Origin: Siphlonurus alternatus
Taxonomy: Eukaryota > Arthropoda > Insecta > Ephemeroptera > Siphlonuridae
Reading direction: 5' to 3'
DNA length: 64,000 nt
Assembly (NCBI GenBank): GCA_949825025.1
Contig: OX463785.1
Span: 12,091,971-12,155,970 of the forward strand
Under the pieces are notes generated by a model. It saw only the letters and a program-made list of their open reading frames with translations, was not told where the DNA came from and searched no databases. Each line of letters starts with the position of its first letter. Within the stretch, counting starts at the first letter, position 1. Position numbers and translations under genes: made by a program. Positions 1-64,000 of this stretch are shown here, one piece after another.

Positions 1-176
1 ATTTTTTTGTCAATCGAAATTAATATTTTTTATTGAGTTAAATAAAATTGCAAAAACAAAAATAATAACATCGCAATCTGGCAATTTGGCACTCCAAATG
101 TGCATTAGTGGGGGAAAACGAGGGAACACTGGGATTTTCCGATAACCAGGGGACAATCAAATGAAGACTAAAAAAT

Positions 177-180
177 TATA

Positions 181-230
<50 letters not shown>
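177..230. repeat. (TA)n microsatellite
   Basis: Almost uninterrupted TA dinucleotide run of about 50 bases. Confidence 0.95.
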
Positions 231-236
<6 letters not shown>

Positions 237-360
237 AATGTATATTTATGTTTACAATGAATTATTAGAATGGCTGATTGTAAAGTAATAACATTGCTCA
301 TCAGAAATTATAAGTGAAATAATAAATAAAAAAATATACAAAAGAGAAATTACAATAATA

Positions 361-692
361 ATGGACAACATACATGAAATTTTTTTATTGCAGAAATGAA
401 TAGAGGGTACCAAATTATGCTACTTTGAATTTTTTTCAGACTTTTTTGAAACCCAGAACTATTTTTAAATAATTATTGAAAGTGCGGCCACGCCCCCTGG
501 AGGCGTCAATAGGCGTCCAGTCTCTATCCTTTTTATTGAGGATTCAGGGGTGCCAACTGAAATCACAGGACTTTCAATAATTATTTAAAAATAGTTCCGG
601 GTCTCAAAAAAATCTGAAAAAAATTCAGAGTAGCATAATTTGGTGCCCTCTATTCATTTCTGCAATAAAAAATTTTCATGTATGTTGTCCAT
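361..692. mobile_element. Hairpin MITE-like element, family M1
   Basis: The ends are inverted copies (ATGGACAACATACATG / CATGTATGTTGTCCAT). The arms of about 130 bp pair almost fully, around a non-palindromic core with GGCGTCAATAGGCGTCC. Related copies are at 28367, 49544 and 50615. There is no coding capacity. Confidence 0.8.
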
Positions 693-1539
693 TATCATGT
701 TTTTCTTTTGTTACAACATACTTTCAGTTTATTACTTAACAAATTAATTTTAATTTAAAATATTTTTAAAAAATTAGTGTTATAATTACAATTTAAAACT
801 AAATAAAATATTAAAAAAATTAATTTGTTATGTGTTGTGCTTGTAAACATTATAATAATTACCAGATTTTTTTTGTAAAAAACAAGTACTCAATGTATAA
901 TAAGGCACTTATTCAGATCATTTTACAAGAGTTAGTATTTTAAGGGAGCATACTAGATTTAGTTCCATAATCACCTCCTTGAGTATAAAACAATGTAAAT
1001 ATGATTGAATTATATTAAAATATTTAGTTAATGATTTACAAAGCTTAATTTTCACGTGATTTCTCCAAAGCTTTACAACGTACACATTAAATTAATGCCA
1101 GGTAATAGGCTGGGTATTAAAATTAGCTTCCCTTCTTCATAAGACCATAAAATATTATATATATATATTTATATTTATCTGTATTTCATCTAAACAAATA
1201 TTTTATGATGTAGCTTATATTCCACGGGTATATCAAAAATCTGATAATTGCGTAGCATAATTACATTTAATATAATACAATTATTTATTAGTAATTGAAA
1301 TATATGATTTGCACCAAATATTGAAAGGTACCCACCGTCCTATATATTTAAATGTATGTAAAATGGCTGTTTTAATGTTAAAGCTTGGTTTTTAGATAAA
1401 ATATTCTTGATTAAAAATCAACGGACCCATAACCGGGCAGGAGGCAGGATTAATTATTTTCTACTGAGAAATTTTCAAAATATCATAGCTTCCTGTTGTA
1501 AATCTTACTTTTCTGAAGTCTCTACAGTAAAATTAATAT

Positions 1540-1735
1540 CACATTCCATCCGGAAGTAGCCGGAAGTGTAACGTTTGCAGTTATTCTATTTTTAATTCAG
1601 TTTTGAAATTTTGCAGGGAGGTTTGAAGAACAGTTACTGACCCATATGTGAAATTATAACTCTGAAATACAAATAGCAAGACCAGAAACTTCGCACTTCC
1701 GGTGGGAATATCGTATTAATTTGAGTATATTCAGG
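1540..1735. repeat. Dispersed repeat, copy 1 (CCGGAAGT-flanked)
   Basis: Resembles 11825-12000 over most of its length. It shares CCGGAAGTG near the left end, TTTTGAAATTTTG in the middle, and a right end with CACTTCCGG followed by AATATCRWATTAATTTGA. Not coding. Confidence 0.6.
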
Positions 1736-2524
1736 TACTTTGTGACATAATCATATATATATGATAGCAGGTAATCTATATACATGATGTCATTACACAT
1801 TATTAGTGTTCGGAGTATAATTTTGTATGAAGTTAATGGGCAAGTTCAAAGAGAGACTTAACTCGCTATTATAACAATGTAGTGTCGGGGTTAATCACAA
1901 ATTAATAATATCCATCATACTACATCATGTTATAGCAAGGACATCCATCAAACTTAGTAGAGTGGGAAACGTTGTCATGTGTCGTAATACATTGGGTCAA
2001 GAAATGTCATAGGTTCTGTTACAACTTGTCATATATAATAAAAGATTTTCATGACTGATTTTTATTCCATATGAATTGAGGATAATAAAATTGTTACTTT
2101 AAAGAAATATATTATGTATTGTATTGAAAGTACGCCCACGCCTCTATTAGGAAAGGATGAAAAATCAAAAAGGGCGTTGCAATTTTCATTAAATAATTAT
2201 TTTTTATTTTTTTTTTTCAAACCCTATCGGGTACTTCTATTTGCTAATTACTAATTATAATTCCTGGATTAAAATATTTAGATTATAGTATTTAAACCTC
2301 ATAATTTTTGAAATACATAGCTGTATATTCTTCTGATATTTAAAATATTTCCTAATAGCTTCAATTTTGTATTCCTATAATAAGATCTTTAAGATTAAAC
2401 ACTTTTTCAAGCTTAATCAATCCTTTGCTATTAATTAACTGAAAATTCAGTATCTTTTGTAAATCAAAAAAATATTTATAAAATAGTGAGTTATATTATA
2501 ATACAAATCAATAATACATTTTAA

Positions 2525-2652
2525 GGGGCATTCACAAAGCCCTAAGGCCACATTTAGGGCTCGATAATTTAAAGCCTGATTTTAGGCATGCTTTTTAGAC
2601 CCAAAATTTCTGGTCTTAAATTATATAGAGCCCTAAATGTGGCCCTAAATGT
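2525..2652. mobile_element. Hairpin element, family M6, right end missing
   Basis: Begins TTAA-GGGGCATTCACAAAG and carries inverted arms around GGCCACATTTAGGGCTC. The mirror of the outer end is absent. The fuller relative is at 6554-6692. Confidence 0.65.
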
Positions 2653-4568
2653 ATTATATACTGGATAATAATTAATAATTAAATTTGTAGTTAAGAAAAA
2701 AAGAGTAAAAAAAGAGAACTCCCTATAATGTAAACTCCCTATTATTAAATTTGCCTACAAAACGTAATGGATCAAAATCTTCCTATTATGTTTTAAATTT
2801 CATGGCAAATTTTGAATCTTATATAATTATTGTATGTTTCACTGCTGAATTTTTAGCACTCATGATAGTGGACTGGACTGGAATAGATTTCCACAGTTTC
2901 GTCAGTCAGCTATATACATTTCCCTCTCTTTCCCTTTTTTGGAGCTTTGAATGCATCAATTTGAATCTGCAGTAAAATATAAAAATACGCATTTACAGCT
3001 TGAAATGACTACCTCGCCACTTTAACTATCTTGGCTGTAATTATGCAAAGATCGTTGACATTGCGATGGTAAATTTAACGCCTCAGCAATGCAGCTCGGT
3101 GTACTTTGATCGCAAGCTTTGCAAATTACTGCAAGCGAGACAACGATCGTCTCGTGGTATCGAGTACTGTCACGTACAAAAAACAGGAGAATAATGTTAA
3201 AAAACTATATTATTATTTTAAGTAATATTTTTCAACTTACAAAGTAAAAAAACCATAGCCTAAAAATGATATAAACTTGGATTTAAGATGCCATTGTCAT
3301 CCCAGCCTTATTTGTCTTGTTGTGACTGAGGGAATCATGTAAACCAAAATTTGGATGGTCGATAATTGGTGTAGGATACCATTAATAAGCTCCAAGTTGA
3401 ATCAGTGTACTTCCTTATTTAGCTAGACCACCATGTCAATAAAATTTGTTAACTTATTTCTGGGATCAAATTGAATAAAATTAAAATGTGCCTAGTCCAG
3501 AGTAATTAAAAATTATATACTTTTGAACAATTTATATACTCTTTTTTAAATGTTCAATTGTCGATTCCAAGAAGTATGGACTGATTAATTGATTTGGTTT
3601 TAGTTCGAAATCAATAACAGTGCATAAATTTTAATTAGTTAAATTATTAATGTAAACATTAAATTTTAATATTATTTAAAATTTACAATGTTTAAATATT
3701 CTATTTAAATATATTATAAAATGTTTAATATCTAAAATAATACTTTGATTTTATACATATTTTTTTAAAATTATGTTCTAAATGTAAATACAGTATAATA
3801 TGGATATGATATTGTAGAAATAGAAATCTCTTAGTTTCAAGCGGATGCGTTTAGTCAAGTCTATGGTCAAAAAGGACCAGAGCCAATAGCCAATACACAA
3901 CAAACCTAACATTTTCTTTTTAACATCATGTGATTTAAATTTGCGGGTTGTTTCAACACCGCCCCCCTTTGGTAGGACGTGTACCAAAAAATCACTTGGT
4001 ATTCTAAATATTTATACTTTCACTCTATCCTCCCTCTCCTTCCTTTCTTCCGATTCTCTTTACGCCCACCCTTCCTTCCGACTATATACCCATGGTAAAG
4101 TGAAAATTTTTTAGCCTTAAACATATTCACGTAATTGAACACCACCGCGTCATGTGACAAAGTTCATCAAAGACGTTCCCGGAAGTAGCCACCATGAAAA
4201 TATTCCTGATCTCTTATTACCCTTTAAAATTTAAGTTTCAATTTCAAAAAATTTCCTCAAACCATAATTTAAAAACTGGTTTCACAATATTCATCTTGAA
4301 GGAAAATTATGATTCACATTTTTGAAGTATACTTGAATTTTGAGATGCTTGAACAGTTTAAATGAATAAACACCTGATTTTCCACTATATTTATATTACG
4401 ATATTGTATCATATAGCGCGTGGAGTGTATGAAATATTTATGGAAAGTTTCTCATTTTACGACGAGAAATTTTATAACAACGTAATGTTAAATAAGGTGA
4501 ATCAATGTTACATGAAGTAGTCTGAAAAATATTATTAAATGATGAGCGTAAAAATTTTATACTATAAT

Positions 4569-4887
4569 ATGGAGTATTGACCTCAATTTTTTTTATTGCA
4601 GAAATGGATAGAGCGTGCAAAGTTATGCTCCCCTGATTTTTTTCAGATTTGTTTGAGCCCGGGAACTATTTTTAAAAAAATATTGAAAGTCCTTTTTGTG
4701 ACGTCACGCGGTGGCAAGTCCTATCTTTTTCTTAAGGAGCGGCGTCTCGTGACGTCACAAAAAGAACTTTCAATAATTTTTTAAAAATAGTTCCCGGGTT
4801 CTAAAAAATCTGAAAAAAATCAGGTTAGCATAACTTTGCACGCTCTATCCATTTCTGCAATAAAAAAAATTGAGGTCAATACTCTAT
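4569..4887. mobile_element. Hairpin MITE-like element, family M2
   Basis: Near-perfect palindrome of about 320 bp with ends ATGGAGTATTGACCTCAA / TTGAGGTCAATACTCTAT. The inner part of each arm contains the 8-base palindrome TGACGTCA. Other copies are at 25097, 27121, 31275, 33423, 36967 and 46948. Confidence 0.85.
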
Positions 4888-4914
4888 TCTTGAGTTTGAA
4901 AAAAAATCAGAGCA

Positions 4915-5300
4915 TTATTTTATTTTATAAGGATACACCCCTATGAGCTTGGAGCTCAAGGTGGAGTAATGGGTAAGGATAAGAGAGGAAATAGAACGGT
5001 GCCCACGCCTGTTACGCGTCCCAGCATTCGCTGAGGTGAGAATGAGAGAACCGTGGAAAACCTGTCAGGACGCACACCTCTATACTTTTTTATAATTGGA
5101 CCAAAGCGATGTCCAAAGCCTGGGAAACCACACACAAGTACATCACTGAACTGGGTGGAAAGCGGGACGAATTTACTCCAGGAAGGGAACAATGCAATTT
5201 TTACTTGAAATTGTCACCCATCCAACCACTAAACACGTCCGACGTAGATTGACTTTGGTGATCTAACGAGCACCGGTCAATGCACTGCACCACACTCAAC
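4915..5300 (-). mobile_element. tRNA-derived SINE-like element
   Basis: Read on the minus strand, the head (near 5300) has a pol III A-box-like stretch, GTGGTGCAGTGCATTGACC. The body follows, and the unit ends near 4915. Bases 4920-5190 match, inverted, a 5'-truncated copy at 7985-8223, including the GTGGAAAACC and CTTGGAGCTCAAGGTGGAG segments. I did not find a clear B box, so the tRNA origin is likely rather than certain. Confidence 0.6.
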
Positions 5301-6553
5301 ATATATCTTTACGAAGCATCACCATTCAGTTGCTTGTTCGGAATTATAAAAAAAAATGTGTGATTCTGTGCAAAAATAAATATAAAAGGTCTTTAAAAAA
5401 CTGCATTTTTAGAGTACATAATTTGTTTCAATATTCTGAAAAAAAAAAAAAAAAATTCAATTACTGCTTGACCAATTTTATTTTAAGATTTTTATTTTTT
5501 TGTTCATAACTTTTCAAGCGAGTTTCATAAAATGGAACATATTTATAAAATTAATTTTTATCTCAAATTAGTTCACCGTTCATTATATATTAATAATCAT
5601 GATTAATTTAAATATTTACCTACCTTTTTAACAACATAAAATTACAATAATAATGTACTGTCACAACGAGTGCATAACACGTCCCACTCAGTTTGACTAA
5701 GCACTTACTGTACAGTGCTGAAAGTTAGTAAAAGCATAAAGATAATTAATAAGCTTGTGTTAATCTTTCAATCCTATTAAATATTTGTTGGCCATTTAGA
5801 GTATTTTTGGAGCTTGCGTAACAAAATTATCTCAATTATTGAATTCACGATTTTGGTAATAATATTAACGATTATAGTTGTACATTTACCGAAATATATA
5901 ATAAAAATTTATTTATAAATTCTTTATAAATAATTAAATAAAAATAAACATAATATTTATGTTAAATAATATAACTTGTAAATATAATTTGCAGTAAATA
6001 ATTTGTAATGGTTGTATTTTATTTTGCACTAAAACAAAATAAAAATTAATAAATATTATAATATTTTTATCAATTATAGCGTTTTACTGAAAAAGAGGTT
6101 ATAGTATGACAATTGCTGAGAATGCATGTAGAAAACAACCTCTCACGCAACATTGATTTTCATTGGAAACTTATATTACCTAACAACATTGCAGCTCGAT
6201 CAAATACGAAAATATAAACTAATATGAAATTTTGGGAGTTAATTTTTCTAATTATTGCATACAATTTTTCAGTACACGGATATCTCAACTCCATTTGCTT
6301 ATATGAAAATTTCTTGTAAAGAGACATTGTATATAAAATTGTACAGGCTTTAGAGGTATAATATTCTCCTGGAATGGAAAAGACGGTATTCAATTTCTCT
6401 TTTTTTTTTACTACTTTTTACTATGAAATGTATTACACATTGTTGTAACACAAGCTTTTATTAGTTGGTATCATAAAAATTGTGCTTTACATCTTCAGAA
6501 TAAATAATGTTATATTTGAGATTGAAAACAATATTTGCAATAAGTAATTTTAA

Positions 6554-6692
6554 GGGGCATTCACAAAGTCTTAAGGCCACATTTAAGGCTCGATATTTTA
6601 AAGCTTGATTTTAGACGTGTTTTTTATACCCAAAATTTCTGGTCTTAAATCATTGAGCCTTAAATGTGGCCTTAAGGCTTTGTGAATGCCCC
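6554..6692. mobile_element. Short hairpin element, family M6
   Basis: About 139-bp palindrome with ends GGGGCATTCACAAAG / CTTTGTGAATGCCCC, preceded by TTAA. Longer relatives with the same end motif are at 48092, 50352 and 63181. It lies about 370 bp upstream of the peroxidase start codon. Confidence 0.8.
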
Positions 6693-7059
6693 TTTTTATG
6701 TTTTATTATATATTTAAATATTGTATATTAAACATATTTTTATATTATATTTCAAAAACTATTTTTATCACACGGCTTTAATAAAAATACTAAAGATGTT
6801 GAAAAATTTAAAAATGTGTCTCTTATTGTTTTGCTATGTATTACGTAGTAAATCATGATAAAGATTTTATTAAAAACATTTATATTATTATAACCTGAAT
6901 ATCCATGCAGACCACACAACCACGTTGCACTTTTAATATGACTCGCCAAGACGATATGCAACTCAGCACTTGCAACAATTCGCTGACAGCGGTCAGCCAC
7001 GCAAGCCAGGCTTGTAGTGTTTCATTGTTGCGAGCATTGTTGTCCCGGGCACACGCACC

Positions 7060-10000
7060 ATGGCCCGTGTCTGCAGCTTAGTATTGTTGCTAGTGACCAT
7101 CTCAGTGGCTACCAAGACTGAAGATACAGCGAAATTGACCAAGAGGGATGCTGCATATACAGGTAATGGAGAACAGATTCCAAAAAGGTCTTATAGCCTA
7201 AATTATTGCTATTAAGGAGTTTAAAAATGCAGTTCAAGAAATTTGTATATTTCCCAAATCGTATGTATGACATCACAGGTGTTAATTTAATGAAAAGTAA
7301 TTAATATCTAATGTTTTAAATTTATAGAAATCTGTTACTGACTTCAATTTCGTTTGTTCGTTGCTGGAAAAGTTACCATAGATTATGTTATTTATTTTTG
7401 TTGTATCTCTAAAATTTAGATTGATTTAATTAAGAAAATTAATTATTTCAACATGCAATGTATTTTTCATAGACTATTTCTCTCATATACTAATATTATA
7501 TTTAAAATTCAATTCCATGAATTGACCTAATAAAAATTTATAGAATTTAAAATATAAAATAATATGTTATTGCTTTATATTTTCAATATTCACGTAATGC
7601 ATGATCTCTATATGTTTATTTTAATGAAAAAAAATCATTCCCATTTATGTTATAATTTGTATAAAAACATTAATTTTAGTTTAATAATCTTTTAATTAAC
7701 ATGGTTAATTAATTAAAAATGTGAAACAATTAAAATGAATTATTGTTTGTTTGTTTTTTATTCAACTTTTTTGCTCTCATCAATTTGGCTAATTGTATGT
7801 TTTAAAAATAAATGTTTATTTTAAAGTAACTAAAAACAAAAATTGAATGTTTTTTTAGCTTGTTAATATATCAATTAATGTATTTCATTCACCAGCCATT
7901 AAGATTACGATTAAAATAAGCTTGGCTGGACATAATTGTGTATGCTTTTTGTGAAATAATAATAATAATAATAAAAAAAAAAAAATCAAGAGTAAAATTT
8001 CGTCACGCTTTCCACCCAGTGATTTTGTGTGCTGGTTTTCCAAGCCTTGGACATCACTTTGGTTCATTGATAAAAAGTAGATCATCGTGACAAAGGTTTT
8101 CCACGGTTCCCTCAGTCTCACTTCGTAACAGGCCGTGGCCAGCAACTTTTTCCTCTCTTATCCCTATATACCCATTACCCCACCTTGAGCTCCAAGCTTA
8201 CAGGGGTATAAATCCTTATAAAAGAAGTAAAAATACTGTCAAATTTGTCTCTGATTTATGGATCCATCCAAATTCCTTCGGTGATTGACTAATTTTTGGC
8301 TTGATATATTTTCATTCTTTAGTGGAACAGTGCGGCGAGTACGGTCGCAAACAAGAGGCGTATCTCTGCCGCCGCGAGGAGGGCTTGGCAAAGTCGGGCT
8401 ACACGCTCAAGCGAGGCACGCCCGAGTATGGACACTACATGAACACCAAGGCGGACGATAAGTTGCAGCTGTACCACCTTTCACTCGCCGTCCTGCAAGC
8501 TACCCTCGCGTACAGGAATAGTCTTGGATACGGGTAGATATATTTTATATACAATTTATTTGCTTGTGAATACATCCTCTTCAATTTTAATATATTCCTA
8601 TATATCAGTTATTGCATACTTTCATGTCAATTTGACGTACATGTAGTCTCTATTCCAAGATTTGCACAATTTATTCCAAATCTTTATTTATCTTATTTTG
8701 TTTTAAAATTTGTAAAAAAAAATATCCAAATATAAATTTTTAAAAAATAGAAAAAAATACTATTAATGGCAATAAATTAAAATTGCTATTTTATTTATTT
8801 GAATAAAAAATATTTACATGAAATACATAAAAATATAAAAAATATAAAATATAAAGTTATTGATTTTTAAACTTAACTAACAATTTTTACAATAAAATGT
8901 TCCACCAGGTATGACAAGACGCCCAACACGTTCATCGAGTACCTGTTGAGCCAAGGTTACATCGCAGGTCCCTACAAGGTGTGTGCACCACCGGTCAAGT
9001 GTCCGTACGGCTATGGAGAACGGTACCGGACCTACGACGGTTCTTGTAACAATCGAAAGTACCCGCGCTGGGGACAGGCCAAGTCTGCCTTCAACCGACT
9101 GCTACCGCCATCGTACGCTGACGGTGAGTACTGGAACTACTAGCAGAAGCGAGAAAATGAACAAAATTCAATATATTTTAATCTTATTAAATTTATTGTT
9201 ATTTTTTGTTTAAAAATGTCAATCACTCTTAAATTGTCAAATTGCAGACATTTGATCAATAACATCGCAAATATGTTGCATATTATATTTTATAATTGCA
9301 TAATAAATTCAATATTGAAATGTGTACTAGTAAAATAATAATTAAATGAATTCATAATTTTTAATTCATTGATAATAAATCATTTATTAACTAAAAATAT
9401 TAAGGTAGAGATAACGCCGAACAGCTGATCGACGTAATGCCCTTTGATTAACATGTAAACCTTAGCAAATTGACAAAAATTCTGAAATTTTTTTGAGAGG
9501 CAGATATTAGTGCCTAAAAGCCATGGAAAAAATTTCAAAACGATTTAACGAGCCGATTTTTTTTAATTAATTTTTTTAATTTTCAGCATAGGACTTTCCC
9601 ATGGAGAGCAAAACTAAAAAATTAATTTAAAAAAATCGGCTCGTTAAATGTTTTTGAAACTTTTGCTATGGCTTTTAGGCACTAATATCTGCCTCTCAAA
9701 ATTTTTTCAGAATTTTTGTCAATTTGCTAAGGTTTACATGTTAATCAAAGGGGATTACGTCGAACAGCTGTTCGACGTTATCTCTACCTTAAACAAATGA
9801 ATTTCGTATAATACCGATTTATTATAAAATATATAATAATAATAATAAATAATAATAATAATAATAAAAATGACTTTATTTGTAAAAAAGGCGTAGTCAG
9901 GACTAAAAGTCCTATCAACTAAACCCAATGAACATAAATACATAAAGTACAATAAATTGAGACAAAAATCCAATAATTAATATATATTATACAAAATAAT

Positions 10001-10090
10001 TTCAATAGACCAAGTAAATTTAAACAAGTTGCAAAAATTAATTAATAATATTCAATAGCTTAATTAAATAATTACAAAATATTTTATCAA

Positions 10091-10125
<35 letters not shown>

Positions 10126-13100
10126 CACCATTGCTATGTAGCTGTACAGCGAGGTGTATTATCATAATTGATAAAGAATATGGTAATAATAAATTGCATG
10201 AAATATAGTAATAATAATATTAATAATTGTATACTTTATTCAATAACCAAGTGCATTATAATATAATTAATGTAATTATGCATCCACTTAGACATCTCTT
10301 TCATAATATAAGGAATTAAATAATTAAAAAAATATTGAATACGTATTTTATAAATTTCAACACTATGACCTACCAGACTGGAAATAAATTCCACGTTTTA
10401 TTTCCTCCTATATATTTCATATTTTTTTTTATTATATTTTTAAGAAAAAAAAAAAAGATAACCATCTAAAGTATTAAAATAAATTGTCCCTATTTCATCC
10501 TCACTTTGAGTGGGGAAGAAATTAGATGTAATTTTGATGTAAGAAGAGATATTAAAATTATATTAACGAGTTGAAGACGTAATTTTCAACTCTGTTTATC
10601 TTTATGTTGACAGGTGTTCTGACGCCCCGCAAGTCAGTGTACGGCAACTACTACCTGCCGTACGCCCGCCAGATCAGCGCAGTCTTGTTCGACGACAAGT
10701 TCGAACCTGATGACCTGTGGACGGTCCTTCTCATGCAGTTCGGACAATTTATCTCACATGACATGTCCATGGCACCGTCCGTACATTATGGTCAGTTAAA
10801 ATAATTAAAATTAATTTTGAATTTTTTGAGATAATTTTAAAATTACATTTACTAAAAACATTTTGTAATTTAATAAATAGTTTTTCCACGTTACTTTACG
10901 GTTTGCAACAAAGAGGTGTAATTTTATTTTACTGTAATAAAGATATACAAAAATTTATTTTATTAAAATCAAATAAATAAAATAAATAATTTTGTGTTAA
11001 TTATGATAATTTTAAATTTCAATTTATTTTACTTTTATCATTGAAAATTTTCACAACATTTATTAAAATAATCTAATAGTTTGAAAAATAAAATATATAA
11101 ATTTCCAAGATGTCTTAAGTTAGCAAGGATTAGTTTCTTAATTAGTAAGTCCGTATCTCTTTTGTATTAAGTAAGAATTGAGTAAAATGGGGCTGAAATC
11201 ACAACTCCATTTAAATGTAAAATAGCAAATTGTAACAACAAAAATGACAATATTCCGTGACCAGAGATAGGATGCCCAAGTTATACTAAATTTTAACCAT
11301 TTATTCACATTGAACTCATCTCTACTTTTTTTTATCCTATTTTGTACCATTTTCGAGGAATGACAAGATTACGTATTCTATCCTCTTATTCAGCATAACA
11401 TGTTAGAAATTTTGTCTCCATTTTAATATCACTTTAAACGAGAAGAAATTAATGTTTTTGAGGTAAAAATACATCAGATTAATCTTAGACGTATAAAGGA
11501 CGAGTTGAAGACATAATTTTTCATCTTATGCTATGATGATAAAATTCTCGCTGTTCATATATAAAAGTTGTGACTGTTCCCACAGGCTCTCAAGGTATTC
11601 AGTGCTGCCTCCCCGACGGCTCGGGTGTACTACCAGGCCATCTTCTCCACCACGCTTGCTACCCCATCGTGATTCCTGACAAAGATCCCTTCTTCTGGAA
11701 CTTCGGGCAGCGCTGCATGAACTTCGTGCGTACCATGACCGTAGCTCACCCTGACTGTAGGCTGGGACCGGCGGAACAGGTGGGTACCGTTCTAGACCAA
11801 GAACTACACTCAAATTAATTTTACATTCCCACCGGAAGTGCATGGGAAGTTTCTAGCCTTCCTATTCGTATTTCGGTTTTGAAATTTTGACTACAGGTTC
11901 GTAAGAAGAGTACTAACATGTTTGCAAATTTTCATAACTCAGACATGAACAAGATGACCAGAAAACTCTCACTTCCGGTTCTTTCTGGCGGTAATATCAA
12001 ATTAATTTGACTTTATCTCAGAGACCCTACAGAGACCTCCGTGTCATATGACCAGGAATTTGAACAACCTGGGCGGAGCTTCACTGCTTCTGAGAGTGCG
12101 GCGGCGTCACTGAATTGCATCGGCAGTCGGCACGGCCCGGTTCTCGCTAGCAGCCAGCAAGAAACGGGCCCTGAATATTTATCAGCATTGCCACTCTCAG
12201 AAACAGTGAAAATGATCAAATACCTGGCCATATGTCACGGAGGTTTCTGTAGGGTCTCTGGTACTTACTAAGAGAATGGATTAACTTTCAAATCGGTTGC
12301 TTTTGCCGCCAATGCAAACCAATGTCGGAACACTGACTCTGACTTTTTAAATTTTTAAGCGCATTTGATTGGCTATAACCTAACTATAAAGGTGCTGCTG
12401 TCAAAGTTACCACTTCTACTCAATAAGATGAAAGAAGATGTAATCTCGTCTTTTTTCCTTAGAAACGGTGCAAAATAGGAGGGAATTAGATGAGGAGAGA
12501 CGTGAATAAAATATGAAAATTATTTCAATCGTATCCACTCTTTCTCTTCCCAGATGAATGGAGTGACCCACTGGATAGACCTGTCCCAAGTTTACGGTTC
12601 CTCCGATGATGAATCTCGCTCTCTACGTCAATACCGCGGCGGTCTTCTGTCCTACCAGTTCCGCGGCGGTCACGTGGTCTTACCTAACGCCGAAGCTGGC
12701 GAGAACTGTGCGTCCGGATGTCCGTACAGTGCATGTTACAAGTCTGGGGACAAGCGAGTCAATCAGAACGTCGGTCTGACTACCTTACATATCTTGTTCT
12801 TGAGAGAACATAACAGACTGGCCACAGACCTGGCAAAGTTGAACCCACACTGGGATGATGAGTATTTGTACCAGGAGGCAAGGAGGATCGTCATTGCTAT
12901 TTATCAACATATCACCTATAATGAGTATCTACCTATTGTACTGGGTGAGTATTACCTGTTCAAATTATCATCGTTTTATTTTATTATTTTTTTACTCATG
13001 AGTTATTATGTCTTTTTACCTTAAAAACACATCTTATTTTTTCATTGGGGATGAATAAAAATGAAATTTTTCAAACATTTTATGCTCAATAAGAGGAAAG

Positions 13101-16100
13101 AAGCCGTAATCTCGTATTTTTTTCTCGGAAATAATGTACAATAGAAGGAAAAAATACGATAAGAGACTTAATGAATTTAAGATAAATTTTATATAAACCG
13201 TGGTGACTTGTTTCTCTAATAATCATAATTACGACTCAGGTTGGGACTTCTGTGCGGAACACAACATCGTAGCGGCCAATCAGAAGTACGGAGGGTCCGC
13301 GGGCTACAACGACTACGTCAGTCCGAACGTTCTCAATGAACACGCCACCTCAGCCTTCAGATACCTGCACACCACCGTGCACAGTCACAGCGAGTGAGTA
13401 CATGTTTGTAGGTCGTGAGTTCGAATCCCAAGAAAGGGTATTTTTAGTCAAGGTGACATAATCGACCATTTTCACTGAAGTTTTTACCTTTCCATGGGGG
13501 TCAATAAAAAAACTTTTTGCAGTTTTAAACATACAACATGCGCGTTTCTTTAAAACCATGAAAATAAATATTAATGAAAGGAGCGTCAGAAAATTCAGTT
13601 TAAATAATATATTTCTTGTTATTTATAGTGCATGTTTATGAAAGCAGAATTTTAATCACAAACGGGTTCTACATAATATACAGTATATTATGTACAGTCG
13701 TTGCCTTGGAAATGCCCCATAGGAATAATGCAGGACATGGACAAGGCTCCAAGTGGGAATTTTTCCAAGGTGACAAGTGTACGTATAAATGCTACAAACG
13801 CATAAATACGTTATTTATTGCTTTAAAGATGTTACTCCCAAAGTAGTGATAAAGTCTGTAATATTTTGGGCTTTCGTGCCTAGCAGGTTAGGCAACTTGT
13901 TATACTTGTCAGTGAAGCAGGTTGCATATTTGGTAGGCAGATATTTTCGTCTTATTTCTCGTACTTGGTGGTAAGGTTGATATATATAATATATTACTGA
14001 AGTAAATTATTATTTAAAAATAATATAAATTTAATATTTAATAAAATATACCTCTATAGCGTTTAAACATTTTTTTTTTCTTTTTTAATTTGCTTTAAAA
14101 CAAAATGATAATAATGAAATATTATCTATCATAGATATTTAATTATAATATAAAAGTTGGATGTTCCTGAAATATGTGAAAAATGTATGATCGATATGTT
14201 ATGCAAAAAGTATGTACGTACTAGCATTTTGCTAAATTAAAAACTCCCCTTACTACTTAAAAAAATAAGAACAGTATTATTCAAGAATTTTTACTTGCTC
14301 TAGTTAATTGATGGACGCAAGGAATGTACAATGTTTTGCTTATGGTAATTGTTTTGTATTTAGTGTTCACTTATGTTGTAATTTTCATTGATTTATTAAC
14401 TATTTACTTTATTAAAATATTAAAAATCTTAAATGTAACAAAAAATAAAACATTTAACATTTATAGTTATCATAATTATAAATCAAATTTGAAAAATTCA
14501 TTTTTAAAATAAAAAATAAACATTTCAAATTTACAAAAATTACATTATATTTTAAATAACTTAAATAATTATTTGTAAAATGAATTCACGTAATTAAAAA
14601 TGTGAAAATAATAATTTATTTTTGATATTTTTGAAGATAAAAAAATATTAATATTCTGATACAATTTATGATTCAACTACGATGAATAATAGGGGAAAAA
14701 AATCAATATCAAGTAAACTATAGATTGTTATGATTGTTTTGTATATAATGTTCACTGAATCCTAGAAACCTCCCGAATGAATCTTTTGAATATATAAATT
14801 GCAAAATATGGGGCGGAGATGGCGCTGCTGTAGTGCTTGTTATTGAAGTTTTTATGTCTGTTTTATTTCTACAAATTATGTGATAATATTAGTGCATACA
14901 AGTTTTAAAGTATGTAATTTATATCAGTGAATATTGTGCTGATCTGAAAATCTAACAAGATTTGTATTTTCATACTTGCTTTAAGCAAAATATTAATAAT
15001 CCGTGATCGTACAGACAACATTCAGTAAGTAGACACTTTTATACTGCAATACAGATAAACATGCAGGTCATGACTGAGCCACCTCCTCTTATTTATCAGT
15101 CATTACAGCAGCATAACATAAGTCATGATACAAATTATAATGTAAATTATAATACACAAAGAATAACAAGCGAAGTGATGCAAGTGTTTAGACCTTTGTT
15201 TACTGCACTAGCACATGATATAAACAATATATGGAACAAATTAGAACATATTAATAATAAAAATGATATTATAAATAATAAATGTGATCAATTATTGGAC
15301 AATTATCTGACTCTGGTGAACTTTAATGCAGGGAAAGGTGCTGCTACTGTTAGGAATGGAGTTTTAAGTGACAATTTGAAGTATGATTATTGTGGAGTGA
15401 CTTCTCAACTTAGAGAATTACCTCTTCGTAGCAGTGCACCTTGGGATCCTCGGCCTTCACGTGATACAAATCACTCCGCGCTACGAGTACCTGAATTTCC
15501 CAAGGAGTGGCGCGGCGATGACCTTCGCCCACATATTTTCACACTGAAATCTGCCCGCTCGGTGACACCTCCTAATGACGGTCTTGCACATCAAGACGAC
15601 TACGGGTGGCAGGAAGTACATCACGGCGGCCGCCCGAGTAGCAGCAATCAAACTTTTGATATTCTAACAACTAATAGGTTCGAGGTGTTAAATAATATGT
15701 CAGAAAATATTGTAACTAATAGACCTTTGAAACTTTTCAAAATTAATTACATTACTGGAGACATTTTTGAAATTATAAAAAAAACACCAATAGTTCATTG
15801 TGTGGGGAGTGACTTCTTAATGAAAAAAGGATTTGCTAAAAAAATTAATGAAATTTTTGGACAAACAGACAAATTACTTGATATGAATAAGAAAGTAGGA
15901 GAAATTGCAGTGTTGCCAGTTTGTGAGAATAGTTACATTTTTAATATGATAACTAAAAAATCATCTTATGACCTGCCTTTTCTCAATGATATAATGAAGT
16001 GTCTTTATGAATTAAAAGAAGTGTGTCTTATTCTTGGCGTTACCAAAGTTGCAATGCCAAAAATTGCTACAGGAAGAGATCAAGTGAGCTGGCCCACTAT

Positions 16101-19100
16101 TAGCAATATGCTCTACAAAGTGTTTGCTGGCACTAATTTTACAGTAAATGTGTACAGCCTGCCTCCAAGAGAGAGAGAGGGTCCAGTAGCATCAGATCCT
16201 CCTTCTTTTCTCAGCATAAAACACTACCCACCTCTATCAAGTAAGGACAATGTGATTAAAAATTATCAAACAAACAAAATTGTCACACCAAAAAAAAAAA
16301 ACAAATCACCTGATAAACATCGTAAAGACATATCAATGTATACCCCCTCTCCAAGGTCTTTTACGCCTCAGATACAAAGGAACGAGATGGGTGAGGAGGA
16401 GACAAATATCACACCACCCCCAACCAAATCCCCCACGGAGAACATTGTGATGATTACTGCGGGCAAGCCGCGAGTTGCGATGAGTGAGTTGGTGCAAGCG
16501 ACAAGTGAGGCGGGCTCTGTGGCGAGTGAGGTGGGTGTGGAGACACATCCCTCCCACCAACTCTTTGCAGACTCCTCGAGCACGACCCGCTTGACCCTCA
16601 GCACCCCTCGGACAGGGGGAGTGATGCCTCTTTTCGAGCAAGAAGAAACATCGCATGCTTTGTTTGACGGTTCGTCAGAGACAAGGTATTTGTTAGTGGA
16701 TGATGAACCGTCAATGGTTGATGAGTTTGAGGATGCTGAAATTGGTGTTCCTTTAGTCACTCGTGACACATTTAATACATCAATAAAAGATTTTAATGAC
16801 AGCTTACAATCGTTAAATATTTCTCCAGTTAAAGTATCTACAACGGTCAGTACTTTTGATAAGCCGTGCCTTAGGCCACGTCCAACTAAACATGCAATTA
16901 CCTAGCATTGATTTAATTACGTATGTGTCTATCAACCCTAATAATTGTTCTAATTCTCTTGATAAGCTGCGCATTATGCAGTTAAATATACCTGGTCTTA
17001 AAAATAAATTAAAATCTTTTGAGACTGAGTTAGAAAATGAAAATGTTGATATTATTGTAATTTGTGAGCATGGCTTACTGGAACATGAAATAATTTCACT
17101 ATCATTCCATAATTATTATATTGTTTCCTATTATTGTCGTTCCACTCGGATATGTGGTGGTGTAGCAATTATTGCAAGAAAGAGTCTTACGTCAGAAATA
17201 TTTAAAGTTACTTCCATAGAATCTTGTTTCGAATGTGCAGCTGCAAAGTTTTCTCTATGTACTTCTCAATCTATATACATAGTTTCTTTATATCGTCCAC
17301 CTGACAATAGTAATTTTAAATTAAAATATAATGGAAAAATTTATGACACAAATATGAAATTATTTTTACAAAATTTGGAAGATGTTTGTCAAAAATTAAT
17401 TAAATGTTGTAAAAAAAATGATATTATATTACTGGGAGGGGACTTTAATATTAACTTATTTAAAAAAGATAACATTTGTAATATGTATATGGATTTATTA
17501 AATTCTTATAATTTATCAGTTTTAAATAATGTAGCTACAAGAGAAACTACTACAAGTGCCACATTAATTGATCATTTAATAATTAATGACTTGCATTTTG
17601 ATTCACAAGTAACTACTACCAAATCAACACATTTATCTGACCATAAGTATACTATTGCAGAAATATTATATGAAATAAATTCTGTTAAAATTCAAACTAA
17701 AGGTAATTTTACTAGGCATTTTAGCCAAGATAATCTTGATTATTTTCATAGAATTTTACTAAAAGAAAATTGGTCTGATATTTTAAATTCGAGTGTTGAT
17801 TCTAATACAAAATGGCAGCTTTTTCTTGATATTTTCAATTATCATTTTAATGAAGCTTTTCCAAAGCAAAATAAAAAGAATAAAGTTAACAATAATAGTA
17901 AACCACCATGGATTTTAAAAAATCCTCAAATTGAACTTGATAGCATTCGTTTGAAAGAGTTGCATAAGGCCTCTAAACTTGATAAATCTTTGAATCAACA
18001 ATATAAACATGAACTAACTAGACACAGATCAAACATAAGTAAAGCTATTAAAACAGATAATGAGGATCACATAAATAAGGCAGCAAATAAAATTAAAGCT
18101 GCATGGGAAATTATATCCCGGAGTTGTAATGTCAAACCTCCTAAAAATATAGCAATTACAGAATTATTGATTGAAAACGATATTGTAACTGAACCTATTG
18201 AAATTTGTAACCATTTCAATAATTTTTTTGTTAACAAAGTAAATTTTATGGTCCATGATGAATTTTTAATTGATTCTGTTTCGTATGATTTTGACAACTT
18301 TACACAATTTGAAAATCATCCATTTACTTTTCACCCCATTTCGTTTGATTCAATGCTAAATAATATAAAATCACTACCTAATAAAAATACTGCAGGCCCA
18401 GATGAGGTTCCATATAAGGTAGTAAAATACTGCGGACCATTACTAGCAGTGCCATTGGCATATTTAATTAACGAATCTATATCTGAAGGTGAATATCCTA
18501 AAGTGCTAAAGATGTCAAAAGTTTTCCCATTGTTGAAAAAAGGTTCTAAACTGGATATTAATAATTATCGTTCCATTTCATCAGTTTCTGTGTTCGGTAA
18601 ATTATTTGAAAAATCATTGGATGATCAAATTACTGAACATAGATATAATAATGGGCTTATTTCAGACAGTCAACATGGGTTTATTAAAAATAAATCTACA
18701 ATAACTGCTACTTTTGCTTTGTTAAAATTAGTATATAAATGTATTGATAGCAAAAAATATTGCCTTGCAATTTTTTTTGATTTTGCTAAAGCATTTGATA
18801 GTATTGATAAAAATATAGTAATAAAGAAGTTAGCTGATTTAGGATGTAATTTAAAGAGTTTAAAATTGTTTCATTCTTACATGTCAGAGCGCTATCAATT
18901 TGTTCAAATTAATGGTGACAAATCTGATATTTTGCCCGTCACCCTCGGCGTTCCACAAGGGGGTAAAATTTCCACTACACTCTTTGGTATTGGGATTAAC
19001 GACCTGCCTGAGCATGTAGATGCTGAAGTAATAAAATATGCAGATGACACTACGGCATTTGTTTCTGCTGATACAGAGGAGGAGTTGATTCAGTTAGCTA

Positions 19101-22100
19101 ATAAAGTTGTTAAGGATGTTCAAGACTACTGTACTGAGAATAGACTTATGTTAAATAAGGATAAAACTGTGTTTATACAGTTTCATTCTCCCCGGTCACC
19201 TCCTGATAAGTCTTATTTGATTAAAATTTTGAATACCCCAATTAAAAGGGTACCTTGTGCGAAATTTTTAGGGATCCATATTAATGAAACTTTAGACTGG
19301 ACAACTCATGTGAATGAAATATGTAAAAGAATTAATTGGGCAAATTTTGTTTTGTATACATTGCGTGATCATGTATCTCAAAAAACTTTATTCACTGTAT
19401 ATTATTCTTATGTGTATCCTCATTTGGCTTATGGACTAATTTTTTTTGGTAGTTATTCCACTCATTTGAATAGACTCTTCATCTTGCAAAAACGTGCTTT
19501 GCGTACTATTCTTCATTTTAAGAAGACAGATACTTGTGTCTCACATTTTAGGGTGAATAATGTTTTAACTTTACCTTCAATGTACATTTTAAATTGTTGT
19601 GTATTTAAGCGCAAGTATCCTGAATTGTACACATGTAATGTTGATACTCATTTGTATAATACAAGAAACAAAGATAAAGTTACTACAGAAAGACATAACT
19701 CTGCTCAGTTCGAGAAAAGTTCTTTTTATCAAACTGCAAAAATTTATGATTTCTTGCCAAATAGTATCAAAAATATTGAAAGTGACGTTGTTTTTAAAAA
19801 AAGTTTAAAAAAAATATTGATTGAAAAAGAGTTCTATTCAGTGAAATCATATTTTAGTAACAAAATTAGTGAAAGTGTTATGATTAATGTACCTGTTAAT
19901 AATTGATTTTTTATTATTGTATTTATAAATGGTTAAAATTTATATCGATTATGCAATGTTTTATGTTTTGTTTTCAGTGTCTGACGTGAACCATGTTGTA
20001 TGTACAACCAGTTGTTCCAAAATAAAAAATAAAATAAAATAAAATGAAGAAAAAATTCGATAATAAAGTAGATATTGAGCCTAGTGGAGTTTAAAATTAT
20101 TTTTAGTTAAAATTATTATGCATGTACACCTTTTAATTGGCACCACGAACTATACTCTTTTGTTTGGGGGCATTGTCATGCAATTTATAGCTGCAGTTGG
20201 CGCGATTTACGAAGAGAGTTATCCAGGTTTCCCACTAAGGCTTGTCGACAGAATCGCATGATTTCGCAGAGTATGATAAAAAAAATTAAGAAACTATGCG
20301 ATCAGGTATGCGCGCGCACACAGCTTCGCATGGTATCGTATGGTATGATATCGTAAGTTTCTCATTTAGAACCGGTTCTAAATTTTTATCATACGAAGTC
20401 ATACGATATGAAATTATGCGATGCTGTCTGCGAGCAGCCTAACAAGTTTAGTGTCATTGAATTAGGCTGGCGCTAACCGCGGCTGGTGAGAAAGCTGGAT
20501 AACTCTTTCTGAATCACCCCCAGCGCTAGCAAACGAGACAGGAGTTTCAGTACTGGTGTCTCGAGTTCTTAAACTGCTTCTTATCATTCCAGACTGTACG
20601 GCGAGGGTCACAGCTACAACGGCTCCACACGAATGAGCGACCACTTCAACTGCCCTGCGATTCTTGAGGAGACTCCTTACAATCTAGACTACTACGTGCG
20701 AGGAATGTGTACCTCGCCCATGCAGAAAGCAGACAAGTACTACACGCATGAGGTACACCCCGGGACGAATGTATCTGTACTTGTTTACCCCAGAGTTGTT
20801 ATATTAATATAATAAGATATTAGAATGTGAAAATTTTAGTTTCTTAATCGAAAGAAGGGGTAAAAATATTATACTCTGAATTTTTCCAGAATTTTCTATA
20901 AGACCGGGAACTTATATTTTTAAAAAATTATTGAAAGCCTATTTTATGACGTCACGGGCGGCACTGCCCTATCCTTTTTCTTGAAGAGTGCCGCCCGTGA
21001 TGTCATCAAAATAGACTTTCAATCTTTTTTTTAAAAAATAGTTCCCGGTCTCAGAAAAATCTGAAAAAATTCACAGTACCATATTTTTACCCCTTCTTTC
21101 GATTAAGCCATTGCACTAAAATTTTCACATTCTAATATCTTATTGTGTTGGGTTTAAATAGCAAGTACAGTTTACTTGAAAATTTTATAAATTAGAAATA
21201 TTTATTTAATTATTATTAAAGGCAGTATACAGTGATTAAATCACAATTAAATGTGATTAAATGTCAAGTCTTATATACTAACAATTTAAATCAAAGCACA
21301 ATGAAGTCTGTCATATCTATTAAAGCCAACAATTATCTCTTCTTATCATTGTCACTAAAATCACCTGCTGGCTTCTTTCTGTGGTCTGTAGAACGTGTAC
21401 CTGCTGCTTTTTTGTAGGAGAAATTATCTAGGACCATCTCCTACCCTGGATTATCCCATGATATCAAATTTCAGGTTAACAAATTTCACGCCCTAAAATT
21501 TAAATCTAAAAATATACTAATTGTCTTTGGGGACTGTGCATGTGTAAATGGAAGCATATTTTATATACTTTTTATAATGTGTAAATTAAGTATACACTTT
21601 TCTTAAAGTATATTTGAGAATATTGTTAAAAATACTGTAGTAGATTTGCAGTAAGTGACATTGTGCCAGTTAAAGATGGCTACCATAGGATATCACAGCA
21701 AGTGCGCAAAATCTATTATAAAATTGCCCATGTAAACACACCTTTACACTACTTTCACCTTGAGTTCTTCAGTTCCAAAACTAGAGCTGTGATTGGTTGT
21801 TGTAGATCACGTGGTTCCTGTTCCGCTCCGGTAAACCATTCGGACTTGACTTGGAAAGCTTTGACATCCAGCGCGCTCGTGACCATGGTCTCAAACCATA
21901 CAACGACTACCGCGTTTTGTGTGGCCTGCCTCGTGCAAAGAACTTCCAAGACCTTCTGGACGTGCTCAGTGAAGAGGTGAGAGGTTTTATCTCTTGATTA
22001 AACCATGGTGGCTCCATTTACTATGGTGCTGACACGGATAAGACCCATGTATAAGGCTCGGCCAATCAGAGTGCGCAATTTTTGTCACATGACAGCAATT

Positions 22101-24826
22101 ACGCCCGGTGATTGAATAAAAAGTGGAACAATAAACGCGCGAAATTTGAAAATAGGCGATCATGACTGCACCATGGTAAATAGAGCCACCATGGATTAAA
22201 CTATTTGAACATAGAGACCATGTGCGCAGAAATTTTAGCTGTTTTATTCAAGGATTCATTTATACCAAGGATGTTGTATACTTTGGATAGTCCTATACTA
22301 ATAGTATTAGAGATGCTGAGGCAAGAATCCATAGTATCATGGCTGCTGAGTGTTTATAGGTACTAAGGAGTGTATTTTGCACACTGACGGGGATGTAAGA
22401 AACTCCTAGTTAAAAAATTATGTCTTCAACTTATCCTTTTATACTCATATACATATATAATCTTTTTACCTCAAAACCACATTTTATTTCCTCCTAGCTT
22501 AAGGGCATTGGGTGTAGCACCGGTAGTTGGCAACACTGACGTATCTTCACCATGTTAATTTTTGATCATTGCTCCTCGGAGTAATTTTTATGCTAGAGCT
22601 AAGCTGATTGCTGTAGTATCAAGATAATTAGTAGCCCAAGTGCACAATTTGGCTAAATAAAGCCTGATTTAAAGAAAAGTATTTTTTAGTAATTTTTTTA
22701 AATTTACATTCATTTTTCTAAAATATAAAAAAAAATACTTTTTGATAAATCAGGCTTTATTTAGCCAAATTGTGCACTTGGGCTACTAATTATCTTGATA
22801 CTACAGCAATCAGCTTAGCTCTCAAACTAAAGGATTTCAAACGTAAAAAATGAGTAATAATTTTTTTATTTGTTTATTTATTTTTACAAGGATTCACCCC
22901 AAAGAACTCATTATCTGTTGATGTATTATGTATAAAAAAATCCCTTTAAATAATGTTATATAGTATAATTATTTATATAAACATGAATATATAGAAAACT
23001 AAAAGTTATTCAACTCCCTAAATGCAAAATACAAATGGTGGTTGACCACATTGTGTATGGATATTTGCCTTTTCAATCCACCATTTGGGTTATTTATTTA
23101 TTTTTTCTTCTCTTTCGTCCCATTATATATATTTCTTAACCCAATAAACAATCATTATTATTAATATCCTGATTTAAACAGAAAACGTTTCTCGTTTTAA
23201 AACCTCTTTCTAAAACTGACCTTTTTTTGCAGACTGTGAAGAAACTGTCGTACCTTTATCGTCACGTGGACGACCTTGACCTTCAGGTGGCCTTCTTGGA
23301 GCGCCATGCCAAGGACGCTCAGTTCGGACCCACGCTGCAGTGCATTGTGGGAGAACAGTTCTACCGCTCGAGGGTTGGGGACAGGTTCTTCTTCGAACAC
23401 AGAGGAATGCCGCATTCCTTCACTGACCGTGAGTATTGAGGACTTAAACAACCAATAGATGGCTCTGTGTGCAGAAATTTTAGCTGTTTTATTCAAGGAT
23501 CTTGTATTACTGTGAAAAGTCTTATACTAATAGTATTAGAACTCCTGAGGAAAAAATTCATAGTATCATGGCTGCTAAGCGCAACATTCTGTATTTTTTT
23601 GGTTTCATATTACCATGGTAAGATGGCGGACATCCTATTATTTAGTATTGTAGCCACCACCCACTACCTCCTCATGACCTTGTCTCACTGACTACAGTGC
23701 CCCCACCTATCCATAGTATATAACATCCTTAGGCTATATCTATAGCATTGGGAGAATTACAAAAAAAAAGCAAATTTTGTAACATGGTGGCTTATGGAGT
23801 AAATTTTTCCGCCGGGGAACACTTAAAGCCTCTAGTGACGCGCCCTGACTTGTTTCAGGTCAACTGGACGAGATCCACAAGATGACGATCGCCAAATTCA
23901 TTTGCAACAACGCCGAGTACGTCAGTGAGATGCAACCCCAGGCCTTCAAAGTCCTTTACAAGGAGTGAGTAGTCAGCTGATTTATAAATATAATGCATCC
24001 CATCAATGAAATATTAATTGTTAAAAAATATTCAAAAAATATAACTAAAATAAAGTTATTTTTTAATGAATAATTTTTTAAAATTTATATTTGTTTTTGT
24101 AAAAATGTAAATAAATTTTTTGTCTTTAAAGTATTAAAGTTTAAAATATATTTATTATTTTGTTGTTCAACATTATTAGTATTTACATTTATAAATATGT
24201 AACACATATTAAGGATTGTTAAGGAATACGCGACAAATGTACATTTTTACTTTGCAGTAGTGCGGTCTCACTTGCTGCGATTTGAAAATAAATATGAATG
24301 CATACCATTATAAATAAAATCCAATATAATGCAAATTAATGTAATTAAGCAAGCTGGAATTGAATTTTTGGGCCTCGGCTACATTAGCAATAATTTTTTC
24401 ACATCACCTTCAAACCTGAATTCAGAAAGACAAGAAGGGGAGTTAACTTTCCAAATACAGGTTCAAAAATGATCTGAAAAAATTATTGTTGGTGTGGCTG
24501 AGGTTTAAAAATTCAAATCCAGCTTGCCTTGAATATAAGCTGTTTTGATCCCAATGGCCTCGTATATTCGTGTATTTATATATTTATTCATTTAGCAGTT
24601 TTTCAATTTTAAATCTGTGCGTGTTCTGACTCATTTGGAAGAAAATTTTAATGAAGAGAAATTTGCCAAAAGTTAGCGACGGTGTAATAATCAAGTGAAT
24701 TAATGGACTGTTGACAATTATTGTTTTATCAGTACTAATTTCGCCTTTGTTTGCAGAAACTACCTGGTGAACTGCAACTCCCTGCCAGGTATCGACCTGA
24801 CCGCGTGGCTCGACGTCAAGTATTGA
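7060..24826 (+). CDS. Secreted animal heme peroxidase (12 exons, 715 aa)
   Basis: Exons: 7060-7162, 8323-8533, 8909-9123, 10614-10790, 11586-11779, 12554-12944, 13240-13393, 20593-20752, 21806-21976, 23233-23428, 23859-23964, 24757-24826. All introns are GT-AG and phases agree throughout (2148 nt with stop). The product uses heme and H2O2 to oxidise substrates outside the cell. Residues 1-17 form a hydrophobic signal peptide, followed by a Lys-Arg pair at 28-29. Family marks in order: [10 protein letters not shown] in exon 3; distal-side QFGQFISHD with His about 225 and Ca-ligand-type Asp 226; [15 protein letters not shown] with catalytic Arg about 384; proximal-ligand AFRYLH with His about 474; DIQRARDHG in exon 9. 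Length and single-domain layout fit insect chorion-type or skpo-like peroxidases; there are no Ig, LRR or VWC modules. The Asp that esterifies heme in myeloperoxidase, just before the distal His, is Ser here. Which chorion, cuticle or immune role it plays cannot be read from the sequence. Confidence 0.93.
7985..8223 (+). mobile_element. 5'-truncated SINE-like copy in peroxidase intron 1
   Basis: Inverted match to 4920-5190, sharing the ends around CAAGCTTACAGGGGTATAAATCC and GGTTTTCCACGGTT. It lies about 100 bp before the exon 2 acceptor. The head with the A-box-like motif is missing. Confidence 0.65.
9404..9788. mobile_element. TTAA-flanked palindromic element, family M5 (piggyBac-type MITE)
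   Basis: 385-bp long inverted repeat with ends GGTAGAGATAACGCCGAACA / TTCGACGTTATCTCTACC. TTAA sits directly on both sides (9400-9403 and 9789-9792), the target duplication typical of piggyBac-type insertion. A second full copy with the same TTAA flanks is at 56160-56544. Located in peroxidase intron 3. Confidence 0.85.
10089..10122. repeat. (TA)n microsatellite
   Basis: Short uninterrupted TA run in peroxidase intron 3. Confidence 0.9.
11825..12000. repeat. Dispersed repeat, copy 2
   Basis: Diverged copy of 1540-1735, in peroxidase intron 5, starting ACCGGAAGTGCATGGGAAG and containing CTCACTTCCGG on the right side. Confidence 0.6.
12021..12259. mobile_element. Hairpin element, family M10
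   Basis: Inverted ends AGAGACCCTACAGAGACCTC / GAGGTTTCTGTAGGGTCTCT, with inner paired blocks CATATGACCAGG / CCTGGCCATATG and CGGCCCG-type GC blocks. Single copy in this window, in peroxidase intron 5. Confidence 0.75.
13409..13545 (+). mobile_element. SINE-like fragment with pol III B box
   Basis: Starts about 15 nt after the exon 7 donor of the peroxidase. GTAGGTCGTGAGTTCGAATCCC matches a tRNA B box, and the following sequence has no coding character. No A box is seen upstream because the exon lies there. The same AGGTCGTG-GTTCGAATCC motif follows the exon 7 donor in all four OR genes. Confidence 0.5.
14141..14244 (+). mobile_element. 3' end fragment of non-LTR element B
   Basis: About 100 bp closely matching 59242-59335, the 3' UTR of the truncated retrotransposon in OR-D intron 4. 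Shared stretches include GTGAAAAATGTATGAT and CTAGCATTTTGCTAAAT. This is a severely 5'-truncated insertion in peroxidase intron 7. Confidence 0.8.
15061..16905 (+). CDS. Retrotransposon A ORF1 protein with a TARG1-type macro domain (614 aa)
   Basis: ORF1 proteins of non-LTR elements bind element RNA. This one starts at ATG 15061. It has a hydrophilic, Asn-rich, probably coiled-coil part (residues about 37-90), then a Pro/Arg/Ser-rich linker encoded by GC-richer DNA, then a folded region at about 222-368. The latter reads as a macro domain of the TARG1/OARD1 family: IVHCVGSDF near the start, ITKK at 297-300, [13 protein letters not shown] at 332-344, ending in VNVYSL. In that family the Lys of the first motif and the Asp of the second are catalytic for removing ADP-ribose from glutamate, and both are present (Lys 299/300, Asp 340). 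The tail (370-614) is Ser/Thr/Pro-rich and acidic. I see no CCHC zinc knuckle, RRM or L1-type ORF1 fold. The ORF is uninterrupted. The macro assignment rests on motif recognition, not a profile search. Confidence 0.8.
   Translation: MQVMTEPPPLIYQSLQQHNISHDTNYNVNYNTQRITSEVMQVFRPLFTALAHDINNIWNKLEHINNKNDIINNKCDQLLDNYLTLVNFNAGKGAATVRNGVLSDNLKYDYCGVTSQLRELPLRSSAPWDPRPSRDTNHSALRVPEFPKEWRGDDLRPHIFTLKSARSVTPPNDGLAHQDDYGWQEVHHGGRPSSSNQTFDILTTNRFEVLNNMSENIVTNRPLKLFKINYITGDIFEIIKKTPIVHCVGSDFLMKKGFAKKINEIFGQTDKLLDMNKKVGEIAVLPVCENSYIFNMITKKSSYDLPFLNDIMKCLYELKEVCLILGVTKVAMPKIATGRDQVSWPTISNMLYKVFAGTNFTVNVYSLPPREREGPVASDPPSFLSIKHYPPLSSKDNVIKNYQTNKIVTPKKKNKSPDKHRKDISMYTPSPRSFTPQIQRNEMGEEETNITPPPTKSPTENIVMITAGKPRVAMSELVQATSEAGSVASEVGVETHPSHQLFADSSSTTRLTLSTPRTGGVMPLFEQEETSHALFDGSSETRYLLVDDEPSMVDEFEDAEIGVPLVTRDTFNTSIKDFNDSLQSLNISPVKVSTTVSTFDKPCLRPRPTKHAIT
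16892..19906 (+). CDS. Retrotransposon A ORF2: AP-like endonuclease plus reverse transcriptase (1004 aa)
   Basis: ORF2 nicks the target and reverse-transcribes the element RNA. The first ATG (16892) lies inside the end of ORF1, in a different frame. The N-terminal endonuclease has [10 protein letters not shown], an acidic ICEHGL, GGDFN at about 182-186 and SDH at about 249-251. The reverse transcriptase covers about 480-790, with [21 protein letters not shown] and YADD at 716-719. The C-terminal part ends in the FLPNSIKN...FKKSLKKIL pattern common to CR1, jockey and RTE-X-like elements. No RNase H domain is apparent. There are no stops or frameshifts, so the copy may be young. Codon use is AT-rich, unlike the host peroxidase exons. 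An upstream in-frame TTG at 16856 is unlikely to be used. Confidence 0.9.
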   Translation: MQLPSIDLITYVSINPNNCSNSLDKLRIMQLNIPGLKNKLKSFETELENENVDIIVICEHGLLEHEIISLSFHNYYIVSYYCRSTRICGGVAIIARKSLTSEIFKVTSIESCFECAAAKFSLCTSQSIYIVSLYRPPDNSNFKLKYNGKIYDTNMKLFLQNLEDVCQKLIKCCKKNDIILLGGDFNINLFKKDNICNMYMDLLNSYNLSVLNNVATRETTTSATLIDHLIINDLHFDSQVTTTKSTHLSDHKYTIAEILYEINSVKIQTKGNFTRHFSQDNLDYFHRILLKENWSDILNSSVDSNTKWQLFLDIFNYHFNEAFPKQNKKNKVNNNSKPPWILKNPQIELDSIRLKELHKASKLDKSLNQQYKHELTRHRSNISKAIKTDNEDHINKAANKIKAAWEIISRSCNVKPPKNIAITELLIENDIVTEPIEICNHFNNFFVNKVNFMVHDEFLIDSVSYDFDNFTQFENHPFTFHPISFDSMLNNIKSLPNKNTAGPDEVPYKVVKYCGPLLAVPLAYLINESISEGEYPKVLKMSKVFPLLKKGSKLDINNYRSISSVSVFGKLFEKSLDDQITEHRYNNGLISDSQHGFIKNKSTITATFALLKLVYKCIDSKKYCLAIFFDFAKAFDSIDKNIVIKKLADLGCNLKSLKLFHSYMSERYQFVQINGDKSDILPVTLGVPQGGKISTTLFGIGINDLPEHVDAEVIKYADDTTAFVSADTEEELIQLANKVVKDVQDYCTENRLMLNKDKTVFIQFHSPRSPPDKSYLIKILNTPIKRVPCAKFLGIHINETLDWTTHVNEICKRINWANFVLYTLRDHVSQKTLFTVYYSYVYPHLAYGLIFFGSYSTHLNRLFILQKRALRTILHFKKTDTCVSHFRVNNVLTLPSMYILNCCVFKRKYPELYTCNVDTHLYNTRNKDKVTTERHNSAQFEKSSFYQTAKIYDFLPNSIKNIESDVVFKKSLKKILIEKEFYSVKSYFSNKISESVMINVPVNN
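20201..20520. mobile_element. Nested hairpin elements in peroxidase intron 7
   Basis: Outer arms are GAGAGTTATCCAGGTTTCCC / GAAAGCTGGATAACTCTTTC. Between them lies an unrelated palindrome (about 20246-20440, with GACAGAATCGCATGATTTC / ATGCGATGCTGTC). A similar outer element without that insert is at 29321-29420, supporting insertion of one hairpin into another. Confidence 0.6.
20811..21144. mobile_element. Hairpin MITE-like element, family M4
   Basis: 334-bp palindrome with ends AATAAGATATTAGAATGTG / CACATTCTAATATCTTATT. The core has TATGACGTCACGGGCGGCA and its mirror, where one TGACGTCA has decayed to TGATGTCA. In peroxidase intron 8, 58 nt after the donor of exon 8. Confidence 0.85.
21221..21314. 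repeat. Dispersed repeat, inverted partner at 62994-63090
   Basis: Shares GGCAGTATACAGTGATTAAA and CAAAGCACAATGAAGTCTG with the inverted copy at 62994-63090. Open frames across both copies look alike only because the DNA is related. Confidence 0.7.
22003..22194. mobile_element. Hairpin element, family M21
   Basis: Inverted ends CCATGGTGGCTCCATTTACT / GGTAAATAGAGCCACCATGG; the inner part pairs less well. In peroxidase intron 9, 26 nt after the donor. Confidence 0.7.
22240..22345. repeat. Direct repeat in peroxidase introns, copy 1
   Basis: Matches 23471-23585. Both contain GCAGAAATTTTAGCTGTTTT, CTAATAGTATTAGA and CATAGTATCATGGCTGCT in the same order. Found in introns 9 and 10 of the same gene. 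Confidence 0.7.
22596..22821. mobile_element. Hairpin element, family M11
   Basis: Long inverted repeat with ends AGAGCTAAGCTGATTGCTGT / ACAGCAATCAGCTTAGCTCT and arms of about 90 bp with almost no mismatches, loop near 22690-22720. The near-perfect arms suggest a recent insertion. Confidence 0.8.
23030..23162 (+). repeat. Retroposon 3' end-like repeat with ATT tail, copy 1
   Basis: Shares with 63844-63962 the blocks TTGTGTATGG-ATTTGCCTTTT, ACCCAATAAACAATMATTATT and an ATT-rich tail. Contains AATAAA near the tail, as expected of a LINE or SINE 3' end. Confidence 0.6.
23471..23585. repeat. Direct repeat in peroxidase introns, copy 2
   Basis: Partner of 22240-22345, located in intron 10. Confidence 0.7.
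24348..24528. mobile_element. Hairpin element, family M20
   Basis: Inverted arms CAAGCTGGAATTGAATTTTT / AAAAATTCAAATCCAGCTTG with inner paired CAATAATTTTTTCA. In peroxidase intron 11. Confidence 0.7.
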
Positions 24827-25096
24827 GCACCACCTGGCGTCAGAATGGAAAACAAATACCTACAGTGACAGTCAATTTCACAGATAATAATACTTTCAAG
24901 TCAGAATTACACGATATAGTGTATAATCAAAGTTCATTCTGTTCCATATTTTTTTTTAGAAAAAAAAAAAAAAGTAAAAATAGTTTCTTGTAGTAGTAGC
25001 AGTTTTAAACGCAAAATTAGGCCTAGAATTAGAACTATTAAATTTTGTGAGTAGAAAATATTACAATGTGTTACTTTTTGACATGAGATCGCTGGA

Positions 25097-25384
25097 ATGG
25101 AGTATCGACTTCAAATTTTTTTTCAGAAATGGATAGAGCGTGCAAAGTTATGGTACCTTGATTTTTTTCAGATTTTTTTGAGCCTGGGAACTATTTTTAA
25201 AAAATTATTGAAAGTCCTTTTTTGTGACGTCACGCGGTGGCAAGTCCTATCTTTTTCTTAAGTTCAATAATTTTTTTAAAAATAGTTCCTGGGCTCTAAA
25301 AAATCGGAAAAAAAAATCAGGGTAGCATAACTTTGCACGCTCTATCTATTTCTGCAATAAAAATAATTGAAGTCAATACTCCAT
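25097..25384. mobile_element. Family M2 hairpin, internal deletion
   Basis: Has both M2 ends, but one TGACGTCA block and the adjoining arm segment are missing, so it is shorter (288 bp) than the other copies. Confidence 0.8.
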
Positions 25385-25653
25385 TGTATTTAACAAATGT
25401 TATGCAATCTTCTATAATAGTTACTAAATTTCACTACAAAATGACATTAAAATGATGAATGCTGTATTTAATTTATAATAATAATGATATATTTAATTTG
25501 TCGGGTATTAAGTGTACACCGACATGTTATAAAAAATATTCTATTTTGTTTTAACATATTATCAATCATTCATGTAACTTAAATGTACTGTCTCTAATAG
25601 TGTGTACAACGCAAAATATGTAAAAATATAATATATTAAAAAAGTAAAAATCA

Positions 25654-25781
25654 GGGGGGTCTTCAAATAACACCACTTAACGTAAACTTAGCCTAAGACT
25701 GTCTTAGCGCAACAATAAAGAATACGCTAAGACTGTCTTAATTTTAGGATTGTTGTAATTTGTGTTATTTGAAGGCCCCCC
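25654..25781. mobile_element. Hairpin element, family M12
   Basis: Ends GGGGGGTCTTCAAATAACAC / GTGTTATTTGAAGGCCCCCC with inner paired CTAAGACTGTCTTA blocks; about 128 bp. Confidence 0.75.
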
Positions 25782-25867
25782 AGAATTTTTAATCATCAGA
25801 ATAATGTTTCATTTTTTAATGGACAAGCTGAATGAAATCTGCATGCGGAATTCCAGTTTTGTATTGC

Positions 25868-25870
<3 letters not shown>

Positions 25871-25908
<38 letters not shown>
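25871..25908. repeat. Poly(T) run
   Basis: 38 consecutive T. Confidence 0.95.
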
Positions 25909-25910
<2 letters not shown>

Positions 25911-26149
25911 ATTTTTAACCCTCTAATATCCTGAAAACCAAGGAAAAATACGCTATGACGAAACGTTTTTTTTTCCCAATGTTTATTAGTTAAATATTTG
26001 CATGACTATGACGTCACAGTATTTTGCAGTGCTTTTAAGGTTCTGGTTATAATAAAAATAACGAAAAAGAAATAATATACATAACCTCTATCAAATGTGG
26101 AATAAAAACAATCTATGCAGGCATTGGATTTCCATTTCTATTTATTAGC

Positions 26150-26261
26150 ACTACGTTTACATGACGGTGTTTAATACGTATCCGTTGACGATGCCTCATA
26201 AGAATAACTATCTGTCGTCAACGGATCCGAATTAAACACCGTCATGTCATGTGCACGTAGT
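26150..26261. mobile_element. Short hairpin, family M9
   Basis: Ends ACTACGTTTACATGACGGTG / CACCGTCATG-TGCACGTAGT with inner GTTGACGA / TCGTCAAC pairing. A near-perfect relative is at 61494-61594 and a decayed one at 46462-46552. Confidence 0.8.
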
Positions 26262-26663
26262 ATGTTTAAATTTATTGCCAGTATTTTTGTTGGCAGTATA
26301 TATTATGTATAATACCAGAAAGTTAAGCAATATATTTGTACCTCATGGCATGGTTCTTTATATATTTAAATTAATAAAATAATATAATTTTTTTAGAGTA
26401 ATAAAACGATTAACTTCCTTTTATGGTGTATTAATTTGATTAATTAATTGAGAAAAACTTTATTACATAATATGATACACCATTCAACAATTAGATAGAA
26501 TTGCTTATGTAAAAAATCACGTGCAATGCAAAATATCCAAACTTTAATATAATGTGGTTTTTAAATAATGTGAATGCCAGCAATGTATATAATTAATTAA
26601 AATTATTGATAAATTTTAAGTTAAAGAACAAGAGCATTGGTAACTTAATTCTCTCTCTTTTCT

Positions 26664-29600
26664 TCAAAATGTTCGTCTCATACGTAGTAAGATAGCCAAG
26701 TAGCTGAAGGATGAACTCAGCACCTAAAAAATTAATATTAATGTGTAAATGTACCGGGATTCGAACCCACGACCTCACCGTGTTGAAGGTCCTAAGCGAG
26801 AGGGTGAAGCAGCGCATGCCGGTGATCTTCTCCGTGGTCTCGTGTCCACCCTCGATCCTCGTGAGCACCACTTGAAGGGCGGACCTCGCGGGACCGTCGA
26901 CCTCCAGCACACCCGACGTTTGGGACACGCGCAACACCGCACTGCGCAGCGACGCACTCTGTGTGAAGACATACTTAATTTAATGAATAAGTTTTTTTTT
27001 AGAAGGCTTGTCAAAGTGACTTTATTGATTAATTATTTTCTTTTATCAATTTTCTTTTACTTATTTTGTTTTTCTTCTAAGCATAAAATATAAATGGAAG
27101 CAATTTGCGGAGTAAGTGCAATGGAGTATCGACCTCAATTTTTTTTACTACAGAAATGGATAGAGCGTGCAAAGTTATGCTACCCTGATTTTTTTCAGAT
27201 TTTTTGAGACCGGGAACTATTTTTAAAAAATTATTGAAAGTCCTTTTTGTGACGTCACGCGGCAGCAAGTTATATTTTTCTTAAGAAGCGGCGTCTCGTG
27301 ACGTCACAAAAGGGAGTTTCAATATATTTTTTTAAAAAATAGTTCCCGGGCTCTAGAGAATCTGAAAATAATCAAGGTAGCATAACCTTGCACCCTCTAT
27401 CCATTTCTGCAATAATAAAATTGAGGTCGATATTCCATTGCAAAAACAAAATTTAAATATTTTATTTTAAAACTAATCAAGTCCTAATATATATTTTACA
27501 CAACTTTCAAATACTTACACTGTCCAAAACTTGTTGTCCTGCTTTAGCGTAAATAAAAACTCTGAACGAAACTGTGATACAACGAACTGCAACCATACCT
27601 ATTACTGAGCGGGTATCCACGTAGCCCTATAGAAAGAAGAAAAATACGTTAAATTGCAATGATTTTATGGCTTTTAAACTTGATGCAAAAAGAAGCCACA
27701 CATAAAAGAAAATAATTAGAGAAAATTATCAAAAATGTATATATTTTTTTTTAAATAAAAATTTCCCTCCTTATCGAACTGAAATTCAAAAGATCTATCT
27801 CACGTATAAAGCTCTCTAGAAAAAAAAAATGAAAGTTACCGAGCCATTTAACATGACAAAATTCCTCAATTTATTATAAAATACAAGAAAATACTGCGTT
27901 TGATGTCATGCAAAAATAAAGTGGCATAACTTGAACTTATGTTTAAATAAAATTATTTTCAAAAACAATTTTCCATTTAATATATTATATCTTCAATATT
28001 ATTTCTCATATGACACAGAGTCATCTAACAGTAAGTATTATAATCTTTGACAATTTTATATTTTCCTTAAAGTCACATTTTAATTGTTCCTCATTCAAAG
28101 TGAAAATTAAATGGAGACAGTATTTATAAAGAAGGAAAAGAAAATAGGGGAAAAAAAAGAGAAAGAGGGATAAAAAAATGATATCTAGTTCCCCTCTCTT
28201 ACCCCCCCCCTAAAATGGTTCAAAGTGGAAAGAAAAATACTAAAAGAGTCGGTAAAATTGAATAAAATATTACATTTATTTCAACTCGGGTTGTCTTTAA
28301 ATATTAAATTATTTTTGTTTTAAATTTGGTGTAGCTTATAGTTATACATCATGGAAGACACCAATAATGGACAACATATATACATGAAAAAATTTTATTG
28401 CAGAAATGAATAGAGGGTACCAAATTGTGCTACTCTGAATTCTTTCAGATTTTGTTGAGACCCAGAACTATTTTTAAATAATTATTAAAAGTGCGGCCAC
28501 GCCCCCTGGAGGCGTCAATAGGCGTCCAGTCTCTATCCTTTTTATTAGGGCTGCAGGGGTGCCAACTGGAATCACAGAGGACTTTCAATAATTATTTAAA
28601 AATAGTTCCGGGTCTCAAAAAAATCTGAAAAAATTCAGAGTAGCATAATTTGGTACCATCTATTCATTTCTGCAATAAAATTTTTTCATGTATGTTGTCC
28701 ATTGTTTAACTCACATCAATGAAGAAGAAGGAGTACATTAATAAATTTGCCACAGAGATGAGTATAAAATTAAGAATTATTGGTCCAAAGGTAATGTTGA
28801 TGTTGTTTATCAATCTGTAAACAAAGAAAATGTTTAGATAAAATATATTCAAATTGCAAATAAACAACTCGATTTTAACTTTTATAAAAAGATAGTTGTT
28901 CAGAATTAAAAAAGATAGGTTTTCATTGGCTTGTGGTGAGACAATTATTAATTATTATATATTATTTCTACCAAAATTAATGCACTGAAACCTAAAGCAA
29001 AACGAGTTCGTTATTAAAATATACTTTTAAAATATTAATTCAGTTCAAAAAGGCATTATTCATAAAATATGACTCCTGGAAGTTAGGCAATTTGTTCATT
29101 TTGCAAGCAAAGCGGGTTGCCTATGTAACAAAAATATCAACTCAGGGGCAACCTGGGAATTATTATATTTTTAAAATAAAATTCTTGGTAATTCGTAGCC
29201 CCCTTTCTCAAATACCAATATTAATTTAATGTAATTCATGCATCTAAATTTTTTAAAACTTTTTCAGACAGTAGTAAGGTACAGTACATTGAATGCGATT
29301 TACGTTTGAGTTATATATAGTACAGAAAGTAATCCAGGTTCTCACTAACCAAATTAAGTGTCAATATAAATGAGTCTGCCACTAAACGTGCTAGTGAGAA
29401 AGCTGGATAACTCATATCATAAATTGATTCCATTACAATAAAAATAGTAACTAAATCATATAGTTAGCCATAAAATTATTTATCCTCCAAATATTTCTTC
29501 CACTAGACGAAAAATTTACCTCTTCATAAGGCGGATCCACATGGTGACAATGGCGAAGTGACGTGATTTTGACGCAAAAGCTGTGAAATTCTATGCTGCA

Positions 29601-30132
29601 GGGGAATTCGCCAGGTCGACGAATATCGCATTTATTTGCGGTGCTCTTTTTTAAGCTGCCAATGGACGTTACAGCAAGTGCATCGCGTCACACGATAAAA
29701 ATTTCCATGTAAATACGCCATTATCATATATAACTGGTTGCATAATTAGGCGAGAAAGTGGAATTCAAATGCGGCGATGCACTCACGTGAGGTAGTTTTG
29801 GTGTGCTTGTATCCAGGCTCTAAAATGTTGACTCATCTCCCCTCCAGCTCCAGCTTGTATCACCGTGGGGGCCGAACGTGCGAGCATCGAACCTCGCTCT
29901 GCCGCGGCCAACATCAGAGAGCATACGAAGGCATCGATTGACGCGTTAATGCAGATGTAAAACATCGTAGATATGACTAGAATATAATAGAATGGGAAAC
30001 GTACTTTTATAAAATAATGAATAATTAATGATAATTAATTAAATAAATTGAAATAATTTGTTTTTAGATTTATTTTTAATTTTTTTAATTTCATCATCTT
30101 AATACATATAATTATAATATATAATTAATTAA

Positions 30133-30187
<55 letters not shown>

Positions 30188-32659
30188 TTTATATATATAT
30201 ATATATATATATATTGTAATCAACAAACGCATTATCTTTCTCCACGTTCGGAGCAGGCGTGCGAAGTTGCGGTGCAGAGTAAGAAATTTAGTCCTTGCTG
30301 ACGCAACAGTTAAAGATGCTAATCGGGACTAGCTGTGAGTTGTGACGTCAGCAAGGACCTTCTCTTTACAGCGCAACTTCGCACGGTCACAGCACACTTG
30401 AATTAAAATAATGCCAATGTTGACTATAAACTCGAGCAACACTTGCATGGTATCTGGTCTAATTTGTAATTTGAGGCCTGTATTCCTTTAACGATTGATT
30501 GGTTTCTGTCCATATACTTACTTTGCCAGATGTTTATGAAGTAATAAGTTGGCACTTGGTGAATGTCATACGGCCACCACATCTCGTACATCAGAGTTGT
30601 ATTGCATCCCTGGTCATTGGAGATTGTGTGGTTACAATCATACAAAGCTATGAGGATGCTGTAAAGAATAATTATGTTATCATTCAAATTCAGATGGAAA
30701 ATTTGCATGACATTTTTTTATTACAGAAATGGATAGAGGATACCAAATCCATATGCTACTCCGAATTTTTTCAGATTTTTTTTAGAGCGGGAACTATTTT
30801 TAAAAAATTATTGAAAGTCAGTTTTATGACGTCATGGGCGTTTAGCGCTTATCCTTTTCTTAAGGACAGACTCCTCGTGACGTCATAAAATCGACTTTCA
30901 ATATTTTTTTAAAAATAGTTCCCGGTCTCTAAAAAATCTGAAAAATTCAGAGTAGCATAATTTGGTACCCTCTATCCATTTCTGTAATAAAAAAATGTCA
31001 TGTAAATTTTCCATCATATAATTTTTTTATAGATATATTAATTCAGAAAACTGCACACGTGGAAGGTTATCAATTTTTATCGTAAATAAACTTTATGTAG
31101 CTCACCGAAACATCATTGGGATTACTATGAAGAGAGCGGCGAATCCTCCGTGGTAACTGAAGATAACGGTGCTAAAATTTCTGCAGTGTTTCTCGGAGCG
31201 ATCTCGCATTTCTCGGTAATGTTCGTTCATCTCCGCACTCTCCACTTCATTTTCAGCTGAAAATGTGGGGCATAATGGAGTATCGACCTCAATTTTTTTT
31301 ATTGCAGAAATGGATAGAGGGTGAAAAGTTATGCTACCCTGATTTTTTTTCAGATTTTTCTGAGACCGGTAACTATTTTTAAAAAATTATTGGAAGTCTT
31401 TTTAATTCGTGACGTCACGAGACGCCACTCCTTAAGAAAAAGATAGGACTTGCCGCCTCGTGACGTCACAAAAAGGACTTTCAATCATTTTTTAAAAATA
31501 GTTCCCGGTCTCAAAAAAATATGAAAAAAATCAGGGTAGCATAACTTTGCACGCTCTATCCATTTCTGCAATAAAATATTTTAAGGTCGATACTCCATTT
31601 GAAATAAAATTATTAGGCTATTATTGTTCTATTTTTTTGTGTGGATTTTTTCGAGCTCGTTTACTATTTTACTATTATTTTTTTTATCTAACATTTCTTG
31701 CTCAATGGGAGGAAAGAAAGACCAATTTTCCCCTCTTTTTCTCTCAAAAATGGCGCAAAATAGCAGAAAGTAACATGAAGAGACGTTATAATAAAAGTAA
31801 ATAAAATATGAATATATTTTAACTCATAATTAGACGGCCGTTACGAACAAACCTAACGGTATAGCCTTAATATTTAGATCAGTTTGTACATTCTGACTTT
31901 TATATGGTCACGCGTTCCTTTTCAGCATTCAACTGTCCATAGTTGTCAGAATCAGAATGTTTTTTCGATGACTTGGCTGGTTTTTGTAATAAATTTTTTT
32001 TAACTTTCTGACTTATAGTCGAGAGCTTTTTTCGTTTCGATTCCAAGAAGGAATTTTGGACAGGACTTTAGCTGTCCAGAATCGATCGAATCTAAAAGCT
32101 CTACACCAGTCAGAAAATTCAAAATTTCTGATTCAATGGACTGAACCAAATTTCAGCCAATCAGAAATTATTAATTAATTTTTATTTTGATTATTATTTT
32201 TAAATGATTTCCAGACAGTTTTGAACAACGCTTTATAGTCATCAGTATAATATATAATATTGCCATTTTTTTTTTAAATAATAATAGAAACATTAATTTC
32301 CTAGCTTGCCCAAGGAGATTTTCAAATTTTCAGAAAAAAAATTTAAATATATTTTTGTACGTATTTAACTTACCTTGAATTGATGTCACAATAGAAAGAG
32401 TTTCTTTCTTTCTCATCATAAAGTATATGTAATTGTACATTGATTGAAAACAATTAATTATCATACTACACCCCATAGCTCTGGTTGATACGGTTAATGG
32501 AGAAATTGAAAAATAGCTGATTGCAGATACAATAAATGAAAATGAACTAAAAAATATCAAAAAAATATAAAACAAATAACGTATCTCAGATATAATATTA
32601 TTATGTATAAATATACCTGCATAATTTAATGCATTAATACTAAAAGTAAGTTCACCCAT
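26664..32659 (-). CDS. Odorant receptor OR-A (7tm_6 family, 8 exons, 403 aa)
   Basis: Exons, 5' to 3': 32659-32374, 31256-31106, 30658-30522, 29976-29787, 28814-28715, 27626-27519, 26958-26779, 26723-26664. All introns are GT-AG and the phases sum to 1212 nt. Insect ORs are seven-transmembrane ligand-gated channel subunits, with the N terminus inside, that pair with Orco in sensory neuron dendrites. Exon 1 carries TM1-2, exon 2 TM3, exon 3 the extracellular loop with MWWPYDIHQVPTYY, exon 4 TM4 and FRAWIQAHQ, exon 5 TM5, exon 6 TM6. Exons 7-8 carry the family's C-terminal block RCFTLSLRTFNT then VLSSSFSYLAILLR. The ATG is chosen by alignment with OR-B and OR-C, which start at the same place; the open frame extends upstream only to a GTG. 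Closest to OR-B. Introns 1, 2, 5 and 6 each contain an M-family hairpin. The ligand is unknown. Confidence 0.88.
27121..27438. mobile_element. Family M2 hairpin in OR-A intron 6
   Basis: Full-length palindrome with M2 ends. OR-C intron 6 has the flanking sequence GCGGAGTAAGTGCA without the element (45824-45837), giving an empty-site comparison. Confidence 0.85.
28367..28702. mobile_element. Family M1 hairpin in OR-A intron 5
   Basis: Full-length M1 copy. Its right end lies 12 bp from the edge of exon 5, just inside the 5' splice site of intron 5. Confidence 0.85.
29321..29420. mobile_element. Short hairpin related to 20201-20520
   Basis: Outer arms with TAATCCAGGTTCTCAC / GTGAGAAAGCTGGATAAC. 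It lacks the inner palindrome found in the 20.2-kb copy. In OR-A intron 4. Confidence 0.55.
29530..29719. mobile_element. Hairpin, family M8, diverged
   Basis: Starts GGCGGATCCACATGG and ends CCATGTAAATACGCC; the inner arms are degraded. A better copy is at 35100-35309. In OR-A intron 4. Confidence 0.6.
30139..30214. repeat. (TA)n microsatellite
   Basis: TA run with one short interruption, in OR-A intron 3. Confidence 0.95.
30258..30387. mobile_element. Hairpin element, family M13
   Basis: Arms GTGCGAAGTTGCGGTGC / GCGCAACTTCGCAC with inner GTCCTTGCTGACG / GACGTCAGCAAGGAC. In OR-A intron 3. Confidence 0.7.
30694..31014. mobile_element. Hairpin MITE-like element, family M3, in OR-A intron 2
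   Basis: Palindrome with ends ATGGAAAATTTGCATGACAT / ATGTCATGTAAATTTTCCAT. The core has TATGACGTCATGGGCG and the mirrored TGACGTCATAAAAT. The inner arms are related to M2 and M4. It begins 36 bp from the exon 3 acceptor. Confidence 0.8.
31275..31598. mobile_element. Family M2 hairpin in OR-A intron 1
   Basis: Full-length copy with both M2 ends and paired TGACGTCA blocks; 19 bp from the exon 2 acceptor. Confidence 0.85.
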
Positions 32660-33422
32660 ATCTGAACTTAGTAGTTTGAACACGTTAACTCTAGTGAAGA
32701 AAATGTAAGATATACGTATTTAAATATTACCTTTTAATAACATTTACAAAATAAAATGGAGGTTATTGAATGTTTACAATAGAGTGCGTGACATAATAAG
32801 TTTTCTGATGTTTGTTATTAAACCCACATCATGTCAAAATGTCAAGCGATCAACTTTTAACACATTTTAATTACTACTTTAGTTAATTATATACCTTAGA
32901 CCTTAATTACAGTTCTGCTATTGAAAGTAAATAGACTATTGTATAAAAGAAAAAATATAGTTTCACAAGAAGTATTCTTAATGCATTTTCACCCAGTACC
33001 AAACCTATATGTAAAAAAAAAACTCGAAATCGCTTTTTTTTGGCATTAAATAAATTTTTTAGAAAAAAATTAATTCTTGATTTATTATCAGAAAACCTCT
33101 AAATGTGGGGGCTGGAAATGGTTTCAAATTAATAGCATTAAAAGTTATTGAGAAAAAATTCTACAATTTTTTAACATTGTGACTTATATGGAAAAAAAAA
33201 TCCCGCCGGAGAACCTTTAAAGTCTCCATATAATTATTCTTATTGCCACATACGTTCAGCGTCTTTTTAAGCATAATATATTCATAAACAACACTATAAG
33301 ATAAGGTTTAGTTTTGGTGCATGGAGACATTTGGCACAGTCACTTACGTATTCTACTCGTCATCGGATGGTATTATAGTTAGTTCAAACCAAGAAATTGA
33401 CGCATTTCATCCAAAGACAATA

Positions 33423-33740
33423 ATGGAGTATCGACCTCAATTTTTTTTATTGCAGAAATGGATAGAGCGTGCAAAGTTATGTTACTTTGATTATTTTCAG
33501 ATTTTTTAGAGCCCGGGAACTATTTTGAAAAAAATATTGAAAGTCCTTTTTGTGACGTCACGTGGCGGCAAGTCCTATCTTTTTCTTAAGGAGTGGCGTC
33601 TCGTGACGTCACAAAAAGAACTTTCAATAATTTTTAAAAATAGTTCCCGGGCTCTAAAAAATCTGAAAATAATCAGGGTAGCATAACTTTGCACCCTCTG
33701 TCCATTTCTGCAATAAAAAAAATTGAGGTCGATACTCCAT
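33423..33740. mobile_element. Family M2 hairpin
   Basis: Full-length copy, 318 bp, with both TGACGTCA blocks, about 760 bp upstream of the OR-A start codon. Confidence 0.85.
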
Positions 33741-34349
33741 TGCTTGTCAGACTCGTGCATCTGAGGGGTGACCTTTCTTAATGAAGTTTCCATGATTCCC
33801 TCATTCACAACTAGAAAATTCGGCTATTTATTGTAAAGCATTGATCGGTTCGGATGGAAATCACAAACATTTTTAACAACTCTAGTTAAAAACATTGAAG
33901 AACCGGGGTTCAATAATGTTTAATAGTTATTTAATGAGCCTCTAACTATATGTTCAGTTAAAAAAATATTTTTATAAGTTTGTATTGAGCCATTTAAAAA
34001 AAAACTCTATATATACTCAGAACAAATACAGAGATGTTTCAACAGGTGTTATAACGGATAATAAATTATTGGTGTTATAACGTTTTACCGTGTCAACATT
34101 GACTTCAATTTAATTTTAGTTGCGTGACTCATAACAAAATAGAGCGTAGTAAAATAATTATATGTATTTTAAAATGCCTCTGACATGACATATTTTTATT
34201 GCACATTTGGTTATGGGATCTCAAATTATGTATCATAATTATTTCAGATTAATTTGTCACTTTCAAATCATGTTGCAAAACACTGTGACGTCATAGTCAT
34301 GCAATTAAACTATTGCAATTAAACATTTTATACATATTATAATAATAAT

Positions 34350-34502
34350 GGGTGCGTTTCACGAAGAAGTTAGCCAGGTTTCTAACGACGTTTAGCTTAA
34401 CCACGTTTAACTATACGTGTTTTACGTGTCAAACAACCTAGTTAAACGTGGTTAAGCTATACGTGGTTAGAAACCTGGCTAAATGATTCGTGAATCACGC
34501 CC
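34350..34502. mobile_element. Hairpin element, family M7
   Basis: Ends GGGTGCGTTTCACGAAGAAG / GATTCGTGAATCACGCCC with paired TTAGCCAGGTTTCTAAC / GTTAGAAACCTGGCTAA. A relative is at 61131-61304. Confidence 0.8.
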
Positions 34503-35099
34503 AAAATAATGTATTTAGAATTTTAGAGCGATTGTTTTTATATTAATTATACAGTAATTATTTCTAGTTTAGTAAACTTTGTAATAAAAAATATAATCAT
34601 AAGTTCTTTTTAATTAAAATTAAATTGTTAAAAATGCTATTAAAACAACCAAAAGAAAGTAACAAAAAGTAACTTTGAAACTTTATTTTACATAAATTAC
34701 ATGCAATGCAATTAATGTTTGCAAATTATTAAAATTTGCTATTATTGTATATAATATAGAGTTTCAGGTTTAATATCATGGACATTTTTCAAATTGTAAA
34801 TAAGGTATTTATTTTATCTTCAGATATTCACTAATTCTTTTAGTATATTTTACATTTTTTTTATCAATATGTATTGTCTTTCTAATAAGTTTCTCTGATG
34901 GATATGATCTGTTTTTTTTTTCATGAAAGTATGTTAATGATTATGTTTTGTACTGGAGTGCTCTATAATTGAGGTATTGTTAAGTTTTTATTCATGTCAC
35001 TGTATTGATATTTATTTTTATTTTATTGTTAATACTATTCAAATTCAAATTTTTTATTCAATCGTTAATTGCACACATTTTTTTTTTGTTGTTGATATA

Positions 35100-35309
35100 G
35101 GCGGATTCACATGGCGATTTTTACCATGCGACGCGACGCGAATAATGCTCACTTGATGTAACATCCATTGGTGGCCATATTGGGCGATTAAAAGAAAAAG
35201 AGCATCGTAATTAACGCGATTACCGGCGAATTTGCCGCCACATAGGATTTCACAGCTTTTATGTCAAAATCGCGTCGCATCGCCGTTGTCGCCATATCTG
35301 AATCCGCCT
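35100..35309. mobile_element. Hairpin element, family M8
   Basis: Ends GGCGGATTCACATGGCGA / CGCCATATCTGAATCCGCC with inner paired GCGACGCGA-type blocks. Confidence 0.75.
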
Positions 35310-35574
35310 TATGTGATTATGTAATTTGACGTGCTTATATTGTTATGTACAATTGAAAAGCAATAAATATTATGAATTATATGATGCATTCGCATTTTAC
35401 TACAACAATAATTTAATAATATTGTAGACACACTGCATGTCGAAAGATTGTTGTTGTAAATTAAATATTATATTGTCTATAATTTATTATTATGAGCTTT
35501 ATAAGTACAGCATTTTGTTTAATTTAATGAAGTTTTATTCTCTTTATCTCCCCCTCTCTATACTATGACTTTCT

Positions 35575-36619
35575 TCAAAACTTTGGTCTCATACGCAGTA
35601 GAATGGCCAAGTAACTGAAGGATGAACTCAGTACCTGAAATCAAAATATAATCATGTTAATATTTTTTTTTCGAATTAACGCAATTGTTTTTTTTAGTTA
35701 TTCATTTATCTCACTTATTATGGATAGTAACGATCGAACAGGTAGCCTAGGGGTTTGTATCACTGCCTGTCACTCGGGAATCCCAGGATCGCTTCCTACC
35801 TCAGGTGAAAGATGATTTTCACAGGAGGTGGGCAGTGAGTTCGGATGGTTCTCGAAAGATGGCGTGTGCGTGCATTCTACTACACTATACGTGCATTCGG
35901 GAGATACTGAAAGATATCGGATGTCCTGTCCAAAGGTTTCTGTGGTCTGGACGTAGGACGTAGGTGAATACTCGATCAGTTCCCCTAAAGCCGGCCACAG
36001 CCGCACTCCTTACCAAGTGCAAACGCACTATGTACACCACTGGTGTTTGATTCTTAAAAAAAAATAATAATAATAAATAAATTGATAGTAATTTAAATCA
36101 CAAAGTTCAAAACACATGGCAAATATATATATACAAAAAAGATCAATGTACTGGAATTCGAACCCACGACCTCACCGTGTTGAAGGTCCTGAGCGAGAGG
36201 GTGAAGCAGCGCATGCCGGTGATCTTCTCCGTGGTCTCGTGTCCACCCTCGATCCTCGTGAGCACCACTTGAAGGGCGGACCTCGCGGGACCGTCGACCT
36301 CCAGCACGCCCGACGTTTGGGACACGCGCAACACCGCACTGCCCAGCGACGCACTCTGTGTGAAGAAATACAGTAAATAATTTATTTCTTGGTCATGGAA
36401 AGCCCTTTTTTTAAGTTTCAAGATGAAATTTGGGGTAATAGGGAGTTTTATGACTAATATTATAAAAGCCAAAGCTCATGCATGGCATATAAAGTTTTGT
36501 TATGTTGTTTTTCTCAGTTTTAGCAGTAAAATATATATATAATAAATGCATATTATTATTGTATATTGTATAAATAATATATAACACAGAGCTGTAATAT
36601 GTATTATATAATTCTACAT

Positions 36620-36650
<31 letters not shown>

Positions 36651-39600
36651 TGAATTGGAACATATATTCTGCTGTTTATGCAAATTTAATTTAATTATAT
36701 TTTCAACAATGGATAATCTACATGATTTTTTTTCATTTTTTTTTTAGATAGAGATCCTCGAGTTATATGTATAGACATTTTTTTAAAATCATATACTGGT
36801 GTAAAAAATCGTGCTTCATAACGCTGTGACTTCATATTCATGAAAACATGCAATTAAGCGGAAAAATATTGCATTGCATCACATTGTAATACAGAATTCG
36901 AGGTCCTCTATCCAAGTATGCGTTAAAAATTGCATGCAGGTTGGTCATTATTAACACTGAATTATAATGGAGTATCGACCTCAATTTTTTTTATTGCAGA
37001 AATTGATAGAGCGTGCAAAGTTATACTACTCTGATTTTTTTCAGATTTTTTAGAGCGTGGGAACTATTTTTAAAAAATTATTGAAAGTCCTTTTTGTGAC
37101 GTCACGCGGCGGCAAGTCCTATCTTTTTGTTAAGGAGCGGCGTCTCGTGACGTCACAAAAAGAACTTTCAATAATTTTTTAAAAATAGTTCCCGGTCTCT
37201 AAAAAATTTGAAAAAAATCAGGGTAGCATAACTTTGCACGCTCTATCCATTTCTGCAATAAAAAAAATTGAGGTCGATACTCCATTTGCGTACATTTTAT
37301 ACACAGTACTTACGCTGTCTAAAACTTCTTCTCCTGCCTTAGCGTAGATAAAAACTCTGAACAAAACTGTAATGCAGCAAACCAAAACTACGATAATTAT
37401 TGTACGGGTGTCCACGTAACGCTGAAAAAAAAAAAAAAAATAGAAGTAATTAAATACGCCTTAATGTAAAGACTTTTTTGCAAGCATTTAAATCTCCATG
37501 CCTGATGTGTTTAACGAGCGACATCCTTGTTTTATTATTTTAATTTGCGTACAATTTTTCAGTATAGGATATTTGTTAATCATTAATAGGCAATTCAATA
37601 TTATTTTTGGTCATGGATTTTGCAATGAAGGGTTGGTTGTTTATGGCATTTTAAATTTTGTTCTTGGTTTTTTTTTTTAATCCTTCTGGGTATCTCAAAC
37701 CCATTTTTCTTATAAATGAGATTTCATTGTTAAATTAAAGTGGTAGAGAATAGGTTTTCAATGTATATAAAAAAAAAAAAAAAAAAAGTTATATATATAA
37801 GGGTAAATCAACTTATTTAACTCTTTGGACCATTGGTGCTATTTTAAAACTAACAAAAACAAATCTTCAATAAAAAATCATTTTTTTTTTTAAATATAAA
37901 AATCACTTTGTTGAGTATTCTGCATGCTGCCTTGTTTATATAGTATATATAAGTTATACCAATTAATAAATAATATCTTGTACTGCATGAGAAACAGAGT
38001 ACAAATTAAAATAATAAATGCGTATATAGCTTTTTTATACTTTCATTATGAATTTAACTTACATCAATTAAGGCGAAAGAAAATATTAATAAATTTGCCA
38101 CAGAGACAAATAGAAAAGTAAGGATGAATGGTCCAAAGGAAGTGTTGATATTCTTTATCAATCTGTAATCAATAAAGAAGAAAATTATTACAAAAATATA
38201 CACACATACATAAATCATTGCATTTTGCCTTAAAAATAAGTTTGAGAAATTTGTTCATTACTATGCAAATTAACACACGATACGAGACCTTTGCTTATGA
38301 AATTTATTTGGCATCTCTTCTTCTTTACTTTTTTGGAAACAAGCCTAACAGTTACACGTCACACGTCCACGTATGAAGATCAATGGACAATTTGCATGAC
38401 ATTTTTTATTGCAGAAATGGATAGAGGGTGCAAAGTTATGCTACTCTGAATTTTTTCAGATTTTTTTTTAGAGCGGGAACTATTTTAAAAAAATTATTGA
38501 AAGTCAGTTTTATGACGTCACGGGCGTTTAGCGCCTATCCTTTTCTTAAGGACAAACTCCTAGTGGCGTCATAAAATCGACGTGTTACCGTGGAACAAAC
38601 AAAACCAAACAAGGAATTGCATGAATTTTAGGACATTTAATTAGCATTGAAAAGTATTATTTCAATTTCTAAAGATAGTTTTATGATAATTTATTTTCTT
38701 CTTATTAATAATGTTATGAAAAAGTTCATAATTTTGTAAAATGCTAGAAATTTATTGAATTGATTAAATGTAATGAAGACGATGGACTCACGTGAGGTAG
38801 TGTTGGTGTGCTTGTATCCAGGCTCTAAAATGTGGACTCATCTCCCCTCCAGCTCCAGCTTGTATCACCGCGGGGGCCGAACGTGCGAGCATCGAACCTC
38901 GCTCTGCCGCGGCCAACATCAGAGAGCACACGAAGGCATCGCTTGACATGACGATGCAAACGTAGAACATTGAGGTAATGACTAAAAATGAAAATAATTA
39001 TTAACCAGGAGAACAATAAAAGAAAATGTTTATTTAAAGTAACATATTTTGTGTACAGAATTTCGCCTTTCACATTCAGTTATTGGGTTTTGTTAAATTG
39101 TTAAAATTAACATTTTCCCCTCTAATTAAGGGTAAGGTATCATGCCAAATGTTGAAAATAAGAAAATTATGAAACAATTCTAAAATGTTCTCCTCTACAT
39201 CCTCTATCAATAGCTAAAATATCAGGTGTATAAATTTGATTCATAGTTTTTGAATCATTAATTTTTAAAATTAACTATTTTAACATAAAAAAATGGAATT
39301 TTCATGTTAAATTAGTTAACATAAAAAAATTGATAACTCGAAAACTAGATCGAATTTGTATACCTGATATTTTAACTATTCTTATATAGGGGATTTAAAG
39401 GAGAACATTTTTTAAGATATGTTTCATAATATTCATGTGTTGGAATTTTTTTAACATTGGGCCTATTACTTTACTCTTAATCTTAACAATTATTATTTTC
39501 ACAATAAACCCAGAAAAATCATGCTATTGCACCATTTTTTTTTTTTTTTTTTGCTTTACTGTTAAACTTATTGTAAAAAAAATATTACAGTTTTACCATG

Positions 39601-42255
39601 TTATAAATTAATTATTAACACTATTCATTCTATCACACAAGGAGCTAGATAAATATTGCCAGCTTGTATGCGGTATTTTTACCACAAGCTGGTAATATTC
39701 TTTTTCCGTGTAGTATGAGCTCTTACTTTGCCAGATGTTTATGAAGTAATAAGTTGGCACTTGGTGAATGTCATACGGCCACCACATCTCGTAAATCAGA
39801 GTTGTATTACATCCCTGAGTCTTGTAGTTACATTCGTACAATGCTATAGGGATCCTGTAAATGATAATTAGTCAATGTAATGTCTTAATTAATAAAATAG
39901 TAATTTTAGTAGTAACGTCTTAATTAAACTGTGAAATACAGAAAATAAGACATTTTAATTTCCATGTTTATTTATTATTGTTTGCTATTTTTCTCAATTT
40001 GAAATTATCCAAGCAAGAATTCAATTTTACATTACTATCAATTTTAAGTATTAATTGATATATTGAATCAACTTGGTTGCCCAAAAATAAGATTGTCATG
40101 ACAATAGCCGGATTGTTTTTATTATTAACGATTGACCTCAGTTACTACGCGAGTCAAAGAAGGAAATTTCTGTCAGACGGAATCGAATAAAATAAATTTT
40201 AAAAATTCCTAAGTATCTTACTTGAAGACCATTGGCACTGCAACGAAAAGAGTTGCAAATATTCCGTAGAAACTGAAGATTATGGTGCTGAAATTTCTGC
40301 AGTGTTTCTCGGATCGAGCTCGCATTTCTCGGTAATGTTCGTTCATCTCCGCACTCTTCACCTCGTTCTCAGCTGAAAATATGGAACAAATAAAATCACC
40401 ACAACAAATTGTTCTTGTATATTGATGAAAAACAAAACTCTTTTTAGCACACTTCGGTTTTAAAGTGTATCATAAGTACAGTATATAACCAGAGTAGTAA
40501 GACTCCCATTTTTAATTTATTACTATTATTGTGTATGGATATGCAGTATGGGAAAACGAAAGTTCGTGAGTTCGATCCAAGGCAGTACTGAATTTTCTAC
40601 AAGGCAAGAACAGCCAATTATTAATCCGGGAGTTGATTAATGATATCCTATATAACCGACCATCGTGGCTGAGGTTTCCATGTATTTTTCAGTCACAATT
40701 GAACATATGTTGAGATGGATTGATATGGGTCATGGCCACACTGGTTTGGAAGATACACACTAAATACTAAATACACAAAAATAAGCAATGCCAAAACGAG
40801 TCCATGAAAGGCTAAATTTTTTTACTAGTACACATCGTCAAGTTTAATTATTTGAATTCGTCGGACGATAAATATTATTATTATTATATCATTATTATTA
40901 TTATTTGTTGTTTTTAACTCCCAACCAAGTTGGGGTGGTTTAGCGCCAGCACCGGGCCCAATTGGGCCAAGGTGAAGGCGCCCGCTGATCCTGTTGGTGA
41001 TGTTACGATCCAGCGTCTCCTACTCAGCTGCGGGCAATGAGGGCTTCCCGGGTACACCCGCAAATAGCCCATCACACAGCCTTTCGGGCAGGTCCTCTCC
41101 TAGGCGCGGTGGGACACATTTCCGCGAGCACTCGGGGTGCTGGATGCCTTTAACCAGGGCACTTAGAGGTGGGGATGCATCTTGGGCTTCCCAAACCAAT
41201 GCCCTGGCCGCCCTGTGGTTCAAGAACCACAGGCTACGGGCCAGAGGTCACACTCGCAAGACAACCCCCAACCCGCATGTCCTTCCTGAGCGCGGGGGGA
41301 CACGTACCGCGAGCCAGGGAAGAGCCTACGCCCATCCCGTAGCTGGATGCCCAATTATTATTATTATTATTATATTATTATTTTTTTTTTTAATTCCGAA
41401 AACAGAGCTTACTTTTTATTAATTTTTTCAGGTATATGCACTATAAACATAATTAAAATCGTATAGTAAAACAGTCATAATATACGTATTCTATATAATT
41501 ACTACTATTATTATACCATAGAAATGTAATAAAGGGCCATAGAACTCAAGACTATTACTATCATCGTGTCAAATCAATATTGAAGATGTTATAGAATTTA
41601 AAAAAAAAAAAGTCCGCTATTAAGGGGAAGGTAACACGCCCAATGTTAAAAAAAAAATCCCACACATGAAAATTATGAAACATATCTAAAATGTTTTCCT
41701 CTACATCCCCTATATAAGTAGCTAAAATATCAGGTACAAAAATTCGATTTAGTTTTCGAGTATTGAATTTTTAAAAGTTGACTATATAATTTAACACGGA
41801 GAAATGGAACTCCCATATTGAATTAGTTAACTTAAAAAATTATAATAACTCAATAACTAGATCGAATTTGTACCGAATTATACCTAAGCTACTTATAGGA
41901 GATGTAGAGGAAAACATTTTAAGATGTGTTAAGTGCATAATAGCGTGTATAATAATAAAAAAGACTTACTTTCAATTGATTGTACAATAGAACAAATTTC
42001 TTCTTTCTTCATCATAAAATATATAAAATCATACATTGGTTGAAAACAATTAATGATCATACAACATGCTTTGGCTTTTATTATTATAGTTAATGGAGAA
42101 ATTAAAAAAAAGTTTATTGCAGATAAAATACATGAAAATGAAGTTAAAAATATTAAAAAAATATAAAATAAATAACGTATCCAAGATATATTATTGGTAT
42201 ATAAAAATATACTTGCATAATTTAAAGCATTAATATTAAAGTTAAGTACACCCAT
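35575..42255 (-). CDS. Odorant receptor OR-B (7tm_6 family, 8 exons, 400 aa)
   Basis: Exons, 5' to 3': 42255-41970, 40372-40222, 39854-39727, 38981-38792, 38162-38063, 37421-37314, 36355-36176, 35634-35575 (1203 nt, all phases consistent, GT-AG). Same exon plan and TM layout as OR-A and its closest relative in the array. Exon 3 is three codons shorter, in the loop before GCNTTL. Diagnostic pieces: MWWPYDIHQVPTYY (exon 3), FRAWIQAHQHYLT (exon 4), VFIYAKAGEEVLDS (exon 6), TLSLRTFNT|VLSSSFSYLAILLR across exons 7-8. Exon 7 has SLGS where the other copies have SLRS. Intron 7 is enlarged to about 540 bp by a SINE; intron 1 carries two further repeats. No disabling change is seen, so it is presumably functional. 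Confidence 0.88.
35727..36085 (+). mobile_element. tRNA-derived SINE in OR-B intron 7 (antisense to the gene)
   Basis: The head has an A-box-like GGTAGCCTAGGGGTTTG and, about 30 bp later, a B-box-like CCCAGGATCGCTTCC, the spacing of a tRNA. A GC-richer body follows, ending in poly(A) and AAT repeats. OR-A lacks it: its intron 7 is only 55 bp. Confidence 0.75.
36735..36950. mobile_element. Hairpin-like element, family M19
   Basis: Loose inverted ends around GATAGAGATCCTCGAG / CGAGGTCCTCTATCC with inner CATGCAATTAA and TTGCATTGCAT stretches. Related copy at 46098-46375. In OR-B intron 6. Confidence 0.5.
36967..37285. mobile_element. Family M2 hairpin in OR-B intron 6
   Basis: Full-length copy ending 28 bp before the edge of exon 6. 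It is in the same intron as the OR-A copy, but the flanks differ, so it may be an independent insertion. Confidence 0.85.
38383..38582. mobile_element. Family M3 hairpin, one arm lost, in OR-B intron 4
   Basis: Left arm and core match 30694-30890, but the sequence stops resembling the family at about 38582, so it can no longer form the long hairpin. Confidence 0.75.
39130..39476. mobile_element. TTAA-flanked palindromic element, family M18, in OR-B intron 3
   Basis: Inverted arms including TAAAATGTTCTCCTCTACAT / AAAGGAGAACATTTTTTAAG and TAGCTAAAATATCAGGTGTA / TATACCTGATATTTTAACTA, with TTAA at 39126 and 39477. A second copy is at 41624. Confidence 0.75.
40530..40800. mobile_element. SINE-like fragment with B box, OR-B intron 1
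   Basis: GTTCGTGAGTTCGATCCAAGG resembles a pol III B box. The following block TGGCTGAGGTTTCCATGT...GAGATGGATTG is repeated at 42885-42990. Confidence 0.5.
40912..41360. repeat. GC-rich insertion between ATT-rich tails, OR-B intron 1
   Basis: About 430 bp of GC-rich sequence flanked on both sides by TTA/ATT microsatellite, in otherwise AT-rich DNA. The composition and ATT tail suggest a retroposon fragment. The open frames across it match no protein I recognise. Confidence 0.55.
41624..41935. mobile_element. Family M18 element, right end lost, OR-B intron 1
   Basis: Preceded by TTAA (41620-41623) and matching 39130-39430. The sequence runs to within about 35 bp of exon 1 and lacks the terminal mirror. 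Confidence 0.7.
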
Positions 42256-42884
42256 ATTAATAATATCTGGATCTATATCAGTTTTAACACTTCCCTCAAC
42301 TTTATACTATACACAACTGAGTAAAGAAAATGAAGAACCAGAAATTCATAGATAATAAAATAAGTTACATCGTATAATTACAGCTATATAATCACATCTA
42401 TAATACAATACATTTGTGGGAGGTTAAATATACTGAATACATGTAGATAGAGATCGCGTGACAGTTTAGAGTTTCTATTATATGTATGTTAGTATTACCA
42501 CACATGGCAAATGATTAATATTTATACAAATTTATTTACTAATAGAAGAAGGGGAATATGACTTATTGCTTTGGAGCGTTTCTCGTCGGATCACCGAAGT
42601 CAAGAAATAATACCGATTGTTGTTATACTCTGGTTTACATTTAACTTGGTCTTCCTCGTGTTTGTAACGTCTTCAGTCATTGATGTGTTGTTTGTAACGA
42701 AGAATTTTACTGGCCGAGCCGAGCCGAAGGACACCCGAGCGTTTCCGACTAAAACCAAGTTAAATTTTATAGTTGCTGGAAACACATTTCAACAAAAATC
42801 ACATTCCTTTTACCCAGGGATACATATATCTTTGCTCTTTTTCAACATGTTCCCCTCGTTTTTTATATTCACAAATATCTGTAT

Positions 42885-42990
42885 TAGGTCATCCTGACTG
42901 AGGTTTCCACGTTTTCCTCAGTCAAAGTTAAATGCCGAGATGGATTGCTTGGCTGTGGCCACCCCCTTTCATAAAGTGTAAAAGTTAGGG
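42885..42990. repeat. Repeat shared with 40660-40760
   Basis: Shares CTGAGGTTTCCA-GT, TCAGTCA and GAGATGGATTG in order with the block in OR-B intron 1. Confidence 0.55.
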
Positions 42991-43682
42991 CTTTGGAAGG
43001 ATTCAGATAATGGATAATAATTAGAAAATTAGAAGTAATAAAAAACATTTGTGAGTTCCATTAATGTCTTAATTAAACATGTTAGTTAAAAAAAGTTATT
43101 AAATGTTACATTTATATAAATACAACAAAGGAGCTAATTTTACACATTTGATTCTATTATATACAACATTTGCTTAATGGTCAATTGTATACGCGACATC
43201 TGAATTTTAAATTATCTAAAAATAGAAGTTAAATAAAGTTGTGTTGAAATTTAAAATACTCTTTTTTTATATCAAAACATTGTAATTTTTTCTGTGTATT
43301 TTCTTATGAAGACGATTTCGTCGTAGATAATTTAAAATTATATACAGAATTAAAATTATCAATATGATGTACAGTTATCGACAATAAGACTGGGACACTT
43401 GGCGTGCGCGTGAGAGTAGCCAAGTTATGTAGCCACCAAGAGTTCGCTCGCCGTGCTGAGTAATAACTTTGCTTATTATTGTGAACATGTGTACTCGGAG
43501 GAGTCACCTGAACCAAAAGTACGCAAAGAATATTAATTTTGTCATTTTTCCTCGAAAATATTGTAAACTAGGAGGAAAAAAATGCGAGAAAAGAAGTAAA
43601 AGTTAGTAATTTATTCATACAGCTAGTTTTTCTCAATTCGTACTACTGTATTATAATTATTATACTCATATACTGTATTATT

Positions 43683-43804
43683 AGGTATGTTCGTAAATAC
43701 ACAATCAGAAAGAATCGATTATCTGTGATGAACCTTCTGTACATGGAACACAAGGTTCATCACAAATAATTGATTCTTTCTGATTGTGTATTTACGAACA
43801 GACC
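43683..43804. mobile_element. Near-perfect 122-bp hairpin, family M14
   Basis: Arms TGTTCGTAAATACACAATCA / TGATTGTGTATTTACGAACA pair over about 50 bp with very few mismatches and a loop around CTGTACATGG. Confidence 0.8.
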
Positions 43805-44782
43805 TATAATATATTGCAGTATACAAAATATTAGTTTACGCCCAAATATATGGCACCAGCAGTTCAGACAGACTGTCGCCGTCTATGACTACCTGTATAA
43901 AATTTAAAAGATGGCCGCCGCGCGCAGTCGAATCTACACGTTAACTAAGATACTATAGTTTTACTGCTCGTTCAGAAGGGAGAGGAGGGGGCATCCCCCC
44001 CCCCCCCGAATTATATAAAAAAAAATCGGAGTGAACCCCCCCCTTCCCTCTGAACCGAAGTAAAAATAAATAAGAGCATTGAAGTGTTTATAAGCAGGTG
44101 TTATAACAGACTATCAATTATTCTCACTATGACAATTTACAATGTCAAATGTCTACATTGATTTTACTTAAGTTGCGTGACGACCCTACGCCCACCTACG
44201 TAATGAAATATAAGAAAATGTTAAATTTGTCTTTTAAAATACAAACCTGACATAGTATGTCATTATCGTATTATATAATTTTTATTAAAGCTAGTTTTGT
44301 GTTTCTAAAATATACTATGACCACCATCACATTATTCAAAACTGACACACTATTCTTAATTTACCACGGCTATAATTAGATTAGTAAATCTATATTAATT
44401 AAATAAAGAATAATGCCATTTATAATTAACATTATATAACTTTTACTTCTAGCATATAATTTAGTGAAGGAATATTTAAATTCAGTAAACGTATTTTTTT
44501 ATTTATCAATTTTTGAACATACAAACACAAGTATTGATTTAAAAAAAAAACAACAAGTACTCTCAGTGAAAATATTAGACATATCAACAAAATATACAAT
44601 TAAGTATGATTATTTAATTATATTTATTACTAACGTAAGTAAAATTATGTCAATCATGAAAACACCCACTTTATATAGACAATGCATCAATGAGAACAAA
44701 GATTGAAAAGTGAACAATTAAATTAGTTTTTACTACTACACTATTAATTTTATAAATATTGAAAACTAATACACAAAGTACA

Positions 44783-44900
44783 CTCGTCACCTTGGAAAAT
44801 TTCCCTCTTGCAGCCTTGCTGATCATCATACTGGTGTTATTCATACGGGGCATGGCGCCATGGTTAACAAGGCATCAGAGGAAAATTTTCCAAGGTGACG
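44783..44900. mobile_element. Hairpin, family M15
   Basis: Arms TCGTCACCTTGGAAAATTTC / GAAAATTTTCCAAGGTGACG, with GCCTTG and CATGGCGCCATG in the middle. A related hairpin is at 63385-63501 and a solo end near 62568-62592. Confidence 0.75.
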
Positions 44901-45241
44901 AATAAACATATAATCATATTTGGAATTTTAAATACGAGTGTTAAATTCAAAAAACGACAAAAGTGTAACTAATAAAATATTTTCAACACACTTGCAGGTT
45001 AGTAGCTGCTACTTTGGTTAGAATTCAGTTAGAATTCATCTAAGAAATGAATGGGATTTTTATTAACATTAGGCGTGTTATATAAATAGAAAATATACAG
45101 ATGAGATAATAATAAAATGTGAAAGTTACTACAGTTATAATATATGTCATCTTTGCAAACATATATATAAAGCAAAGTGATAAGTGAAAACGCTGCTGAA
45201 TGAATATACCCACTTCTTGAGCCACGTATAACACTTTAATT

Positions 45242-45242
<1 letters not shown>

Positions 45243-45325
<83 letters not shown>
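45243..45325. repeat. (CT)n microsatellite adjoining the OR-C stop codon
   Basis: About 40 CT units ending 8 bp from the OR-C stop, so the OR-C 3' UTR would start with a long (GA)n. The other three OR genes have short purine-rich tracts at the same place. Confidence 0.95.
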
Positions 45326-45327
<2 letters not shown>

Positions 45328-45332
45328 ATTCT

Positions 45333-48300
45333 TCAGAGCGTTCGCTTCAGACGTAACAGGATGGCCAGGTAACTAAACGCAGAGCTTAACACCTGAAACA
45401 AACATAAGTCCAGTTAAGACAACAACAGATTAAAACCATGATATAAAAAATGTAAATGTACTGGGATTCGAACCCACGACCTCACCGTGTTGAAGGTCCT
45501 GAGCGAGAGGGTGAAGCAGCGCATGCCGGTGATCTTCTCCGTGGTCTCGTGTCCACCCTCGATCCTCGTGAGCACCACTTGAAGGGCGGATCTCGCGGGA
45601 CCGCCACCCTCCAGCACGCCCGACGTTTGGGACACGCGCAACACCGCACTGCGCAGCGACGCACTCTGTGTGAAGAAATGCAAATTTTAATTAGCTTAGA
45701 ATATTTTTTTTTTATTTTAGAAGGCTTGTCAAAGTGACTTTATTGATCAATTATTTTCTTTGGTACATTTTCTTTTAGATATTTTTTTCTTCTGAGCATA
45801 AAATATAAATGGAAGCGATTTGCGGAGTAAGTGCAATTAATTTAATTATACTAGCGCGTGCTGACACTAAATGAAGTTTGATATCGTTGTAATTTTCTCT
45901 CTTCCACTCTTTATTACAGATAAAATGTTAAATATTATAATTATAAGTTTTTATTGCATCATTATTTACGCCAAGATAATTATTATATAGGTTTTGATAT
46001 TTTTATAAGTTTAGGATGAAAATTTTTAACTCTATTATTAACTACACACAAAAAAAAAATAATAAAAAAAAATACAAAATGGACTATCTTAACTTCCATT
46101 ACATATTGAGATTAGAAGACCTCGGGTTATATGCATGTATTATCAATTTTTTTTTAGAATTTTTTGAACCGTATATATCATTCTTAAAATTGTGCTGCAA
46201 TAAACTGTGACGTCATATCCATGCAAATATTAAACATACAAGCATAGGAAAATACGTTGCATGACTATGACGTCACAGGGTATTTCCCCTCGATTTTAAA
46301 AGGTTAAAAAAATCTGAAAAAAAATGGCAATTCATAATTCGAGGTCCTCTATCCAAACATCCAATAAATTTGTTAAAGAATGTTATCAATTTTGAGGAAT
46401 TACATAACATATTATCATGATTTATTTTGGTGCTATAACCTCTTTCTTCTATTAAATATGCACTACGTTTACATGATGGTATTTAATACGGATCCGTTGA
46501 TGACGCTACAGGAATAACATTATCCATTGTCAACGAATTACATATTAAATAAACAGCTTCATTTGAACTTAGTGATTGATATACTTACCTTGTCCAAAAC
46601 TTCTTGACCAGCCTTAGCGTAGATGAAAACTTTAATCAAAACTGCGATGGACGAAAACAACATAATTGTCAGTGAATCTGGGTCAGCATAGCGCTAAACA
46701 GAATTAAGGAAAATAAGTAATAAACATGCATTGGAAATTTATTTATTTTGCGTTAATTTTCTTGGCGATAAGTCTCCTAAGTATTAATATTTTTAATAAT
46801 ACAATAAATAATGTGCGTTTTTTTTTTTTAGCTATAACTAAATAATTAAAGAGTGCACAATAAAAACATTATATTGTAAATTTCTGAATATTTTAATAAT
46901 AAAGTATAAAATTATTGTATAAAAATGGTATATTAATAAAAAATAATAATGGAGTATCGACCTCAAAATTTTTTATTGCAGAAATGGATAGAGGGTGCAA
47001 AGTTATATTTATATGCAACCCTGATTTTTTTACATTTTTTTACAGCCCTGGAAGTATTTTTAAAAAAATATTGAAAGTCCTTTTTTTGACGTCACGCGGC
47101 GGCAAGTCCTATCCTTTTCTTAAGGGGAGGCGCCTCGTGACGCCACAAAATGGACTTTAATTTGGGGGGGGGGGGGGGCTGTAAAGAATGTAAAAAAAAT
47201 CAGGGTAGCATAGCTTGCATCCTCTATCCATTTCTGCAATAAAAAAAATTGAGATCGATACTCCATTAAACCATAAGCAAATTAAGGGTTAGTATATTCA
47301 TTCGTGAAATTATAAAATTTATTGCAATTCCTGATTAAACATAAAAATATTTGCGCAATAACTGATGTTTACCATGTAAATAGTTCCACTTACATCAATA
47401 GTGAAGAATGAGTAGCTCATAATATTTGATACAGACACAAGTAGAAAGACGAGAATGAACTGTCCAAAATACGTGTTGATGTCCTTCACTAATCTGTAAA
47501 TAAAAATTACGTTCAAAAATGCAATTTATCATTTTGTAACCTTTTGTTGAAGTTCGAAAATTAAACAATATAAGATTGTGTGTAGTTCCTTCCAGCTTTC
47601 CTGCCATCCTGTTTTCCCATTGCACACTGTTATAACAACTTTTATACTGTTAAATAATTAATAATAAGAAATAATAAATTATCCTATTAATTATGTAATT
47701 ATTTATATAATATGTATTATGTTCACATTACAATTTGAAAACAAATTTTAAAAATTGAGACAGTTGTAAAACATTGCTGGTATTAAAAAGAAAAAGTAAT
47801 TTCACATAACATTATATATCACAGGTTAATTCCCTCATTTAGGTAATTTATTCAGGTAATTTTTAATTACCTGATACTAATCTGGTGAAATTGTATCCAA
47901 GCCCTCAATTTGGGGGTCATTTCACCTTCAGGTCCACCCTGAAGTGCCTGAGGGGCCGAGCGTTCGAGCATCGAACTACGCTCCGCCGCGGCCAACATCA
48001 GAGAGCATACGAAGGCGTCTGATGTAGAGCTGATAGATATTAACGTCAATGCTGAAACGGCTGGAGACAAACAATTGGTAAAAAATTTATCGGGGGGCAT
48101 TCACCAAGCACTTTAACCCCAACTTTAGCCCCAAGTTTTATCCCTGGTACTAAACATGGTGCTAAACCAGGGGTTAACCATGTCTAGCTCCTAGTTTAGC
48201 ACTATGTTTAGTACCAGAGATAAAACTTGGGTCTAAAGTTGGGGTTAAAGTGCTTTGTGAATGTCCCCCATCATTTTTTAAATTTCAATTTATTTTTTAA

Positions 48301-49346
48301 GTGACTGTTCCTGCCTGAAAGGCAGGTTTCTGATGGATATCCTGCAATAATTTCTTAATAGACAATAATAGCTGCATTTTTTTATTTCATAATTAAAAAA
48401 TATACATAAAATTATGATTTTCTGAATTTTTTCACATTTTTTAGAGTGCGGGAACTAATTTTTAAAAAAGATTTAAAATATATGAATAAGGGTGGTACAA
48501 CCTGATGGGACAACCGTGACGTCATCAATAGCCAATCACAGCACGACAAAACTACGTCACGGTTGTCCCATTAGGTGTACAACCCTAATTCAGATATTTT
48601 AAATATTTTTGTTTAAAATTAGTTTCCGCACTCCAGAAAATTTGAAAAAATTCAGAAAAGAATTATTTTATGTAGGCATATTTTCTTAATATGAAATAAA
48701 AAAAATGCAACCATTATTGTCTATAGCTTATTTGGAGAGAAAACCTTAATTGAGTTACAAAATTTATACCATTCCTAATGCTTGCATTCCTATTAAATAT
48801 TTTCATGACGTCAGAGTGCTTGACAAATTAATTTAAGCTAGGGTTTTAAAAGATTTTAATATTCATAATTTCGAAGTCCTGTATGAAAATATCAAATAAA
48901 AAAAAATACATGCAAGTTGTCCACATGTTAAAAAAGAAAAAAATATTCGATTGATTAATCTCTATTACAGATATGCATTCATTATTCGAAGGTCTATATA
49001 ATCTGAGGATAATACAAAATAAATGACTCTTATGCACTTACTTTGCCAGATGTTTACTAAGTAGTATGTAGGTATTACTTGAGAATTATTTGGCCAGTAT
49101 GTCTCGTACAACAAAGAGGAAACACATTCTGGGCCCATCGAAGATTTGTAGTGGCAGTCGTAGACGGTGATTAGAAGCCTGCAAAGTGTGACCAAATTTT
49201 AGGTTTTGTACAGTACACAAATCAATGGTGAAAACAGGGAAACTCGTGCGAAGGCACTACACACAATATGATTACGCGCTATTTAATTTATGAGATTCAA
49301 CAAAAGCTTGCAAAATGATAACGTGCATTTGAAAGTAATTTTGTAC

Positions 49347-49417
<71 letters not shown>

Positions 49418-52183
49418 AATTATTTAATAACTTATACGTATATATATTTTTATTGCATTAAATGCATAAATGAACAGTGATTACCAAATTATGCTACATA
49501 ATATCCCTGATAATTTTAAAGTTTTTTTTTTCCTGATTCCAGGAATGGACAACATACATGTATGAAAATTTTTTATTACTGAAATGAATAGAGGGTACCA
49601 AATTATGCTACTCTGAATTTTTTCAGATTTTTTTGAGACCCAGAACTATTTTTAAATAATTATTGAAAGTGCGGCCACGCCCCCTGGAGGCGTCAATAGG
49701 CGTCCAGGCACTATCCTTTTTATTAAGTATTCAGGGGTGCCAACTTAATTTACAGAACATTAAATAATTATTTAAAAATAGTTCCGGGTCTCAAAAAAAT
49801 CTGAAAAAATTCAGAGTAGCATAATTTGGTACCCTCTATTTATTTCTGTAACAAAAATTTTTCATGTATGTTGTTCATTATTTTTAAACCTTTAATAAAA
49901 TTGCAGCCACGTCCTCTGGATAATAATCAAATAAATTTCCTGACAAAAATTAGAATATATGATAAAAATAAACGTATTTCTTTCTGATGTGTACTATACA
50001 TTTAATATCATCTTACTTAAAAACCATTGGGATGGTGATGAACAGAGCGGAAAATATTCCTGTGTAAGCGAAATTGAAAATACTGAAACGTCGGCAATTT
50101 CTCTCTGAGCGCACTCGCATTTCTTGCTCCTGTGAGTTCATCTCCGCACTCGCACTCTCGAACCGATCTTAGAGAAGTAAAAATGATTATAAAACAATGG
50201 ACAACCTATACATGATAATGGACAACTTTATCAGAGAATATAGGGAACATACCTATTCTGTATTCTCTGACTTTATCAAGAACTTAACTCGCGTTTAATT
50301 TTGTAGAGTAAACTTTTAAAGCTTGATATAATTATATTTTTAACATATATTGGGGGGCATTCACAAAGCACTTTAACCCCAACTTTAGCCCCAAGTTTTA
50401 TCCCTGGTACTTAACATGGTGCTAAATCAGGGGCTAATCATGTCTAGCTCCTAGTTTAGCACCATGTTTAATACCAGGGATAAAACTTGGGGCTAAAGTT
50501 GGGGTTAAAGTGCTTTGTGAATGTCCCCCTGCATTCTAAACATGCAATTTTTATAATTCTTTCTTATATATTGTTAGTACCTTAGGCTTTATTATTATTG
50601 TATTTTTTTTCATAATAGACAACTTACATGAAATTTTTTTATTGCAAAAATGAAAAGATGGTGTCAAATTATGCTACTCCGAATTTATTCAGATTTTTAG
50701 GAGTCACGAAACCATTTTTAAATAATTATTAAAATTCTCTAAGTTATGTTGGCACTCCTGGAGCCTTAATAAATAGGACAGGGCAAAAACGCCTATTGAC
50801 GCCTCCAGGGGGCGTGGCCGCTATTTCAATAATTTTTTAAAAATAGTTCCAACGCTCAAAAAATTCTGAAAAAATTCAAAGTAGCATTATTTGGTACTCT
50901 CTATTCATTTTTGCAGTAAAAAAAAATTCATGTAAGTTGTCTATTTTTATGTTTTTTGCAAATATTAATGCGCCTTGTATATAATATATTTGACACAAAA
51001 TAATTTCTACATTTTTTTACTATAATATTGTGCATGAACAAGCTTTTATCCCTTAATATGATGATATACACCATATTAACCATCGCATTGCATTACTGCT
51101 GTATTAAACAAAAACATACTTAATAAGTGTAGTCACTCCCCCTGGAGGCGTTTGGTCCTAAAAATGGAAGGATGGGGCCTAAACGCTTCCACGGAGTATG
51201 GCCAACGTTTTAACAACTTTTAAAAAATAAAATTTAAAAAAAAAAAAAAAAGCAAAAAAAAAAATCGATTTGCTACCCTTATTTATGCAATGATTTTTTT
51301 TATTTTCATTTGGGGAATTCTCTTGCAACTTATTTTAATTTAACTACTATATTATGATAGGTGACATGTTAACAATAAGTTAATTTGACTCAAGTTTCAA
51401 GCTTTTTAACTCAAATTTGTGGACTGTAAAGGGATGATTAGAATAAGGGGCAAAGTATGCAACCCGCGCGACAACTTGAAAACTGTGACTTCTGTTAGAA
51501 ACTCTCTAGTTAACACACAACAACTGCCTGATAACTGATATCAATAAGTTTTAGTAACACGATCGAAATAGCGAGTTTTTCTACCCTAGTATTGGTAGTT
51601 TTATCCCTAATATCAGTTTACTTTTAAGAAACCGAATCGAAAATGCATATTTATTGCATGAAAACTTTGCCTGCTAGGCAGTAGTTTTCTACGCCACGTT
51701 TTGGCGCTAAATTCAAAAGAAGGAAAATATTTAAAAAAATTCCTATGTCTCCAATTTTGAAAATTGAAACATTTTCTTTCGGGACATTTAGTTTCAAAGC
51801 ATAGAGCATCTGAGAAAAAAAATATTTATATATTATATAAATAAATAAATGTAGGAGAATTCCCCATTTTACCAAATTATAAAATTTCAGCACTTACCTT
51901 CAACAGAATTCACTAATAAATTGATATCCTTCGTCTTCATTATAAAATAAAAATATGTATACAAAGCATGTAAACAATTTAGTGACATATTAAAAGCCAT
52001 TGCTCGCTTTATTACAGTGAAAGATGAGATTAAATTCTTAATTATAGCTGATATGTATGAAAATGAACTTATAAATAATAAAAATATGTTAACGAAATTA
52101 CGAAAACTACCATTTTCATTAGGAGTTTCATGTAATATTCCAACAAAATTTAGTGCACGAATATTTAAATTTAGTATACTCAT
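45333..52183 (-). CDS. Odorant receptor OR-C (7tm_6 family, 8 exons, 402 aa)
   Basis: Exons, 5' to 3': 52183-51898, 50167-50017, 49178-49042, 48060-47871, 47493-47394, 46693-46589, 45665-45486, 45392-45333 (1209 nt, consistent phases, GT-AG). Intron positions are identical to OR-A and OR-B. Exon 6 is one codon shorter, and the proteins differ widely from A and B in exons 1-3, so C and D form a second lineage. Pieces supporting the family: TYWPNNSQVIPTYYLVN (exon 3), DAFVCSLMLAAAERSSML and LRAWIQFHQ (exon 4), VFIYAKAGQEVLDK (exon 6), RCFTLSLRTFNT|VLSSAFSYLAILLR (exons 7-8). Exon 2 begins with RFESASAEM where A and B have ENEV-type residues. Exon 7 is nearly identical to A and B despite the divergence elsewhere. 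Confidence 0.88.
46098..46375. mobile_element. Hairpin-like element, family M19, OR-C intron 6
   Basis: Ends GATTAGAAGACCTCGGG / CGAGGTCCTCTATCC, with internal GTGACGTCATATCCATGCAA and its mirror GCATGACTATGACGTCAC. Confidence 0.65.
46462..46552. mobile_element. Decayed M9 hairpin
   Basis: Left arm CACTACGTTTACATGATGG matches M9; the right arm is eroded. OR-C intron 6. Confidence 0.55.
46948..47266. mobile_element. Family M2 hairpin in OR-C intron 5
   Basis: M2 ends present. One internal CRE-like block is reduced to TGACGCCA, and a G run of about 13 replaces part of the right arm. Confidence 0.8.
48092..48269. mobile_element. Hairpin, family M6 (long form), OR-C intron 3
   Basis: 178-bp palindrome with GGGGGGCATTCACCAAGCAC / GTGCTTTGTGAATGTCCCCC ends and nested GCTAAACCAGGGG / CTCCTAGTTTAGC pairing. 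Near-identical to 50352-50529. Confidence 0.85.
48359..48724. mobile_element. Hairpin MITE-like element, OR-C intron 3
   Basis: 366-bp palindrome with ends ATAGACAATAATAG / ATTATTGTCTAT and a core with GGGACAACCGTGACGTCA / TACGTCACGGTTGTCCC. Structurally like M2-M4 but with different outer ends. Confidence 0.8.
49349..49412. repeat. (TA)n microsatellite
   Basis: Uninterrupted TA run of about 60 bases in OR-C intron 2. Confidence 0.95.
49544..49878. mobile_element. Family M1 hairpin in OR-C intron 2
   Basis: Full-length M1 copy in the same orientation of its core as 361-692 and 28367-28702. Confidence 0.85.
50352..50529. mobile_element. Hairpin, family M6 (long form), OR-C intron 1
   Basis: Second copy of 48092-48269, in the same gene. 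Confidence 0.85.
50615..50943. mobile_element. Family M1 hairpin, core in opposite orientation, OR-C intron 1
   Basis: Diverged M1 ends; the core reads GGACGCC-side to CCACGCC-side in reverse compared with the other M1 copies. Confidence 0.75.
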
Positions 52184-54716
52184 ATTTTTTGATAAAAATT
52201 AAGATGTTGATTCAAGGCAATATAAAAATGAACTGAATTGTAGTAAGAATGATACGGATTGACGTGTTATATGAAATATGTAAAGTGTTTTAAAATATGC
52301 ATAACAAAATTATAGGCCGTTCATTTAAATTGCGTGACAAATTTAAAAGAAACAAAATATAGCCTACAATAACATCTGTTCGTATACCATGATACTTTTG
52401 TAATATTAAGAACGAATTTAAGTCATGTTTTTGATAGCTCGATAGCAAGTTCATATATTATTACTGATTTTAGTAAAAACACAGATAAAAATATATTTAT
52501 GAAACAGCCTTGACGTAAAAGCAGGCATTTTCAATATAGTCTATGAAATTATAAAAATAATTCCTATCAGAAATTAATTTTTTCTTTATCAAATGGAGTA
52601 CCATATGTGTATCCATATATAATAATAAATATAATATTATATATTTTTATAAACTTGCATTCGTCAAGCAAGTTTTTACCTATAAAAAAATTCATTTGGC
52701 CTGATATAATTTTGTATTAATTGTATATTATTATATTATCGGGCGGATTACAAAGAACAACTCAATTTCAGTTGAAAAAATCTTTTATTTGGTAATTTTC
52801 AATTACGTGCATGATTTACAATATTTAATACATAAATAACAATAAATTAAACAGTTATATAATATAAGATTGTTATACATTCGTTTCTTATTAAAGTTTT
52901 TGACACAATTAGCACAAGGATTACAATTATTTTCTGAAATACGTAAAAATGATCATATTTCTTACATTATATATGTTGGAAAAAAATAAAATAAAAATTA
53001 AATTTTAAAATTAAAGTTTAATGCACTAATAACTTTGGCATGGATGTAAGGATATAGCACAATTAATTATTATTAATTATTATTATTATTATATACAACA
53101 TCTAACATTTTCAGTGGATTTAATATTTTATTTGTGATACATTTTGAAATTCATATTTATTATGCTGTGTACATACAACACGCCAACAGAAATTTCTTAT
53201 AACAAAAACAACAAAATTTAATTCAAAAGTCAAATTTTGTAATCATATTGATTACAATAGGACATTTCGTCCTATCTACATTCTGTGACATTGTGTTATT
53301 ATTATTATTCCCTTATACCACCACATGGAATTTTATAATAACATGACAATTTCTTAGTAAGTAGCTATTTTTTTAAACTTGTTTCAAAAGGTACATTTTA
53401 TTATTTTATGATGTATTCTTTACAGGGTGTTTTTCTATACAAAATGCTTTTATATTATTGATGTAATATACGTGGTGCTGATGGCATGTTTTATTAACTA
53501 ATCATATACTTTTTTTTTCTTATATTCTTTGGAATAAATCACTTTTTATCGATATTTTAAAGATTGATTTATCTAAAATAAATTTTAAAAATATAATAAT
53601 CATTAATTAAAATTATGATACCTGCATTTATATATGTGGTATAAATACAAATAAACAATGATTAAAAAAAAGGAACGAGCACATTGAGTGAAAAAATAAA
53701 TAAACACTTAAAAAATATATATACACATGAACTTGAACTTATACATTAATCATTAAAATATGATTAGCTAATTAATTTTCCATCTTCAGAAAATAATATT
53801 AAAATCATATGTAAAAGCACCATCCACCATCGCCCATTAAATACAGTATAAAAAAAAAAAGAAAAAATAAAATTGAAAAATGAAAATATTTAATTAATTT
53901 ATACACATTTCAACACACCTGTTGAAATAGATACCTAGATAATGAAAAAATAATACTACATCAATTTTGAAGGATATAAAATATAATGTTAGTAATTTTA
54001 TTTGACATGAAATTTGGTGTCGAATAAAAAAAGTGTGTGTGAATAATCCAGATTAACCCAAAACTCTATAGGACTGTTAACCACAGCAATCCCATGCATA
54101 TGAAGAACATTGAGACTTTTTCTTCCATATAATATTAATTATAATTAATAATAACTATAAACAGAATTTTAGTACGGTATAATATTATATAACATTAAAT
54201 ATTTATTCCTTAAAATTTAAATTCAAATTATTAAAAAAAAAATTATAATAAATAAAATAAAATTAGAAAAATTGCTAATCAGCGTCCCTCGTGCGGAATA
54301 ATGAGCTATCTGCTATATACCATGATTTTGTTGCAATAATGCTGAGCTATCTGCTATTTCAGGTGAGCGCATTATGAGCGATAAATCGGTATAAAATAAA
54401 GTTCAAAATTGCGCTCACCTAAAATAACAGACAGCTCATTATTGCAACGATATCGTGGTAGGCGGATAGCTCATTATTCCGGACGAGGTATGATCTGTGC
54501 ATGTAGAGTAAAATTTTCCGTACTGAAGCGTATATTTCCAAGTAAAGACGTTATTAAAGGTGAATGCTTCAGTGCCTCCATTTGGTAACAAATATGCATG
54601 AAACAAAATTGATTGATAAAACGCTGCTGAACGGTTAAATTGCCCTCTTGTGCCCCCCCCCCCTCCTCTCCTCTCTCTTTTCAATATTTTCATACGTAAA
54701 ACACACTTTTCATTCT
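52184..54716. other. Intergenic spacer between OR-C start and OR-D stop
   Basis: About 2.5 kb, very AT-rich, with no coding sequence that I can support. The only structure I see is the hairpin at 54282-54488 and a poly(C) run near 54653. Confidence 0.7.
54282..54488. mobile_element. Hairpin element, family M16
   Basis: Inverted arms with CGGAATAATGAGCTATCTGC / GCGGATAGCTCATTATTCCG and inner TTTCAGGTGAGCGCA / TGCGCTCACCTAAA. Confidence 0.75.
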
Positions 54717-57700
54717 TCAGAGCGATCGTTTTAGACGTAACAGAATGGCCAGGTAACTAAACGCAGAGCTTAAAACCTGAAACAAACATAATTGTATTAA
54801 ATTTACCTTAATAGAAGTTTCAATTTATTTAAATCTGAAAACTTTAGGATAAAGAGTTAAATTTTTACTACTGGTATGATCTTGTAATGAGGCTACCACA
54901 TTGGCTGTTAAAAAATTGTGTTAAATTTTAAATAAATAAATTTGTAACAAAATACATTGCATTTTTATCAAAAATAATATATTATAGAATTTCAATATAA
55001 TATTGAATAATATTTACAAAAAACAACCACAAAGTTACAAAAGACTGGAAATTGTGTTATAATCTGTGATAATACGTATCAATCATATTAGCATACAAAA
55101 AAAAGGTAAAAAAAAAGATCAATGTACCGGGATTCGAACCCACGACCTCACCGTGTTGAAGGTCCTGAGCGAGAGGGTGAAGCAGCGCATGCCGGTGATC
55201 TTCTCCGTGGTCTCGTGTCCACCCTCTATCCTCGTGAGCACCACTTGAAGGGCGGACCTCGCGGGACCGTCGCCCTCCAGCACGCCCGACGTTTGGGACA
55301 CGCGCAACACCGCACTGCGCAACGACGCACTCTGTAATGTGGACATAAAATTGAATTAAATTAGCTAAAAAATAATACATTGTTTCTTGAAGGTTATTAA
55401 AAAACAAGTTCCACGATTCGTTACCAACCATTTTCAATTATTTTATTATTATTCATAACATAAATTTACTTACTTTGTCCAAAACTTCCTGTCCAGCATT
55501 AGCGTAGATGAAAACTCTAATTAAAACTGCTAAGGACGAAAATATCACCATGGACAGTGAATCTTGATCTGCATAGCGCTAAACAGAAGGAAAATTTTTA
55601 AAAAAAAAATGCATTGAAAATTTACATGCATATATTTTTTCATTATACTTGTTTATAAGCATATTATAATTATGTACTCATAATACAATATAATGTAAAT
55701 AAATAGATAAATAAATATTATATAATAATAATACAATTTCTGAATATATTAATAGTGAAGCAAATAAAATTTAAAGTTAATTAAAATGACATATTGCCAA
55801 ATATACAAAACAAAAGGAAATGCCACTGTCTTCATCGATTTTTTATGTAAACATAAAATTAAGGTTGAATGTCTGTGATCTCGAACTGGCTCCATGACTA
55901 CAACATTGCAGGTAGAGGACTCTATAGAGTTGTTTGCTGTTTTTGTTTACGAGGAAATATAGCATAGCAGGTATACGGACGGTCAGGAGGGTAGAAAAGA
56001 GAAAGTGGAGGTCCAGCTACTATGGCATAAGATAGGAGAAATGATGAAAAATAAATAGAAAAAATAGTTTCATTGTTCTATAATGATGCGTTTTTTTATG
56101 CTATCTATCGTTTATTGGCATATTTTTACAATTTTTTAAATCTGATTTGTTTTGTTTAAGGTAGAGATAACGCCGAACAGCTGTTCGACATAATCCCTTT
56201 TGATTAACATGTAAACCTTGGCAAATTGACAAAATTTCTGAAATTTTTTTGAGAGGCAGATATTAGTGCCTAAAAGCCATAGAAAAAATTTCTAAACAAT
56301 TTAAGGAGACGATTTTTTTTAATTAATTTTTTTAATTTTCAGCATAGGGCTTTCCCATGGAGAGCTTAACTAAAAAATTAATTTAAAAAAATCGGCTCGT
56401 TAAATGTTTTTGAAACTTTTTCTATGGCTTTTAGGCACTAATATCTGCCTCTCAAAAAAATTTCAGAATTTTTGTCAATTTGCTAAGTTTTACATGTTAA
56501 TCAAAGGGGATTACGTCGAACAGCTGTTCGACGTTATCTCTACCTTAATAAACTAAAAAAAAAATCAATACATTATTTGTTTATATACTAGTCTGTGCAT
56601 TTTGGTCCTCCATAGGGCAGCCTAACTTACAGGGGCATGATGTCATCGCAATCACCAATCAGCTCTTAGCAACGCAATCAATTTACTTTACAGGAGATGA
56701 GTACAAACATGCGCGCGCAGGTCGCCATGACAGTGGAGTAGTAGAAAATTCTGCATGCAGACAAATGATTAAAAAAATATATTATAAATTATTTAAAATT
56801 AAAATAAAAAATGTGAGATGAATTAGTTTGCAAACTTTCAGTCACCTCAGAATTTTGAATTTTTTCTTTGAATATTTTTTAATGATTTTTTTTGTTTCAT
56901 CCTACATGGTTGCAGCCATACCATGCATGGGTTGCAGCTCCACCAACAATGATACGGACTACTCTCCTATCTGACGTCACATGCAAGGCCTCATGTAAGC
57001 TCGCCTAGTGGTGTACTATATAAATGAAGATCATAATCTGACTAGTATTGTAAAAATTGGTATTGAAATTTAAAATGCATAATAAATCTATAATACATCA
57101 GTATAGACGAAAACTGAAAAAGAAATATTAATAATTTCATCAAACCATTAAGCGATCAAGTTTAAAGTACATTTTTCTCGTAATCGTAAAAATCACTTCA
57201 AGCAATTCCTTTTCTTATACAGTATAAAGTTACAACTTCCTAATATGCTATGACTCCGAAGTGATAGAATGAGATTAATCGTTATAAATGATGTTTCTAT
57301 ATATATTTATATATCACTTACATCAATTGTGAAGAAAGAATAATTCAAGACACATAAGACAGACTTAAGTATGAAGGTGACGATGTACTGTCCAAAAATC
57401 ATGTTGATGTCGTTCACTAATCTGTAAATAAAAATAATCATATACATTACTAAATAATAAATACAAAGCAAGATTTGCTTCAGATTGGTAAACAATATAT
57501 GGCATAAAAAAATAGGAAACACATATAAGTTTAAAATCATCTTATTTTGCGCAAAACTAGAAGTGCTCAAAATTTTGCTCCAAACCCGAAATAAAATCTC
57601 ATTTCGACTTTTGCTCAAACCACGATGCGCAGAACTAGTTTTGCTCAAAATGAAATGTGCCAAAATCGAAGTAAAATCTCATATCGGCTTTGGCGCATTT

Positions 57701-60700
57701 CGATTTGAGCAGAACTAGTTTTGCCCAAAATGAAATGCGCCAAAGCCGAAAATAGAACTCACTTCGGCTTTGGCTCATTTCGTGATGCGCAGAACTAGAT
57801 GTGAGCATTTTTTTCGGCTTTTGCCCGAATTCGGCTTTGGGTGCCACCAGTTAATCTTCTCCCAATGTATGAAAATATAATTGAAATTATATTGTATGAA
57901 CAAATTATTGAATATGTTGAAAATAATAATATTTTATGTGAGCATCAATCAGGATTCAGAAAGAATTTTTCATGTGAAACAGCCATACAGTTAGTCTTAA
58001 CACAGTGGAGGAAAAATGCTAATGATGGAAATATTACAATAGCGGTAATGTTAGATTTTAAAAGAGCCTTTGAAACAATAGATCGAAAAATATTAATTGC
58101 AAAGCTAAAAAATTATGGTTTTGGCCCAAATTGCATAAATTTAATAGACAGTTATCTTACAAATAGAAAACAAAAAACAAAAGTGAACAACAAAACCTCT
58201 AGTGAAATAATAAATGACCTAGGGGTGCCCCAAGGGTCGGTCCTTGGACCTCTATTATTCATCTTGTATATAAATGATTTGTATTTGCAACTTGATGATG
58301 TGCTCTTTAATTTCTTTGCTGATGATACTCTTGTTTCAGCATCGAAAAAAACGTACGAAGAGGCGTGCAATGTGATAAATAAAAGTCTTGTAAGGTTGAA
58401 TATTTGGCTGAAAGTCAACAAGGTAAAATTTAATGTGAATAAATCAAAATGTATATTAATACTGCCTTCTTCTTTTGTAAAGTCAAATATTATTGAAGAC
58501 GTGAATAAAAGTAGTGTAATTATTGATGGTGAAATACTTGAATTTGTAGATGAAATTAAATATCTCGGTATTATTATTGATTCACATCTTAATTTTAAAA
58601 AACATGTTGCATATATTAATAAAAAGGTTGGAAGCAAAATCAGCTATTTAGCAAGGATAGGTAATTTTTTAAGTCCGTGGACAAAAGCATTAATTTACAA
58701 AACAATTATTTCACCTCATTTTGAGTACTGTTCTACAATTTTATGGGACAGTAATGAAGAAAATATTAAAAAATTGCAACTGTTACAAAATAAGGCAATG
58801 CGGGTAATACTTAGATGTAATAAATTAACTCCTATTAATTTAATGTTAGACACAATGTGCTGGATGTCAATCAAACAAAGGTTGGCATTAAATGTGTTAG
58901 TTTTTGTTCACCGAATTGTAAACAAGAGAGTGCCAAACTACCTGTGTAATGATATAATGTACCACAATGAAGTCCATCAACACAACACAAGAACTGCCGG
59001 CAATATTCGCATCGGGAAACAGAAAAATAGATTTTATCAAAAATCTATTATGGTTAGTGGATTCAAACTGTTTAATAGTTTACCAAGATATGTGAAAAAC
59101 ATCGTAGATAGCAAACAATTTAAAAGAGAATGTGTTTTATTTGTTAAAAAAATGTTTTTAAAAAAGAAATATACAAACTGATTTTGTGACAATAGGAGGA
59201 AATGATGAAAATTGTAATATTATCATAAATATTTTATTATAATATAAAAGGTGGATGTTCCTAAAATATGTGAAAAATGTATGATATGTTATGCAAAAAA
59301 TATGTATGTACTAGCATTTTGCTAAATAAAGAATTTTACTTACTTACATATACGTACATTAAATTATAATAATTTGGGCAATGGAGGATCGATCTCAAAA
59401 ATTTTATTGCAGAAATGGATCGAGGGTTCAAAGTTAATCTATTCTAAATACATTTCAGACTTTTTAGAATCCGTGAACTACTTTTTTTTTAATTAATTAA
59501 AATTACAGAGAATATGACGCCTCTTGACGCCTCTCTTATTAATAAAAAGATAGAACCTACAAGAGGCGTGGGTTCAAACCTGACCGCCAGCTGCAAAACT
59601 TTTTAGCAATAGTTAATTCCGGGATTTAAAAAATCTATTTTTTTTAATAGTATAATTATTAAAAAAGTTGAAATATTATAATTTGTCATGTAAGGAGTAT
59701 ATTTAAAATATATAATTATATTAATTTTCAGAGTATAATAAGGTACGTGTCTTTTAATGTTTGCTTTTCTTGAAGTGCGACAGCATAGAAGTACTAATTA
59801 TATTTAATAACAGCCCTAAATAAAATTCCTCCCAAGTTTTTACTTTTTTTTTCCGACTTGATTACTATTAAAATTACCGAATTGAAATGAACAAAATAAT
59901 AAAAAATTGCATTTTGTTCATTCACCTAGTCAAGTAATTTTCAATTACCTCATATTATGCTGGTGAAATTGTATCCATGCCCTCAACTTGGGGGTCATTT
60001 CACCTTCAGGTCCACCCTGAAGTGCCTGAGGGGCCGAGCGTTCGAGCATCGAACTACGCTCCGCCGCGGCCAACATCAGAGAACAGACGAAGGCGTCTGT
60101 TGTAGATCCGATAAAGATTGGCGTCAATGTTGCAATAGCTGGAGACAAAGAATAGTTGTAAGAAATTGTATTTTTTCTACCTTACCGTATGTCTAACATG
60201 TTCTAATAGAAGAGTATTTTGATCACTCATAACTCATAATTATTACATATTAATATCACTCATAATTACATATTAAATATTAAAATAGTTACAACAGCAT
60301 ACACTATATAGGCAAGCAGAGTCAAAATATATGATATTCTGCATTGTATTATATGTCCATCTTCTTTCATAGGTACTAATTAATTACAATAATCAAACCG
60401 TACACTATAAGACTGCCTAATGGCAAAATTTACTTGGTAGATCAATAAAAATTTTATTTCTTATTTTAAGTACTAAAATCTCAAAAATCTGCCTCTAAAA
60501 AAAAAACAAAAAAACAACAATAGAATTTCTGTGAATTTGCTAAAGTTTACATGTTAATCAAAAAGGACTGCATTGAACAGCTGATCCGTGTTATCTCTAC
60601 CTTACGAGAAGTCATTTTTTTTTTTTAGGTTCTTTGGAAGACTATCATGCATTCTTGAAATCGAATTACAAAACGTTGTGATGTCATTATCATATATCAA

Positions 60701-62256
60701 CATTCCTTATTCTAAAGTTTTCAATATTTGCATGACTTTTAACATCAAAGAAAGCATTTTGCAGCACAAATTTGAGTTTATACGATGGTTTAAAAAAAAA
60801 TTTCAATACAAAATTCGAAGTTCTGTGTTAAAATATTCAATAATAAATAATTGCAGGTTGTCCATTGTATATAATTATTATTATATAAGTTCATCACTAT
60901 TGCAAATGTGTATATTTCTGCAACCAATATGTGAGGCCAGAGACTTGATTCCTTTACACTTACTTTGACAGATGTTTACTAAGTAGTAGGTAGGCACTAG
61001 TTGAGAATTTTTTGGCCAGTATATATCGTACAACAAAGAGGAAACACATTCTGGACCCATCGAAGATTTGTAGTGGCAGTCGTACGCGGTGATTAGCAAC
61101 CTGCAAAGTGTGACCAAATTTATATAGATATGGACATGCGATTCACGAAGCAGTTAGCACGGTTTCTAAGCACGTTTAACTTAGCCACGTTTAACTAACT
61201 TGAAAGTGGTTTAACACGTAAAACTGGTATAACAGTTAAACGTGCATGGTTAAGCTAAACGTGCATGGTTAGAAATCTAGCTAACTTCTTCGTTAATCGC
61301 ACCCAATATGACTACCTACGTAATATGCTTTTATTGCTTTCTGGAAATCATTATTAGATTAATTATTGGAAGCTCAACCATGCCCCTTGGAGGCGTTTAC
61401 ATCATATATCTTTTTAGAAATACAAATTCATTTTTTTTCCATTTAATTCCTTGTACACATTTATACACAAATAAAACAATCAGACTACACGTTTACATGA
61501 CGGTGTTTAATAAGTATTCGTTGACGACGTCTCATAAGAATAACATTATCCGTCGTCAACGAATACGCATTAAACACCGTCATGTAAACGTAGTGATTGT
61601 GCTTTGGAAAAACACGTCCAAAGTGCAAGAGACATAATACACTTAACTACGGGGTTCACTGCAAAAAGGCTTTGAGTAAAAAACCATTATAAAATCTTTA
61701 AAATTAAAGAAAGAAATATCTTTATTATAAAATATAAGGAAAACTTGTGTGTGAAAAGAAATTATTTTTTGAATTATATCAGAAATGTTTATTCTTCGTG
61801 GTCTGTTTTTGAGAATAGGCAATATTTTTATAGCCATGCACCCACATGCACAATATTTACAAATTGATCTCAAATTAAATCATTCTTGTCGTAACAATGT
61901 TTACATTTATGAACCGATAATAATATTTTTATTCTTAAGCCGGTATTACACGATACAATTTTTCTAATTATTGTATACAATTTTTCCTTGCAAGAAAACT
62001 TAATCTCCATTTAATTTTGTTTGTATGGAGAGGAAATTTTCTTACAAGGAAAAATTGTATCTAAAATTGTATCGTGTAATATAGGCTTTATTAATAAAAT
62101 TAACTTACTTAAAGACCATTGGGATGGCGACGAACGCAATACAAAATCCTGCGTAAGCGAAGATGACGGAGCTGAAACGTCTGCAATGTATCTTTGAGCG
62201 TGCTCGCATTTCTTGGCTCTGTAAGTTCATCTCCGCACTCGCACTCTCGAACCGAT
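54717..62256 (-). CDS. Odorant receptor OR-D, exons 2-8 (partial in window)
   Basis: Exons, 5' to 3': 62256-62109 (exon 2), 61100-60964, 60138-59949, 57421-57322, 55578-55474, 55331-55152, 54776-54717; 920 nt and about 305 residues, consistent phases, GT-AG. Closest to OR-C: exon 2 also starts RFESASAEM, exon 4 has LRAWIQFHQ, exon 6 ends AGQEVLDK, exon 8 is VLSSAFSYLAILLRLKRSL. Exon 2 is one codon shorter than in the other three, inside TM3. I find no N-terminal exon with the family's ALN motif up to position 64000; since exon 1 lies 1.1-1.7 kb upstream in the other genes, it may lie just outside. A truncated retrotransposon and a minisatellite sit in intron 4, and an M5 element in intron 5. 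No internal stop or frameshift is seen. Confidence 0.85.
56160..56544. mobile_element. TTAA-flanked palindromic element, family M5, OR-D intron 5
   Basis: Second complete copy of the 9404-9788 element, also flanked by TTAA (56156-56159, 56545-56548), with the same internal TTTTCAGCATAGG and TTTCCCATGGAGAGC core. Confidence 0.85.
57541..57840. repeat. 80-bp minisatellite, about four units
   Basis: AGAACTAG recurs at 57631, 57711 and 57791, exactly 80 bp apart, with a diverged first unit near 57553. Each unit contains inverted pieces such as CAAAATGAAATG / GGCGCATTTCG. It adjoins the truncated reverse transcriptase. Confidence 0.75.
57847..59181 (+). pseudogene. Reverse transcriptase fragment of element B (about 444 aa)
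   Basis: The open frame starts within PVNLLPMYENIIE, a motif normally inside the reverse transcriptase, so the endonuclease and first RT blocks are absent; the first ATG is at 57865. Remaining marks: MLDFKRAFETID, GVPQGSVLGPLLF, FADD (in place of the common YADD), EIKYLGIIID, and a C-terminal LFNSLPRYVKNI...FKRE region as in CR1/jockey/RTE-X-like elements. The frame has no stops for 1.3 kb, so the insertion is probably recent, but it cannot make a working ORF2. Confidence 0.85.
57847..59345 (+). mobile_element. 5'-truncated non-LTR retrotransposon (element B), antisense in OR-D intron 4
   Basis: Begins inside the reverse transcriptase domain and runs to a 3' UTR ending in TTACTTAC-type short repeats near 59345. 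A solo 3' end of the same family is at 14141-14244. Distinct from element A. Confidence 0.85.
59378..59660. mobile_element. Decayed M1/M2-type hairpin, OR-D intron 4
   Basis: The left end ATGGAGGATCGATCTC and the following TTTTATTGCAGAAATGGATC resemble M2, and the core GACGCCTCTTGACGCCTC resembles M1. The right arm is strongly eroded. Confidence 0.6.
60480..60605. mobile_element. Family M5 remnant, OR-D intron 3
   Basis: Right part of M5: CTAAAGTTTACATGTTAATC and GAACAGCTGATCCGTGTTATC to CTACCTTAC, the terminal TTAA mutated. Confidence 0.7.
61131..61304. mobile_element. Hairpin element, family M7, OR-D intron 2
   Basis: Ends TGCGATTCACGAAGCAGTTA / TAACTTCTTCGTTAATCGCA, with paired ACGTTTAACT blocks. 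Lies 31 bp from exon 3. Confidence 0.75.
61494..61594. mobile_element. Short hairpin, family M9, OR-D intron 2
   Basis: Ends ACACGTTTACATGACGGTGT / ACACCGTCATGTAAACGT with inner TATTCGTTGACGACG / CGTCGTCAACGAATA, almost fully paired. Confidence 0.85.
61939..62086. mobile_element. Hairpin element, family M17, OR-D intron 2
   Basis: Ends GCCGGTATTACACGATACAA / TTGTATCGTGTAATATAGGC with inner TTTCCTTGCAAGAAAA pairing. It ends 22 bp from exon 2. Confidence 0.8.
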
Positions 62257-62993
62257 CTTAGAAGGATAAAAAATTAATTAAGTTAACTCAATTGATTCAA
62301 TAATAAAATCAGAATGGAAATTTGACTTGTAAACTCGTCGTTTTGGAAAATTTACCATGACTTGCAGCCTTAAATCACAAAGCTCTCTATTATTCACACA
62401 AATGGTGATTACCAAGATTTTAGTTGCATAATAATTTTTGTACGTGTGTATTTTAACTAAGAATTTGTTTGTATGAACTATTGTATTCTTTATAATCGGA
62501 TTACCTAACCTGTAGTCTGTTTTTTTAATAAATATAATAAATAAAATAAAAATTAACAAAGCTGCAAATGGAAATTTTCCGAGGCGACAACTGTAAAATT
62601 TTCATTCAATGCAATAATGTATGATCAATACTTGACAGAAGAAATCAATTTCATGTGTCAATTTCTTTCAGATTTTGCTATGTCTCTGGTACTATAAACG
62701 ATGTGAAATTATAAATTACTTAATTAAAATCATCATTAAAATATAAAGAATAATATATTAATTAAAATATGTTAAAAAAGTGTTAATTTATAAAGAATAT
62801 TATGATGTAAAAGAATATTTTTAATCTGATTATAAAATATCATGTATCTACATACTCAAATCTGTTTCAAGAAAAAATGTTTAACAATATTCATAATAAT
62901 CTACAAAAAAATAATAATAACAATGTAACTATATCAATCATGTGGTTCAAATTGTAACTAAACAATATTATAATATAATGTAAATATCTGGTA

Positions 62994-63090
62994 ATGACAG
63001 ACTTCATTGTGCTTTGATTTATTGTTAGTATATAATATAAGTCTTGACAAGATGTATGTTTGTATTGTGATTTAATCACTGTATACTGCC
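62994..63090. repeat. Dispersed repeat, inverted partner of 21221-21314
   Basis: Shares CAGACTTCATTGTGCTTTGA and TTTAATCACTGTATACTGCC with the reverse complement of the copy in peroxidase intron 8. Confidence 0.7.
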
Positions 63091-63180
63091 TAATGATCAA
63101 ATAAATATTTATAATTTCTATTCAAACTTAAGACGACTGCAATATTTAGTATTTTACCCAAAATTTATAAAATATATATT

Positions 63181-63353
63181 GGGAGACATTCACGAAGCAC
63201 TCTAACCCCCCCACTTTAGCCTCGATTTTTATTCCTGGTGCTAAATCAGGGGTTAACCATAGGAACGAACCATGCTTAACCCCTGGTTTATAGCACCAGG
63301 GATAAAAATCGAGGCTAAAGTGGGGGGGTTAGAGTGCTTCGTGAATGTCTCCC
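63181..63353. mobile_element. Hairpin, family M6 (long form)
   Basis: Nearly perfect 173-bp palindrome with GGGAGACATTCACGAAGCAC / GTGCTTCGTGAATGTCTCCC ends and an additional short stem-loop at the centre. Confidence 0.85.
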
Positions 63354-63384
63354 AATGTATATTTTTTAGCTGCATTATATACTC

Positions 63385-63501
63385 CTTACCTCTGAAAAGT
63401 TCCTTTTTGCAGTCTTTTTAATCACCGTGCCCTGATTTGTTATTCTTACGAGGCATGGTTATTTAACAAGGCTGCAGAAGAGAACTTTTCAGAGGCGAGG
63501 A
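63385..63501. mobile_element. Hairpin, family M15 relative
   Basis: Ends TCCTTACCTCTGAAAAGTTC / GAACTTTTCAGAGGCGAGGA with the same CATGGTTA-TTTAACAAGGC centre as 44783-44900. Confidence 0.7.
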
Positions 63502-63843
63502 CTATATGACTCATCATCTTTATATTATTAAATTACTTTAATGCAGATCAACATTTTCAACATTGTAAACTAGCTTTCAATTTTATCATCTATATGAATG
63601 AGTCTATGTTCAATGAAATTTTAGTCAACTATTTATATTTTAAAAATAAAACTTTAATTATAAGGTATAAATGGAATATCAAAATTATAATTAATAAATT
63701 ATAAGAAAATTAAGAAACCCCAAATTATATTTAATTTACAATAATCAAGATTCACGTATCTCGATTTCTAATAACTAATAACCATGGGTTAGTGAAAAGC
63801 TTAATTCAATGAATGTTGATGAATACAATGAACTTAATTCAAT

Positions 63844-63962
63844 AGTGGTAGTCAATTGTGTATGGGCATTTGCCTTTTTAGCCACCAATTGAGTTATTTT
63901 GCTCCCTCTCAAATATGTAAAAAAAAAATATTTCTAACCCAATAAACAATTATTATTATTAT
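63844..63962 (+). repeat. Retroposon 3' end-like repeat with ATT tail, copy 2
   Basis: Same family as 23030-23162, with AACCCAATAAACAATTATTA at the 3' side. Confidence 0.6.
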
Positions 63963-64000
63963 AATGATACATAAGTTTATATATGAGTGAGCAACCTTAC

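Follow-up and report, generated by a model that had tools for sequence, protein, structure and literature searches.

The ORF1 protein of LINE retrotransposons is thought to package element RNA. LINE ORF1s have been sorted into types I to V, namely RRM/CCHC, Tnp22, PHD, esterase, and unclassified (Metcalfe & Casane 2014, PMC4120745). Within this survey, subgroup L2_1 is entered as 'No hits', subgroup CR1_2 is mostly unidentified, and Table 1, which covers 448 elements, contains no macro domain. The element described here resembles these types in the position of its ORF1 before an APE-RT ORF2, in keeping with the modular, domain-swapping character ascribed to ORF1 in the survey, and it resembles type IV in carrying an enzyme domain there, the type IV enzyme being the esterase (PMC4120745). 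In insect Jockey-like LINEs, a viral SF1 helicase has been captured in an ORF1 that lies near or overlaps ORF2 (PMC5563155). Whereas the extra ORF1 enzyme of those elements is a helicase, here it is a macro domain.

The NADAR (YbiA) family is distinct from the macro family. NADAR provides an example of an ADP-ribose-related domain in retrotransposons, having been described in the Pol of an Ectocarpus Gypsy element and in the ORF1 of an oyster Tx1 LINE (PMC12477816). Macro-domain ORFs have been reported in fish epsilon-like endogenous retroviruses (Basta et al. 2009, as cited in PMC4977317, where the macro class is not stated). Those elements are retrovirus-like and carry the macro domain as an additional ORF, whereas here it forms part of a LINE ORF1. 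The closest described protein is human TARG1 (OARD1, C6orf130), of the ALC1-like macrodomain class, the counterpart of which is embedded here within a 614-residue ORF1. Substrates of TARG1 include O-acyl-ADP-ribose, MARylated proteins, and ADP-ribose phosphoesters at the ends of nucleic acids, and its catalytic pair consists of Lys84 and residue 125, while the macrodomain of the antitoxin DarG is described as keeping only the lysine of this dyad (review PMC7050489); the ORF1 domain has both.

The element extends approximately from 14801 to 20050 on the plus strand of the window (the whole 64,000-nucleotide stretch of Siphlonurus alternatus DNA analysed), as delimited by two ORFs, both intact, and by AAATA/AAAAT repeats that form an A-rich tail at the 3' end (20020..20045, plus strand). 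ORF1 (15061..16905, plus strand) is a single intronless frame that lies directly upstream of ORF2 on the same strand, and ORF2, read from its first ATG (16892..19906, plus strand; 1004 residues), overlaps it by 14 nt (16892-16905). ORF2 contains an APE-type endonuclease domain (16976..17644, plus strand; PF14529, 2.1e-7; PF03372, 1.5e-5) with the GGDFN and SDH motifs in place, followed by a reverse transcriptase domain (18536..19282, plus strand; PF00078, 1.1e-31) with YADD in place, and LINE-1 ORF2p chains occupy ranks 2-5 among its matches to solved structures (E 8e-15 to 2.2e-14). Judged from these features, the element is apparently an intact non-LTR retrotransposon with an APE endonuclease and a reverse transcriptase. 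No RNase H was matched by Pfam, blastn returned no second DNA copy within the window, and no target-site duplication was found as an exact match of at least 9 bases between 14600-14870 and 20015-20200, the element ends being approximate. A search of viral contigs for ORF2 relatives gave one pattern stretch and none confirmed.

The original prediction had placed a TARG1-type macro domain in this ORF1, and the frame, its coordinates, and the motifs IVHCVGSDF (residues 244-252), ITKK (297-300), and ATGRDQVSW (336-344) were all found. The domain lies where it had been placed, although the limits required correction: the former end at 16170 corresponds to residue 370, two codons beyond the residue 368 then given, and the match covers residues 226-367 (15736..16161, plus strand). 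Sequence, profile, and fold agree on the class. Human TARG1 in the PDB was matched by phmmer with E 6.4e-26, by hhalign with E 7.9e-34 in a single comparison, and by Foldseek with E 1.7e-13 for a domain model of pLDDT 89.9, TARG1 occupying Foldseek ranks 1-8 and VIA ranks 1-6; agreement among three methods led us to reject a chance match, and the domain is almost certainly a TARG1-class macro domain. Of the profile and structure comparisons originally envisaged, hhalign and Foldseek bore the class out, but the Pfam Macro profile remained below its cut-off of 22 both on the excised domain (E 0.0005, 20.4 bits) and on the whole protein (E 0.0079, 16.6 bits), so that an annotation based on Pfam only would overlook the domain. 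DarG came second to TARG1 by fold; membership in that family was rejected, as the NCBIfam equivalog NF048014 scored 25.7 against a cut-off of 250 bits.

The macro domain is the sole domain recognised in the ORF1 protein. No Pfam match to RRM, CCHC, PHD, Tnp22, or esterase was obtained in ORF1 or its two flanking pieces (single-sequence Pfam being less sensitive than the HMM-HMM comparison of the survey), nor to any other nucleic-acid-binding domain in ORF1, which also contains no CCHC pattern. Weak matches below cut-off to UDPGT (0.14 and 0.026) and RebB (0.14) were taken as noise. AlphaFold2 predicts, with low confidence, a long N-terminal helix, possibly a coiled coil, at residues 28-99 (15142..15357, plus strand; block mean pLDDT 27-56), the full-length model being poor (pLDDT 32).

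One homologue was found, a second ORF1 (P0001; E 5.7e-133) on a contig of 1961 bases on which ORF2 was not seen; a protein search restricted by region likewise returned P0001 alone, 1 of 183 candidates. The two proteins share 234 of 467 aligned columns (50%) and a common plan on both sides of the macro domain, making a one-off capture unlikely; the original prediction had considered that other copies might lack the region, and this divergent one retains it. Conservation between the two ORF1s is highest in the macro domain, where 98 of 146 aligned residues are identical; outside it the figure is 165 of 405 (Fisher p 4.9e-8). In viral contigs, 142 pattern stretches for ORF1 yielded no confirmed relative and 3 of 83 for the macro domain were confirmed; in genome contigs, 33 stretches for the macro domain yielded none. 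When the domain alone was searched, 1915 proteins passed, and among the best 120 of these the named ones were vertebrate OARD1 apart from one mollusc, as judged by name. An alignment was built from 39 of the best 120 of 1915, hand-picked for variety and leaving insect OARD1 out, together with P0001. In a tree of 17 rows (12 of the 39 OARD1-type sequences, both ORF1 domains, and three macro domains from IMG/VR contigs, L001-L003), the two ORF1 domains grouped together and with animal OARD1, apart from the IMG/VR macro domains at 100/99; the midpoint root was for drawing only, and two IMG/VR rows were flagged as long.

Both TARG1 catalytic residues are in place, as originally proposed. K299, the first lysine of ITKK (codon 15955..15957, plus strand), aligns with Lys84, and D340 (codon 16078..16080, plus strand) with residue 125; the pair is kept in both ORF1s and in 39/39 aligned OARD1-type rows, while K300 is replaced by E in P0001. 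The pair occurs in none of the three IMG/VR macro domains, whose translations were judged by eye, indicating that it is no by-product of the macro fold. G233, F236, D251, M254, G257, P333, and G338 are invariant in 41/41 aligned rows. The GCGLD and MGAGIA loops line the ADP-ribose pocket. Relative to human TARG1, ORF1 has ATGRD for GCGLD and MKKGFA for MGAGIA, and the change beside the catalytic Asp is found in both ORF1s at a site where G, C, and L are fixed in 39/39 OARD1 rows. S35 to G and I44 to F likewise affect positions fixed in 39/39 rows, whereas the KK at OARD1 positions 41-42 of both ORF1s falls where OARD1 is variable (G in 32/39, A in 35/39, K42 in 4/39). Near the dyad, G338, G257, and D340 are retained and the remaining changes are identical in both ORF1s; these shared changes could have altered or abolished ADP-ribose binding. 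The catalytic-loop block is also the least confident part of the modelled domain (mean pLDDT 73).

The ORF1 macro domain is probably an active ADP-ribosyl hydrolase. A tentative proposal, somewhat short of an even chance, is that it works on the RNP or nucleic acid of the element itself, where RNA, cDNA ends, or proteins that carry ADP-ribose may be its targets. The best overall explanation, at close to an even chance, would be an active hydrolase working in cis inside the element RNP. In this scheme the N-terminal helix would bring ORF1p into multimers that coat element RNA; host ADP-ribosyltransferases would add ADP-ribose esters, either Asp/Glu-linked on ORF1p and ORF2p or linked through phosphate at the ends of RNA or cDNA; and K299 and D340 would strip these, so that the RNP would stay competent for target-primed reverse transcription. 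This reading is favoured by the TARG1 placement by sequence, profile, and fold, the kept dyad, the domain's standing as the most conserved part of ORF1, the tree, and the known TARG1 substrates. Against it count the shared loop changes and low catalytic-loop pLDDT, the recovery of only one relative, on its 1961-base contig, and the statement that insects lack most vertebrate PARPs (PMC10221186), which weighs against an eraser in an insect host.

Alternatively, the domain may act as a reader whose binding of ADP-ribose or PAR would hold the ORF1p RNP at nicks marked by PARP or at PARylated proteins of the host, catalysis being incidental. PARP1/2 are described as gathering at L1 integration nicks and promoting retrotransposition (PMC8535693), from which a PAR-binding ORF1p would gain, nuclear shuttling of TARG1 is reported to be controlled by damage-induced poly-ADP-ribosylation (PMC5928194), and the loops adjoining the dyad are altered; yet a pure reader needs no catalytic pair, and with both residues kept in two 50%-identical ORF1s this role appears unlikely. 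It is also unlikely that the fold is a repurposed RNA-binding or packing module of ORF1p without ADP-ribose function: ORF1 has no nucleic-acid-binding Pfam domain, so another part must bind RNA, and basic K255, K256, and R339 are common to both ORF1s near the catalytic loops, but the dyad and the seven invariant residues are retained and the overall charge is ordinary. The original prediction is supported as to a TARG1-type domain with both residues in a LINE ORF1, and the 50%-identical ORF1 keeps them too; its suggestion of an eraser opposing host PARP signalling at the target-site nick during integration runs into two published findings. The class is right and the ORF2 endonuclease should nick DNA, but human L1 retrotransposition is reviewed as falling on PARP1 or PARP2 loss (PMC8535693), and Drosophila damage ADP-ribosylation is reported as mainly serine-linked, with TARG orthologues not seen to remove mono-Ser-ADPr (PMC10238386), making this role improbable. 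A host gene or one-off captured fragment merely adjoining a LINE is very improbable and largely refuted, for although P0001 was not seen with ORF2, ORF1 here is intronless and overlaps ORF2 on the same strand, and P0001 shares the plan flanking the domain.

A broader proposal, conceivable but doubtful, is that an animal LINE lineage kept an active TARG1-class hydrolase as its main ORF1 domain while diverging to 50% identity, since hosts would hold retrotransposition in check by attaching ADP-ribose to the element's RNA, cDNA, or ORF proteins. If so, ORF1p would be a built-in counter-defence, parallel to the macrodomains that are reported to assist RNA viruses against ADP-ribosylation by the host; there is a hint here that ADP-ribose tagging may play a part in the contest between jumping genes and their hosts. 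A LINE with such an ORF1 would offer a way of testing whether hosts control retrotransposons through ADP-ribosylation, and a macro (TARG1-type) class would join the ORF1 types beside the esterase, PHD, and helicase forms. The net charge of the domain, +5 and +6 in the two ORF1s, is ordinary for OARD1 (median +5, range -3 to +12) and gives no general sign of a nucleic-acid substrate, so positive charge was dropped as such an indication. Among viral proteins, VP8 of Kadipiro virus, an insect-associated viral macrodomain belonging to no LINE, ranked second in a viral structure library, its likeness being one of fold (TM 0.87) and identity (31%).

A macro domain is established in ORF1, together with its predicted fold, catalytic dyad and conservation. 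The host element is a non-LTR retrotransposon on the + strand (~14801-20050), with two reading frames, ORF1 (15061-16905, +, 614 aa) and ORF2 (16892-19906 from the first ATG, +, 1004 aa), that overlap by 14 nt. By Pfam, ORF2 combines a reverse transcriptase with an endonuclease of the APE type; it contains the motifs GGDFN, SDH and YADD, and LINE-1 ORF2p chains occupy ranks 2-5 among its matches to solved structures (E 8e-15 to 2.2e-14). A 26-base AAATA/AAAAT-repeat tail is located at 20020-20045. The longest stop-free run spans 1029 codons, compared with a maximum of 128 over 200 mononucleotide shuffles, and the copy therefore looks recently intact. Pfam searches of the whole ORF1 and its flanking pieces recognised no domain besides the macro domain; a long helix is predicted, with low confidence, at residues 28-99.

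Alignment to OARD1 (TARG1) places ORF1 K299 at K84 and D340 at D125, confirming the original prediction that the catalytic Lys and Asp are both present. This pair is invariant across nine OARD1-type rows and is kept in 39/39 rows hand-picked for variety from the best 120 of 1915 proteins matching the macro domain, as well as in P0001, a second, divergent ORF1-type protein. The available text of PMC7050489 describes the TARG1 dyad as Lys84 plus residue 125, given there as Glu125, whereas the sequences here show Asp; it also reports that DarG retains the dyad lysine alone and SCO6735 neither residue. The pair occurs in 0/3 macro domains from IMG/VR contigs (by eye, on translations). On this evidence the dyad is a trait of TARG1, not a property of the macro fold.

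Both ORF1s also depart from OARD1 in common, with S35G and I44F at positions fixed in 39/39 OARD1-type rows, and ATGRD in place of GCGLD, the replaced G, C and L of GCGLD being likewise fixed in 39/39. Positions 41-42 are KK in both, at sites where OARD1 rows vary (G 32/39, A 35/39, K42 4/39). The catalytic-loop block is the lowest-confidence part within the modelled macro domain (73), and the domain's net charge is ordinary. The shared changes suggest altered specificity; loss of catalysis seems less likely, because the dyad is kept.

A search of full ORF1 against ~5.8 billion proteins yielded 5217 candidates, from which a single protein was returned, P0001 (567 aa, on a 1961-base contig), aligning at 50% identity over 467 columns that cover both flanks of the macro domain. 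Identity of aligned residues is 45% at 1-120, 58% at 121-214, 67% in the macro domain (223-368), 33% at 369-480 and 30% at 481-614, with 98/146 identical residues in the macro domain versus 165/405 in the rest (Fisher p 4.9e-8). Macro-bearing ORF1s thus occur in at least two divergent sequences, with no ORF2 seen next to P0001, and the macro domain is the most constrained portion of ORF1. In a midpoint-rooted 17-row tree, with two IMG/VR rows flagged long and insect OARD1 not among the rows, both ORF1 domains form one group adjoining animal OARD1 and split from the IMG/VR macro domains at 100/99.

A viral donor is possible, since the macro model matches similar macrodomains of insect-associated viruses in the viral structure library BFVD, such as Kadipiro virus VP8 (31% identity); the viral macrodomains may be donors or parallel captures. 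Further BFVD matches include thrips virga- and negev-like viruses and a Cressdnaviricota protein. GC content is 0.44-0.49 in the ORF1 parts flanking the macro domain (15421-15726, 16165-16905) and lower elsewhere (macro domain 0.31, ORF1 start 0.31, ORF2 0.28), a contrast possibly reflecting mosaic origin.

In the favoured reading, for which we infer activity, substrate and benefit, the domain would work in cis, inside the ORF1p-RNA particle, as an ADP-ribosyl hydrolase whose substrate is ADP-ribose joined by ester or phosphate linkage to element proteins, RNA or cDNA ends. The domain could alternatively be a reader that anchors the RNP at PARP-marked DNA, a role compatible with the promotion of human L1 by PARP1 and PARP2 (in the available text of PMC8535693) and with Ser-ADPr as the main Drosophila damage mark, whose removal by TARG orthologues was not seen (in that of PMC10238386). 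These same facts weaken the original prediction of an eraser opposing host PARP signalling at the integration nick.

Metcalfe and Casane classified ORF1s in 448 Jockey-superfamily elements; Table 1 of that paper (PMC4120745) names RRM, CCHC, PHD, Tnp22, esterase and related modules, with the macro domain absent and one subgroup without hits. Close precedents, in the available text of each source, are viral helicases in insect LINE ORF1s (PMC5563155), NADAR domains in Gypsy and in the ORF1 of oyster Tx1 (PMC12477816), and fish endogenous retroviruses with ORFs that encode a macro domain (PMC4977317). Among the papers listed in the literature searched, none was seen to describe a LINE with a macro domain; Repbase and most subscription papers lay outside the scope of that search.

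On either side of the LINE, and on the same strand, is a stretch resembling an exon of an animal haem peroxidase gene. The first is at 12554-13024 (+, profile 147-282, E 3.1e-57); the second, at 20591-20752 (+), matches profile positions 334-377 weakly, with a value of 0.0013 that falls under the cut-off. The LINE appears to lie within an animal intron in sense orientation. Shortly downstream of the LINE and the second stretch, nested inverted repeats at 20806-21149, with arms 91-94% complementary, resemble a palindromic MITE. Another retroelement fragment (57841-59181, +) contains an open reverse transcriptase frame of 446 aa (RVT_1 6.6e-28) that shares 27.6% identity with the corresponding part of ORF2 and therefore represents a different family.
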